DNA of 42,802 nucleotides from a virus, in the IMG/VR virus record IMGVR_UViG_3300025435_000004, positions 1-42,802 of that record. One strand, given 5' to 3'. The notes under the pieces are model-generated. The model was not told where the DNA came from. It saw only the letters and a list, made by a program, of their open reading frames with translations, and searched no databases. A program made the position numbers and the translations under genes. Numbering within the stretch: the stretch's first letter is position 1; the number at the start of each line of letters is the position of its first letter. This document shows positions 1-42,802 of this stretch, piece by piece.

Positions 1-99
1 AAAAATACACGCATGAAATAGGCGTGTCAATAGGCAACACGCAGGCAATATCTAGACTATCACTTTAGACATTCATAAGGTTATTGTCTAGCCATATGC
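1..99. repeat. Left copy of the 99-bp terminal direct repeat
   Basis: Bases 1-99 are identical to 42704-42802. The simplest reading is the overlap left when a de Bruijn assembler closes a circle with k = 99, so one copy should be removed. A physical direct terminal repeat is possible but less likely at exactly 99 bp. The repeat contains the reverse-strand promoter also listed at 42705-42733. Confidence 0.95.
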
Positions 100-149
100 A
101 GCTCATCATGCAGCTATTGCTTCCGATCTTCTGCCCTCATTGGCTGCCT

Positions 150-292
150 GCCTGCCCCAATCTTGCCCAATATCTGCCAATGCGACAGTACCCTCACCCT
201 CACGCAAGCACACCCAATCCCACGCAATCGTTAGCAATCTTCCTAGTTTTCAATAAATAGTTAATCAATCAAAAGCAATCAAGAGCGCAATC
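150..292. repeat. GCAATC iteron-like cluster, possible origin
   Basis: The hexamer GCAATC occurs at 224-229, 234-239, 275-280 and 287-292. Related CCAAT(C/A) units lie between about 156 and 218. Two of the spacings (10 and 12 bp) are close to one helical turn. The cluster sits in the non-coding stretch between the leftward and rightward units, next to AT-rich DNA, where an origin or initiator-binding region would be plausible. No replication initiator was recognised, so the function is inferred only from repeats and position. Confidence 0.4.
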
Positions 293-299
293 TGTGGCT

Positions 300-344
300 C
301 GCTTGCCTAAATCGAAGAGCGCAGGGAAAAAGTATCGGCAAGCG
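300..344. repeat. Inverted repeat CGCTTGCC / GGCAAGCG
   Basis: CGCTTGCC at 300-307 is the exact reverse complement of GGCAAGCG at 337-344, with 29 bases between. It may be a paired protein-binding site or part of an origin. No U-tract follows, so a terminator is unlikely. Confidence 0.5.
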
Positions 345-433
345 TGGGAAAAATTGGGTGATCGACGGGGGGACTTTTAATAATGGGGCGACGTGTATGT
401 AACTATCAACCCAATGATTTTTTCTAAATATAG

Positions 434-490
434 TCTCACATATTGAGATTTGCTTAAACTATTTTATCGACCAAACAAGTATAAAATACT
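434..490. promoter_or_regulatory. AT-rich stretch with two short inverted repeats and a TATAAAAT box
   Basis: TCTCA (434-438) pairs with TGAGA (444-448), and AGTAT (478-482) pairs with ATACT (486-490). TATAAAAT at 480-487 could act as a -10 box, but no convincing -35 box lies at the usual distance. The stretch is the most AT-rich part of the intergenic region and could serve as a promoter or a DNA-unwinding element. Confidence 0.35.
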
Positions 491-502
491 AGCTTTATAC
501 AA

Positions 503-518
503 TGTGACGTAACTCACA
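503..518. promoter_or_regulatory. Perfect Crp/GlxR-type operator TGTGACGTAACTCACA
   Basis: The 16 bases match TGTGA-N6-TCACA exactly. They also carry TA at the centre, as in the actinobacterial GlxR consensus TGTGA-N2-TA-N2-TCACA, which is known from Corynebacterium. The site lies between a TTTATACAAT box (494-503) and a second -10-like palindrome (552-568), upstream of the whole virion operon. If transcription starts about 7 bases after the second box, the operator centre is near -60, a class I activator position. If the first box is used, it overlaps the start and would repress. The host regulator is inferred. Confidence 0.6.
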
Positions 519-551
519 GACATGAAAGCGGGACAAACACCTAATTTCCCA

Positions 552-568
552 CCTTATACAATATAAGG
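552..568. promoter_or_regulatory. Palindrome CCTTATACAATATAAGG with -10-like core
   Basis: CCTTATA (552-558) and TATAAGG (562-568) are exact reverse complements around CAA. The element contains TATACAAT, and a similar TTTATACAAT occurs at 494-503 beside the Crp-type operator. It could be the -10 region of the virion-operon promoter or an operator. There is no strong -35 hexamer, which would suit an activator-dependent promoter. Confidence 0.4.
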
Positions 569-596
569 GGTTTTATAAATTACACCCCTATCCAAA

Positions 597-733
597 GGGC
601 GGTTCCACCGCCCCTTAGGTTATTAACCCAGTGGGGCATGGCGGAGCCTGCCCCTAACTCTTCCCATCGGCGGCGCAGAGCGCCACCCATAGGTTGTTTC
701 CATAGGGATTACCATAGGCCGCCTGACGGCGGC
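597..733. repeat. Four GC-rich stem-loops upstream of terL
   Basis: Four hairpins can be drawn: GGGCGG/CCGCCC (597-613), GGGGCA/TGCCCC with an inner GGC/GCC (633-654), GGCGC/GCGCC (672-684) and GCCGCC/GGCGGC (718-733). None has a clear U-tract. They contrast with the AT-rich DNA just before. They may form a structured leader, stabilise the transcript, or belong to the packaging site next to terL. Confidence 0.5.
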
Positions 734-749
734 GATTTACTACCATAGG
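687..749. repeat. Four CCATAGG direct repeats upstream of terL
   Basis: CCATAGG occurs at 687-693, 700-706, 712-718 and 743-749, ending 21 bases before the terL start. Spacings are 13, 12 and 31. Repeated heptamers beside a terminase gene suggest a packaging-recognition or regulatory site, possibly bound by the helix-turn-helix at the N-terminus of TerL. A lone copy also occurs at 29937-29943 in the intergenic region before the replication genes. Confidence 0.5.
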
Positions 750-770
750 AATTAAAGGCGGGTGTATTGT

Positions 771-2675
771 ATGGCTAAGCCATCGGCTAATAAATACAAG
801 ATCGCCCCAGATAGCCAAATCTCGGCCACTCAAGCCAAGCAGACTATCGCCGAGCTGGTAACTAAAGGTTACTCCATTGCCGATGCAGTTCGGGCAACTG
901 GCAAGTCAATCAAGTCCTATGAGTACTACCGCATGTCGGATGCTCAATTTAAAGAGGCTATCGACCTAGCCCGCGCCGTAGCACGTCGCGAAGGCGCGAT
1001 AAGCGAAGAAGATGCAAATATCAGCTTTGAGGACTTTAGAGCCAAGTACCTCAACTCCAAGACTTTCAATCACCAGCGCAACATCATCTCTATGCTGGAA
1101 GAGGGTAAGCCCGCGTGGCTTCACCCCAACATGAAATACGAAGAGGGTTTTCCTAACTACGTCCTCGTGAACATGCCACCTGAACATGCCAAGAGCATGA
1201 CGGTCAGCATTGACTATATCACCTATCGGATCTGTATCGATCCGAACATCCGTATCAAGATCGTCTCAAAGACTTTGACTATGGCAAAGGATTTTTTATA
1301 CGCGGTCAAGCAAAGGCTTACCCAGCCCGCTTATGCTGAACTTCAACGGCGCTATGCCCCTGCTGATGGTTACAAAGAAGCGGCGGATAAGTGGACCCAA
1401 GATGCGATCTACCTAGAGCGCGACTCAGGTGAAAAAGATCCTACCCTGCAGGCACTGGGTATTGGTGGTCAAATCTATGGTGCCCGTGCTGACTTAATTG
1501 TTTTGGATGACTGTGTTACCTTGGCTAACGCCAATGAATACGAGAAGCAGATCCGTTGGATCCAACAGGAAGTTCTTACTCGTGTTGGTCCCACAGGAAA
1601 GATCCTTGTTGTAGGTACTCGTGTAGATCCAGTGGATCTTTATCGCGAGATGCGTAACCCAGATCGTTATCCAGATGGCGCTTCGCCTTGGACATATCTG
1701 GCTATGCCAGCGGTATTAGAGTTTGCAGATGATCCAAAGGATTGGATTACCCTCTGGCCGCGTTCAGACAGGCCTTGGCTTGGAGATGATGCGAATATTG
1801 GTGAGGATGGTTTATATCCTCGTTGGGATGGAAGTAACCTACGCAAGCGTCGCGGTGTATTAGACCCAAAGACGTGGGCTATGGTTTACCAGCAACAGGA
1901 TGTAGATAGCGAAGCTGTCTTTGCACCTGAAGCAGTACGCGGATCAGTATCAGGTATGAGAGCCATTGGCCCTCTACTACCAGGCGCTCCTGGTCATCCA
2001 GATGCAATGAATGGTTCTTATACCATCTGCTCAATGGACCCAGCCATGTCAGGTGATACGTTCTCAATTGCCTATGCTGGCGATAAGAGTACACAGAAGC
2101 GTTACGTGCTAGAAGCAAGCCGCATGCCTGCTCCTACACCACAACGTATTCGTGAATTAATTTTTGAATGGACAGAAAAGTACAAGCCATCTGTCTGGGT
2201 TATTGAGAAGAACGCCTTTCAGTTGTTCCTTACTCAAGATGAAGAAATTAACCGCTTCCTAGCATCACGCGGTATTCGCCTTGTTCAGCATTACACAGGC
2301 GCAAACAAGATGGATGCAGAGTTTGGCGTAGCCTCTATGGCCCCACTCTTTGGAATGGTTGATAAACTTGGCAATCACGTCAAGGGAAGCAACCTTATAG
2401 ATTTGCCACGGTCCGACAATGAAGGCATAAAATCGTTAATCGAACAGCTCATAACATGGTCCGCTGGCACTAAAAATAAACAAGATGGATGTATGGCACT
2501 CTGGTTTGCAGAAACTCAGATGCGTGATTATATCAATCAGGCTGGAGCATATGGTGGCTCCTTTATTAAAAACCCATTTCAGACTCGTGATCAAAAAGCA
2601 CGTCGTCGGGTTATTAACATAGAAGACTATCAACGCGAAAAAGAGAAGTTAGCATCTAACGGGGGTTACTTATAA
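771..2675 (+). CDS. terL: Terminase large subunit with N-terminal helix-turn-helix
   Basis: This is the DNA-packaging ATPase and nuclease, 634 aa. The ATPase half shows a deviant Walker A, PPEHAKS, with Lys141, and a Walker B, LIVLDD, ending at Asp246-Asp247. The nuclease half begins at SMDPAMSGD with Asp423 and continues with VIEKN at Glu479. Residues about 15-70 look like a helix-turn-helix (repeated helices with SIADAVRATGKS), of the sort normally found in small terminase subunits. No separate small subunit was recognised nearby. I chose ATG 771 over GTG 762 because AAAGGCGGG ends right at 761, giving normal spacing only for 771. The stop overlaps the portal start (TAATG). Confidence 0.93.
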   Translation: MAKPSANKYKIAPDSQISATQAKQTIAELVTKGYSIADAVRATGKSIKSYEYYRMSDAQFKEAIDLARAVARREGAISEEDANISFEDFRAKYLNSKTFNHQRNIISMLEEGKPAWLHPNMKYEEGFPNYVLVNMPPEHAKSMTVSIDYITYRICIDPNIRIKIVSKTLTMAKDFLYAVKQRLTQPAYAELQRRYAPADGYKEAADKWTQDAIYLERDSGEKDPTLQALGIGGQIYGARADLIVLDDCVTLANANEYEKQIRWIQQEVLTRVGPTGKILVVGTRVDPVDLYREMRNPDRYPDGASPWTYLAMPAVLEFADDPKDWITLWPRSDRPWLGDDANIGEDGLYPRWDGSNLRKRRGVLDPKTWAMVYQQQDVDSEAVFAPEAVRGSVSGMRAIGPLLPGAPGHPDAMNGSYTICSMDPAMSGDTFSIAYAGDKSTQKRYVLEASRMPAPTPQRIRELIFEWTEKYKPSVWVIEKNAFQLFLTQDEEINRFLASRGIRLVQHYTGANKMDAEFGVASMAPLFGMVDKLGNHVKGSNLIDLPRSDNEGIKSLIEQLITWSAGTKNKQDGCMALWFAETQMRDYINQAGAYGGSFIKNPFQTRDQKARRRVINIEDYQREKEKLASNGGYL

Positions 2676-4483
2676 TGGCACTAACTGTAGATCAAATCGG
2701 AGATAAACTCCGTAAGCTACGTGCACATTACTTCACACGTGATTCACGTTATGATGATCTATTGGCGATCCGTCAGGGTAAGATTGATCAAGTGTTTCCT
2801 GGAATGTTCTCAGAGGACTATCCAAAGCCAATGATTGCAAACTTCATTGACGTTGCTGCTCGCGACGTTGCTGAAGTTATTGCCCCACTTCCTGCCTTTA
2901 ACTGCATGACCACCAACACAACTTCAGATCGTGCTCGTGCTCGCTCAGATAAGCGCACCATGATCGCTGCTGGTTACCGCGATACTTGCAACCTTCAGAC
3001 CATGATGTACACAGGTGCAGATCGCTATCTTACCTTTGGATGGCTACCATTCCTCATTGAAGCAGACTACGAGAACAAGCGCCCAATGATCCGCATTGAT
3101 TCTCCAATTGGTGCCTACCCAGAGTTTGATCGCTTCAATCGTCTTATCTCATACTCAAAGCGTTATGTTAAGACAATACGTGAACTTATCAATGACTTTC
3201 CTGAACACGAAAATGTTATTCGCGGTCAGTACGAAAACCGTAACTCTGAGCGCATCCTTGAGATGTATCGCTACCAAGACAAAGAGCAACTTATTCTTTT
3301 CTTGCCAGAGCGTAACAACTTTGTTCTTTCACGCGTTGAAAATGAACTAGGTGAAATTCCTGTAGCAATTGCTTTGCGTCCTGGCGTTGACTCAGATGAG
3401 CACCAACGTGGACAGTTTGATGATATTATGTGGGTGCAAGTAGCCCGTGCACGTTTTGCTTCTCTTACTCTTGAAGCAGCACAAAAGGCAGTACAAGCAC
3501 CATTTGCTTTGCCTTCAGATGTGAACGTTCTTGAGATTGGCCCAGATGCAACTATCCGTTCTGCCAATCCACAACAGATCCGTCGTGTAGATCTTAATCT
3601 TCCACCAGGAATTTTTCAAGAGAATGAAATTCTTGATCAGGAAATGCGCACTGGATCACGTTATCCAGAAGGCCGTCTAGGACAGCAGTCAGGTTCTATT
3701 GTAACTGGTCGTGGCGTAGAAGCACTTATGGGCGGATTTGATACACAAGTCAAAACAGCACAGGGTGTATTTGCTGAGACATTTAAAGAAGTTATTCGTC
3801 TATGCTTTAAGATGGACGAAAAACTATTTGGTGATGTTAAGAAGGAAGTTCGTGGCATTAATGCTGGCGCTCCTTATGTAGTTAACTACACACCAAGTGT
3901 TGATATTGCTGGAGATTATTCTTGCGATGTTACCTATGGCATGATGGCTGGACTAGATCCAAACCGTGCTTTGGTATTTGGACTACAGGCACGTGGAGAT
4001 AAGTTAATCTCACGCGACTTTTTACGTCGTCAAATGCCTTGGGAAATGAACGTTACCCAAGAAGAAGAGCGTGTTGAAGTTGAAGAACTGCGTGACACAT
4101 TGCTTCAAGCAGTTGCTTCTTATGCCAATGCTTTGCCACAGATGGCGATGCAAGGAGCAGATCCATCTAAAGTTATTAATGCAATTGCGCAAGTAATTGT
4201 TGGTCGCCAAAAAGGCGACCCTATTGAGGAAATTGTTGCTAAGGCTTTTGCCCCAGAACCACAGCCACAAGTTTCCCCAGAAGCTGCAGCCGCTGGTGCG
4301 GCACCTGAAGGTGCCCCAGGACAGGCTCCTGCTGGGGGCGCGCCTCAAGGCCAAGCACCAGGCATGCCGCCTGCACAACAAGCATCGCAAGGTGCGTCAT
4401 CCCTGCAGAACTTGTTAGCAGGCATTTCATCTTCTGGCAACCCGCAGCTTGCTGCGTCAGTTTCCAGACGCTCACCCGCCTAA
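2675..4483 (+). CDS. Portal protein
   Basis: A 602-aa protein placed directly after terL with a one-base TAATG overlap. The portal, a dodecameric ring through which DNA enters and leaves the capsid, is expected here. The body is a mixed alpha/beta sequence with long acidic helices near residues 440-520. The last 80 residues are a low-complexity tail rich in Ala, Gly, Pro and Gln, which is typical of many phage portals. I see no catalytic motif. The assignment rests on position, size and overall character rather than on a signature motif, and the downstream order of virion genes supports it. Confidence 0.8.
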   Translation: MALTVDQIGDKLRKLRAHYFTRDSRYDDLLAIRQGKIDQVFPGMFSEDYPKPMIANFIDVAARDVAEVIAPLPAFNCMTTNTTSDRARARSDKRTMIAAGYRDTCNLQTMMYTGADRYLTFGWLPFLIEADYENKRPMIRIDSPIGAYPEFDRFNRLISYSKRYVKTIRELINDFPEHENVIRGQYENRNSERILEMYRYQDKEQLILFLPERNNFVLSRVENELGEIPVAIALRPGVDSDEHQRGQFDDIMWVQVARARFASLTLEAAQKAVQAPFALPSDVNVLEIGPDATIRSANPQQIRRVDLNLPPGIFQENEILDQEMRTGSRYPEGRLGQQSGSIVTGRGVEALMGGFDTQVKTAQGVFAETFKEVIRLCFKMDEKLFGDVKKEVRGINAGAPYVVNYTPSVDIAGDYSCDVTYGMMAGLDPNRALVFGLQARGDKLISRDFLRRQMPWEMNVTQEEERVEVEELRDTLLQAVASYANALPQMAMQGADPSKVINAIAQVIVGRQKGDPIEEIVAKAFAPEPQPQVSPEAAAAGAAPEGAPGQAPAGGAPQGQAPGMPPAQQASQGASSLQNLLAGISSSGNPQLAASVSRRSPA

Positions 4484-4523
4484 CGTTACGAGTGAGAAAA
4501 CCAATTCCCTATAGGAGATAAAA

Positions 4524-4730
4524 ATGGCAAAAGTAGCACCAGCCTTTAAGTCTAGCCTGCAATCAGCACCTGTTAAGGTTGCTATGCAAGGTGGACATGG
4601 CTCATCAGACGCAACAACACAGAAGACAAGCATCCAAGATGCTCCTTCAGTTAAGGCAACTGGAAAGTCTGACATTAAGTACACAGTACAGCCTTCAGGC
4701 ACCCGCGGATCAAACCCAGGCGCTAAGTAA
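4524..4730 (+). CDS. Small basic virion-region protein of unknown function
   Basis: A 68-aa Lys-, Ser- and Thr-rich protein with no hydrophobic segment and no cysteines. It is preceded by a strong ribosome-binding site, TAGGAGATAAAA, with normal spacing to ATG 4524. The composition looks disordered, and the C-terminus is glycine- and proline-rich. It lies between the portal gene and two other small genes of the head module, so a minor head component or assembly factor is possible. I do not recognise the family. Confidence 0.6.
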   Translation: MAKVAPAFKSSLQSAPVKVAMQGGHGSSDATTQKTSIQDAPSVKATGKSDIKYTVQPSGTRGSNPGAK

Positions 4731-4734
4731 TTAA

Positions 4735-4950
4735 ATGAATGAAGAGGGTGATGATTTTAGCGGAGTAATCTCCGTCTGGGATATTATTGCCCTCTTTGCT
4801 CATCTTGTAAAAAATCTATTTGCAAGTTTTGAAGAATTTTTTGATGTATTGAGCCACATGGCTCTACATAAAGCAAACGTCGTAGAAGATCAAAAACTAT
4901 TTCACGATGATGTTGTTAGAACAATTGAGACTATTATAGAAGGTGAGTAA
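4735..4950 (+). CDS. Small acidic protein of unknown function
   Basis: A 71-aa protein starting 4 bases after the preceding stop and ending 2 bases before the next start, which argues for a translated, coupled gene. The N-terminus is acidic. A central amphipathic to hydrophobic stretch (about residues 10-35, with many Phe, Leu and Ile) is followed by a helical acidic end. It could be a small scaffold-like or membrane-interacting protein. No family was recognised. Confidence 0.6.
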   Translation: MNEEGDDFSGVISVWDIIALFAHLVKNLFASFEEFFDVLSHMALHKANVVEDQKLFHDDVVRTIETIIEGE

Positions 4951-4952
4951 TT

Positions 4953-5453
4953 ATGGCAGGCAAAGGCGGTTATCAAGCTCCAGCTAAACCAGCACAAGTT
5001 GCTACCATGGCTCATAATAGAACTGAAAATAGCGCTGCGACCAAAATGACGCAAGCTGCTCGTGACATTACTGGTATGCCAAATTATGGCGATGCTCAAG
5101 ACATGGCACAAATTCAAAGTGGTGCGCCTATGGCTGCTACACCAAATTTAGGATCTACGCTTACAGCACAACCACAACAAGGTGCACAAGGTGTTCCACC
5201 TCAAGGTTTTATTGGCGCACATCAACCAAGCCCAACAGATAACCCATTAACGCCAATTGCTACGCAACAACAACAATCTATTAGCGGGGCACAAAGTGCT
5301 TTATCTTTGCTTAACTCATTAGGAGATAATGCTTCTCCACAAGTTAAATCAATTCGCAACGTTTTGGCTGCACATTTAATGAACCAATCACAAGCAGGAC
5401 AAGCACCTACAGCGCCAACCGCAGCGGTTCCACCGATGGCGGGAGCAAAGTAG
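4953..5453 (+). CDS. Gln/Pro/Ala-rich virion-region protein
   Basis: A 166-aa low-complexity protein, rich in Gln, Ala, Pro and Thr. The only likely structured part is a short helical segment near residues 110-145. It has no transmembrane segment, cysteine cluster or catalytic motif. It sits between the portal block and the giant virion gene, separated by 2 and 3 bases, so it is probably co-translated with them. A disordered linker or minor virion protein is plausible, but the function is unknown. Confidence 0.6.
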   Translation: MAGKGGYQAPAKPAQVATMAHNRTENSAATKMTQAARDITGMPNYGDAQDMAQIQSGAPMAATPNLGSTLTAQPQQGAQGVPPQGFIGAHQPSPTDNPLTPIATQQQQSISGAQSALSLLNSLGDNASPQVKSIRNVLAAHLMNQSQAGQAPTAPTAAVPPMAGAK

Positions 5454-5456
5454 TTT

Positions 5457-8400
5457 ATGCCAGCAGTCATTCCACCATTTCCTGAAGCACAAGCGTTAGC
5501 AGGCAACTTAGATGCTATACATGCTGCAGGCCACACAAACCTTGACCCACTTGCTCAAACAGCAGTTGCTCAAGGAGCTGGTAGTACACAAAATGTTTTA
5601 GATCATGCTGGTCTTTTAACTCAAGCTGTAAAGCAAACAACGCCAGATAAAGCAATTTCTGAACCTGCAATAAATCAACAACCAAGTCTTTTATCACAAG
5701 CAGCATCATTTTTGCATCATCAATATGGCCCAGTTCCAGTTTTAAATTCAGATGTTGCTAGTATTCAACAGCAACTACAATCAAAGGGCTACGGTAAAGA
5801 TCTAGCAACTGGCGCTTGGAATAGCCAATGGCAAAGCGCTCTTAGTCAACATGCTTATGATGCAATAGTAGCGCCTAAATTTGGTAACGTAAAATCTTTA
5901 CCATTGTGGGAACGTATCGTAAATGATATTGCTCCTTCTGGATGGTCTTCAACCATTGCTCATTCTGTAACAAATTATGTTCGTCATTTACCAGAACAAG
6001 GCCGTCAATTGCTTTCCGATCTTGCTGGTGGAACTGCCGCTACTTTTACTGAGTGGGGCAACAATCAGGCTTACAAAAATAGAGAAGCATCTGTTGCTGC
6101 AGATGTTGAAAATGCCCTTGGTGGCAATGTAACAAAACAACAAATTGAACAAACACAAGTTAAGCGCTATGTTGGCGATCTTGGTAATCTTCTTACTCTT
6201 GTTACTTTGGCTGGCGCTGGAAAAGCATTGGCAACTTCAGTAGGTGCCGTTGGTAAATCGTTGCTTGAAAATACAGCAGCAAAAGAAAGCATACCAGCAG
6301 CAGCAAAAACATTGGTAACGCGTTCACTTCCTGAAAGTGCTGCCGCAACACCTACATTTTTTGTATCTAAAAGCCTTTATCAAGGCGGATTGCCAGCAGT
6401 AGAAGAAGGAGCAAAAGCTGGACCAGGCACTGGTCTATTGCGTTGGCTGGAAAATGTAAAAGGTTTAAAACGCATGCTTCCAGCAATTGATGCAATGGAT
6501 ACTGAAGGAAGTACTTATTATAATTTAAAGATGCAGCAAGCATCTCTTATGCGCAACCCTATATGGCAAGTTGCTGCGCAAGCACAGGCTAAAGGCTCAT
6601 TAGCAGGCCTTGGCCTTACAGCAATTGGCGAAGCTGAACAAAAAGCTGGCATTAATGAGCAAGATGCTAACCTTGCTGCACCATATCAAGGTTCATTAGC
6701 CAATGCGGTTAACTTTGCAAGCATGTTTATGGGTCACCCAACCATTGGTTTAAAAGCTAGTCAAAATGTTGGGCAAGTTGTAGATGCTGCACATGGTGCA
6801 CTTAGTGATACTCTTGGTCCAATTAACATGGATTATGTTCTTAAAAAGGGATTGGGTATTTCATTAACCGATCTTCAAAAAAACTTGGGCAATGAGTTTG
6901 TCAATGATCATTTTCTTAACACAAAAGTTAATCAATATGCAGCATCTCACTATGCCGACGATGCTCTACAAACAGCAGTTAAGGCTGGAACTGTAGATAA
7001 AAATACGCCAGAAGCTCTTAAATTGTTTAAACAATATGAGACTGAGGCGCTTAGCGACCCAGCAGGTATTTTAGCACCAGCTCGTGATTCTTTAATTCGC
7101 CAACCAGACGTGCTTGCAAATTATTTTAGAAAAGATTTTGGCAATCAACTTGGTTCAAACGTTCGTAAAGGCATAACTGACAGTTACGATATTGCAGATA
7201 AAAACAAACAACGTTTTTATGACGCAATGAACAATTTAAAATCAGCGCATCCCGATATTGCCGTTATGCTTCAGGATGAGCATCGTAACCTATTTCATGG
7301 TTCTCGCACACAAGCAAATGTAGAAGATCTTTTAACACACGCTTTAACAGAAGACTGGGGCAAGCGTCAAACCCCATTTAATGATCTTGTTAAAAGCAAA
7401 GTTGAGGCAACCTCTTTAGGTGAAGGATTAACTCCTAGCGTTTATCAAGGCAAGGCTATGCCACCTTTGTACCACACTAACTCAAAGGTTAGTGAGTATA
7501 TGCCAGATCCTGCAACACTTGAGTCTACAACTCGTTATGGCAAGGGTATTCGCGCAACTTCTGACCCTGCCTTTGCTGGTCGTACACACACAAACGTTTA
7601 CACACTTCGTTACAACCCAGTTCAAAATGAAGAGCCATCTTTCCTTGATTTGACCAAGCGAGGATCTGCTCAATCGGTTGCAGCAAAACTATCTCAAGTT
7701 CAACAAGATCAAATTGCTCGCAATGAAATGGGCTTAATGGTTCCAGGCAAGGGCAAGAATACCCTTGTGGGCGTTGATAAAACTGCGTATACCAAAGAAT
7801 ATAAAACATTTGCCAAAATGCTTAAAAACGATAGGGACTATAGCGGCGGAGATTTGCTAGATGCTTACCGTTCAGCACTTGCTGCGGGTGGCAAACTAAA
7901 TAAAAATGAAATTGATAGCCGTATCTCAGATGTAACTAATTCTGTTATGTCAGACAATGGTCATACTGGATTTAAATACATCGATAAAACTGGCAAGCCA
8001 ATGTATGTTGTCAATAGTGATCGTGCTCTTGCCAACATGACACAACTTGATCCAAGTTTTACAAAAGATAGCCTTATTCCAAATTACCTTACTCAAAACA
8101 ATACAGTGCCACGTGGCGCTCTCGGCATTGCCCGTAAAGATACTTTCATTCAGCAAGATGCTCAAAGTGCAGCAAATGGATTTTTCAAGCGCTTGGCTAA
8201 GGCTGGTTACGGACCAGAAGTAGAACAAGCTCAACAGACTTTACAACTTGAAAGTCGTCGTTTGGCTAAAAACTCAGCAACTGAATTAAACACACCTCTT
8301 CCAAAGTTAGATCCACAAGGCTTGGATAAAGAATCACTTAATGTGCTTAATGAGGCGCGTGGTATTCTTATTAAGAAGTTGGGCTTTGACTCACTCCAAA

Positions 8401-10748
8401 TTAACAAACTTGATCCAATTGAAGCAGTGTCTTTGATTTATCGTGAATCTCATGGGCTAGCATCTGAGGCTTTCTTGCCAGCAAAAGCACCAAAGGCCGT
8501 AACTGATGCTGTTGCTCGTTTAGCAGAAAAGGGTTATCGCCCTGTTCTTGGCACTGATATTGGTCATGCTTATGAAGCACCAATTTTGCATCCAGTTATT
8601 GCAGATCAGCGCACGTCTTTGCTTCGTCGCGCAGCGCTTGCTCTTAAATTAGACCCAAGCAAGGTAAGCGACATTTCGGTAGCGCAATCTCGTGATACTG
8701 CAGTTAAGCAAGAAGTTGATCGTTTGTTTGCATCTGGCAAAGTTCAACCATTTGTAGGCGACAACTCAAGCACAATTGTAAATATTCTTCGTGACTATGC
8801 ACGTTCTGGTGCAAGCGCAAATAGACTTGGCGATAAAGCAGCCAATGCTATTCGTGGTTGGAACCAAAGCAAGCGTGAGCAAATGATTACTCAATTAATG
8901 GGTGATACAAGCAACCTTACAGTCAAAGAAGAAAGAGAATTGCGCGATGCTGCAATGGCAAAAGCTAATGAAGTATTTGGTTCACAACGCCGTATGTCAG
9001 ATCTTAGTTACAATCAAATGGTTAAGGCTCTTACTCAGCCAATTGCAAAGGGCGCAAAAGACTATCTTGGTGATGTAACACCACGTTATAAACTAGAAGA
9101 TGCTCGCAAAATTGCTAAGGCGGTAATGCTTGGACAGGCTAAAGCCCCTGGTTATACAATGGGTCTTGGCAAAGGCGAAGATTTTATTCGTGCATCTGGC
9201 GCAATTGCTACTAATGCAACAGCTTCTTTCTTTGGCAAAGTACCACTCCTTGACAATTATAAAATTGGCGAAGGTGCAATTGCTCGTGCAATAACTTCAT
9301 TGCCTAGCAACTTAACTGCTCTTCGTAACCAATGGCGTTTTGATCTTAACCCTATCTTTGCAGTTCGCCGCCTTGCCAAAACAAACGTTAAGGCTGCCAC
9401 TGAGGGTGTTCCGCTAACTCGTAACCCTTATGAGGCTATGACTCGCCTTGGCATTAAAGATGATGCTTACGCCATTCTTGGCCGTACTATGCCAAAGGTA
9501 TATGAGAAGGCTCAAGATCTAGACAGCCTTGATCGTTTCTTATCACAGAATGATCCATTTGGTATTTACAACCCAGCGCACAATATGGCTTGGCAGGCAT
9601 ATCACCTCAAGCAACTTGGAATGACCGACGCTGAGATTACTCAGAAGTTGGAAAAGATCAATACTTACGGTGATCGTACTCCACTTGAGCGTACAGTTAA
9701 CACAATATTTTACCCATTCTCATTTAACAAGACATTGTACAAAAACATTGGTGGCTACCTAATAGATCATCCTGGTGAAAACGCTTTGCTTAACGCAGGC
9801 TTTCAACTATACAACCACCTTGATCCAAACAATAAAAACCCAAACAATGGGCTGCAAAACTGGTTTAATAACCACTTGCCAATTATCCAAGATTTTCAAA
9901 AATTAAACGCTTTTCAACATGGAACTGGGCTAGGTCAATTTGGTGGTATTAACGCACCATATCTATCTAACACACCATACATTAAAGAGTTTATGAACTT
10001 GTTTAGCCCACAGGCTATTACACCTGGTAATGCGCCAAGTGCATTAAAAACTTTTACAAACATGGTGCCAGTACTTAATGAGTTAAATGGTCTTCTTTTT
10101 AACTACAATCTTAACACTGGTCAAAGCGGCGTTGGTGGAATTGCTGGTGGAAGACTTGCCGAAACTGGTAAGTTTACCTACTGGTCATTGCAAAATCTTG
10201 CCGAGCACTCTGTAGATTTGTATAAGCATTTTATGAATGAAAAAACAAATCGTCTTAATTACACGTCAAACCTTACAGATCAAGCACAGATCCAAAAAGG
10301 AATTGAAACGGTAAACGCCCTCAAGGTTCAACTTGCCCCGCTTCTTGGAAGTGGTATGTCGTGGCCAACTACAGCAGATGTTCCAAAGGCTGTACGTGGT
10401 TTAAAGTACAACGCAACTACCCTTGAAGAATACGCACATGCGCTATACCCAGGGTATGAAGTTGGAGCAGCGGTTGGTCCAGCAGTTATAAAAGCAGCTG
10501 GGGCAACTGAATATGTGCAAAACCTACAGGGAACATTTCGTTTTGATGCGTATAATACGTTTCAAACATATGCAGCATCGGCTGTAACAAAACTGTCAAA
10601 AACAAAAGATCCTGCAACTATTCAAGATATTGCAATGCCACTTCGCAATTTGGCCGTCAATATCTCAGAACAAGATCCACAGTTTCTTAAATTCTACAAT
10701 AAATACTATGAAGCATCACTTGGTCCAATTGAAGGGTTTACAAAGTAA
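5457..10748 (+). CDS. Giant internal virion protein with ADP-ribosyltransferase-like domain
   Basis: A 1763-aa protein, the largest in the genome. Residues about 99-135 (IQQQLQSKGYG then TGAW) loosely resemble a peptidoglycan-binding repeat. Residues about 669-860 carry the pattern of ADP-ribosyltransferase-like domains found in large phage polyvalent proteins: PLYHTN (His673), RYGKGIRATSDPAFAG (694-709), NVYTLRYNP (713-721), then a GFKYI...PMYVVNSD end (838-855). A clear catalytic Glu was not identified, so activity is uncertain. The rest is mainly alpha-helical, with an aromatic segment near residues 1415-1450. Size and position before the capsid gene suggest an ejected internal protein delivered with the DNA. 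The ribosome-binding site is weak, so coupling to the upstream gene is likely. Confidence 0.7.
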   Translation: MPAVIPPFPEAQALAGNLDAIHAAGHTNLDPLAQTAVAQGAGSTQNVLDHAGLLTQAVKQTTPDKAISEPAINQQPSLLSQAASFLHHQYGPVPVLNSDVASIQQQLQSKGYGKDLATGAWNSQWQSALSQHAYDAIVAPKFGNVKSLPLWERIVNDIAPSGWSSTIAHSVTNYVRHLPEQGRQLLSDLAGGTAATFTEWGNNQAYKNREASVAADVENALGGNVTKQQIEQTQVKRYVGDLGNLLTLVTLAGAGKALATSVGAVGKSLLENTAAKESIPAAAKTLVTRSLPESAAATPTFFVSKSLYQGGLPAVEEGAKAGPGTGLLRWLENVKGLKRMLPAIDAMDTEGSTYYNLKMQQASLMRNPIWQVAAQAQAKGSLAGLGLTAIGEAEQKAGINEQDANLAAPYQGSLANAVNFASMFMGHPTIGLKASQNVGQVVDAAHGALSDTLGPINMDYVLKKGLGISLTDLQKNLGNEFVNDHFLNTKVNQYAASHYADDALQTAVKAGTVDKNTPEALKLFKQYETEALSDPAGILAPARDSLIRQPDVLANYFRKDFGNQLGSNVRKGITDSYDIADKNKQRFYDAMNNLKSAHPDIAVMLQDEHRNLFHGSRTQANVEDLLTHALTEDWGKRQTPFNDLVKSKVEATSLGEGLTPSVYQGKAMPPLYHTNSKVSEYMPDPATLESTTRYGKGIRATSDPAFAGRTHTNVYTLRYNPVQNEEPSFLDLTKRGSAQSVAAKLSQVQQDQIARNEMGLMVPGKGKNTLVGVDKTAYTKEYKTFAKMLKNDRDYSGGDLLDAYRSALAAGGKLNKNEIDSRISDVTNSVMSDNGHTGFKYIDKTGKPMYVVNSDRALANMTQLDPSFTKDSLIPNYLTQNNTVPRGALGIARKDTFIQQDAQSAANGFFKRLAKAGYGPEVEQAQQTLQLESRRLAKNSATELNTPLPKLDPQGLDKESLNVLNEARGILIKKLGFDSLQINKLDPIEAVSLIYRESHGLASEAFLPAKAPKAVTDAVARLAEKGYRPVLGTDIGHAYEAPILHPVIADQRTSLLRRAALALKLDPSKVSDISVAQSRDTAVKQEVDRLFASGKVQPFVGDNSSTIVNILRDYARSGASANRLGDKAANAIRGWNQSKREQMITQLMGDTSNLTVKEERELRDAAMAKANEVFGSQRRMSDLSYNQMVKALTQPIAKGAKDYLGDVTPRYKLEDARKIAKAVMLGQAKAPGYTMGLGKGEDFIRASGAIATNATASFFGKVPLLDNYKIGEGAIARAITSLPSNLTALRNQWRFDLNPIFAVRRLAKTNVKAATEGVPLTRNPYEAMTRLGIKDDAYAILGRTMPKVYEKAQDLDSLDRFLSQNDPFGIYNPAHNMAWQAYHLKQLGMTDAEITQKLEKINTYGDRTPLERTVNTIFYPFSFNKTLYKNIGGYLIDHPGENALLNAGFQLYNHLDPNNKNPNNGLQNWFNNHLPIIQDFQKLNAFQHGTGLGQFGGINAPYLSNTPYIKEFMNLFSPQAITPGNAPSALKTFTNMVPVLNELNGLLFNYNLNTGQSGVGGIAGGRLAETGKFTYWSLQNLAEHSVDLYKHFMNEKTNRLNYTSNLTDQAQIQKGIETVNALKVQLAPLLGSGMSWPTTADVPKAVRGLKYNATTLEEYAHALYPGYEVGAAVGPAVIKAAGATEYVQNLQGTFRFDAYNTFQTYAASAVTKLSKTKDPATIQDIAMPLRNLAVNISEQDPQFLKFYNKYYEASLGPIEGFTK

Positions 10749-11596
10749 TGGCAATTAAAAAAAATACCCCTGCAATTAACCTACCAGCTGGCACTATGGA
10801 AGCGCTTGCATCAGGTGGGGCTGGTAGCAGTGGAAGCATTTTGTCAGCCAAAGCACAAGCAAACACCCCAATTAAAAATGATTATGGGTTTATTGTTAAT
10901 GGAAAAATTCCAACAGTTCTTTCATTGAGTCAGCTAAAATCTCTTCTTGGTGATTCTGTCAATAATGCTCCAGCCATTCAAAGAATGTCTTTGGATGTTT
11001 CAAAAGCGCCTGGGGCACTAGCAGGTCTTGATACAATTTCAACCGATGGAAAATTAAGTCCAGTTGAGCAAAACTTTCTTGGAAATTATGCTTTAACTGT
11101 TGTCAATCAACATAAGGGCGCAGATCCAGCATCTATTGCAGATGCTATTACCAATAGAATTAATCCTCAATCAATTAACCCATATGCCGTAAGTTCTTCA
11201 ATTAATCTTAAAAGCATTGATCGACCAGATATTAATGCTGTAAAATCAACCATCAATGATTTGTATTTACAATTGTTGGGTAAAAATGCTTCAGATGCTG
11301 AAGCTGCAAAATGGGCACAAGTGTATGATAATTATGCTGCCAAAAATCCAACATCTCAAACCGTTGGCTCAAATACATATTCAGTAGTTCCAGTTCAAGG
11401 TTTGGGCGCTGGTGGCGTAACAAATCGTTTGCTTCGTTCTGGTCAAAATGAAACTACAACGGCAAATCAACTTAGCCTACCAGCTTTTGCAAAAAATCAA
11501 ATTATTGATTCTGGTGAATATAAAGCATTTCAAGCATCTGGTGCTGCCTTTAATCTAATGAACCAAATAGCTGCTAAAGATGCTGGAGTTGCATAA
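10748..11596 (+). CDS. Virion protein of unknown function
   Basis: A 282-aa protein overlapping the giant gene by TAATG and the next gene by TAATG. The N-terminal third is low complexity. A helical segment near residues 170-200, with YLQLLGKNASDAEAAKW, resembles the short helical units common in internal virion proteins of actinophages and related aquatic phages. It has no transmembrane helix, cysteine or catalytic motif. Strict coupling to two neighbours of the same style suggests that the four products from 5457 to 13922 form one internal or ejection assembly. That role is inferred. Confidence 0.6.
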   Translation: MAIKKNTPAINLPAGTMEALASGGAGSSGSILSAKAQANTPIKNDYGFIVNGKIPTVLSLSQLKSLLGDSVNNAPAIQRMSLDVSKAPGALAGLDTISTDGKLSPVEQNFLGNYALTVVNQHKGADPASIADAITNRINPQSINPYAVSSSINLKSIDRPDINAVKSTINDLYLQLLGKNASDAEAAKWAQVYDNYAAKNPTSQTVGSNTYSVVPVQGLGAGGVTNRLLRSGQNETTTANQLSLPAFAKNQIIDSGEYKAFQASGAAFNLMNQIAAKDAGVA

Positions 11597-12669
11597 TGGC
11601 TAAAAGTACTAAAGTATCTGCTCAAGTAGCGGCAGCGGAACCTGGTCTTTCAGGACTATTATCACCAGGGTCAGATTTTGCACAGATTCTTCATAATCAA
11701 AATGGCGCTCAATATGCTTTTTGGAAAAATGCAGATTCTACTTTGCCAACAATTCAAAATGGTACTGGCTATTCATTATTTCAATTTATTACTGATGCAG
11801 TTAATGGTGGCTGGATTAGCGCACCAGACTCAACAAATTTTGAATTAGGTTTAAAGAAAACAGATTTTTGGAAAGCCTATGGCGCTTCAGCCATTCAAGC
11901 AGCTTCAGATAAAGCACAGTCACTTGATGCTAATGGAAACGTGCTTCCAAATAGTACATACGGTAAAGAACTTCAGCGTCGTATTGATGGAATTACTACT
12001 GAAGCAACAAGCATGGGTTACAAACTTACCCCAGAGGTTGCAACGTCTCTTGCAGAGGGAACTTTAAATGATGCGTATGAAGGAGCGATTTATAATTCAA
12101 GCAATTATCAATCTGGTCTTCAAAGTAAAATTGCCACAACTGCTCAAAGTGCAGGTATTGCACTTAGCGGTGGAGCAAATGCAAGCACTGGAATTGGTCT
12201 TGTAAATCAACTTCGTGCCTACGCCGCAAGTCAAGGTGTTGCAATGCCTGAAAGTTTTTACACAGATGCTGGTGCTAAATTATCAGATCCAAAATCTGGT
12301 ATGACTTATGACACTTATGCAAATAATGTTAAAGGATATGCAGCATCTAAGTTTTCTGGTTTTGCTAGCAGAATTAATCAAGGTGAAACTGTTGCCAACA
12401 TTGCTGCTCCATATCAGCAAGAAATGCAAAACATTCTTGGTATTCCATCAAACAGTATCGATCTAAGTGGTAACAGCGGAGACAGTGCTTTAATCAATAA
12501 AGCCCTTCAAGGAACTATTGACCCAAATACTGGATTAGGTACACCTATGCCCATCTGGCAATTTCAGCAAACACTTCGTCAAGATCCACGTTGGAGAAGC
12601 ACACCTGACGCTCAAAACTCAATGGCAAGCATTGTTGAAACTCTAGGCAAAACGTTTGGAAAAATCTAA
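11596..12669 (+). CDS. Virion protein with C-terminal LRQDPRW motif
   Basis: A 357-aa, mainly helical protein. Near its C-terminus (about residues 315-335) it carries FQQTLRQDPRWRSTPDA. A similar FxxxLRxDPRWxxT motif is familiar from uncharacterised tailed-phage proteins encoded near virion genes. Earlier segments with ISRxxQGETVANIAAPY-like content match the same family style. It is joined by TAATG overlaps to both neighbours. It is probably a structural or internal virion protein, with no enzymatic motif visible. Confidence 0.6.
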   Translation: MAKSTKVSAQVAAAEPGLSGLLSPGSDFAQILHNQNGAQYAFWKNADSTLPTIQNGTGYSLFQFITDAVNGGWISAPDSTNFELGLKKTDFWKAYGASAIQAASDKAQSLDANGNVLPNSTYGKELQRRIDGITTEATSMGYKLTPEVATSLAEGTLNDAYEGAIYNSSNYQSGLQSKIATTAQSAGIALSGGANASTGIGLVNQLRAYAASQGVAMPESFYTDAGAKLSDPKSGMTYDTYANNVKGYAASKFSGFASRINQGETVANIAAPYQQEMQNILGIPSNSIDLSGNSGDSALINKALQGTIDPNTGLGTPMPIWQFQQTLRQDPRWRSTPDAQNSMASIVETLGKTFGKI

Positions 12670-13922
12670 TGGCAATGACAGATAGACAAGTAGAGCAACA
12701 AATTGCGCAAGATGCTGCTGCTGCCACTGCTGCCGCTGCTGCTCCAGATACACCAGTAACGGCAGGCATATTTCAGGCAGCCAAACCAGCTGGTGCGCTT
12801 GTTCTTCCAGACGGTTCTAAGGCTCCAGGTAGCGCAACAATGGCTGGACCCATTGCACAAGGTGCTGGTCCATTAGGTCCTGCAGCAAATTTTTATCCAA
12901 CTCCATCACCAACTACCGTGCAAACAGTAGATCCTACTGGCAAAGTAATAGGTATTACCACAACTACTTACAACTGGGATGGTACACCTAATACACCACA
13001 ATACACGCCAATTGCTTCTACTGGCGCAACTGGCGCAACTGGTTCTGCAATAAACCCAAATACAAGTACAGATTATATTTCTGCCGCCCAACAGCAGTTA
13101 ATGAACTGGGGTATTCTTAACGCTAACGATCCTAATTCAACAGATCTAATGAATCAAATTACAACACTTGCTCAGCAAGGTGCGCAGCCAGATACAATTG
13201 CTTTAACAATTCAAAATTCTCCTGCATATAAAGCACGTTTTTCTGGTAATGATGCTCGCGTAGCAGCTGGGTTTTCTGCTTATAGCGCAGCAGATTATAT
13301 GACTGCTGAAAACAATTACCGTAGCATATTGTCAGAATCTGGTGTTCCAGATAAATATCAAACTCAATCTTTTCTTGCGAGCCTTATTGGCAAAAACGTG
13401 GGAACGGCAACACTTCAAAACTACGTCAACATGGCAAGCCAGTTGGCGACAACCCAAGATCCTTACATGCTTCAAACTGCATATCAACAATATGGTTTGA
13501 CCCAAGGTGATCTTATTGCACACTTCCTTGATCCAAATACGGCAGTACCTGTTCTTCAACAACAGTTTGCTGGTACTCAAGTTGCGGCAGAAGCAGCTCG
13601 TCAAAACCTTGCTCTTAATCAACAAAACGCTTTGAGCCTTGCAGCACAGGGTGTTACGCAACAACAAGCCCAAACAGGCTTTGCAAACATTGGTAGTCAA
13701 TTGGCTCAACAGCAACAGATCGCCGCATCATTGGGTGGCAATGCTGCCAACATTGGCTCTGAACTAACTGCTGCTCAATTTAACGCAAACGTTAATGGCA
13801 TTTCTGCGGCACAAGCACAGCAAGAATTAACACGTCAACGTGCAGGACTTGTAAATCTTTATAGCGGCTCTTCTGGTGCTGCTAAGGGCAGCCTTTATAC
13901 AGAAGAATCTGGCGTAAGTTAA
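12669..13922 (+). CDS. Helical virion protein, YKxRFxG family
   Basis: A 417-aa protein. Residues 1-115 are Ala-, Pro- and Thr-rich. The middle (about 135-310) matches a pattern I associate with uncharacterised aquatic and actinobacterial phage structural proteins: LMNWGI, then SPAYKARFSGNDARVAAGF, then AADYMTAENNYRSIL and DLIAHFLDP. The C-terminal hundred residues are Gln- and Ala-rich helices. It is last in the coupled block starting at 5457 and directly precedes the scaffold and capsid genes. A minor capsid or internal protein is likely, but the exact role is unknown. Confidence 0.65.
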   Translation: MAMTDRQVEQQIAQDAAAATAAAAAPDTPVTAGIFQAAKPAGALVLPDGSKAPGSATMAGPIAQGAGPLGPAANFYPTPSPTTVQTVDPTGKVIGITTTTYNWDGTPNTPQYTPIASTGATGATGSAINPNTSTDYISAAQQQLMNWGILNANDPNSTDLMNQITTLAQQGAQPDTIALTIQNSPAYKARFSGNDARVAAGFSAYSAADYMTAENNYRSILSESGVPDKYQTQSFLASLIGKNVGTATLQNYVNMASQLATTQDPYMLQTAYQQYGLTQGDLIAHFLDPNTAVPVLQQQFAGTQVAAEAARQNLALNQQNALSLAAQGVTQQQAQTGFANIGSQLAQQQQIAASLGGNAANIGSELTAAQFNANVNGISAAQAQQELTRQRAGLVNLYSGSSGAAKGSLYTEESGVS

Positions 13923-13930
13923 TTAGGTTC

Positions 13931-13956
13931 CATCACTACCCATTGGCATAGTGATG
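13931..13956 (+). terminator. Stem-loop CATCACTA / TAGTGATG between virion block and scaffold gene
   Basis: CATCACTA (13931-13938) is an exact inverted repeat of TAGTGATG (13949-13956) with a 10-base loop. It begins 9 bases after the stop of the preceding gene. Only a weak T-rich run (TGTATTTA) follows, so it may be a leaky terminator or an RNA-processing or stability hairpin that changes expression before the highly expressed capsid genes. Confidence 0.5.
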
Positions 13957-14047
13957 TGTATTTAAAGACCAAGAGTGGGAGCTAGTACCCCTTCCCCTGG
14001 GGAGTGCTATGGCCTGCGATCAACCAACATAGAAAAGGGAGTGCCAC

Positions 14048-14539
14048 ATGGCAGACCAATACGAAGATGATGACTTTGATCTTGAAGAAGATCAACCATC
14101 ACAAACACAAGACCAGAATGGTCCAGCAAATCTACGCAAGGCTCTCAAAAGAGCAGAGCGTGAAAAGAAGGAACTGGCTGATCAGCTAGCTTCTATTCAG
14201 GCAGACCTTCGAGGACGTTCAGTCAAGGAAGTATTGGAACAGAAGGGCGTACCAACTAAGGTCGCCAAGTTCATTCCTGGCGACGTAAGTACGCCTGAGC
14301 AGATTGATGCATGGTTAAACGAGAACGCTGATGTGTTCGGATTTGCTGCGCCACAAGATGCTCCGTCTGAAGAACCAACACCTAATGCTCGTGAAACACA
14401 GCGAATCAATGCCACTCTTCAAAACGCAAATACCCCGTCTCGTGATGCTGATGCAGCCGCGAAACTGGCTGGCGTTAAGACAAGAGAAGAGCTTGACATG
14501 CTTGTTTTTGGTCAGAAGGTAACGGGTCGAGGACGTTAA
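14048..14539 (+). CDS. Scaffolding protein
   Basis: A 163-aa, highly acidic protein (DDDFDLEEDQ near the N-terminus). A charged coiled-coil-like helix follows at about residues 28-50, and the C-terminus is basic. It lies immediately upstream of the capsid gene behind a good ribosome-binding site (AAAGGGAGTG). Acidic N-terminus, coiled coil, basic tail and position are the usual hallmarks of a capsid assembly scaffold that templates procapsid formation and is then lost. I see no protease motif. Residues 55-90 resemble a motif (PTKVAKFIPGD) seen in other actinophage scaffolds. Confidence 0.75.
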   Translation: MADQYEDDDFDLEEDQPSQTQDQNGPANLRKALKRAEREKKELADQLASIQADLRGRSVKEVLEQKGVPTKVAKFIPGDVSTPEQIDAWLNENADVFGFAAPQDAPSEEPTPNARETQRINATLQNANTPSRDADAAAKLAGVKTREELDMLVFGQKVTGRGR

Positions 14540-14583
14540 TTTAAACCCATTCGCACACTATACCCAAAGAAAGTAGGTGACAC

Positions 14584-15633
14584 ATGGCCAATCAATATAC
14601 CGACTCAATCGGTTCTACCTCTGGTATTCCAGGGTTAGTACAAACCGCTTATGATCGTTATGTAGAGTTTGCGCTCCGTGCCGTTCCTCTTATCCGCGAT
14701 GTTGCAGATAAGCGTCCAGTACAGCAAGCTATGCCAGGTTCGTCTGTTGTATTCCAGATTTACACAGACATGTCAGCCGTTACTTCTTCACTCTCTGAAG
14801 ACGTTGATCCAGATGCTGTTGCTCTAGGTAACACCACTCCAATCACCGTTTCATTGCTTGAATATGGTAACGCTTCTCTAGCAACTCGTAAGCTCGAGTT
14901 GTTCTCACTATCAGATGTAGATCCAGCTATTGCAGACATTATTGCCTTCAACATGGCTGACTCACTTGATACAGTCGTCCTCAAGACACTTGTTGGTGGA
15001 CCAAACGCAATTGCTGAACTAACAGGCGGAGCTTCTGCCCCAGTTTCAACATATGCTGGAACATACACCAATGGAACAACACAAGCATCTATCGATGGAA
15101 CATCAGTAATTCGCTCACGCGACATTCGTACTGCTGTTGCAAAGCTACGTGCTAACAAGGCTGTTCCACGTCAAGGCGAATACTACTGGTGTGGTATTCA
15201 CCCAGAAGTTTCATACGACCTTCGCTCCGAAACTGGAGCAGGCGGATGGCGCGATGACCACAAGTACGCTGAGAATGGCGCATCTGAATTTTGGCCAGGA
15301 ACCATCGGAACTTACGAAGGAGCTATGTTCGTAGAGTCTCCACGTTTGTTCAACACAACAGATGGTACAGGTTCTTCAGGTGCTACAGGTACATTCGGTA
15401 CTTCTTCTTACGTAAACGCTTCTGGTGGAACACGCGTATTCCGCACACTAGTTGCTGGTAAGCAAGCACTTGCTGAAGCGGTTGCTGAAGAGCCACATGT
15501 GGTCTTCGGTCCAATCGTTGATAAGTTGATGCGTTTCCGTCCAATCGGATGGTACGGCGTTCTAGGCTGGGCACGTTACCGTGACGCAGCTTTGGTTCGT
15601 ATCGAGTCATCAGCTTCTATCCACAACTCATAA
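14584..15633 (+). CDS. Major capsid protein, N4-gp56-like
   Basis: A 349-aa shell protein. The sequence has the style of the N4-gp56 major capsid family: an N-terminal arm, AYDRYVEFALRAVPLIRDVAD, a strand with GSSVVFQIYTDMS, then a long helix through DPAIADIIAFNMADSLDTVVLKTL. Codon usage is unusually regular and the gene is followed by a very strong hairpin, both fitting high expression. The scaffold gene lies 44 bases upstream. The ribosome-binding site, AAAGTAGGTGAC, is well placed. Family assignment is by recognition of pattern and position and was not checked by search. Confidence 0.82.
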   Translation: MANQYTDSIGSTSGIPGLVQTAYDRYVEFALRAVPLIRDVADKRPVQQAMPGSSVVFQIYTDMSAVTSSLSEDVDPDAVALGNTTPITVSLLEYGNASLATRKLELFSLSDVDPAIADIIAFNMADSLDTVVLKTLVGGPNAIAELTGGASAPVSTYAGTYTNGTTQASIDGTSVIRSRDIRTAVAKLRANKAVPRQGEYYWCGIHPEVSYDLRSETGAGGWRDDHKYAENGASEFWPGTIGTYEGAMFVESPRLFNTTDGTGSSGATGTFGTSSYVNASGGTRVFRTLVAGKQALAEAVAEEPHVVFGPIVDKLMRFRPIGWYGVLGWARYRDAALVRIESSASIHNS

Positions 15634-15647
15634 TTGAGTTAGTTGTT

Positions 15648-15673
15648 GCCTGCTCCCGCACGTGGGGGCAGGC
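15648..15673 (+). terminator. Strong 10-bp hairpin after the capsid gene
   Basis: GCCTGC (15648-15653) pairs with GCAGGC (15668-15673) and TCCC (15654-15657) with GGGG (15664-15667), leaving a six-base loop. No T-run follows. A transcript-stabilising 3' structure for the capsid mRNA is therefore more likely than an intrinsic terminator. Confidence 0.6.
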
Positions 15674-15698
15674 GGCAACACCCAACGAAAGGTAACGC

Positions 15699-15953
15699 AT
15701 GTATACATTTAAGCCGCCAACGGTTGAAGAAGGACCAGCAGGCTTTGGTATTTTATTCTGGCGTTACAGATTACCTCGTGCAAACTCGATCCTTGTTAAT
15801 GGATCTGTAGTTACTTCTATTCGCACACCAGCAGTTCAGGATACGCAATCTGCGGACTACTGCTATCTAGGCGGGCATGAATATATTATTACCCAGCCAG
15901 AATATAACATTCTTTACGCAGCGGGCTATGGCCCTTACATCACAACTTCTTAG
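15699..15953 (+). CDS. Small protein after the capsid gene
   Basis: An 84-aa protein with a good ribosome-binding site (GAAAGG) before ATG 15699. It is rich in aromatic residues and strands (GFGILFWRYRLPRAN, then HEYIITQPEYNILYAAGYG). It could be a head-completion or decoration protein, given that it directly follows the capsid gene, but I do not recognise the family. No catalytic motif or membrane helix is visible. Confidence 0.6.
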   Translation: MYTFKPPTVEEGPAGFGILFWRYRLPRANSILVNGSVVTSIRTPAVQDTQSADYCYLGGHEYIITQPEYNILYAAGYGPYITTS

Positions 15954-15962
15954 GAGCATTGA

Positions 15963-19120
<3,158 letters not shown>

Positions 19121-19123
19121 TTT

Positions 19124-19133
19124 GTGCTATAAT
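19124..19133 (+). promoter_or_regulatory. Extended -10 promoter TGTGCTATAAT, leaderless-type
   Basis: TG-C-TATAAT (TG at 19125-19126, TATAAT at 19128-19133) is a perfect extended -10 box just after the fibre stop codon. The expected start of transcription, about 7 bases downstream, coincides with GTG 19140, which has no ribosome-binding site. This would give a leaderless mRNA, a common type in actinobacteria. No -35 box is visible, and extended -10 promoters do not need one. Confidence 0.65.
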
Positions 19134-19139
19134 GCAAAC

Positions 19140-20204
19140 GTGAAAATTGCCGTTTATGCCATTGCGCTTAATGAGATACTTCATGCTGAGCGTTGGGCCA
19201 ATGCGGCCAAAGGTGCCGATTACAGAATAGTGGCAGATACAGGATCTACAGATGGAACACAAAAAAAGTTACAAGAGCTGGGCGTTACTGTTCATAATAT
19301 TAGCGTTAGGCCTTGGCGTTTTGATGTGGCGCGGAACACGTCTCTTGCGCTCATACCAGAAGATGTAGATATTTGCATCTACGTAGATCTTGATGAAGTA
19401 GTCCATAAAAATTTTTTCCAAGAAGTTCGTAAGCAGTGGGACCCGACAGCGCAAGCTGGTTGGATAACATTTGATACTGGCAGTAAATGGCAAAAGGATA
19501 AAATACATAGCCGTTGGGGTTGGCATTGGAAGTACCCCATACATGAGGTTCCAGTGTATTACGCTGAAGGTACTCCAAAGTATTGCGCTATTAAGAACGC
19601 GATCATCAGCCATAAGCCAGATGATAATAAATCTCGCGGGCAGTATCTGCCTATGCTTGAGATGTGTGTTAAAGAGTTTCCCCAAGATCCACGTATGTGG
19701 ACGTACATGGTACGTGAGTACTACTTCTATCGCCGTTGGGATGATGTAATCGCATCTGCCAATAAGCGAATGGAACTAGGTGGATGGAATGTTGAAGAGG
19801 CTGCCACATGTAGATGGGCTGCTGAAGCAGCGCACCATCTAGGTAAAGCAGAAGAAGCAACAGTATGGGCTGAGCGTGGTGCTCAGATTATGCCCAATGA
19901 AGGTGAACCTTGGTTCTCCGTAGCGCTAGATGCTTACCGCAATAAACGTTGGCAACAATGTTTAGATGCTTCTATCAAGGCAATTGAGTGCCATAGAAGC
20001 GTTCACTACTGCTATGACTCATCGGTGTGGGACTGGAAAGCATACGATCTAGCCAGTATCGCATCATGGGAACTAGGTTTTATTGATGAAGCAATTACAT
20101 TTGCACTTGCTGCATCAAAGGGCAATGGCCCAGAGAATGAACGCGTAGTGCGTAACTTTAAATTTTTTAGACAAGCCAAGGAGAAACATGGCTCTCGGAG
20201 ATAA
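19140..20204 (+). CDS. Family 2-like glycosyltransferase with helical-repeat tail
   Basis: A 354-aa enzyme. The GT-A fold is shown by MKIAVYAIALNE at the start, DTGSTDGT (33-40) for the nucleotide-sugar site and VDLDE (82-86) as the metal-binding DxD-type motif. The C-terminal half (about 190-330) has TPR-like helices. It transfers a sugar from a nucleotide donor, acceptor unknown. I start it at GTG 19140, because an upstream TTG at 19122 would place the -10 box inside the gene. It lies directly after the collagen-like fibre gene, so the fibre is the obvious candidate acceptor. Virion or host-surface decoration are alternatives. Confidence 0.85.
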   Translation: MKIAVYAIALNEILHAERWANAAKGADYRIVADTGSTDGTQKKLQELGVTVHNISVRPWRFDVARNTSLALIPEDVDICIYVDLDEVVHKNFFQEVRKQWDPTAQAGWITFDTGSKWQKDKIHSRWGWHWKYPIHEVPVYYAEGTPKYCAIKNAIISHKPDDNKSRGQYLPMLEMCVKEFPQDPRMWTYMVREYYFYRRWDDVIASANKRMELGGWNVEEAATCRWAAEAAHHLGKAEEATVWAERGAQIMPNEGEPWFSVALDAYRNKRWQQCLDASIKAIECHRSVHYCYDSSVWDWKAYDLASIASWELGFIDEAITFALAASKGNGPENERVVRNFKFFRQAKEKHGSRR

Positions 20205-20520
20205 CTGCCGCACAGGCTGCTTAGAAAAAAATCACGAAACTTATGCCGAGTGCTTGCAATCAAGCAACGTGCACGTCAATGCTGGCGATGCTAACAGCAG
20301 CAAGACTATGACTAAGAAGCGCTGGGATGCTGAACTTAATGCATACGCAGGTGCTCGCAAGCAAGGTATTCAACCAGCTGGTACAACCATGAGGGCTGTT
20401 GCAGAGTCATTGGAAGCAAGTGACAAACTAGGCACTGCATTTGATGCAGGCACAATGCCAGCCGCAAAACAGATTACCAAGCACAAGGCAAAGGTAATGA
20501 AAGAAGTAGGGATAATCTAA
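20188..20520 (+). CDS. Conserved phage protein with N-terminal Cys motif
   Basis: A 110-aa protein starting within the end of the glycosyltransferase gene, with a strong AAGGAGA site before ATG 20188. The N-terminus, MALGDNCRTGC then a His and another Cys (AECL), is typical of a short uncharacterised protein found in actinophages and probably binds metal. The remainder is a helical, Ala- and Lys-rich sequence. It overlaps the next gene by one base (TAATG). The function is unknown. Confidence 0.65.
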   Translation: MALGDNCRTGCLEKNHETYAECLQSSNVHVNAGDANSSKTMTKKRWDAELNAYAGARKQGIQPAGTTMRAVAESLEASDKLGTAFDAGTMPAAKQITKHKAKVMKEVGII

Positions 20521-20687
20521 TGGCAGCATCAAAGAAGGGCATGGGTTTTAAAGCCGCCCAAAAGTCAATCGCTAAAAAGTCTAATGTTTCAATGAAGAGC
20601 GCAGGAGCAATCCTAGCGTCTGCTTCACGCGAAGCATCACCAGCAGCAAAGAAAAAAAATCCAAACCTAAAGAAAGTTAAGGGCTAA
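20520..20687 (+). CDS. Small Lys-rich basic protein (55 aa)
   Basis: This short gene starts on the TAATG overlap with the preceding stop. The product is 55 aa, about a quarter Lys plus many Ala and Ser, with no hydrophobic stretch. It resembles a histone-tail-like DNA-binding or disordered peptide. Its neighbours are equally small and basic, suggesting a block of DNA-associated minor virion proteins. The function is unknown. Confidence 0.6.
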   Translation: MAASKKGMGFKAAQKSIAKKSNVSMKSAGAILASASREASPAAKKKNPNLKKVKG

Positions 20688-20689
20688 TT

Positions 20690-20806
20690 ATGTGCGCAGA
20701 ATGTGGTTGCAACGCAACAGCAATTGGTAAGTTAAACGACAAGCTAACTGGCAAGCCAACAAAGTCACCTTACGGTGAATATGAAGGCGTTGGCGGAACA
20801 AAGTAA
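20690..20806 (+). CDS. Tiny Cys-rich protein (38 aa)
   Basis: It starts 2 bases after the preceding stop and encodes 38 aa beginning MCAECGC, a CxxCxC metal-binding-like motif, followed by a basic Gly- and Pro-rich tail. Tight spacing on both sides supports translation. Too short for a confident family call. Confidence 0.5.
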   Translation: MCAECGCNATAIGKLNDKLTGKPTKSPYGEYEGVGGTK

Positions 20807-21050
20807 ATTGGTTAGCAAGGCAAATAAGGGTCAAGCCAAACAAGCAAAGATAGATTCAATTGTAATTGGTGGTCAAAAGCACACAGTTGTTAAGGCCACC
20901 AATGGCGATATTGTTGTTAATCACCCTGGTTCTAAAAAAACAACATTTAAAAAAATTGACTTGACTAAAAAAGCAGATGTAAAAACTGTAGCTGCTGGCG
21001 TAGCAGCAGTAAAGAAATGGCATAAAAACCATCCCGCGAAAGGAAAATAA
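20781..21050 (+). CDS. Small basic protein of unknown function
   Basis: About 89 aa, Lys-rich with a beta-like middle (IDSIVIGGQKHTVVKATNGD) and helical basic ends. The start is uncertain. ATG 20781 overlaps the upstream tiny gene, while TTG 20808 lies one base after that gene's stop and would give an 80-aa product. The stop abuts the next ATG at 21051. No cysteine or membrane helix is present. It may be a nucleic-acid-binding minor virion protein, which is inference from charge only. Confidence 0.55.
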   Translation: MKALAEQSKLVSKANKGQAKQAKIDSIVIGGQKHTVVKATNGDIVVNHPGSKKTTFKKIDLTKKADVKTVAAGVAAVKKWHKNHPAKGK

Positions 21051-21332
21051 ATGGCAAAAGATGATGGTCTATCAACCGTATATCATTTAAACCGCTTGGC
21101 AGGAACTATCGTCAACTCAGTGCCACAACTAGACATTAATGGTGCCGCATCTCAATGGGCATTTAACGTCACAGGACAAACCTTTACTCGTGGGATTGAT
21201 GCTCTTAACGCCATTTATGCTTATCGCAACAGCGGCAAGAATTTTCACTTAGATACTCCTGGTGTGCTTAACGCACTTGCTGGAGTTTATGGCTATGGCG
21301 AAGCAGCCGCAGCATCAAGGATCGTGTCCTAA
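21051..21332 (+). CDS. Conserved small phage protein near the adaptor
   Basis: A 93-aa protein. The pattern STVYHLNRLAGTIVNSVPQLD, AASQWAF and GIDALNAIYAYR is one I associate with short uncharacterised proteins encoded next to neck or tail genes of actinophages. It begins immediately after the preceding stop and overlaps the adaptor gene by TAATG. It is probably a structural or assembly protein. No catalytic residues are visible. Confidence 0.6.
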   Translation: MAKDDGLSTVYHLNRLAGTIVNSVPQLDINGAASQWAFNVTGQTFTRGIDALNAIYAYRNSGKNFHLDTPGVLNALAGVYGYGEAAAASRIVS

Positions 21333-22222
21333 TGACTTTATTTTCAGAACTAATTGATGAGACTGCACTGGCACTTACTGGTTATACCAGCCGTCAAGAT
21401 CAAGCCACATTTTTAACAGCGCCCATGAGTGCTACGGATCTAACTTTTACTGTTGCCGATGGCACAGTTCTTACACGCGGTATTGTAGAAATTGATGAAG
21501 AGTTGATCTGGGTTGACTCATTTAACCGTACAACCAACACCGCAACTATTCCACCATATGGCCGCGGCTTTAGAGATACTAACGCTGTTCCACATAGTGC
21601 TGGTGTACGCGTAACTATTACCCCATCATTCCCACGGGCTATGATTCGCAAGGATATTAACGAAGCAATTGACGCTATTTATCCAAGCCTATTTGGTGTG
21701 TATTACACAACATTTTCTTTCATCGCATCACGCACAACTTATCAGCTTCCATCGGAAGCGATTGATGCTCTAGCAGTTTCTTGGCAGACTATTGGTCCAT
21801 CTCTTGAATGGCTACCAGTTCGTCATTATCGTATTGACCGCACAGCAAACCCAATTGCTTGGAGCACAGGTAAGACAATTTCTATCTCAGATGGAATTAT
21901 CCCTGGACGTACAGTTCAAGTTGTCTATACAAAAAAGCCTACACAATTGGAATATGACACAGATGACTTTACAACCACTGGCTTGCCAGACTCAGCCCGT
22001 GAGGTAGTCATTCTTGGTGCGGCATATCGCTCAGCTGCATATGTAGATATGGGCCGCGTGCCAGCATCATCTGCTGAAGCAGGTTCTATGGATCAAAGCA
22101 ACCCAATTGGAACAGCAACAAACATGAGCCGTTATTTTTACCAGATGTACCAGCAACGCCTACAGGTGGAGATGGCACGTCAAGCAGAGCAATACCCACC
22201 TCGTACACACTACTCACGATAG
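21332..22222 (+). CDS. Head-tail adaptor/neck protein with fibre-type N-terminal module
   Basis: A 296-aa protein. The C-terminal two thirds (about residues 95-290) have helices followed by strand-rich segments, as in head-tail adaptors: MIRKDINEAIDAIYPSLF, then TTYQLPSEAIDAL, then a helical end with YFYQMYQQRLQVEMARQ. Residues about 20-95 form a separate small beta module (EIDEELIWV, GRGFRDTNAVPHSAGVRV) also found at the start of the next gene's fibre protein. The combination suggests a neck protein that carries a fibre-related domain. The assignment is by pattern and by the absence of any long-tail genes. Confidence 0.6.
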   Translation: MTLFSELIDETALALTGYTSRQDQATFLTAPMSATDLTFTVADGTVLTRGIVEIDEELIWVDSFNRTTNTATIPPYGRGFRDTNAVPHSAGVRVTITPSFPRAMIRKDINEAIDAIYPSLFGVYYTTFSFIASRTTYQLPSEAIDALAVSWQTIGPSLEWLPVRHYRIDRTANPIAWSTGKTISISDGIIPGRTVQVVYTKKPTQLEYDTDDFTTTGLPDSAREVVILGAAYRSAAYVDMGRVPASSAEAGSMDQSNPIGTATNMSRYFYQMYQQRLQVEMARQAEQYPPRTHYSR

Positions 22223-22230
22223 GTAGATAG

Positions 22231-23142
22231 ATGACAAGATACTACTCAGCCAACGCGCAAGATACTACAGTTACTAGCGCCATTACCAGCTCGTCTACTA
22301 CTGTTGTTGTAGGAGCTACGACAAACTTCCCAACACAATATCCTTTTATTGTTGCCCTTGATTTTGGAGCAGCAGCGGAAGAATTAGTTGCGGTTACTGG
22401 TGTATCTGGATTAACTCTTACAATTACTCGTGGTTTTAATAGTACAACTGCTCAACCACATTCAGCAGGAGCTGTAGTTCGTCACGTAGCAACTGCTCAA
22501 GATTTTACAGATGCTCAAAATCATTATAATGCATCAAGCTCAATTCATGGAGTAACAGGATCTGTAGTAGGTACAAGCGATTCTCAAACTCTTACCAACA
22601 AAATTATTTCAGGCTCATCTAATACTATTACAAATGTACCTCTTGCAACTGGTGTTACTGGCACGCTAGCAACTACAAATGGTGGAACTGGATTATCATC
22701 TATAGGAACTGCAGGTCAAGCGCTTGTAGTTAATTCTGGTGCGACTGGTCTTACATATACATCAGTGGTTGGCGTTAGTGGCCCTACAGGGCCTACAGGG
22801 GCTACTGGATCCACAGGAGCTACAGGTTCAACAACCCTTTCTATTAATGCTCAAACAGGTACAACCTATACCCTTGCAACAGGTGACGTAAATCTTTTGG
22901 TAACAGCATCTAATGCTTCAGCCATAACCGTTACTGTCCCACCAAGCGTATTTACTACAGGGCAACAAATTAACGTTCAGCAAATCGGGGCAGGTCAAGT
23001 TACCTTTGCCGCTGGTTCTGGCGTAACTATTACATCAACAGGTGCTACTGCTGCGTCTCCTAAACTACGTGCGCAATATTCAGCAGCAACTGTTATCTGC
23101 ACAGGAACAAATACATTTACAGTATTAGGAGATATTGCATAA
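22231..23142 (+). CDS. Second tail fibre, short collagen-like segment
   Basis: A 303-aa protein in three parts. The N-terminal module (residues about 8-85, EELVAVTGVSG then TRGFNSTTAQPHSAGAVV) matches that of the adjacent adaptor. A middle region with SDSQTLTNKIISG is common in phage fibres. A short Gly-X-Thr run (about residues 186-203) leads into a C-terminal beta domain ending LGDIA, homologous to the end of the long collagen-like fibre. It is probably a second, shorter receptor-binding or accessory fibre. It starts 9 bases after the adaptor stop. Confidence 0.75.
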   Translation: MTRYYSANAQDTTVTSAITSSSTTVVVGATTNFPTQYPFIVALDFGAAAEELVAVTGVSGLTLTITRGFNSTTAQPHSAGAVVRHVATAQDFTDAQNHYNASSSIHGVTGSVVGTSDSQTLTNKIISGSSNTITNVPLATGVTGTLATTNGGTGLSSIGTAGQALVVNSGATGLTYTSVVGVSGPTGPTGATGSTGATGSTTLSINAQTGTTYTLATGDVNLLVTASNASAITVTVPPSVFTTGQQINVQQIGAGQVTFAAGSGVTITSTGATAASPKLRAQYSAATVICTGTNTFTVLGDIA

Positions 23143-24068
23143 TGCCACTTATTCCAGGTATTCTTGCTTCAGGCATATCAGGCCATTTAGGTGTTTCATC
23201 AGTAACCTACCTTGTTGTTGCAGGTGGTGGCGGTTCAGGAGGCAACGGTAGCGCTGGTTGTGGTTGCGCATATGGATTTGGTGGTGGTGGCGCTGGTGGT
23301 TATCAATCATCAACACTTTCCGTTACTCCTGGCACGGCTTACACAGTAACTGTTGGTGGTGGTGGTGGACGTGGTGGTTCAGGTAGCGCTGGTAGTAACG
23401 GCGGAAACTCTGTATTTTCATCAATAACCTCTCTTGGTGGTGGCGGTGGTGGTGATGGTCGTGCTGCATTTAATGGCCCTGGTAACACTGGTGGTTCTGG
23501 TGGCGGTAGCGCATCCGCAGTAAATGCAAGTGGAACTGCTGGACAAGGAAACGCTGGTGGAAATAGAAACGGAGCAACCCTTGGCGCAGGTGGTGGTGGC
23601 GGTGCTGGTGCTGCTGGAGGAAATGCAGTCATTCTTTCTGGATATAATAAAAGAGGCGGCGCTGGCGGCAATGGTTTAACGTTTTCAATTAACTCTACCA
23701 CCTATGCAGGTGGCGGTGGTGGCGGTGGATTAGTTCAATGTAGTGCGTCTTCTAGCATTAGGTCTGCAGGTGGTACTGGCGGTGGTGGTTGTGGTTCTGG
23801 TAACTGTTCAAGCGTTTGCGGTGGCAATGGTATAAATGGAACAACCAATAAAGGCGGCGGTGGTGGTGGTGGAATTTCCAACAGGACTGGCTGTGGCTAT
23901 CAGGGTCAAGGAGGTAACGGTGGTTCTGGTGTTGTCATCATTGCTTATCCAAGCGGTTATGCAAATATTACAACCATTAGCGGTGGCTTGACTTACTCTG
24001 GTCCAACAATAATTGGCAGCAATAAGGTTTATACTTTTACAGCAGGAACAGGTACGGTGACTTTCTAA
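23142..24068 (+). CDS. Glycine-rich tail adhesin
   Basis: A 308-aa protein. After SVTYLVVAGGGGSGG come many poly-glycine stretches alternating with variable loops, ending with a short strand-rich domain (GGNGGSGVVIIAYPSGY). This is the architecture of phage receptor-recognising adhesins in which polyglycine-II helices form a sandwich and hypervariable loops contact the receptor (gp38-like adhesins and related Gly-rich tips). Ten cysteines, many in close pairs, are unusual for a phage adhesin. It overlaps its neighbours by single bases, so it is co-translated with the second fibre. Confidence 0.75.
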   Translation: MPLIPGILASGISGHLGVSSVTYLVVAGGGGSGGNGSAGCGCAYGFGGGGAGGYQSSTLSVTPGTAYTVTVGGGGGRGGSGSAGSNGGNSVFSSITSLGGGGGGDGRAAFNGPGNTGGSGGGSASAVNASGTAGQGNAGGNRNGATLGAGGGGGAGAAGGNAVILSGYNKRGGAGGNGLTFSINSTTYAGGGGGGGLVQCSASSSIRSAGGTGGGGCGSGNCSSVCGGNGINGTTNKGGGGGGGISNRTGCGYQGQGGNGGSGVVIIAYPSGYANITTISGGLTYSGPTIIGSNKVYTFTAGTGTVTF

Positions 24069-24466
24069 TGGCACATTATGCTTTTCTTGATGAAAACAAT
24101 ATTGTTACAGAAGTTATTGTAGGTAAAGATGAGACTGAACTTATTGATGGGCTTGACCCTGAAACTTGGTACGGTAATTTTCAAGGACAAAAATGTCTAA
24201 GAACTTCTTACAATACTTATGGTGGGGTAAACACTAAAGGCACACCTTTTCGTAAAAATTATGCGGGTCTTGGATTTACCTATGATGCAACTCGTGATGC
24301 TTTTATTCCACCTAAACCATTTTCTTCTTGGGTATTAAATGAGGATACTTGCCTATGGGAAGCACCAACCCCACGCCCAAAGGCTACTGAAACAACACGT
24401 TGGAAATGGGATGAGCCAAGCGTGTCTTGGATTGAAATACCAAGGCCAATATTACCTTCTGCCTAA
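24068..24466 (+). CDS. Tail-associated protein family shared with aquatic phages
   Basis: A 132-aa protein beginning MAHYAFLDENNIVTEVIVG and continuing with GTPFRKNYAGLGFTYD, DAFIPPKPFSSWVLNEDT and CLWEAPTP. This pattern is familiar from tail-fibre regions of marine cyanophages and pelagiphages, where the function is unknown. It overlaps the adhesin gene by one base. Its presence in an actinophage suggests exchange of tail modules among aquatic phages. A fibre-associated or chaperone-like role is inferred. Confidence 0.7.
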   Translation: MAHYAFLDENNIVTEVIVGKDETELIDGLDPETWYGNFQGQKCLRTSYNTYGGVNTKGTPFRKNYAGLGFTYDATRDAFIPPKPFSSWVLNEDTCLWEAPTPRPKATETTRWKWDEPSVSWIEIPRPILPSA

Positions 24467-24504
24467 AATATGATAACATAGCTTTCTAACCCAAGGGGGC
24501 AATA

Positions 24505-25206
24505 ATGGCAGAAATTATCTTTACTGATATACATAATTTAGATGGCGTATTGGAAAAACCAAAACCAGCAATTGAGTATATTCCAGAATGGTACAAAGCA
24601 GCTAAGGCTTACCTAGATCCAAGTGGTAAGAAAGTGCCAACTATGGATGGTAGCCCAATGGCTACTATTAAACGCTGTATGCCATTGTGGGATATGATGA
24701 CTGCTGGTTATATTATGGAAACGCCATACGATATTTACGTAAGGCAAACTAAAACAGGACCATATTTTCAATGGGGTGGCAACGAGGCTATTGCATTTCA
24801 AGTAATGGAGCAGTTTCAAAATCATCCTTACTCAAGAGATATTAACTACGCTGTAAGAATTAACATACCTTGGTCTATTAAAACTCCAAAGGGTTGGTCC
24901 ATTATGGTGATGGAACCACAGCATCACGAGCCAGGACCTATCACTTGTGCCAGTGGCATTGTGGATACAGACGATTATTCAATGCCGTTTAATATGTTTC
25001 TTAAATTACGCGACTCAAAGTTTGAAGGAATGATTGCTGCGGGTACGCCGTTCTTACAGATTATTCCTTTTAAGCGTGAGGCTTGGTCATCATCTTTAGG
25101 TGGCGACAAAGAACGAATTAAGCAAGTAGCAGATAGACAAAAATTTGGTAGAGTATTTTTTGACCGCTATAAAAAGTTTTGGTGGCAGAAAAAAGAATAC
25201 AAGTAA
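24505..25206 (+). CDS. DUF6065-like phage protein
   Basis: A 233-aa protein. The pattern RCMPLWDMMTAGYIM, then PWSIKTPKGWSIMVMEPQH, SGIVDTDDYSMPFNM and GTPFLQIIPFKRE matches an uncharacterised family I associate with DUF6065, common in aquatic phages near tail genes. The jelly-roll-like strand arrangement is suggestive of a cupin or hydroxylase-like fold, but no reliable metal triad was identified (a QHHEP segment is the closest). A good AAGGGGGC site precedes ATG 24505, and an intrinsic terminator follows. The function is unknown. Confidence 0.6.
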   Translation: MAEIIFTDIHNLDGVLEKPKPAIEYIPEWYKAAKAYLDPSGKKVPTMDGSPMATIKRCMPLWDMMTAGYIMETPYDIYVRQTKTGPYFQWGGNEAIAFQVMEQFQNHPYSRDINYAVRINIPWSIKTPKGWSIMVMEPQHHEPGPITCASGIVDTDDYSMPFNMFLKLRDSKFEGMIAAGTPFLQIIPFKREAWSSSLGGDKERIKQVADRQKFGRVFFDRYKKFWWQKKEYK

Positions 25207-25210
25207 TACT

Positions 25211-25236
25211 AAGCCCCCTTTATGGGGGCTTTTTTA
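25211..25236 (+). terminator. Intrinsic terminator after the DUF6065-like gene
   Basis: AGCCCCC (25212-25218) pairs with GGGGGCT (25224-25230) around a five-base loop and is followed by TTTTTA. This is a classical rho-independent terminator ending the fibre block. Confidence 0.9.
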
Positions 25237-25259
25237 TTGGACAAACATAAGGAGCATAG

Positions 25260-27548
25260 GTGGCTATAGGCAGCATTGATGGTTTTGGACATATTGCCGA
25301 ACGTCCTGTTGATCCAATTGGTCAACCAAGCGTAGCTGGTAATACCTTTACCAATACTTCTAATACCTATGATTGTGCTATCGCAGGTCTACCATTCTTT
25401 TTTGCTGTCAACGATAAGTATCCATCAAAGCGAGAAACTGCACAGTATCGTAAGCAACAGATCGATCAACAAAAAGAGCCTGGCGAACAAACATTAACAG
25501 GGTGGTGGCTACGCTCACAGTCTAGCTTCCACTATGGCGCTGGTATTCGTTACGAAGAGCCAGTTGAGGGCGAAACTGTTAACCTTCGCTTCAACAAATC
25601 TGCTGGTATTGATCCATTTAACATTGGTCGCGTAGATCTTCTACCAGATGTAGATCAACTCTACTCAACCAGCGGCACAAACATTATGTTTGAAGGCGGC
25701 AACGACGGCACAAATGATTTTGCCCTTGTAGCCGATGGGTCTGCTGTTAAAAAAGTTATTCAAGGATCGGCTCCAACTACTGTTACATGGGGTGGTTCTG
25801 GTGCAATTCTAGATATTACCCATGATGGAACGTATTACTATGTGGCTAATGCCACTGGTATTTATAAAGGTCCTTTGGATCTATCTGTCAGCGGCACTTC
25901 TGTCTTTACTCATCCAACTTCATACACTGGCACTGTTACTAAAGTCAAAATGAACTGGGTTAAACAACGTCTTATTGCTGCCGTTAATAACTACCTTTTT
26001 GAAATTACCCCTATTACCAGCTTTACTGTTACTCAAACCATTCTTGGTCAATATTCACACGGGTCATTAAACTACACAGGCAACGTGGCAGTCATTAACA
26101 CTCAAGGCAACCACAACTTTAGCATTGGCTCATTGGTAACTGTTTCATCTGTTGGCTCTCCTTACAACGGCACATGGCAGGTCATTGACGTACCAGCCCC
26201 ATACCAAGTGGCTCTTAATATTCAGAACGCTAACGTGGCTCCTAATACTTCAGCCAGCGGATCTATTGTTCTAGCGTCTAACAACACAACGCCTATCTAC
26301 AATCATCCAAACCCAGCATGGATATGGACTGGTATTTGTGAAGGCCCAAATGCTATCTATGTTTCAGGTTATGTTGGAGATGTATCTAGTGTGTATCGCC
26401 TTTCCCTCGATACAACAGGTGCAGTTCCACTTCTTAACAAGGCTTTGACCGCAGCCGATATGCCACGTGGCGAGATTATTCTCAGCCTTGGTTCATATGT
26501 AGGCAAGTACATGGTCTTTGGAACTAACCGTGGTGTGCGCGTAGGACAGATCGACACGTCAGGCTTTGTCTCTTCTGGCTATATTACCTATGGTCCAATG
26601 ACTGTTATTACTGCTGGTTACGATCCAGCCACAGGCACTTACCGTACTCCAGCTGGGCAAGATGGTTGGGTCAACTATGTAACATTTAATGACCGTTATG
26701 CTTATTGCACCGTCACAAACTATATTGATAATGGTGATGGCACATACTCATCTGGTCTAGTTAAACTAGATCTGGGTAAGGAAGTTGCTACCAATCAAGT
26801 AGCTTGGGCTACCAACCTTCGTGCCCCAGCAGGTATTACTGCTCAGACACAGGATGCTGCGGTTTATGGTAAATCTAATCGCCTTATGTTTTCTGTTCAA
26901 GGTTATGGTATTTACATTCAAACAGATCCAACTAACTCTAACTCAAGCGGCAAGTTGTGCTCATCTGGTTATATTCAAACAGGTCAAATTCGTTATCTTA
27001 CCCTTGAAGATAAACATTTTAAATATGTTAAGGCTCGCTTAACAAATCCAATTGTTGGTAATGTTACAGTTCAAACTGTTGATGCGTCTGGCAATATAGG
27101 CAATCTTATATCAATTGATCAAAACTTTGATCTTAATCAAGATATTTCTACTGGTATTTCAGCCCCTATTGAATCTCTTGGATTTAGATTTATAATCTAT
27201 CCAACTAGCAATCAACTATCAGCAACCACTTTCAATGGCTATCAACTTAAATCATTGCCAGCTGTTGCTCGTGAACGCGAGATTGGCATACCAGTTCTCA
27301 TGTTTGACTTTGATATGGATCGTTATAACATGGTGCTTGGTTATGAAGGCCGTGCTAAAGATACTCTTTTTGCTCTTGAAACTGTTGAATCAAACGGCGA
27401 TGTTGTAATTCTTCAAGACTTTACAACTGGCGAGCAGGTTCAAGGCGTAATTGAATCTCTCTCATTTGTTCGTATGTCCCCACCAGATAAGCGCTTCTCA
27501 GGTTTTGGCGGCGTTTGTATGGTTCAGTTCCGTACAGTCAACGCATAA
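25260..27548 (+). CDS. Large tail protein, propeller-like
   Basis: A 762-aa protein starting at GTG 25260 behind ATAAGGAGC. The N-terminus contains TGWWLRSQSSFHYGAGIRYEEP, a pattern I associate with actinophage minor tail proteins. The following 450 residues are repeated short strands separated by Gly and Asn turns, consistent with a beta-propeller. A YNGTW module near residues 265-340 also occurs in the collagen-like fibre. The C-terminal 150 residues form a separate beta domain. In a podovirus-like genome it could be the tail nozzle or tip, but this is inference. Confidence 0.6.
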   Translation: MAIGSIDGFGHIAERPVDPIGQPSVAGNTFTNTSNTYDCAIAGLPFFFAVNDKYPSKRETAQYRKQQIDQQKEPGEQTLTGWWLRSQSSFHYGAGIRYEEPVEGETVNLRFNKSAGIDPFNIGRVDLLPDVDQLYSTSGTNIMFEGGNDGTNDFALVADGSAVKKVIQGSAPTTVTWGGSGAILDITHDGTYYYVANATGIYKGPLDLSVSGTSVFTHPTSYTGTVTKVKMNWVKQRLIAAVNNYLFEITPITSFTVTQTILGQYSHGSLNYTGNVAVINTQGNHNFSIGSLVTVSSVGSPYNGTWQVIDVPAPYQVALNIQNANVAPNTSASGSIVLASNNTTPIYNHPNPAWIWTGICEGPNAIYVSGYVGDVSSVYRLSLDTTGAVPLLNKALTAADMPRGEIILSLGSYVGKYMVFGTNRGVRVGQIDTSGFVSSGYITYGPMTVITAGYDPATGTYRTPAGQDGWVNYVTFNDRYAYCTVTNYIDNGDGTYSSGLVKLDLGKEVATNQVAWATNLRAPAGITAQTQDAAVYGKSNRLMFSVQGYGIYIQTDPTNSNSSGKLCSSGYIQTGQIRYLTLEDKHFKYVKARLTNPIVGNVTVQTVDASGNIGNLISIDQNFDLNQDISTGISAPIESLGFRFIIYPTSNQLSATTFNGYQLKSLPAVAREREIGIPVLMFDFDMDRYNMVLGYEGRAKDTLFALETVESNGDVVILQDFTTGEQVQGVIESLSFVRMSPPDKRFSGFGGVCMVQFRTVNA

Positions 27549-27557
27549 AGGATAATC

Positions 27558-27812
27558 ATGTCATCGGATACAGCCACCATTGTCTACTCGTATTTCTTTG
27601 TAGCTGCAGCCCTGCTTGCTGGTCTTAGTCTTGTTGCTAGACACACCATTGCCAAGTACACAGATGAACTAAAAGACAAGCTGGCCAAGATCGAGTATGC
27701 GCTATACAACGATGGACACACTGGGCTTATCAACAAGGTAGATCAACTGATTGAGAACCAGCAGATCATCAAGATTGACGTAGAAGTAATGAAGGCAAAG
27801 GCCGAACTGTAA
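27558..27812 (+). CDS. Membrane protein with coiled coil, lysis region
   Basis: An 84-aa protein. A single transmembrane helix spans about residues 8-27 (YSYFFVAAALLAGLSLVA), followed by a charged coiled coil (about 33-82). One membrane anchor plus coiled coil at the start of a lysis cassette fits a holin partner or spanin-like regulator. It is linked to the next gene by TAATG. The family was not recognised. Confidence 0.6.
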   Translation: MSSDTATIVYSYFFVAAALLAGLSLVARHTIAKYTDELKDKLAKIEYALYNDGHTGLINKVDQLIENQQIIKIDVEVMKAKAEL

Positions 27813-28006
27813 TGCACCGCTGGGCATGGAAAAAGATCAGTGCCATTACGCGGGTGTGGTTTGAGTCATTCCTTGCAGTTGAAATTGGTATTCATATTAA
27901 AGATTTTGCAAACGCAAAGTTATTTATATCCGCAACCATTGCGGCAATAATCCCTGTAGCCCTTCGCTGGCTTAACCCAAGGGACAGTTTTCCAGAGGAG
28001 AAATGA
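27812..28006 (+). CDS. Holin-like small membrane protein
   Basis: A 64-aa protein with one or two hydrophobic segments. The last (FISATIAAIIPVALRWLNPRDSF, roughly residues 36-58) resembles the end of the 29567-29794 product. Both end in a pattern of hydrophobic helix, Arg, Asn-Pro. Small size, membrane helices and neighbouring peptidase genes support a holin role, making pores that release endolysin. It overlaps the next gene by ATGATG. Confidence 0.6.
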   Translation: MHRWAWKKISAITRVWFESFLAVEIGIHIKDFANAKLFISATIAAIIPVALRWLNPRDSFPEEK

Positions 28007-28482
28007 TGAGTTACGAACCTAGACTTGGTGATTACGGATGCGTTAAAACCAATGGCTTTTTTGGTTGGCTTATTCGCCTTGGTACTTTTTCTCGTTGGAA
28101 CCATGCTGTCGTATATGTCGGCAACGGAGAGATTGTTAGTGCGGATCCACGTGGCATAAAGAAAAAGCCAGTGACTGAGTATCCACGCATTGCCTGGAAC
28201 CAGCATGAAGAACTAGATGACAATCAACGTATGCAAATTGCTAACGCTGCGCTTGAAGCAGTCGGCAAGCCATACGATTTTTTCACTATTGCAGATCTTG
28301 CTTTTCGTATCCTTGGTTTAAAAATTCTAACCGCTGGCTTGCTTGGCCGTTTGGCAAGGAACCATGGCTACATCTGTTCTGAACTTGTAGCTGAGTGCTA
28401 CCGCAAAGGCGGGCTAGTAGTAGCTAAAGAAGATTATTTGTGTACCCCAGGAGACTTGGCTGAGAGGCTGATCTGGCAATGA
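28003..28482 (+). CDS. Permuted NlpC/P60 (YiiX-like) cysteine peptidase
   Basis: A 159-aa protein. GDYGCVKTNG and WNHAVVYVGNG provide the histidine of a papain-like fold. YICSELVAECY near residues 125-135 provides the catalytic cysteine. His before Cys is the order of the permuted NlpC/P60 (YiiX/LRAT-like) group. The substrate could be peptidoglycan cross-links or a lipid amide. Its place between a holin-like gene and the CHAP lysin favours cell-wall degradation. The start is ATG 28003 or 28006. It overlaps the next gene by ATGA. Confidence 0.72.
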   Translation: MMSYEPRLGDYGCVKTNGFFGWLIRLGTFSRWNHAVVYVGNGEIVSADPRGIKKKPVTEYPRIAWNQHEELDDNQRMQIANAALEAVGKPYDFFTIADLAFRILGLKILTAGLLGRLARNHGYICSELVAECYRKGGLVVAKEDYLCTPGDLAERLIWQ

Positions 28483-29336
28483 GTAGCGGCTTAGATATAG
28501 TCAACATCGCTCAAAAGCAGATTGGCTTTATCGAAGGACCTAACAACGAAAACCCGTATGGCACTTGGTATGGCATGCCTAATCAAAGTTACTGCGCCAT
28601 GTTTGTTAGTTGGGTATTTGATCAAGCAAAGTTATCTGCGCTAGTTGCCGCTGAAACACCCAAGGGATTTAGTTACTGCCCAGTAGGATTAAGTTGGTTC
28701 CAGAAGCATGGCCAGATAGTTCCTAAAGGAACAGGTCGTCCTGGCGATATTGTTTTCTATGATTTTTCTGGCAAAGGTGTGGCTGAGCATGTAGGTATTC
28801 TGGAGAACTGCTCAACGGCAGGACTAACAGTCATTGAAGCAAACACCAGCCCTGACCATGCCACTGGCTCACAAGCAAACGGCATAGGTGTGTTTCGTAG
28901 GCACCGCCCATGGCTCAACATCGTTGCCATTGCTAGACCTAACTACCCAACACCTGTCAAACCTTCTACGCCTACCAAGAACAAGGTGCTAGCAACGGGA
29001 GTTGCAGGCGCTACAGCCCTTGGTGGTGGTGGAATGGCCCTGAGTAATAATCTTGGCTCAACTACGCCTAGCGTCAAGGCTCCAACTGTTATCGTAGCCC
29101 CGCCATTCCCTGGCACAGCAGCCTTTAAAGTGGGCTATAAGACCGCAGCAGCCATGATTGTAGAGAGAGCACTAGCCAACGCTGGATTGCTACCTCAAAA
29201 TCAAATTTTAGGTACATTGACAGCTGAGGATCTAGCCCTCGTGCCCGTCTACCAGAGCAAATATCCTGGGCTTAAAAAGGAAAAAGGCATTGGCCCATTC
29301 ACCTACTCGTCTATGACGGCAAAGGCTGGCTCATAA
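28479..29336 (+). CDS. CHAP-domain endolysin with peptidoglycan-binding tail
   Basis: A 285-aa lysin. The CHAP amidase/peptidase domain (about residues 5-150) has SYCAMFVSWVFD with the catalytic Cys, AEHVGIL with the catalytic His and VIEANTS with the third residue. A Pro- and Thr-rich linker and a hydrophobic Gly/Ala stretch (about 170-188) follow. The end (about 210-283) resembles a peptidoglycan-binding domain (VERALANAGLLP, then GIGPFTY). It cleaves host peptidoglycan at the end of infection. The hydrophobic linker may tether the enzyme to the membrane. It is coupled to both neighbours. Confidence 0.85.
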   Translation: MSSGLDIVNIAQKQIGFIEGPNNENPYGTWYGMPNQSYCAMFVSWVFDQAKLSALVAAETPKGFSYCPVGLSWFQKHGQIVPKGTGRPGDIVFYDFSGKGVAEHVGILENCSTAGLTVIEANTSPDHATGSQANGIGVFRRHRPWLNIVAIARPNYPTPVKPSTPTKNKVLATGVAGATALGGGGMALSNNLGSTTPSVKAPTVIVAPPFPGTAAFKVGYKTAAAMIVERALANAGLLPQNQILGTLTAEDLALVPVYQSKYPGLKKEKGIGPFTYSSMTAKAGS

Positions 29337-29566
29337 TGCCATTCAAGTTTGATATGACAAACCCAAAGACCGCTTTCCTCGGCGGTACGGCGGGTCTTTT
29401 AGTATGGAAAGCAAGCAACTTCGCAATAGATCCTGTACACTTGGGTATGGTTGCAACGGCAGTCGCTACTGGCTCCGCTTCACCCAAGCCTTATGGTTCT
29501 CCGTTGAGTGATCCAGAGGCTAGCCATATGAATACACCATACGTTGACAATGTAGAGGAAGAATAA
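29336..29566 (+). CDS. Small lysis-region protein
   Basis: A 76-aa protein overlapping the endolysin stop by TAATG and ending one base before the next ATG. Two weakly hydrophobic segments (about residues 12-25 and 33-46) could be membrane-associated. The C-terminus is acidic. It could be a third holin or antiholin component. No family was recognised. Confidence 0.5.
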   Translation: MPFKFDMTNPKTAFLGGTAGLLVWKASNFAIDPVHLGMVATAVATGSASPKPYGSPLSDPEASHMNTPYVDNVEEE

Positions 29567-29794
29567 ATGAAAATATCATCACGCGAAAAGGCTCTTATTG
29601 AGCATTACCTATATGCGACTATCGCTGCTGGCGTTGCTATTTATCAAACTGGCAACCACAATCTCAAGCATATTGCTTGGGCTGCTCTTGTTGGTGTGCT
29701 TGGTCCAATCGTGGCTCGCATCAACCCATACTCACTATTCAATAAGACACTACCGCCAGTAGATCACAAGATTGTGCCTGCTAGCACCAAGTAA
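29567..29794 (+). CDS. Second holin-like membrane protein
   Basis: A 75-aa protein with a first hydrophobic helix at about residues 14-28 (YLYATIAAGVAIYQT) and a second at about 35-53 (AWAALVGVLGPIVARINP), then a short polar tail. The two-helix topology and the ending with Arg and Asn-Pro resemble the 27812-28006 product and phage holins in general. It is the last gene of the lysis cassette and is followed by an intrinsic terminator. Confidence 0.6.
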   Translation: MKISSREKALIEHYLYATIAAGVAIYQTGNHNLKHIAWAALVGVLGPIVARINPYSLFNKTLPPVDHKIVPASTK

Positions 29795-29811
29795 AACTTA
29801 ATAACAAATAG

Positions 29812-29846
29812 CCCCTCGCTTAATTGCGGGGGGTTTATTTTTTTTG
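29812..29846 (+). terminator. Intrinsic terminator after the lysis cassette
   Basis: CCCCTCGC (29812-29819) pairs with GCGGGGGG (29826-29833, one T-G pair) around TTAATT, followed by TTTATTTTTTTT. A strong rho-independent terminator closing the late operon. Confidence 0.9.
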
Positions 29847-30032
29847 CAATTTTGCTTATATTAAAGGCGACGCTATCAGCGGAGCCGCGTCGCATACCTT
29901 GGTTAAACTCGCTCCCGTGCTTACGCTCGTAGTCTAGCCATAGGAAAAAATTTCTGTCAAATCGAGAGCCACTGGCGTGTCTCATTTCGACTCATAGGCA
30001 AACCCTATCTCGGGCCGTGCTACACTTCACCT
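29847..30032 (+). promoter_or_regulatory. Intergenic control region with extended -10 promoter for replication genes
   Basis: No gene was found here on either strand. It contains a stem-loop GCGACGC (29867-29873) / GCGTCGC (29887-29893) and one CCATAGG (29937-29943). At the end, TGCTACACT forms an extended -10 box whose last base lies 6 bases before ATG 30033. With a start 6-7 bases downstream, the message would begin at or beside the start codon, so it would be leaderless. ATG 30033 has no ribosome-binding site, which agrees. Confidence 0.5.
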
Positions 30033-30230
30033 ATGGAAACAGAGACAAAGATAAATCACAGATCGTTTTCCTCATTCGCATCATGGGTGCGTTGTGGAAA
30101 AGCATGGCAACTAGAGCGCGGCTTTGCCGTACAGACCGAACCAGCTTGGTGGTTTGTAGGCGGGTCAGCATTTCACACAGCATGTGAACGTTACTTACGT
30201 GAGGTTCTTGATGCGCAAGAAAAAAAATGA
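30033..30230 (+). CDS. N-terminal piece of a split Cas4/RecB-like exonuclease
   Basis: A 65-aa product ending at TGA after a run of eight A. SFSSFASWVRCGKAWQL followed by WWFVGGSAFHTACE is the N-terminus of PD-(D/E)XK exonucleases of the Cas4/AddB type. It provides the first of four iron-sulphur cysteines (Cys21) and the conserved His48. The remainder of such an enzyme is found separately at 30820-31530. The two parts add up to about 300 aa, the usual size. They could assemble in trans, or the gene may be broken by insertion of three small genes. The start appears leaderless. Confidence 0.7.
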   Translation: METETKINHRSFSSFASWVRCGKAWQLERGFAVQTEPAWWFVGGSAFHTACERYLREVLDAQEKK

Positions 30231-30444
30231 GCCAACTCCTATCAAGAACCTTGTGGTTCTTTATGGGGAGAAGGCAGATTACACAAGCCTTGGCCCGATC
30301 CGTATATGCCCATGTGGGTCCGATACGTGGCATGTGAAAGTTAAGTTTGCTGAAGACGACACGATTGGCTTTTATTTTTTAGACATGCAGTGTGTGCTAT
30401 GCTCATCTCTCGCGCAGGCACCTATGCCAGATTGGGGACACTAA
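30211..30444 (+). CDS. Small zinc-ribbon protein inside the split exonuclease locus
   Basis: A 77-aa protein starting at ATG 30211, inside the end of the preceding ORF. After a basic start it shows CPCGSDTWHVKVKF and, about 20 residues later, DMQCVLCSS. This pairs CxC with CxxC as in a zinc ribbon. It is coupled to the next gene by TAATG. A single-base slip at the A8 run would fuse it to the upstream nuclease piece, but the sequence is not nuclease-like. The function is unknown. Confidence 0.6.
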   Translation: MRKKKNEPTPIKNLVVLYGEKADYTSLGPIRICPCGSDTWHVKVKFAEDDTIGFYFLDMQCVLCSSLAQAPMPDWGH

Positions 30445-30638
30445 TGATTGAAAAAACATATCCTATTCGCTGCTTCATTGAATCTTTTTTTGCAAAGATT
30501 GGTGAAGGTATTAGTCGCATTGGATGGCTAGCAACCAATGGTATTCCAGATGAATACTTTGAAGATAAATTTTTTAATAAGTTTGGCTACCATGAAGAAG
30601 ACTGGATGAAGAGCCACTGGGAAGATGATGAGTGCTAA
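30444..30638 (+). CDS. Small acidic protein inside the split exonuclease locus
   Basis: A 64-aa protein starting on a TAATG overlap. It is rich in aromatic and acidic residues (DEYFEDKFFNKFGYHEEDW), with a helical, amphipathic N-terminal half. It ends 0 bases before the next ATG. The acidic character could indicate a DNA-mimic or inhibitor protein, but that is speculative, and the family is unknown. Confidence 0.55.
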   Translation: MIEKTYPIRCFIESFFAKIGEGISRIGWLATNGIPDEYFEDKFFNKFGYHEEDWMKSHWEDDEC

Positions 30639-30827
30639 ATGGGAAAGAAACGCGCACAGATAATTACTAAGACTGCATTTGAAAAGGCTTTTGTTGAAGC
30701 TGAAGTATTAATGCGCAAGGCTCTTGGCGACATGATTGAAAAAGAAATTAGAATTGAAACTAACCCTGCTACTATTGTGGGATTGAAGAAAGCCCAAGAG
30801 ATAGTGATAGGACAAAAGGTTGATTGA
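30639..30827 (+). CDS. Small helical protein inside the split exonuclease locus
   Basis: A 62-aa charged, helical protein (KAFVEAEVLMRKALGDMIEKEIRI), with no cysteine or membrane helix. It begins directly after the preceding stop and overlaps the start of the nuclease C-terminal piece by 8 bases. Its end provides the ribosome-binding site (ATAGGA) for the next gene. Possibly a small regulator. The family was not recognised. Confidence 0.55.
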   Translation: MGKKRAQIITKTAFEKAFVEAEVLMRKALGDMIEKEIRIETNPATIVGLKKAQEIVIGQKVD

Positions 30828-31530
30828 CCTTAAAGAGATTTGGGAGCACTCGTTTCTTTCTGAGATAGGTGCTGTTGAACATAAGACTGGCACTAACCCA
30901 GTTGACTGGCGTGTTGGTGGACGTTCATCCAAAGCAAACCCTGACAAAGAAAACAAGGTTTGGTGGGATGAGAACGGTCTTAAAATGTTTGAGGATTTTG
31001 TACAGTCTTTTAACAACAACAAGTGGAAAGTCTGGATAGCACCAGATGGCACTCCTGGCATTGAAATGGGTTTTGATTTAATGTTTGGCGATGTTCGCAT
31101 CGTTGCCTATGCAGATTTAATTCTTGAGAATGAAGATGGTTCATTGACCGTGGTGGATCTGAAGACAGGATCTTATACACCAGACTCTGCTATGCAGCTG
31201 GGTGTGTACGCTTCCTGTATTGAGATGCGTTACGGTATACGACCAGCCCATGGTGCTTACTACAAGGCACGTGAGGCTATCCTTGAGCCAAGTCCAGGGC
31301 TAGACCTGTGGTCCATAGCTGTTCTTACAGAACTTTTTACCCAGTTTGAACGGGGTATTCAGGCAGAAATTTTTTTACCCAATATCAACATGCTATGTGG
31401 AAGTTGTGGCGTGAAAGAATATTGTTACGCTATTGGTGGCAGCCTTGCTCACACAGTGGACCCACTGGCACAAATAAATTTACAAACAAACAACAACAAA
31501 CAAGGAGAAACAAATGGCAGCACCAGATAA
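30820..31530 (+). CDS. C-terminal piece of a split Cas4/RecB-like exonuclease
   Basis: A 236-aa protein starting at TTG 30820 with ATAGGA upstream. It holds the complete PD-(D/E)XK core: GIEMGF (Glu82), AYADLIL (Asp99), VVDLKTG (Asp113, Lys115) and QLGVY (Gln126). Three iron-sulphur cysteines follow in CGSCGVKEYC (193, 196, 202). The first cluster cysteine and the usual first 65 residues are missing and lie at 30033-30230. The family provides 5'-3' or 3'-5' resection for phage recombination and replication. Without the N-terminal cysteine it could not form the cluster alone, so association with the other piece is likely if it is active. Confidence 0.8.
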   Translation: MIDLKEIWEHSFLSEIGAVEHKTGTNPVDWRVGGRSSKANPDKENKVWWDENGLKMFEDFVQSFNNNKWKVWIAPDGTPGIEMGFDLMFGDVRIVAYADLILENEDGSLTVVDLKTGSYTPDSAMQLGVYASCIEMRYGIRPAHGAYYKAREAILEPSPGLDLWSIAVLTELFTQFERGIQAEIFLPNINMLCGSCGVKEYCYAIGGSLAHTVDPLAQINLQTNNNKQGETNGSTR

Positions 31531-31909
31531 AACAAAGCTCCAAGTCAACTTTAAGTTGGCTGATGGAACACTGATCAACCTATACGCAGACTCACAGGCT
31601 GAACTTGAAGCAAACCTTCAGTCAATTAGTGATCTTGCACAAACAATTCTCGCTACTGGCGGGGCACTACAGAATGGCGCAAACGTTGCTTACGCAACTA
31701 AAGCACTTGGCGGAACAGTTGTAGATGAGCCTGTATGGGCTGCTAAGTCTGCTCCTGCTGCACCTGCTGGCGCTGATCACACATGTAAGCATGGTCAAAT
31801 GGTTGCCCGTAGTGGCGTTAAGGAAGCAACTGGTAAGCCTTGGAGTGGGTACTTCTGCCCAGCACCAAAGGGCACACCAGATCAATGCCCACCTAAGTTC
31901 AACCGATAG
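31514..31909 (+). CDS. Actinophage protein with C-terminal Cys/His motif
   Basis: A 131-aa protein with a strong CAAGGAGAAAC site. The N-terminal part (about residues 8-55) has a strand-strand-helix look. After an Ala-rich linker, CKHGQMV, GYFCPAP and DQCPPKF give one His and three Cys, probably a zinc site. Proteins with this C-terminus commonly sit between exonuclease and helicase genes in actinophages, where a single-stranded-DNA-binding or loader role is possible. The role is inferred. Confidence 0.6.
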   Translation: MAAPDKTKLQVNFKLADGTLINLYADSQAELEANLQSISDLAQTILATGGALQNGANVAYATKALGGTVVDEPVWAAKSAPAAPAGADHTCKHGQMVARSGVKEATGKPWSGYFCPAPKGTPDQCPPKFNR

Positions 31910-31916
31910 TATTTAG

Positions 31917-32753
31917 ATGCTGTCGCTATCCCAGGCAGCAGTAAAGGCTACAAATGATCACGCTATTTTACCTGACCTTTTCCCCGTTCTACAGAACGAG
32001 GGAATAAGGTTTAGGCGTGGTCAACTAACAATGATTGCTGGCGCACCTAACGCTGGTAAGTCGTTGTTAGCTCTGCACTTTGCTGTTCATATGCAAGTAC
32101 CAACGCTATACATTAGTGCTGATACTGACGCTTATACGACTGCGATACGATCTGCCGCCATGATTAGTGGCCATAAGGTAAACACCGTTGAAGAAGGATT
32201 TGCTACACCAGAAGGCACAGAGTTTTACTCAAAGCAATTGGAAAGCATTAAACACCTTCAATTTGATTTTGCCCCATCCCCCACTCTTGATGAAATTGAT
32301 TTATCTATACAGGCTTATGCTGAAGCATATGGCGAGTACCCACACCTTCTGATTGTAGATAATGCTATGAACGTAGTATCTATGCACGAGAACGAATGGT
32401 CTGGACTACGCGAGATTGCCAAGGCTATGCACCATATAGCTAGAGAGACTGAAGCGGCAGTCTTCTTGCTACACCACACCAGTGAAGGTGAAGGTCAGCC
32501 AGATATGCCACCTAGTCGTAAGTCAATTCAGGGTAAAATCTCCCAACTCCCCGAGATGATTATTACTGTTGCGCTCTTGCCATGGAATGGTGAGTTTAGG
32601 ATTGCTGCGGTTAAAAACCGATTTGCGAAGAACAGCGCCAGTGGTAAACAATATGTATCATTGTGGACAGATGCTTCCCGTATGTCGATCTGGAACTACA
32701 AACAGAACGACCAACATGATTGGGCCTATTCTAGTGAGGATGATGATTACTAA
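31917..32753 (+). CDS. DnaB/RepA-like RecA-fold ATPase (replicative helicase)
   Basis: A 278-aa ATPase. Walker A is GAPNAGKS (42-49) and Walker B is LLIVDNA with Asp148. A SADTD segment follows the first helix, LLHHTSEGEG lies near residues 181-190, and there is a Q-loop region. It looks like a short hexameric DnaB- or RepA-type helicase without the DnaB N-terminal domain, as in many small phages. It would unwind DNA ahead of synthesis together with the primase genes downstream. TAATG coupling joins it to the resolvase gene. Confidence 0.8.
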   Translation: MLSLSQAAVKATNDHAILPDLFPVLQNEGIRFRRGQLTMIAGAPNAGKSLLALHFAVHMQVPTLYISADTDAYTTAIRSAAMISGHKVNTVEEGFATPEGTEFYSKQLESIKHLQFDFAPSPTLDEIDLSIQAYAEAYGEYPHLLIVDNAMNVVSMHENEWSGLREIAKAMHHIARETEAAVFLLHHTSEGEGQPDMPPSRKSIQGKISQLPEMIITVALLPWNGEFRIAAVKNRFAKNSASGKQYVSLWTDASRMSIWNYKQNDQHDWAYSSEDDDY

Positions 32754-33112
32754 TGAGTACATACGGTAAGCGCAAAGGCGCTCAATTTGAAACAGATGTT
32801 CTTCGGTGGTTTAGGGGAAGACTACCGAAGGCAATAACAGAAAGGCTTGCTCGCGCAGGGGCTAATGACGAGGGTGATTTGGTTCTTATAGTCGCGGGCA
32901 GGCCCTATGTCTTTGAATTAAAAGCAACGGCAAAGATGCAGTTGCCAGAGTTTTGGCGACAAGCAACTACTGAAGCAAAGAATTATGCAAAGGCACGTGG
33001 ACTTGAAGAAGCTCCACCATCCTACGTTATTGTTAAACGCCGCATGGCTGGCATTGAAGATGCTTGGGTCATTCAAACATTGGATCAATGGGCTAGTTTT
33101 CATGACGAATAA
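32753..33112 (+). CDS. Holliday-junction resolvase-like nuclease
   Basis: A 119-aa PD-(D/E)XK protein. Glu13 in GAQFETDV, Asp42 in EGDLVL, and Glu55-x-Lys57 in FELKAT form the metal site, as in archaeal Hjc and phage resolvases. A C-terminal helix and strand follow (ATTEAKNYAKARG, then YVIVKRR). It probably cleaves branched recombination or replication intermediates before packaging. It overlaps the primase zinc-domain gene by 11 bases. Confidence 0.75.
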   Translation: MSTYGKRKGAQFETDVLRWFRGRLPKAITERLARAGANDEGDLVLIVAGRPYVFELKATAKMQLPEFWRQATTEAKNYAKARGLEEAPPSYVIVKRRMAGIEDAWVIQTLDQWASFHDE

Positions 33113-33473
33113 ACCCGATCTTGGCGCTATACTTGAAGCGTATGGATTACAGGTTCAAGAGCGTTACGGTTGGGTTGCTTGCAAGTGTGTTGTTCATGAC
33201 GATAGCCACGCAAGCGCAGCATACAATTTAGATAAACAGCAATATAACTGTTTGGTTTGTCAGTTGCTAGGTGATGTATACGATCTAGTAGCTCGCAAGG
33301 AAAACATTAAGGAGTTTAAGGATGTTAAACGCAGAGCAGAAAGCCTTGCTAACGGAAGCAACAGAGAGATACGCAGACCACATAAGTCCGCTGGCTCTGT
33401 CCTACCTACAGGCTCGCGGCATAAGCCAGCAGGTGGCAAGTTCTTACCGTCTTGGAAGCGTGGTAGATCCTAG
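33102..33473 (+). CDS. Primase zinc-binding domain (CHC2-type), separate ORF
   Basis: A 123-aa protein. CVVHDDS (Cys29, His32) and CLVC (Cys50, Cys53), 17 residues apart, form the CHC2 zinc finger that primases use to read template DNA. GDVYDLV follows, as in DnaG. The last 50 codons overlap, in another frame, the start of the TOPRIM gene and lose the primase-like look (Arg- and Gly-rich), so the conserved part ends near residue 75. It acts with the next gene as a two-chain primase unless a frameshift joins them. Confidence 0.78.
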   Translation: MTNKPDLGAILEAYGLQVQERYGWVACKCVVHDDSHASAAYNLDKQQYNCLVCQLLGDVYDLVARKENIKEFKDVKRRAESLANGSNREIRRPHKSAGSVLPTGSRHKPAGGKFLPSWKRGRS

Positions 33474-33957
33474 CGTTGGTCACGAGCATGCAGTGGGGAT
33501 GCTTAGTATTCCTTACCTTACTCCTTCTGGCGTTGTTGGAATAAAGTTTCGCAGGCTAGATAACGGCACACCCAAGTACCTATGGCCCACAGGGCAGAAG
33601 ATTGGATTGTTTAATGTTCAAGATCTACATAAACACTCAGACACAATTGCGATCTGCGAAGGGGAGATTGACACGATTGTTCTATCTGGTTGTGTTGGTA
33701 TTCCTGCTGTTGGGGTTGCTGGCGTATCTCAATGGAAAGCCCACTTTCCAAAACTTTTTGAACCGTATACGCGGATCTTAATATTTGCAGACAATGATAT
33801 AAAAGATGATGGTCGTAACCCTGGGCAAGAGCTGGCTAAACGGATCAAGGAAGACTTGCCGTCAGCAGTTATTGTAGGATTACCAGGCAATCAGGACGTT
33901 AATGATCTATACTTAGCGCATGGCAAAGACTGGTTTGATGAGCGACTAGCGGCATGA
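33322..33957 (+). CDS. Primase TOPRIM domain protein
   Basis: A 211-aa protein with its own site, AAGGAG, 7 bases before ATG 33322. It contains an RGIS...YRLG module, LSIPYLTPSGVVGIKFR and PKYLWP, then the TOPRIM motifs CEGEID (112-117) and FADNDI (155-160). This is the catalytic core of a DnaG-like primase that makes RNA primers. The C-terminus ends with GNQDVNDLYLAHG, typical of phage primases. The template-reading zinc domain is in the preceding, overlapping ORF. Confidence 0.82.
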   Translation: MLNAEQKALLTEATERYADHISPLALSYLQARGISQQVASSYRLGSVVDPSVGHEHAVGMLSIPYLTPSGVVGIKFRRLDNGTPKYLWPTGQKIGLFNVQDLHKHSDTIAICEGEIDTIVLSGCVGIPAVGVAGVSQWKAHFPKLFEPYTRILIFADNDIKDDGRNPGQELAKRIKEDLPSAVIVGLPGNQDVNDLYLAHGKDWFDERLAA

Positions 33958-34523
33958 CAACTATCGCCTGCATTGAAGGACCCGAATGGGTAATGATTGG
34001 GGCAGACTCGCAATCTTCCAGTGAAGATGGGTTTTCGATCAACATTCCCAACGGAAAAATTTTTAGAAATAATAACGTGGTCTTTGCGATGGCAGGTTCA
34101 GTACGCGGCATTAATATTCTTGAGCATGACTTTATTGTGCCTAACGTCAACGGCAAGGACATAGACAAGTACGTTACTCGTCAACTTATTCCATCAATTC
34201 GCAAGGCTTTCTTGGATGCGGGCTATGAGTTTAGCAAGGCAGAAGCAGCAGTTGAGCATGACAACATTATTATCGTAGTAGTTAAGGGCAAGGTCTATTG
34301 CATCAATGAGGACTACTCATGGGAGCGCAGCGTAGATAACATGTACGTGGCTGGCAGTGGCGAGAAGTTTGCTCTTGGCGCTATGGCAGCTCTGGCTGGT
34401 GGCTTGGTGGATGACGCTGCAAAAGCCCGTAAAATAGTCACAAAAGCCCTGCAAATCGCTAGTAAATACGACGCTTACACAGGCGGCAAGATCACTGTAT
34501 CTCTTATTCAGGAAAGTAAATGA
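33954..34523 (+). CDS. Proteasome/HslV-like Ntn hydrolase
   Basis: A 189-aa protein. After removal of Met it starts with Thr (MTTIACIEG). In mature numbering the proteasome active-site residues fall at Thr1, Asp17 (GADSQ) and Lys34 (NGKIF). YVAGSGEKFALGAM near 131-144 matches the GSG segment, and KYDAYTGGKITV matches the final catalytic loop. Such proteasome-beta-like proteins are known in actinophages. It may degrade host proteins or act as a stand-alone N-terminal-nucleophile amidase. No regulatory ATPase was seen in the genome. It overlaps both neighbours by 4 bases. Confidence 0.82.
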   Translation: MTTIACIEGPEWVMIGADSQSSSEDGFSINIPNGKIFRNNNVVFAMAGSVRGINILEHDFIVPNVNGKDIDKYVTRQLIPSIRKAFLDAGYEFSKAEAAVEHDNIIIVVVKGKVYCINEDYSWERSVDNMYVAGSGEKFALGAMAALAGGLVDDAAKARKIVTKALQIASKYDAYTGGKITVSLIQESK

Positions 34524-34747
34524 GCCGCGGATACGATCCAACATTCATAGGCGGACCTTATGATGGTGGACGTGTATCGCTAGCGTTCTGGGTACTCGAC
34601 ACGATTGAAGTACCATATGAGTATTTTAATACACATACGGCATTTGTCTGTTATGATATAGATCCTAAGACTAAGAATTATGTATACAAAGGACAGCGCA
34701 ACGTACCGAAGGGTAGACCGAATGACAGAGAAGATACAAGTGACTAA
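34520..34747 (+). CDS. Small conserved phage protein
   Basis: A 75-aa protein starting on an ATGA overlap with the hydrolase gene. GYDPTFIGGPYDGG at the N-terminus and a beta-rich middle (FVCYDIDPKTKNYVYKG) are the pattern of short uncharacterised phage proteins often seen in actinophages. Its 3' end is overlapped by 26 bases by the DUF1599 gene. The function is unknown. Confidence 0.6.
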   Translation: MSRGYDPTFIGGPYDGGRVSLAFWVLDTIEVPYEYFNTHTAFVCYDIDPKTKNYVYKGQRNVPKGRPNDREDTSD

Positions 34748-35033
34748 TGAACCAGACGACTTTGTTGTTTCCATGTGGCAAGTGTTCGACGGGGCAGGTA
34801 ACCTCTTACTCAAGAAACATGCTGACTACGGACCAAAGAACATTTCGCAAGCTCCTGGTGGTCCACTTAACGGCTTACGTGTGCGTATGTGGGATAAACT
34901 TGCGCGGATCAATAACCTTGTCGACAACAACGCAGCTCCAGAGAACGAGTCACTTAGAGATAGTTTCCTAGACCTATTAAACTATAGCGCTATTGCTTTA
35001 ATGGTGCTAGACGGGGCGTGGCCTAAAGAGTGA
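34722..35033 (+). CDS. DUF1599-like nucleotide-modification-associated protein
   Basis: A 103-aa protein starting at ATG 34722. KKHADYGPKNIS, then NGLRVRMWDKLARINNL, then ENESLRDSFLDLLNYSAIAL match the DUF1599 family (nucleotide modification associated domain 1). That family is found in phages and restriction-like loci and is thought to act with modified-nucleotide metabolism. The precise reaction is not established. It shares GTGA with the metallophosphoesterase gene. The pairing hints at a nucleotide or DNA end-processing pair, which is inference. Confidence 0.75.
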   Translation: MTEKIQVTNEPDDFVVSMWQVFDGAGNLLLKKHADYGPKNISQAPGGPLNGLRVRMWDKLARINNLVDNNAAPENESLRDSFLDLLNYSAIALMVLDGAWPKE

Positions 35034-35767
35034 AAAGTGTAGTAGTAATATCAGATCTACAAGCACCTTACCATGATGAGAAAGCAGTTAATGCTATCGC
35101 TAGTTTCATCAAGTGGTACAAGCCAAGCAGTGTAGTATCTGTTGGCGATGAGATTGATCTACCGCAAATCTCCCGTTGGGAAGAAGGACGTGGCGGAGAG
35201 TGGAAGTATGATCTTGGTAAGCACCGCGACATTACAGTAGAGATACTCAAGAAACTGCAAGTGCAGCATATCTCTCGCAGTAACCACTCAGATCGTTTAT
35301 ACAATAAGATTAATAGCAAGGCTCCAGGACTATTAGGATTGCCTGAACTTGAATTAGAAAACTTTTTAAGACTACCCCAGCTTGGCATAACTTATCACAA
35401 AGAACCGTTTGAACTTGCACCGAACTGGCTGCTTGTACATGGTGATGAGAGTAACGTGCAACCAACTGCTGGTGCAACTGCTCTTGGTCTTGCTAAGCGC
35501 AGCGGTATGTCTATTGTGTGTGGTCATACGCACCGCATGGGTCTAACTCATTACACCACTGGCTGGTCTGGTAAGACTCGCACTGTGTGGGGCATGGAAG
35601 TTGGTAACCTTATGGATTATAAGCATGCTCGTTACATTAAAGCAGGCCTATTCACATGGAATAAAGGATTTGGTTTGCTCCATGTAGATGGACAGACTGT
35701 TATGCCACAACTTGTACCTATTGTAAACAATTCATTTACAGTGGATGGTAAGGTATGGCGCTGGTAG
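35030..35767 (+). CDS. Calcineurin-like metallophosphoesterase
   Basis: A 245-aa protein. The metal-binding motifs appear in order: SDLQAPYHD (Asp9, His14), VGDEID (Asp40), SNHSDR (a variant of GNHE with Asn84 and His85), VHGDE, and CGHTHR near residues 164-169. It hydrolyses phosphodiester or phosphomonoester bonds, and many phage members are DNA- or nucleotide-processing enzymes. The start is GTG 35030, overlapping the previous stop by 4 bases. The N-H-S-D form of motif III is slightly unusual. Confidence 0.82.
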   Translation: MKSVVVISDLQAPYHDEKAVNAIASFIKWYKPSSVVSVGDEIDLPQISRWEEGRGGEWKYDLGKHRDITVEILKKLQVQHISRSNHSDRLYNKINSKAPGLLGLPELELENFLRLPQLGITYHKEPFELAPNWLLVHGDESNVQPTAGATALGLAKRSGMSIVCGHTHRMGLTHYTTGWSGKTRTVWGMEVGNLMDYKHARYIKAGLFTWNKGFGLLHVDGQTVMPQLVPIVNNSFTVDGKVWRW

Positions 35768-36225
35768 AAGTAAAACTTAGTATTGCTGACGTAACTTATG
35801 CAACGATTGAAGCAGTAGAACGCTACAACTTTAATCGTGATATGGGTAACGACTGGTCTAAGATAAGTAAGACATGGCCAGAAGCTATTGCTCGTGAGAT
35901 TAATGGCGTGATTGCTGAGATTGCAGTTGGCCGCTGGAAAGATAAGTTTCCTACTACCCTCTTTGCTGATCGCAAGAGTGGAGACGTGGGTGAGTTTGAA
36001 GTACGCTCAACGGCATACTCCTATGGCAAGCTCTTGTTCCAACCAGATGACAATAAAAACCGCAGATATTTTTTTGTAACTGTAGATGGGCACTATAGAG
36101 CGCTTATCGTAGGCTGGCTCTGGGGCTGGGAAGGGATACAAGATCAGTTCTGGGATACAAATATGCCAGTACCATGCTATGCAGTGCCACAAAACCTTCT
36201 CCACGATCCAGAGGAATTAGATTGA
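35755..36225 (+). CDS. Possible nuclease-fold phage protein
   Basis: A 156-aa protein. REINGVIAEIAVGRW, then GDVGEFEVRSTAYSYGKLLF, then RYFFVTVDGHYRALIVGWLWG give Glu, Asp and Glu-x-Arg in an order that recalls a PD-(D/E)XK fold with Arg in place of Lys. This might be a structural or inactivated nuclease relative. It overlaps the metallophosphoesterase gene by 13 bases and the sigma-like gene by 4. The call is tentative. The gene itself is well supported. Confidence 0.5.
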   Translation: MALVEVKLSIADVTYATIEAVERYNFNRDMGNDWSKISKTWPEAIAREINGVIAEIAVGRWKDKFPTTLFADRKSGDVGEFEVRSTAYSYGKLLFQPDDNKNRRYFFVTVDGHYRALIVGWLWGWEGIQDQFWDTNMPVPCYAVPQNLLHDPEELD

Positions 36226-36854
36226 CTTGGTTAGATGAAGCGCAAGAGATTGCCCATACAGTATCCAGGCAAGTCCACCGCAAATACACAACTTACTTTG
36301 ATGCAAGCGATGTTAAGAATGAACTTATCGTCTGGGTCTTACGGCGCGAGACGAAGGTTAAAGAGTGGCTTGACCATGATAAAGATACTGAAGATTATCG
36401 CGTTGGTATTAGGATGCTTGCCAAAACTCTTCAACGCCATGCGGATAAGTATTGTCGCAGAGCTAAAGCGCAAGCGGTTGGGTATGAAGTAAGAGATGAA
36501 ATTTTTTATTCTGCTGAAGTATTAGAGCAGCTCCTACCTTTTGTTTGGAAAGATACTGTTCCTACAACCAACCCGACTGGCGAGAAGGTAAGTGGTGGTG
36601 GCAACCCTGCTGAGGGTGGTAACTACATTATCTCGCTCTTTGATGTGCGCAAGGCTAAAGATAAATTAGAGCCAGACGATCAACTCCTGCTCCATATGAA
36701 GTACGTAGAAGCTATGACTTACGACCAGATCGCTGAAAGTTTGGTAATATCCAAGTCATCTGCAGAGCGCAAGGTTAAGGCTGCCATACGTAGACTTACT
36801 AAAGAATTGGGCGGAGAAGATCCATGGCTGAGAAAGAAAAAGGTAGAAGACTAG
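36222..36854 (+). CDS. Sigma-70-like factor, region-4 helix-turn-helix
   Basis: A 210-aa protein that I start at TTG 36222, overlapping the previous stop (TTGA) with AGAGGAATT upstream. The C-terminus (about residues 147-200, DDQLLLHMKYVEAMTYDQIAESL then SSAERKVKAAIRRLTKEL) is a classical sigma region-4 helix-turn-helix. The N-terminal half is helical and could play a region-2-like part (EIAHTVSRQVHRKY, FDASDVKNEL). It may redirect host RNA polymerase to late phage promoters. The middle has no typical sigma sequence, so a sigma-like regulator is the safer name. Confidence 0.65.
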   Translation: MTWLDEAQEIAHTVSRQVHRKYTTYFDASDVKNELIVWVLRRETKVKEWLDHDKDTEDYRVGIRMLAKTLQRHADKYCRRAKAQAVGYEVRDEIFYSAEVLEQLLPFVWKDTVPTTNPTGEKVSGGGNPAEGGNYIISLFDVRKAKDKLEPDDQLLLHMKYVEAMTYDQIAESLVISKSSAERKVKAAIRRLTKELGGEDPWLRKKKVED

Positions 36855-37033
36855 TGGCTCATTATGACTATCGTTGCCAAGTGTGCAACATTGAAACAAC
36901 TGTTGAACGTTCTATGTTTGAAGAAGGACCAGATCCAATTTGTTGCGGCATGGGTATGCGCAGGATCTTTGGTTCACCGCCAGTAAAGTTTAACGGCTCT
37001 GGGTTTTATACAACCGATAACCCAAAGAGATAA
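36854..37033 (+). CDS. FmdB-type zinc-ribbon protein
   Basis: A 59-aa protein. MAHYDYRCQVCNIE at the start and ICCGMGMRRIFGSPPV later form the CxxC...CC zinc ribbon of FmdB-like regulators, ending FNGSGFYTTDNPKR exactly as is usual in that family. I prefer GTG 36854, which overlaps the previous TAG by one base, because the family begins M-x-x-Y-x-Y-x-C. An ATG at 36824 would add ten residues. It is the last rightward gene and is followed by a terminator. Confidence 0.8.
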   Translation: MAHYDYRCQVCNIETTVERSMFEEGPDPICCGMGMRRIFGSPPVKFNGSGFYTTDNPKR

Positions 37034-37037
37034 ATAA

Positions 37038-37067
37038 AAAGCCCCACCTTTCCACGGGTGGGGCTTT
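37038..37067 (+). terminator. Intrinsic terminator of the rightward operon
   Basis: AAAGCCCCACC (37038-37048) pairs with GGTGGGGCTTT (37057-37067). A CTTT tail follows on the plus strand, and the AAATAAAAA upstream gives a U-run on the minus strand too, so it may stop transcription in both directions. Confidence 0.9.
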
Positions 37068-37100
37068 CTTTATGCGTACCTTTATGCTAAACCATAGCCT

Positions 37101-37118
37101 TGTTGGCGGTTGCCAACA
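37101..37118. repeat. Hairpin TGTTGGC / GCCAACA between convergent operons
   Basis: A perfect 7-bp inverted repeat with a GGTT loop, lying between the rightward terminator (37038-37067) and the leftward terminator (37134-37164). There is no U-run. It may be a protein-binding site or extra insulation. Confidence 0.5.
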
Positions 37119-37133
37119 TGATTAATATAGCAC

Positions 37134-37164
37134 AAAACCCCCGTGGATAGGACACAGGGGCTTT
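37134..37164 (-). terminator. Intrinsic terminator of the leftward operon
   Basis: On the minus strand AAAGCCCCTGTG pairs with CACGGGGG (one mismatch) and is followed by TTTTGTG. It begins about 22 bases after the stop of the last leftward gene. Confidence 0.75.
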
Positions 37165-37185
37165 GGCGTGTCGTGATAAGCGACA

Positions 37186-37470
37186 CTATAGCGCGGCAGG
37201 ATCGCGAACAGTTGCAATAATACCATAGCCATCATCAACCTGTCCAACGTGGTTGGCATAATCTTTTTTAAGGTTGTTAATGGTGTTGTAAGGACCGACA
37301 GCGATAGCCATTTGCAGGCTTGGGTAGACGGCTACGGCCATGTATTGATCGCGCTTGGCAGTTAGTTCCTCTACCAATTCCCAGACCTTCTTAGCCATAT
37401 CCTCGCTTGAGTCTGCTTCTTCATCAAGCAAAGCTGCCATCTTCTTAATCTCGCTAGGCTTGGCTTTCAT
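37186..37470 (-). CDS. Conserved actinophage protein of unknown function
   Basis: A 94-aa protein from ATG 37470, which has GGGAAATGTA upstream. The N-terminus is helical (EIKKMAALLDEEADSSEDMAKKVWELVEEL) and the C-terminal half is strand-rich, with MAIAVGPYNTINNLKKDY. The KMAxLLDE...GPYxT pattern is one I associate with short actinophage proteins of unknown role. It overlaps the upstream gene by one base and is the last gene before the leftward terminator. Confidence 0.65.
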   Translation of the reverse strand: MKAKPSEIKKMAALLDEEADSSEDMAKKVWELVEELTAKRDQYMAVAVYPSLQMAIAVGPYNTINNLKKDYANHVGQVDDGYGIIATVRDPAAL

Positions 37471-37679
37471 TACATTTCCCTTTCTACAACTTGAATAGTT
37501 TCGCAAGGATATGGGATTATCTCTTCACCACTACATTCAGTGCAAGCTAGTCCAATAGTAGAATCATAAGGCTTGTGTAGTTCCACCACTTTATGAACAG
37601 CGTCCCACGCCATGCCATCAAGCATGGATCTGCCTACGGAATACCTGTAAATTAAAGCTAATAATTCATCATGTGTCAT
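37470..37679 (-). CDS. Small protein with CxxC motif
   Basis: A 69-aa protein. The N-terminal half is helical, with AVHKVVELHKPYDS, followed by GLACTECSGEEIIPYPCETI. A His, a CxxC pair and a fourth Cys could bind zinc. This arrangement is common among small actinophage proteins of unknown function. It is coupled to both neighbours by short overlaps (ATGA upstream, one base downstream). Confidence 0.65.
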   Translation of the reverse strand: MTHDELLALIYRYSVGRSMLDGMAWDAVHKVVELHKPYDSTIGLACTECSGEEIIPYPCETIQVVEREM

Positions 37680-37816
37680 CGATACAGCTCAATTCCTATA
37701 ACCCACTTAAACAAATACAGACCTAACTCCCATTTGTACCCTATTGGATACTCCCAGTTGGTCAAATAAATACCCAATTCGTATGAGTTGCTGTTAGTTC
37801 CAAAGCGTATTTTCAT
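37676..37816 (-). CDS. Tiny aromatic-rich protein (46 aa)
   Basis: A 46-aa protein rich in Tyr, Trp, Leu and Ile (NSYELGIYLTNWEYPIGYKW). It starts on a TAATG overlap with the gene upstream and ends on an ATGA overlap with the gene downstream, which makes translation very likely despite its length. The end, LGLYLFKWVIGIEL, is hydrophobic and may insert in or lie on the membrane. Confidence 0.6.
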   Translation of the reverse strand: MKIRFGTNSNSYELGIYLTNWEYPIGYKWELGLYLFKWVIGIELYR

Positions 37817-37956
37817 TAGTAACCGCCTAGACATTCCTTTGAGTGCGTGTGTCGTGAGTAGAGCATTTGATACTCGCTCTTGCTGGGCGCGAATAACTCA
37901 GCGCCACATGCTCCACATGCTCCAAACCATTCTCCACCAAAAAAATCAAATTTCAT
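37816..37956 (-). CDS. Tiny zinc-finger protein (46 aa)
   Basis: A 46-aa protein. WFGACGACGAELF gives CxxC, followed by SRHTHSKECLGG with two His and a Cys, a plausible zinc-binding set. Similar very short proteins occur throughout actinophages. It overlaps the glycosyltransferase gene by 4 bases and the next gene by one. The function is unknown. Confidence 0.65.
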   Translation of the reverse strand: MKFDFFGGEWFGACGACGAELFAPSKSEYQMLYSRHTHSKECLGGY

Positions 37957-38798
37957 TTAAGTGTTCCCATCCAGTGCTTGATAGCTTCTAAGTTTTCATG
38001 CAGCGTTAGATAGCCATAGATCTTGCGGTTATCTAAGTACTGCAATATATCATTCTTGCGCCAGTTACGGCTAACTCTTACATACTCATAGTCCTGCGTA
38101 CCATCAAAGTAGTTGGTAAAAGGCAGGGCTTTGGGGTGAATAAGGTAGGTACAGTGGACCAAATCGATAGGGAATATGCCCCGTATTATCCCATTGAGTA
38201 GGGAAAAGTACTCATCTGAGTCACGATAATACCCCGTCTCTGTAACTGGGTGGTGATAATTGCTGTAGGCAACATGATTTTCTTCGCCTTCTGCTGCTGC
38301 GTAGCGCAGTAGTGGGGCGATAACAGGGCGTGAAGCAGATACAAGGGTGCGTAGAGTCTCTGGCAGTAGAAAGTTATCTACATCTGCCACAAAGTAGTGA
38401 TAACCCAACTCCTTAGCCTTCTCTATGCCATCTTGGCGTAGTGCGCCTAATACATCAAAGCGCATAGCGTTCCACTCATGTACACCAAAGTTCTGTACTG
38501 GCTCTGGCACGTCACTATCGTCTAGTTCTATGTCTAGCCAGTCATATTTCCATGGCTCGCCATTGATTGTATTTTCTTGCTCTTCATGGAACAGTTCGTT
38601 TTGAGCATAGACCCACTGTTGCAGGATCGTGGCTGTCTTATCGTTGTTGTTGTTGGTGCGGATATAGATATGCACCTTGTTGCGTGGATAGTCCAGCTTA
38701 TCTAAGTTCTGTTTTAGCCAGTAAGGCAGGATCTTTTCTTTATCTTTTGCCAGCACGTGAAATAGCACGTCTGGCAGTTCGTTATCTTCTAGTACCAA
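37953..38798 (-). CDS. Procollagen-galactosyltransferase-like glycosyltransferase
   Basis: A 281-aa enzyme starting at TTG 38798 behind ATAGGAGACATAA. The order of motifs recalls the first glycosyltransferase domain of eukaryotic COLGALT/GT25-like enzymes: HVLAKDKEKILPYWL (14-28), LDYPRNKVHIYIRTNNNNDK (35-54), YHYFVADVDNFLLPETL (133-149, DxD-type 139-141), RPVIAPLL, then RGIFPIDLVHCTYLI (206-220) and KIYGYLTL (259-266). Those enzymes add galactose to hydroxylysine of collagen. Here the natural partner would be the Gly-X-Thr fibre at 16307-19120, with Thr as acceptor, which is inference. Other acceptors such as host glycans are possible. Confidence 0.72.
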   Translation of the reverse strand: MVLEDNELPDVLFHVLAKDKEKILPYWLKQNLDKLDYPRNKVHIYIRTNNNNDKTATILQQWVYAQNELFHEEQENTINGEPWKYDWLDIELDDSDVPEPVQNFGVHEWNAMRFDVLGALRQDGIEKAKELGYHYFVADVDNFLLPETLRTLVSASRPVIAPLLRYAAAEGEENHVAYSNYHHPVTETGYYRDSDEYFSLLNGIIRGIFPIDLVHCTYLIHPKALPFTNYFDGTQDYEYVRVSRNWRKNDILQYLDNRKIYGYLTLHENLEAIKHWMGTLK

Positions 38799-39220
38799 TT
38801 ATGTCTCCTATCGTGAGCGAGGGCGTTGCAAGCATTATTGTGCCAGTGCAGCTTGATATAAAGCAAGCCCCAGCGGATCTGTGTCTGGTAGTTTGTCTTG
38901 TAATCCTTGCCAAATTGAGCCATCTTCACGGCTGGCAGGGCTTGTGGTATGCCATGCGCACCGCTTGAGTTATGGGCAGCATAGTTCCAATGGCTCTCAT
39001 GCTCCCAGAGCGCTTTCAAGCAGCCCCATTGGTGCAGGTTTGCACCTTGACGCATGTACAACACCTTAGCAAAGTGCTTAGGCGCTGACATGTACTCGGT
39101 TCTAGCTTGGGAAGGGCTATCAAAGAAAATTACTCCTGCACCCATTGTGGCAAGTATTGCGCAAAGTACCCGAATGGGATAGGAACGAATGATGGATCCG
39201 CGTCTGGGATAGTTGGACAT
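38789..39220 (-). CDS. Membrane-anchored transglycosylase-like protein
   Basis: A 143-aa protein. A basic N-terminus and a hydrophobic helix (about residues 17-33) form a signal anchor. The exported part has WGCLKALWEHESHWN with the candidate catalytic Glu75, then NSSGAHGIPQALPAVKMAQFG and QIRWGLLYI, the pattern of SLT/Rpf-like peptidoglycan lyases. It would cut glycan strands, perhaps for wall entry or lysis. It is transcribed opposite to the main lysis cassette, together with whiB. Its first 91 bases overlap the end of whiB in another frame, and AAAGG precedes its ATG. Confidence 0.72.
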   Translation of the reverse strand: MSNYPRRGSIIRSYPIRVLCAILATMGAGVIFFDSPSQARTEYMSAPKHFAKVLYMRQGANLHQWGCLKALWEHESHWNYAAHNSSGAHGIPQALPAVKMAQFGKDYKTNYQTQIRWGLLYIKLHWHNNACNALAHDRRHNWY

Positions 39221-39543
39221 GATAGACCTTTCTTCTGTTCTACGTGAAGGCGTAGTGCTCGCCAGAATGGTAGGCCTAAGCCTGACCTGTTTTTGGTAGC
39301 CTTAACCCTTTCACTTGGAAACGATCCGCCCCATATGCCATGTGCTTCATGGTTATTGACGGCGAATTGCAGACACTCCTTTTGTATAGGACACACAGCG
39401 CAAGCGCGTAGTGCCATGGCTGTTAATTCTACTAGATCATTGGCTGCCGTTCCACGAAAATGCTGTCCGCGTACTGGTTCTGGGAAGAACGCTTCTGGGT
39501 CAATCTCGGCGCAAGCTGGGTTTAGGTCAGCCTTAAAATACAT
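39130..39543 (-). CDS. WhiB-family iron-sulphur transcription regulator
   Basis: A 137-aa protein. Cys11, Cys48, Cys51 and Cys57 (CAVCPIQKEC) are the four ligands of the [4Fe-4S] cluster, and HGIWGG (68-73) is the WhiB turn, followed by a basic segment. WhiB-like proteins occur only in actinobacteria and their phages, and they act by binding sigma factor region 4. The phage copy probably alters host transcription. About 50 residues beyond the usual end are unusual and lie partly in the overlap with the next gene. AAGGAAG lies before the ATG. Confidence 0.92.
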   Translation of the reverse strand: MYFKADLNPACAEIDPEAFFPEPVRGQHFRGTAANDLVELTAMALRACAVCPIQKECLQFAVNNHEAHGIWGGSFPSERVKATKNRSGLGLPFWRALRLHVEQKKGLSCPTIPDADPSFVPIPFGYFAQYLPQWVQE

Positions 39544-39625
39544 CTTCTTCCTTACTTGCTAGCCATAGAGCCAATTTAGTGCCAGATATGGCAGCAAGTA
39601 CGATTAAAGCGGTAGTGATAAGCAT
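39533..39625 (-). CDS. Tiny membrane protein (30 aa)
   Basis: A 30-aa ORF starting on a TAATG overlap with the methyltransferase stop, with CAGGGGG upstream, and ending inside the start of whiB. Residues 2-24 are a hydrophobic helix (LITTALIVLAAISGT), then a charged tail. Tight coupling supports translation. The function is unknown. Confidence 0.55.
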   Translation of the reverse strand: MLITTALIVLAAISGTKLALWLASKEEDVF

Positions 39626-40182
39626 TATTTCCCCCTGTAAAGGCTTATGCGCTTGTTGCCATAGGCCATGACTAATTGTAGTTTGTAGTTAAAAGGTTCT
39701 AGGGCAAGGTTAATACCCCGCCACTCGCCAGCCTTTATCTCGGTATTAGCGTCAGCTATATCGTTGCAGATAAGGGCATACTTGGCGCTAGCCATGATCT
39801 TGTTCATAATCGTGTGGATGGCTGCGATAGGTAGGTGCTGAAGTACATCTTTGATGAGAATTAGATCCACTTGGGGAAAGTCTATTGTCTCTAAGTCACC
39901 CTGCATAAACTTTATGTGCTCTGATTCATATTGCTTAATATCCTCTATGATTACTGAGCTTACATCTATGCCTGTGTATTCTTTACCTTCTAGGTTTAAC
40001 TCTTTACCTAAGCGCCAATCGCCACAGCCCAAATCTAGTACTGTGTGAATGTCATCTTGGGCTAGTAGTTTGTTCGCTTCTGCGATCCATGGGGCAGCGT
40101 TGGCTGGGTCTGAGCCTGGGCCTGACTTGTGCCCCCATGTAGAGTTTGTATAGATAGCGTTAAACGCTTCTTCATTACTCAC
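39625..40182 (-). CDS. Class I SAM-dependent methyltransferase
   Basis: A 185-aa protein. Motif I VLDLGCGDW (48-56), the acidic end of strand two (YTGIDVSS, Asp73) and FMQGDLETIDF show the SAM-binding Rossmann fold. LILIKDVLQHL matches motif IV/post-I of small-molecule methyltransferases. It lacks the NPPY or PC motifs of DNA methylases, so the target is more likely a sugar, lipid or small molecule. Given two glycosyltransferases in the genome, methylation of a glycan is one possibility. It overlaps the upstream gene by ATGA. Confidence 0.85.
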   Translation of the reverse strand: MSNEEAFNAIYTNSTWGHKSGPGSDPANAAPWIAEANKLLAQDDIHTVLDLGCGDWRLGKELNLEGKEYTGIDVSSVIIEDIKQYESEHIKFMQGDLETIDFPQVDLILIKDVLQHLPIAAIHTIMNKIMASAKYALICNDIADANTEIKAGEWRGINLALEPFNYKLQLVMAYGNKRISLYRGK

Positions 40183-40472
40183 TTATTAAGTTCCTTTATG
40201 CGGTTGCGGATAACGTGTAGATCTTCACCATAGACACGTCCTAGTGCGTCGTTCATTAGTTCCTGTTCGCGAATAATCTGCATAATATCTTGGACGGCAT
40301 GGTCGTAGCCTTTGCTAAAGGCTAGTTCCTTTTCTACGTCGATCTGATCCTGCGTTGTCGGTTCAACCTTGATCACGCGCTCCCCTACTGCCTGCGTTGT
40401 CGATCCTGTAATTCCTTCTATGACCCTGTTCATCTGGTCGGCAATTCTGTTTGCTATTTCATCATTAGTCAT
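40179..40472 (-). CDS. Helical protein, first gene of a leftward unit
   Basis: A 97-aa charged, helical protein without cysteines or membrane helix. It is the first gene after the promoter at 40552-40580 and carries the AGATAGGAATA element just before its ATG. The family was not recognised. The N-terminal DEIANRIADQMNRVIEG and C-terminal EQELMNDALGRVYGED segments look like coiled coils. Confidence 0.6.
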   Translation of the reverse strand: MTNDEIANRIADQMNRVIEGITGSTTQAVGERVIKVEPTTQDQIDVEKELAFSKGYDHAVQDIMQIIREQELMNDALGRVYGEDLHVIRNRIKELNK

Positions 40473-40478
40473 GCTATG

Positions 40479-40489
40479 TATTCCTATCT
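40479..40489 (-). promoter_or_regulatory. Ribosome-binding element AGATAGGAATA (copy 1)
   Basis: Identical 11-base element, also at 41811-41821 and 42666-42676. Each lies just upstream of a leftward gene start and contains a Shine-Dalgarno-like AGGA. Sharing all 11 bases goes beyond what a ribosome-binding site alone needs. Confidence 0.6.
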
Positions 40490-40525
40490 GGTCGGTTGTC
40501 TACGTCGGCGAGCTAAACGCTCCCC

Positions 40526-40550
40526 TACCGCCTCGGTGGTCGGTAGTACC
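40526..40550. promoter_or_regulatory. Inverted repeat CTACCG / CGGTAG beside the promoter
   Basis: CTACCG and CGGTAG flank CCTCGGTGGT, just downstream of the -10 box of the 40552-40580 minus promoter, where the transcript would begin. Its position suits a repressor operator or a leader stem-loop. Confidence 0.4.
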
Positions 40551-40551
40551 T

Positions 40552-40580
40552 AGAATAAAGAGATGGCGCAAGAGTGTCAA
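40552..40580 (-). promoter_or_regulatory. Sigma-70-type promoter TTGACA-N17-TATTCT
   Basis: On the minus strand, TTGACA (40575-40580) is followed after exactly 17 bases by TATTCT (40552-40557). It would drive the gene starting at 40472 and those beyond, including methyltransferase, WhiB and the glycosyltransferase. Confidence 0.75.
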
Positions 40581-40609
40581 GCCCCCGCGCCTATCGTGTC
40601 CCGTGTCTG

Positions 40610-40738
40610 TTAGTGAGTATCCGTCTCCCCGTCTTTAATACACCCCGCGCATACATGCCATCCCCCGTCGATCATGACAAAATCTGACACACCCTCGCAA
40701 AATACACAGGGCTTTAATAAGTCAATTTCACTCTCCAT
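40610..40738 (-). CDS. Tiny double-CxxC protein (42 aa)
   Basis: A 42-aa protein with KPCVFCEG and, 16 residues later, HVCAGCIKDG, two CxxC pairs making a complete zinc-ribbon set. It starts inside the end of the upstream gene (11-base overlap). Very short, but the motif spacing and the coupled start argue for a real gene. The function is unknown. Confidence 0.65.
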   Translation of the reverse strand: MESEIDLLKPCVFCEGVSDFVMIDGGWHVCAGCIKDGETDTH

Positions 40739-40913
40739 CAATTAGCCCCGCTTGCTCTAATGCTTCTATAGCTGCAGCTCTAGGGGTAAGCGCTACCCCG
40801 TCGCCTATCTCTTCTCCATGTTCGTATATTGTGACCCGATAACCCACACCGCTAGGGTTAAATTTAAGATCATCTTCCAATTCTTCCATGTCTAGGGTGT
40901 AAATAGCTCTCAT
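40728..40913 (-). CDS. Small acidic protein of unknown function
   Basis: A 61-aa acidic protein. Its middle (YRVTIYEHGEEIGDG) looks like a beta hairpin, and its end (TPRAAAIEALEQAG) is a helix. It is joined to both neighbours by short overlaps. No cysteine or membrane helix. The acidic character recalls DNA-mimic or inhibitor proteins, but nothing specific supports this. Confidence 0.6.
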   Translation of the reverse strand: MRAIYTLDMEELEDDLKFNPSGVGYRVTIYEHGEEIGDGVALTPRAAAIEALEQAGLIDGE

Positions 40914-41356
40914 TCTTCTATATCCTCTCTTTTGTCTGGCGTAATGGTGAAGCTCGCACCCGTAGGCTCATCATGCGAATAGCGCGTAATGGTGAGAGAG
41001 TCACCCTCTAGCACGTAGCGCAGTGTCCACTCACCAGAGAATGTAAGGCTGTCCCATAATTCCTTGTGAGTAGCCTTGATTACCTTGTACCCGCTGCGAG
41101 CCTGCCATCCCATGCGCTTACCCTCTATGCGTAGATATTCTGGCTCATTGTGTGCAGCCATGAAAGCAGGCAGTAGATACTCTTCCAATTCTTCTAGCTT
41201 GTACTCATAGCATGAGCCATCACACCAATCTGTAAAGCGTGTATCTGTGCCACATTCTGGGCAGGCTATATCTTGCCCACCCATCCCGCATGAGTCACAC
41301 ACGCGACATTCACAATTACTGCTTATCTCTAGCTCTATCTTCTCTAGGGTACTCAT
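40910..41356 (-). CDS. Zinc-ribbon protein with C-terminal beta domain
   Basis: A 148-aa protein from ATG 41356, chosen because it forms an ATGA overlap with the upstream stop and has GAGGTGA nearby. CECRVCDSCGMGG, then IACPECGTD and DWCDGSCYEY, give eight cysteines in the first 55 residues, enough for two zinc sites. The rest is strand-rich, with WTLRYVLEGDSLTITRY. A nucleic-acid-binding or protein-interaction role is plausible. The family was not recognised. Confidence 0.65.
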   Translation of the reverse strand: MSTLEKIELEISSNCECRVCDSCGMGGQDIACPECGTDTRFTDWCDGSCYEYKLEELEEYLLPAFMAAHNEPEYLRIEGKRMGWQARSGYKVIKATHKELWDSLTFSGEWTLRYVLEGDSLTITRYSHDEPTGASFTITPDKREDIEE

Positions 41357-41811
41357 GCGCTCACCTCTTCTAATTCTTCTGCAGTTGCGTATGCATAAGC
41401 TAACACCCGATAAGCTAAGCCATGCATGGCGCAAAATAGATAGTGAGAGTTAAGGTCTGTTAGTGATGGGTTTACATCTCCATTGAACCATTCTGCCACT
41501 TCACTATCTAACTCTGGGTAAGCCCAGAGACTCAGAGCTTGTACCCGCTTATTTATATTTACGTGATAATCTTGCACCTCTCCATCTGCAAGATGGATAG
41601 CGTTAGCAGTAACTATATCTTCTGTATATTCTTCATCATCACTAAGCCAATCAACAGCAGTACGCGCCATATCTACAATTTCACCGACCCAATCTGAGCC
41701 AGCGATAAAGTCGGGAAGATCATCCCAGAGCGCACCCATTGAGCCATTAGTCATGCTCTCTTGTGTAATTGTGCCTAGTGCAGTTTTAATCTGCTTTCCT
41801 TGCATAGTCAT
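41353..41811 (-). CDS. Acidic protein of unknown function
   Basis: A 152-aa strongly acidic, helix-rich protein. There are no cysteine pairs and no catalytic signature (MARTAVDWLSDDEEYTE; VAEWFNGDVNPSLTDLN). It carries the AGATAGGAATA element directly before its ATG and lies behind a pair of hairpins (41832-41875). Acidic early proteins often inhibit host functions, for example anti-restriction, but this is only a possibility. Confidence 0.55.
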   Translation of the reverse strand: MTMQGKQIKTALGTITQESMTNGSMGALWDDLPDFIAGSDWVGEIVDMARTAVDWLSDDEEYTEDIVTANAIHLADGEVQDYHVNINKRVQALSLWAYPELDSEVAEWFNGDVNPSLTDLNSHYLFCAMHGLAYRVLAYAYATAEELEEVSA

Positions 41812-41821
41812 ATTCCTATCT
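41811..41821 (-). promoter_or_regulatory. Ribosome-binding element AGATAGGAATA (copy 2)
   Basis: Exact match to the elements at 40479-40489 and 42666-42676, directly before the start of the 41353-41811 gene. Confidence 0.6.
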
Positions 41822-41831
41822 ATGATTAAAC

Positions 41832-41875
41832 CCCGCAGGCTGCGGGTGACAAGGCTAGGAAAGTGATCCCTAGCC
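41832..41875 (-). terminator. Two adjacent hairpins in the leftward leader
   Basis: On the minus strand, GGCTAGG/CCTAGCC (41853-41875) is followed by CCCGCA/TGCGGG with a three-base loop (41832-41846) and then GTTTAA. The second resembles a weak terminator. The pair could attenuate read-through from the promoter at 42705-42733 into the 41811 gene. Confidence 0.5.
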
Positions 41876-41882
41876 CCATCAT

Positions 41883-41993
41883 CTACCGCCTGCTCTTGAT
41901 CTTATCGCTGAGCTGCTCTAGTTTCCATCCAATATAGAAGAGAGCGCAGCCTATGAGCATGAAACTGCCGATTAAGTGTCGCAGCGGGTGCAT
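41883..41993 (-). CDS. Tiny membrane protein (36 aa)
   Basis: A 36-aa ORF with TGAGGAATA before the ATG. Residues 7-24 (LIGSFMLIGCALFYIGW) are a transmembrane helix, followed by a basic, charged tail. It is a stand-alone small membrane peptide in the leftward unit, perhaps host-targeting. The family is unknown. Confidence 0.55.
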   Translation of the reverse strand: MHPLRHLIGSFMLIGCALFYIGWKLEQLSDKIKSRR

Positions 41994-42063
41994 TATTCCT
42001 CACTTTCTAGGGATAAGTGTAGGCATATTCTAATGCCCTGTATCTGGCAAGATGAGCAGACTA

Positions 42064-42240
42064 TCATTCGCTTAGATCACATTCGCATAAGTGACCACAC
42101 GTGAAGCAGACGTACAGCTGCCCCATATGCGTATGATAGCCATATTTTCTAGGCTTGCCAATCTCTTTCGCGTACCATCTGCCAGACTCATCCTGCTGCG
42201 TGGCATTGTAAACAGATCTTGCGCTCTCTAGGGTTAGCAT
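42064..42240 (-). CDS. Tiny Cys-rich protein (58 aa)
   Basis: A 58-aa protein whose ATG overlaps the end of the upstream gene. An initial helix-like region with RWYAKEIGKPRK is followed by YVCFTCGHLCECD, four cysteines and a histidine within 12 residues, a likely zinc site. The unit then has a 70-base gap before the next gene, in which nothing else is visible. Confidence 0.6.
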   Translation of the reverse strand: MLTLESARSVYNATQQDESGRWYAKEIGKPRKYGYHTHMGQLYVCFTCGHLCECDLSE

Positions 42241-42485
42241 GCGATCACGACCATATGTCCGCTCTCACGCATTGCGCGGGCTGTTGCGTTAGTGTCTAGG
42301 GCTGCAGTAATCGTGTCCAGCTGCGCCTGCAGCTGAGCGGGTGAGCCATGAGCCTGCAATTCTATGCCTGCTTTTGCGTACTGCTTGATTATGCGCTGAG
42401 TTGCTGCTTCTGTTAGGGGACATTCTACCCATACTTTCCCGTATTTATCAGAGAGGATGGTGTGGCTCTTCATCTGCTTAGCCAT
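42234..42485 (-). CDS. Small protein of unknown function
   Basis: An 83-aa protein from ATG 42485, chosen for the TAATG overlap with the upstream stop and the strong GGAGGTGG site. A longer reading start at 42530 would run through the upstream gene. The N-terminus (SHTILSDKYGKVWVECPLTE) suggests strands. The rest is Ala- and Gln-rich helix (LQAQLDTITAALDTNATAR). No family was recognised. Confidence 0.6.
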   Translation of the reverse strand: MAKQMKSHTILSDKYGKVWVECPLTEAATQRIIKQYAKAGIELQAHGSPAQLQAQLDTITAALDTNATARAMRESGHMVVIAC

Positions 42486-42658
42486 TATGCCACCTCCATT
42501 CCACACTGCAGGCGGATACATGTAGGACATTCTGAGCCATTAAACTCTATATCTTCAATTCTTTCACGCGCTTCTGTTATCTCGCCAGAAGTAACCAGAT
42601 CATCTAGTTCACGTAGGCATGTCTCGCATATATCAATCGGATATTTCATTGTATTCAT
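42485..42658 (-). CDS. Tiny double-CxxC protein, first gene of the leftward unit
   Basis: A 57-aa protein with ICETCLREL near the N-terminus and ECPTCIRLQCG near the C-terminus, separated by an acidic helical linker. Two CxxC pairs indicate zinc binding. It is the first gene after the promoter at 42705-42733 and carries the AGATAGGAATA element 8 bases before its ATG, so it should be expressed early and strongly. Confidence 0.65.
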   Translation of the reverse strand: MNTMKYPIDICETCLRELDDLVTSGEITEARERIEDIEFNGSECPTCIRLQCGMEVA

Positions 42659-42665
42659 GTTCGAT

Positions 42666-42676
42666 TATTCCTATCT
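42666..42676 (-). promoter_or_regulatory. Ribosome-binding element AGATAGGAATA (copy 3)
   Basis: Exact match to the two other copies at 40479-40489 and 41811-41821, here before the first gene of the leftward unit. Confidence 0.6.
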
Positions 42677-42682
42677 AATCGG

Positions 42683-42698
42683 GTGAGCTTGTGCTCAC
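42683..42698. promoter_or_regulatory. Hairpin GTGAGC / GCTCAC at the transcript start
   Basis: GTGAGC (42683-42688) and GCTCAC (42693-42698) around TTGT lie just downstream of the -10 box of the minus promoter. It could be an operator or a stabilising 5' stem-loop. Confidence 0.5.
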
Positions 42699-42703
42699 GG
42701 GAT

Positions 42704-42802
42704 AAAAATACACGCATGAAATAGGCGTGTCAATAGGCAACACGCAGGCAATATCTAGACTATCACTTTAGACATTCATAAGGTTATTGTCTAGCCATAT
42801 GC
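42704..42802. repeat. Right copy of the 99-bp terminal direct repeat
   Basis: Identical to 1-99. See the left copy for interpretation. Confidence 0.95.
42705..42733 (-). promoter_or_regulatory. Sigma-70-type promoter TTGACA-N17-TATTTT
   Basis: On the minus strand TTGACA (42728-42733) and TATTTT (42705-42710) are separated by exactly 17 bases. It would start leftward transcription about 40 bases before the 42658 start codon and is probably the early promoter. It is duplicated at 2-30 by the terminal repeat. Confidence 0.75.

Follow-up and report, generated by a model that had tools for sequence, protein, structure and literature searches.

A conserved CRP-type operator upstream of terL in a clade of actinophages, a probable landing site for the host regulator

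The window, i.e., the whole stretch of 42,802 nucleotides analyzed here (IMG/VR record IMGVR_UViG_3300025435_000004), is a complete-looking circular phage assembly with a 99-bp end repeat and a G+C content of 44.7%. The rightward genes follow the order terL (ATG at position 771), portal, tail, lysis and replication, and the last one encodes a sigma factor (36174-36854); replication and sigma genes lie at the far end of the terL operon. The leftward genes occupy positions 37953-42530, starting at 42530, and include a gene for a WhiB-like protein. Among the other products, a 762-aa protein (25260-27548) contains a YVGKYMVF stretch, has no Pfam match and is, among named phages, confined to the clade of the window; it is a possible candidate for a replication initiator. 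Moreover, the phage encodes a proteasome/HslV-like peptidase (33954-34523). A scan with Rfam over the whole window gave no match. The features of the control region and the genes referred to below are the following:

2-30, minus strand: TTGACA-17-TATTTT, likely a sigma-70 promoter for the leftward direction, some 470 bp away from the operator and lacking a CRP site next to it
478-490, no strand assigned: AGTATAAAATACT palindrome upstream of the operator, shared by relatives of one sub-type, whereas the other sub-type has a GACCTGCGG-type sequence in its place
503-518, plus strand: CRP-type operator TGTGACGTAACTCACA, exact motif, centre at 510.5
528-537, plus strand: GCGGGACAAA (consensus GCGGGATAAA), conserved block occupying the -35 position, with a constant offset of 25-34, counted from the first base of the operator, in 40 representatives
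545-553, plus strand: TTTCCCACC (TTTATCCCGCC in relatives), which forms the right arm of an imperfect inverted repeat and is less conserved in alignments than the left one
552-570, plus strand: CCTTATACAATATAAGGGG (consensus CCTTAnTATATATAGGGG), the -10/start region, with transcription predicted to begin at about 564-572
571-770, plus strand: untranslated leader in front of terL, rich in hairpins (seen by eye) and with no conserved ORF
771-2675, plus strand: terL, large terminase subunit (phrog_38, E 3e-65), ATG at 771, program-made ORF from GTG 762
36174-36854, plus strand: phage sigma-70/ECF-like factor (Pfam Sigma70_r4; TIGR02937 just under the cut-off), ortholog in 12 of 12 genomes
39130-39543, minus strand: WhiB-like protein, present in 12 of 12 phages checked

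The operator TGTGACGTAACTCACA is located 268 bp upstream of the terL start codon inside the divergent intergenic control region and constitutes a TGTGA-N6-TCACA palindrome with exactly six bases in between the arms, as is characteristic for operators of the CRP family. It is the single occurrence of this pattern in 42.8 kb, and by chance about 0.05 exact sites are expected for the whole window and 0.001 for the intergenic region of approximately 0.93 kb. The initial annotation had described the site as an exact Crp/GlxR-type operator, and this is borne out by the exact motif, the location in the control region and the preservation in close and distant relatives. Also the -10-like boxes proposed to flank the operator are present as AT-rich sequences, TATAAAATACT on the left and TTATACAATATAA on the right. 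The likeness to GlxR operators of Corynebacterium glutamicum has to be narrowed: the window site matches TGTGANNTANNTCACA at all defined positions, but the central TA lacks conservation across the phages (just 13 of the 40 representatives have T at offset 7), which leaves the GlxR-specific portion of the match without weight. To the left of the operator, at positions 415-435 of the window, a conserved TATTTTTTCTAAATATAGG-type element occurs at variable distance.

The initial annotation had made its call depend on conservation in close relatives, and this conservation is wide and extends to distant lineages. In 65 IMG/VR loci, which were chosen by TerL similarity only and which carry at least 450 bp of upstream DNA, the operator is kept in 64, 230-360 bp before terL, with perfect arms in 53 of these sites and one mismatch in the rest. 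The layout is retained in relatives with a TerL identity of about 55%. In 40 representatives (<85% identity) the arms are nearly invariant and the N6 core is variable, with preferences for C at position 6 and for A at positions 9 and 11; as this set was chosen by a motif fixing most arm positions, the unselected count of 64/65 is the fair measure of conservation. Within the kilobase upstream of terL, exact sites were found in 25 of 30 dereplicated loci of the window lineage, in 23/37 of the lineage of the phages LanE43-AprE7 and AprF5 (E7/F5 lineage) and in 36/54 of the Streptomyces-phage lineage, compared to means of 0.00, 0.18 and 0.09, respectively, for palindromes with shuffled arms; spacers other than six gave 0-2 exact matches across the lineages. 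These lineages, which share the motif at a TerL identity of about 45%, come from lake and soil hosts. Moreover, 11 of 12 near-complete genomes carry the exact motif in one or two copies each, and the reversed control pattern has zero occurrences in these 12 genomes. The probability of a chance match is negligible given the expectation for the intergenic region and the near-universal conservation, and this explanation was ruled out by the 64/65 conservation and the shuffled-arm controls in three lineages.

Downstream of the operator, three blocks follow at exact distances in the window lineage, namely AAnGCGGGATAAA at offset 22-34, CCTTA at offset 49-53 and TATATATAGGGG up to offset 66. Of 29 unselected dereplicated loci, 26 carry GGGA at offset 27, 28 carry CTTA at offset 50 and 22 carry TARGGG at offset 61, in agreement with this spacing. 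The -35 position is occupied by GCGGGATAAA instead of TTGACA, in the window as the left arm of the imperfect inverted repeat, and an AT-rich -10 region leads into GGGG. The claim that a good -35 hexamer is lacking thus holds for the rightward side, which has no TTGACA-like -35 for the site; a regular rightward sigma-70 promoter was rejected because there is no consensus -35 and the scan stayed at chance level. Further copies of a GCGGGATAAA-CCTTA promoter were also searched for in the window; with the pattern applied, the true one scores no better than other matches with three mismatches, so no second copy is claimed. With a predicted start at offset 64-69 the operator centre is positioned at about -57 to -61.5, whereby the imperfect -10 of the window (TACAAT or AATATA) makes the predicted start uncertain by several bases. 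This fixed distance to the rightward block fits a CRP-type activator, as judged from the sequence.

A related arrangement was observed for Streptomyces phages of the Beephvirinae (Dennebes, FlowerPower, Manuel, Immanuel3, WRightOn, JXY1, RosePharie and JPandJE), which have upstream of terL a CRP-type site and then, at an offset close to that in the window, a block of the TATATATA-nTGGGG type. Dennebes also encodes WhiB and the sigma ortholog. In contrast to the window, these phages have two CRP-type sites about 46-57 bp apart and TGTCC in the -35 region in place of GCGGGATAAA. The nearer of the two sites has TATATATAnTGGGG at nearly the offset found in the window, and a -10 of TATACT or TATAAT places the predicted site centre at about -61.5.

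For the E7/F5 lineage the orientation differs. The phages LanE43-AprE7 and AprF5 (OX376640, OX376641) are cultured phages of Ca. Planktophila (PMC10202952). Their gene set is similar to that of the window (whiB, sigma-70, glycosyltransferase) and their TerL is 46% identical. The corresponding divergent region holds CRP-type sites with an exact motif, but on leftward TTGACA promoters; these sites find no mention in the available part of PMC10202952. Across the lineage the operator lies upstream of leftward TTGACA promoters, with TTGAC at 10-11 bp from the site edge in 14 cases, at 21 bp in five and at 0 bp in one (chance 0.07 per site), and the site position tracks the -35 box about 640-700 bp from terL, not terL itself. 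Relative to the predicted starts the operator centres are at -43.5, -53.5 and -64.5, i.e., one helical turn apart. Steps of one helical turn classically point to an activator that contacts RNA polymerase from a single side of the helix, and this placement fits a CRP-type activator on sequence grounds. Phage E7 (L295) has a second exact CRP-type site at 1435-1450 in the leftward region, about 11 bp from a minus-strand TTTACA box.

Taken on predicted starts, the operator centres of all three lineages are near -61.5 or one helical turn off, as in class I CRP promoters. Such promoters, including targets of Mycobacterium tuberculosis Rv3676, share with the phage sequences TGTGA-N6-TCACA upstream of a weak promoter, a centre at about -55 to -65 and helical-turn spacing. 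Chromatin immunoprecipitation of the M. tuberculosis CRP gave an E. coli-like palindrome (TGTGA-N6-TCACA-like) with sites clustered in between -60 and -40 (PMC4117774). Different from these systems, the sites described here are borne by phages on the virion or the opposite operon, and they go together with -35 blocks that are specific to each lineage and with a sigma factor encoded by the phage.

The host of the phage is very likely an actinobacterium, given that WhiB is encoded in 12/12 phages (the window and eleven relatives), and in Corynebacterium only among 14 control genomes, and given that cultured actinophages are related to it: among named phages, TerL is matched best by Streptomyces phages as well as LanE43-AprE7 and AprF5. 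The sole genomic terL match (L177, 77%) comes from a betaproteobacterial MAG, in which its contig of 5.7 kb is probably mis-binned phage DNA, and a host assignment from this contig was judged unreliable against WhiB. A sigma factor related to that of the window is encoded in all 12 phages. CRP DNA-binding and cNMP domains were found in none of the 12 phage genomes, and a phage-encoded CRP as binder was accordingly rejected; the control genome of Corynebacterium glutamicum contains CRP-family domains. As no CRP is encoded by these phages and actinobacterial CRP binds such a motif, the host protein is the simplest candidate and the likely binder of the operator. Moreover, a motif shared across distant lineages from lake and soil hosts is what is expected for a regulator common to these hosts. 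It is quite unlikely that another protein of phage or host recognizes the palindrome and that the resemblance to CRP sites is convergent. This might be considered as many phage genes are unannotated and the phages are devoid of their own CRP; however, lineages with about 45% identical TerL have in common a motif, a spacing of six bases and a placement by helical turns that all correspond to CRP. A role of the palindrome as a structural element, i.e., a packaging site, a replication origin or an RNA hairpin, is very improbable: although an inverted repeat near terL and the other inverted repeats in the region would be compatible with it, the spacer is fixed at six, the arms are nearly invariant without covariation, and the E7-lineage position follows a -35 box 640-700 bp away from terL.

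A further alternative keeps host CRP as the binder and assigns to it, in the window lineage, mainly repression or the control of both divergent operons. It is suggested by a minus-strand TATACT box (478-483), which is 30 bp from the site centre in a class II-like position with a putative leftward start about 40 bp away, and by the sites of the E7 lineage, which clearly serve leftward promoters. On the other hand, the leftward side is much less conserved in the window lineage and the TATACT box is absent in several sub-types, whereas the register on the right side is fixed and the good leftward promoter is 470 bp off, which makes this alternative unlikely. The preferred reading is that the phage promoter has a built-in operator which is probably the target of a CRP-family regulator of the host, of the actinobacterial Crp/GlxR/Rv3676 type. 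Host CRP would bind at about -57 to -61 from the predicted start, contact RNA polymerase in class I geometry and thereby activate a promoter with a non-consensus -35 block, which reads into the terL/virion operon and which the sigma factor of the phage may recognize. For the lineage of the Planktophila phages, an equivalent CRP device would act on leftward TTGACA promoters.

The activator-dependent promoter postulated initially is consistent with the activator-like distance, the non-consensus -35 and the direction towards the virion operon; activation rather than repression is deduced from this geometry. By contrast, the proposal that late phage transcription senses host cAMP or nutrient state is not supported as stated. 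The M. tuberculosis CRP (Rv3676) is active in its apo form and binds DNA without cAMP, which adds a gain of only about two-fold (PMC4005916), and the E7/F5 sites serve leftward promoters, so that the operator is no mark of late genes as such. Late timing of the terL operon is presumed from its gene content, which also comprises replication and sigma genes.

Host CRP as such has been well studied in cells. The Nanopelagicales are some of the most abundant lake bacteria. An open-access literature search returned no report of CRP operators kept across an actinophage clade or of CRP sites in phage promoters. The finding applies beyond a single phage to a whole actinophage clade, and the data suggest that this family bears a landing site for host CRP once or twice per genome at the main promoter region, by which key genes might be switched on via the host regulator. 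If true, infection of Nanopelagicales and Streptomyces would be wired to the central regulator of the host. Since the conserved non-consensus -35 block differs between lineages, it is suggested that the sigma factor of the phage and the CRP of the host may act together. Tentatively, and with more doubt than confidence, the main phage promoter could be an AND gate of phage sigma, reading the lineage-specific -35 block, and host CRP, which would couple the lytic programme family-wide to the host's global metabolic regulator, with an operator that changed sides, virion operon or opposite operon, from lineage to lineage.

Concerning the leader of the terL operon, a stem beginning at GGGG is strong in about half of the relatives and absent in others. 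A universal 5' hairpin starting at GGGG was therefore dismissed, and the hairpin is not taken as proof of the transcription start. In the window (564-590) and in about half of the relatives the predicted transcript would begin with a hairpin of 7-9 bp, the arms of which covary (GGGGTTTG/CAAACCCC, GGGGATAC/GTATCCCC and GGGACTTC/GAAGTCCC). Three loci (L068, L038, L055) and their relatives have a conserved leader element of about 52 nt, GTTCGGCTC...GAGCCTCA...GAGACGAAC, about 30 nt past the GGGG block. Its ends can pair (GTTCG/CGAAC and GGCTC/GAGCC), GGCA/TGCC may form a pseudoknot, and the element might represent a structured RNA in the 5' leader of the virion operon.
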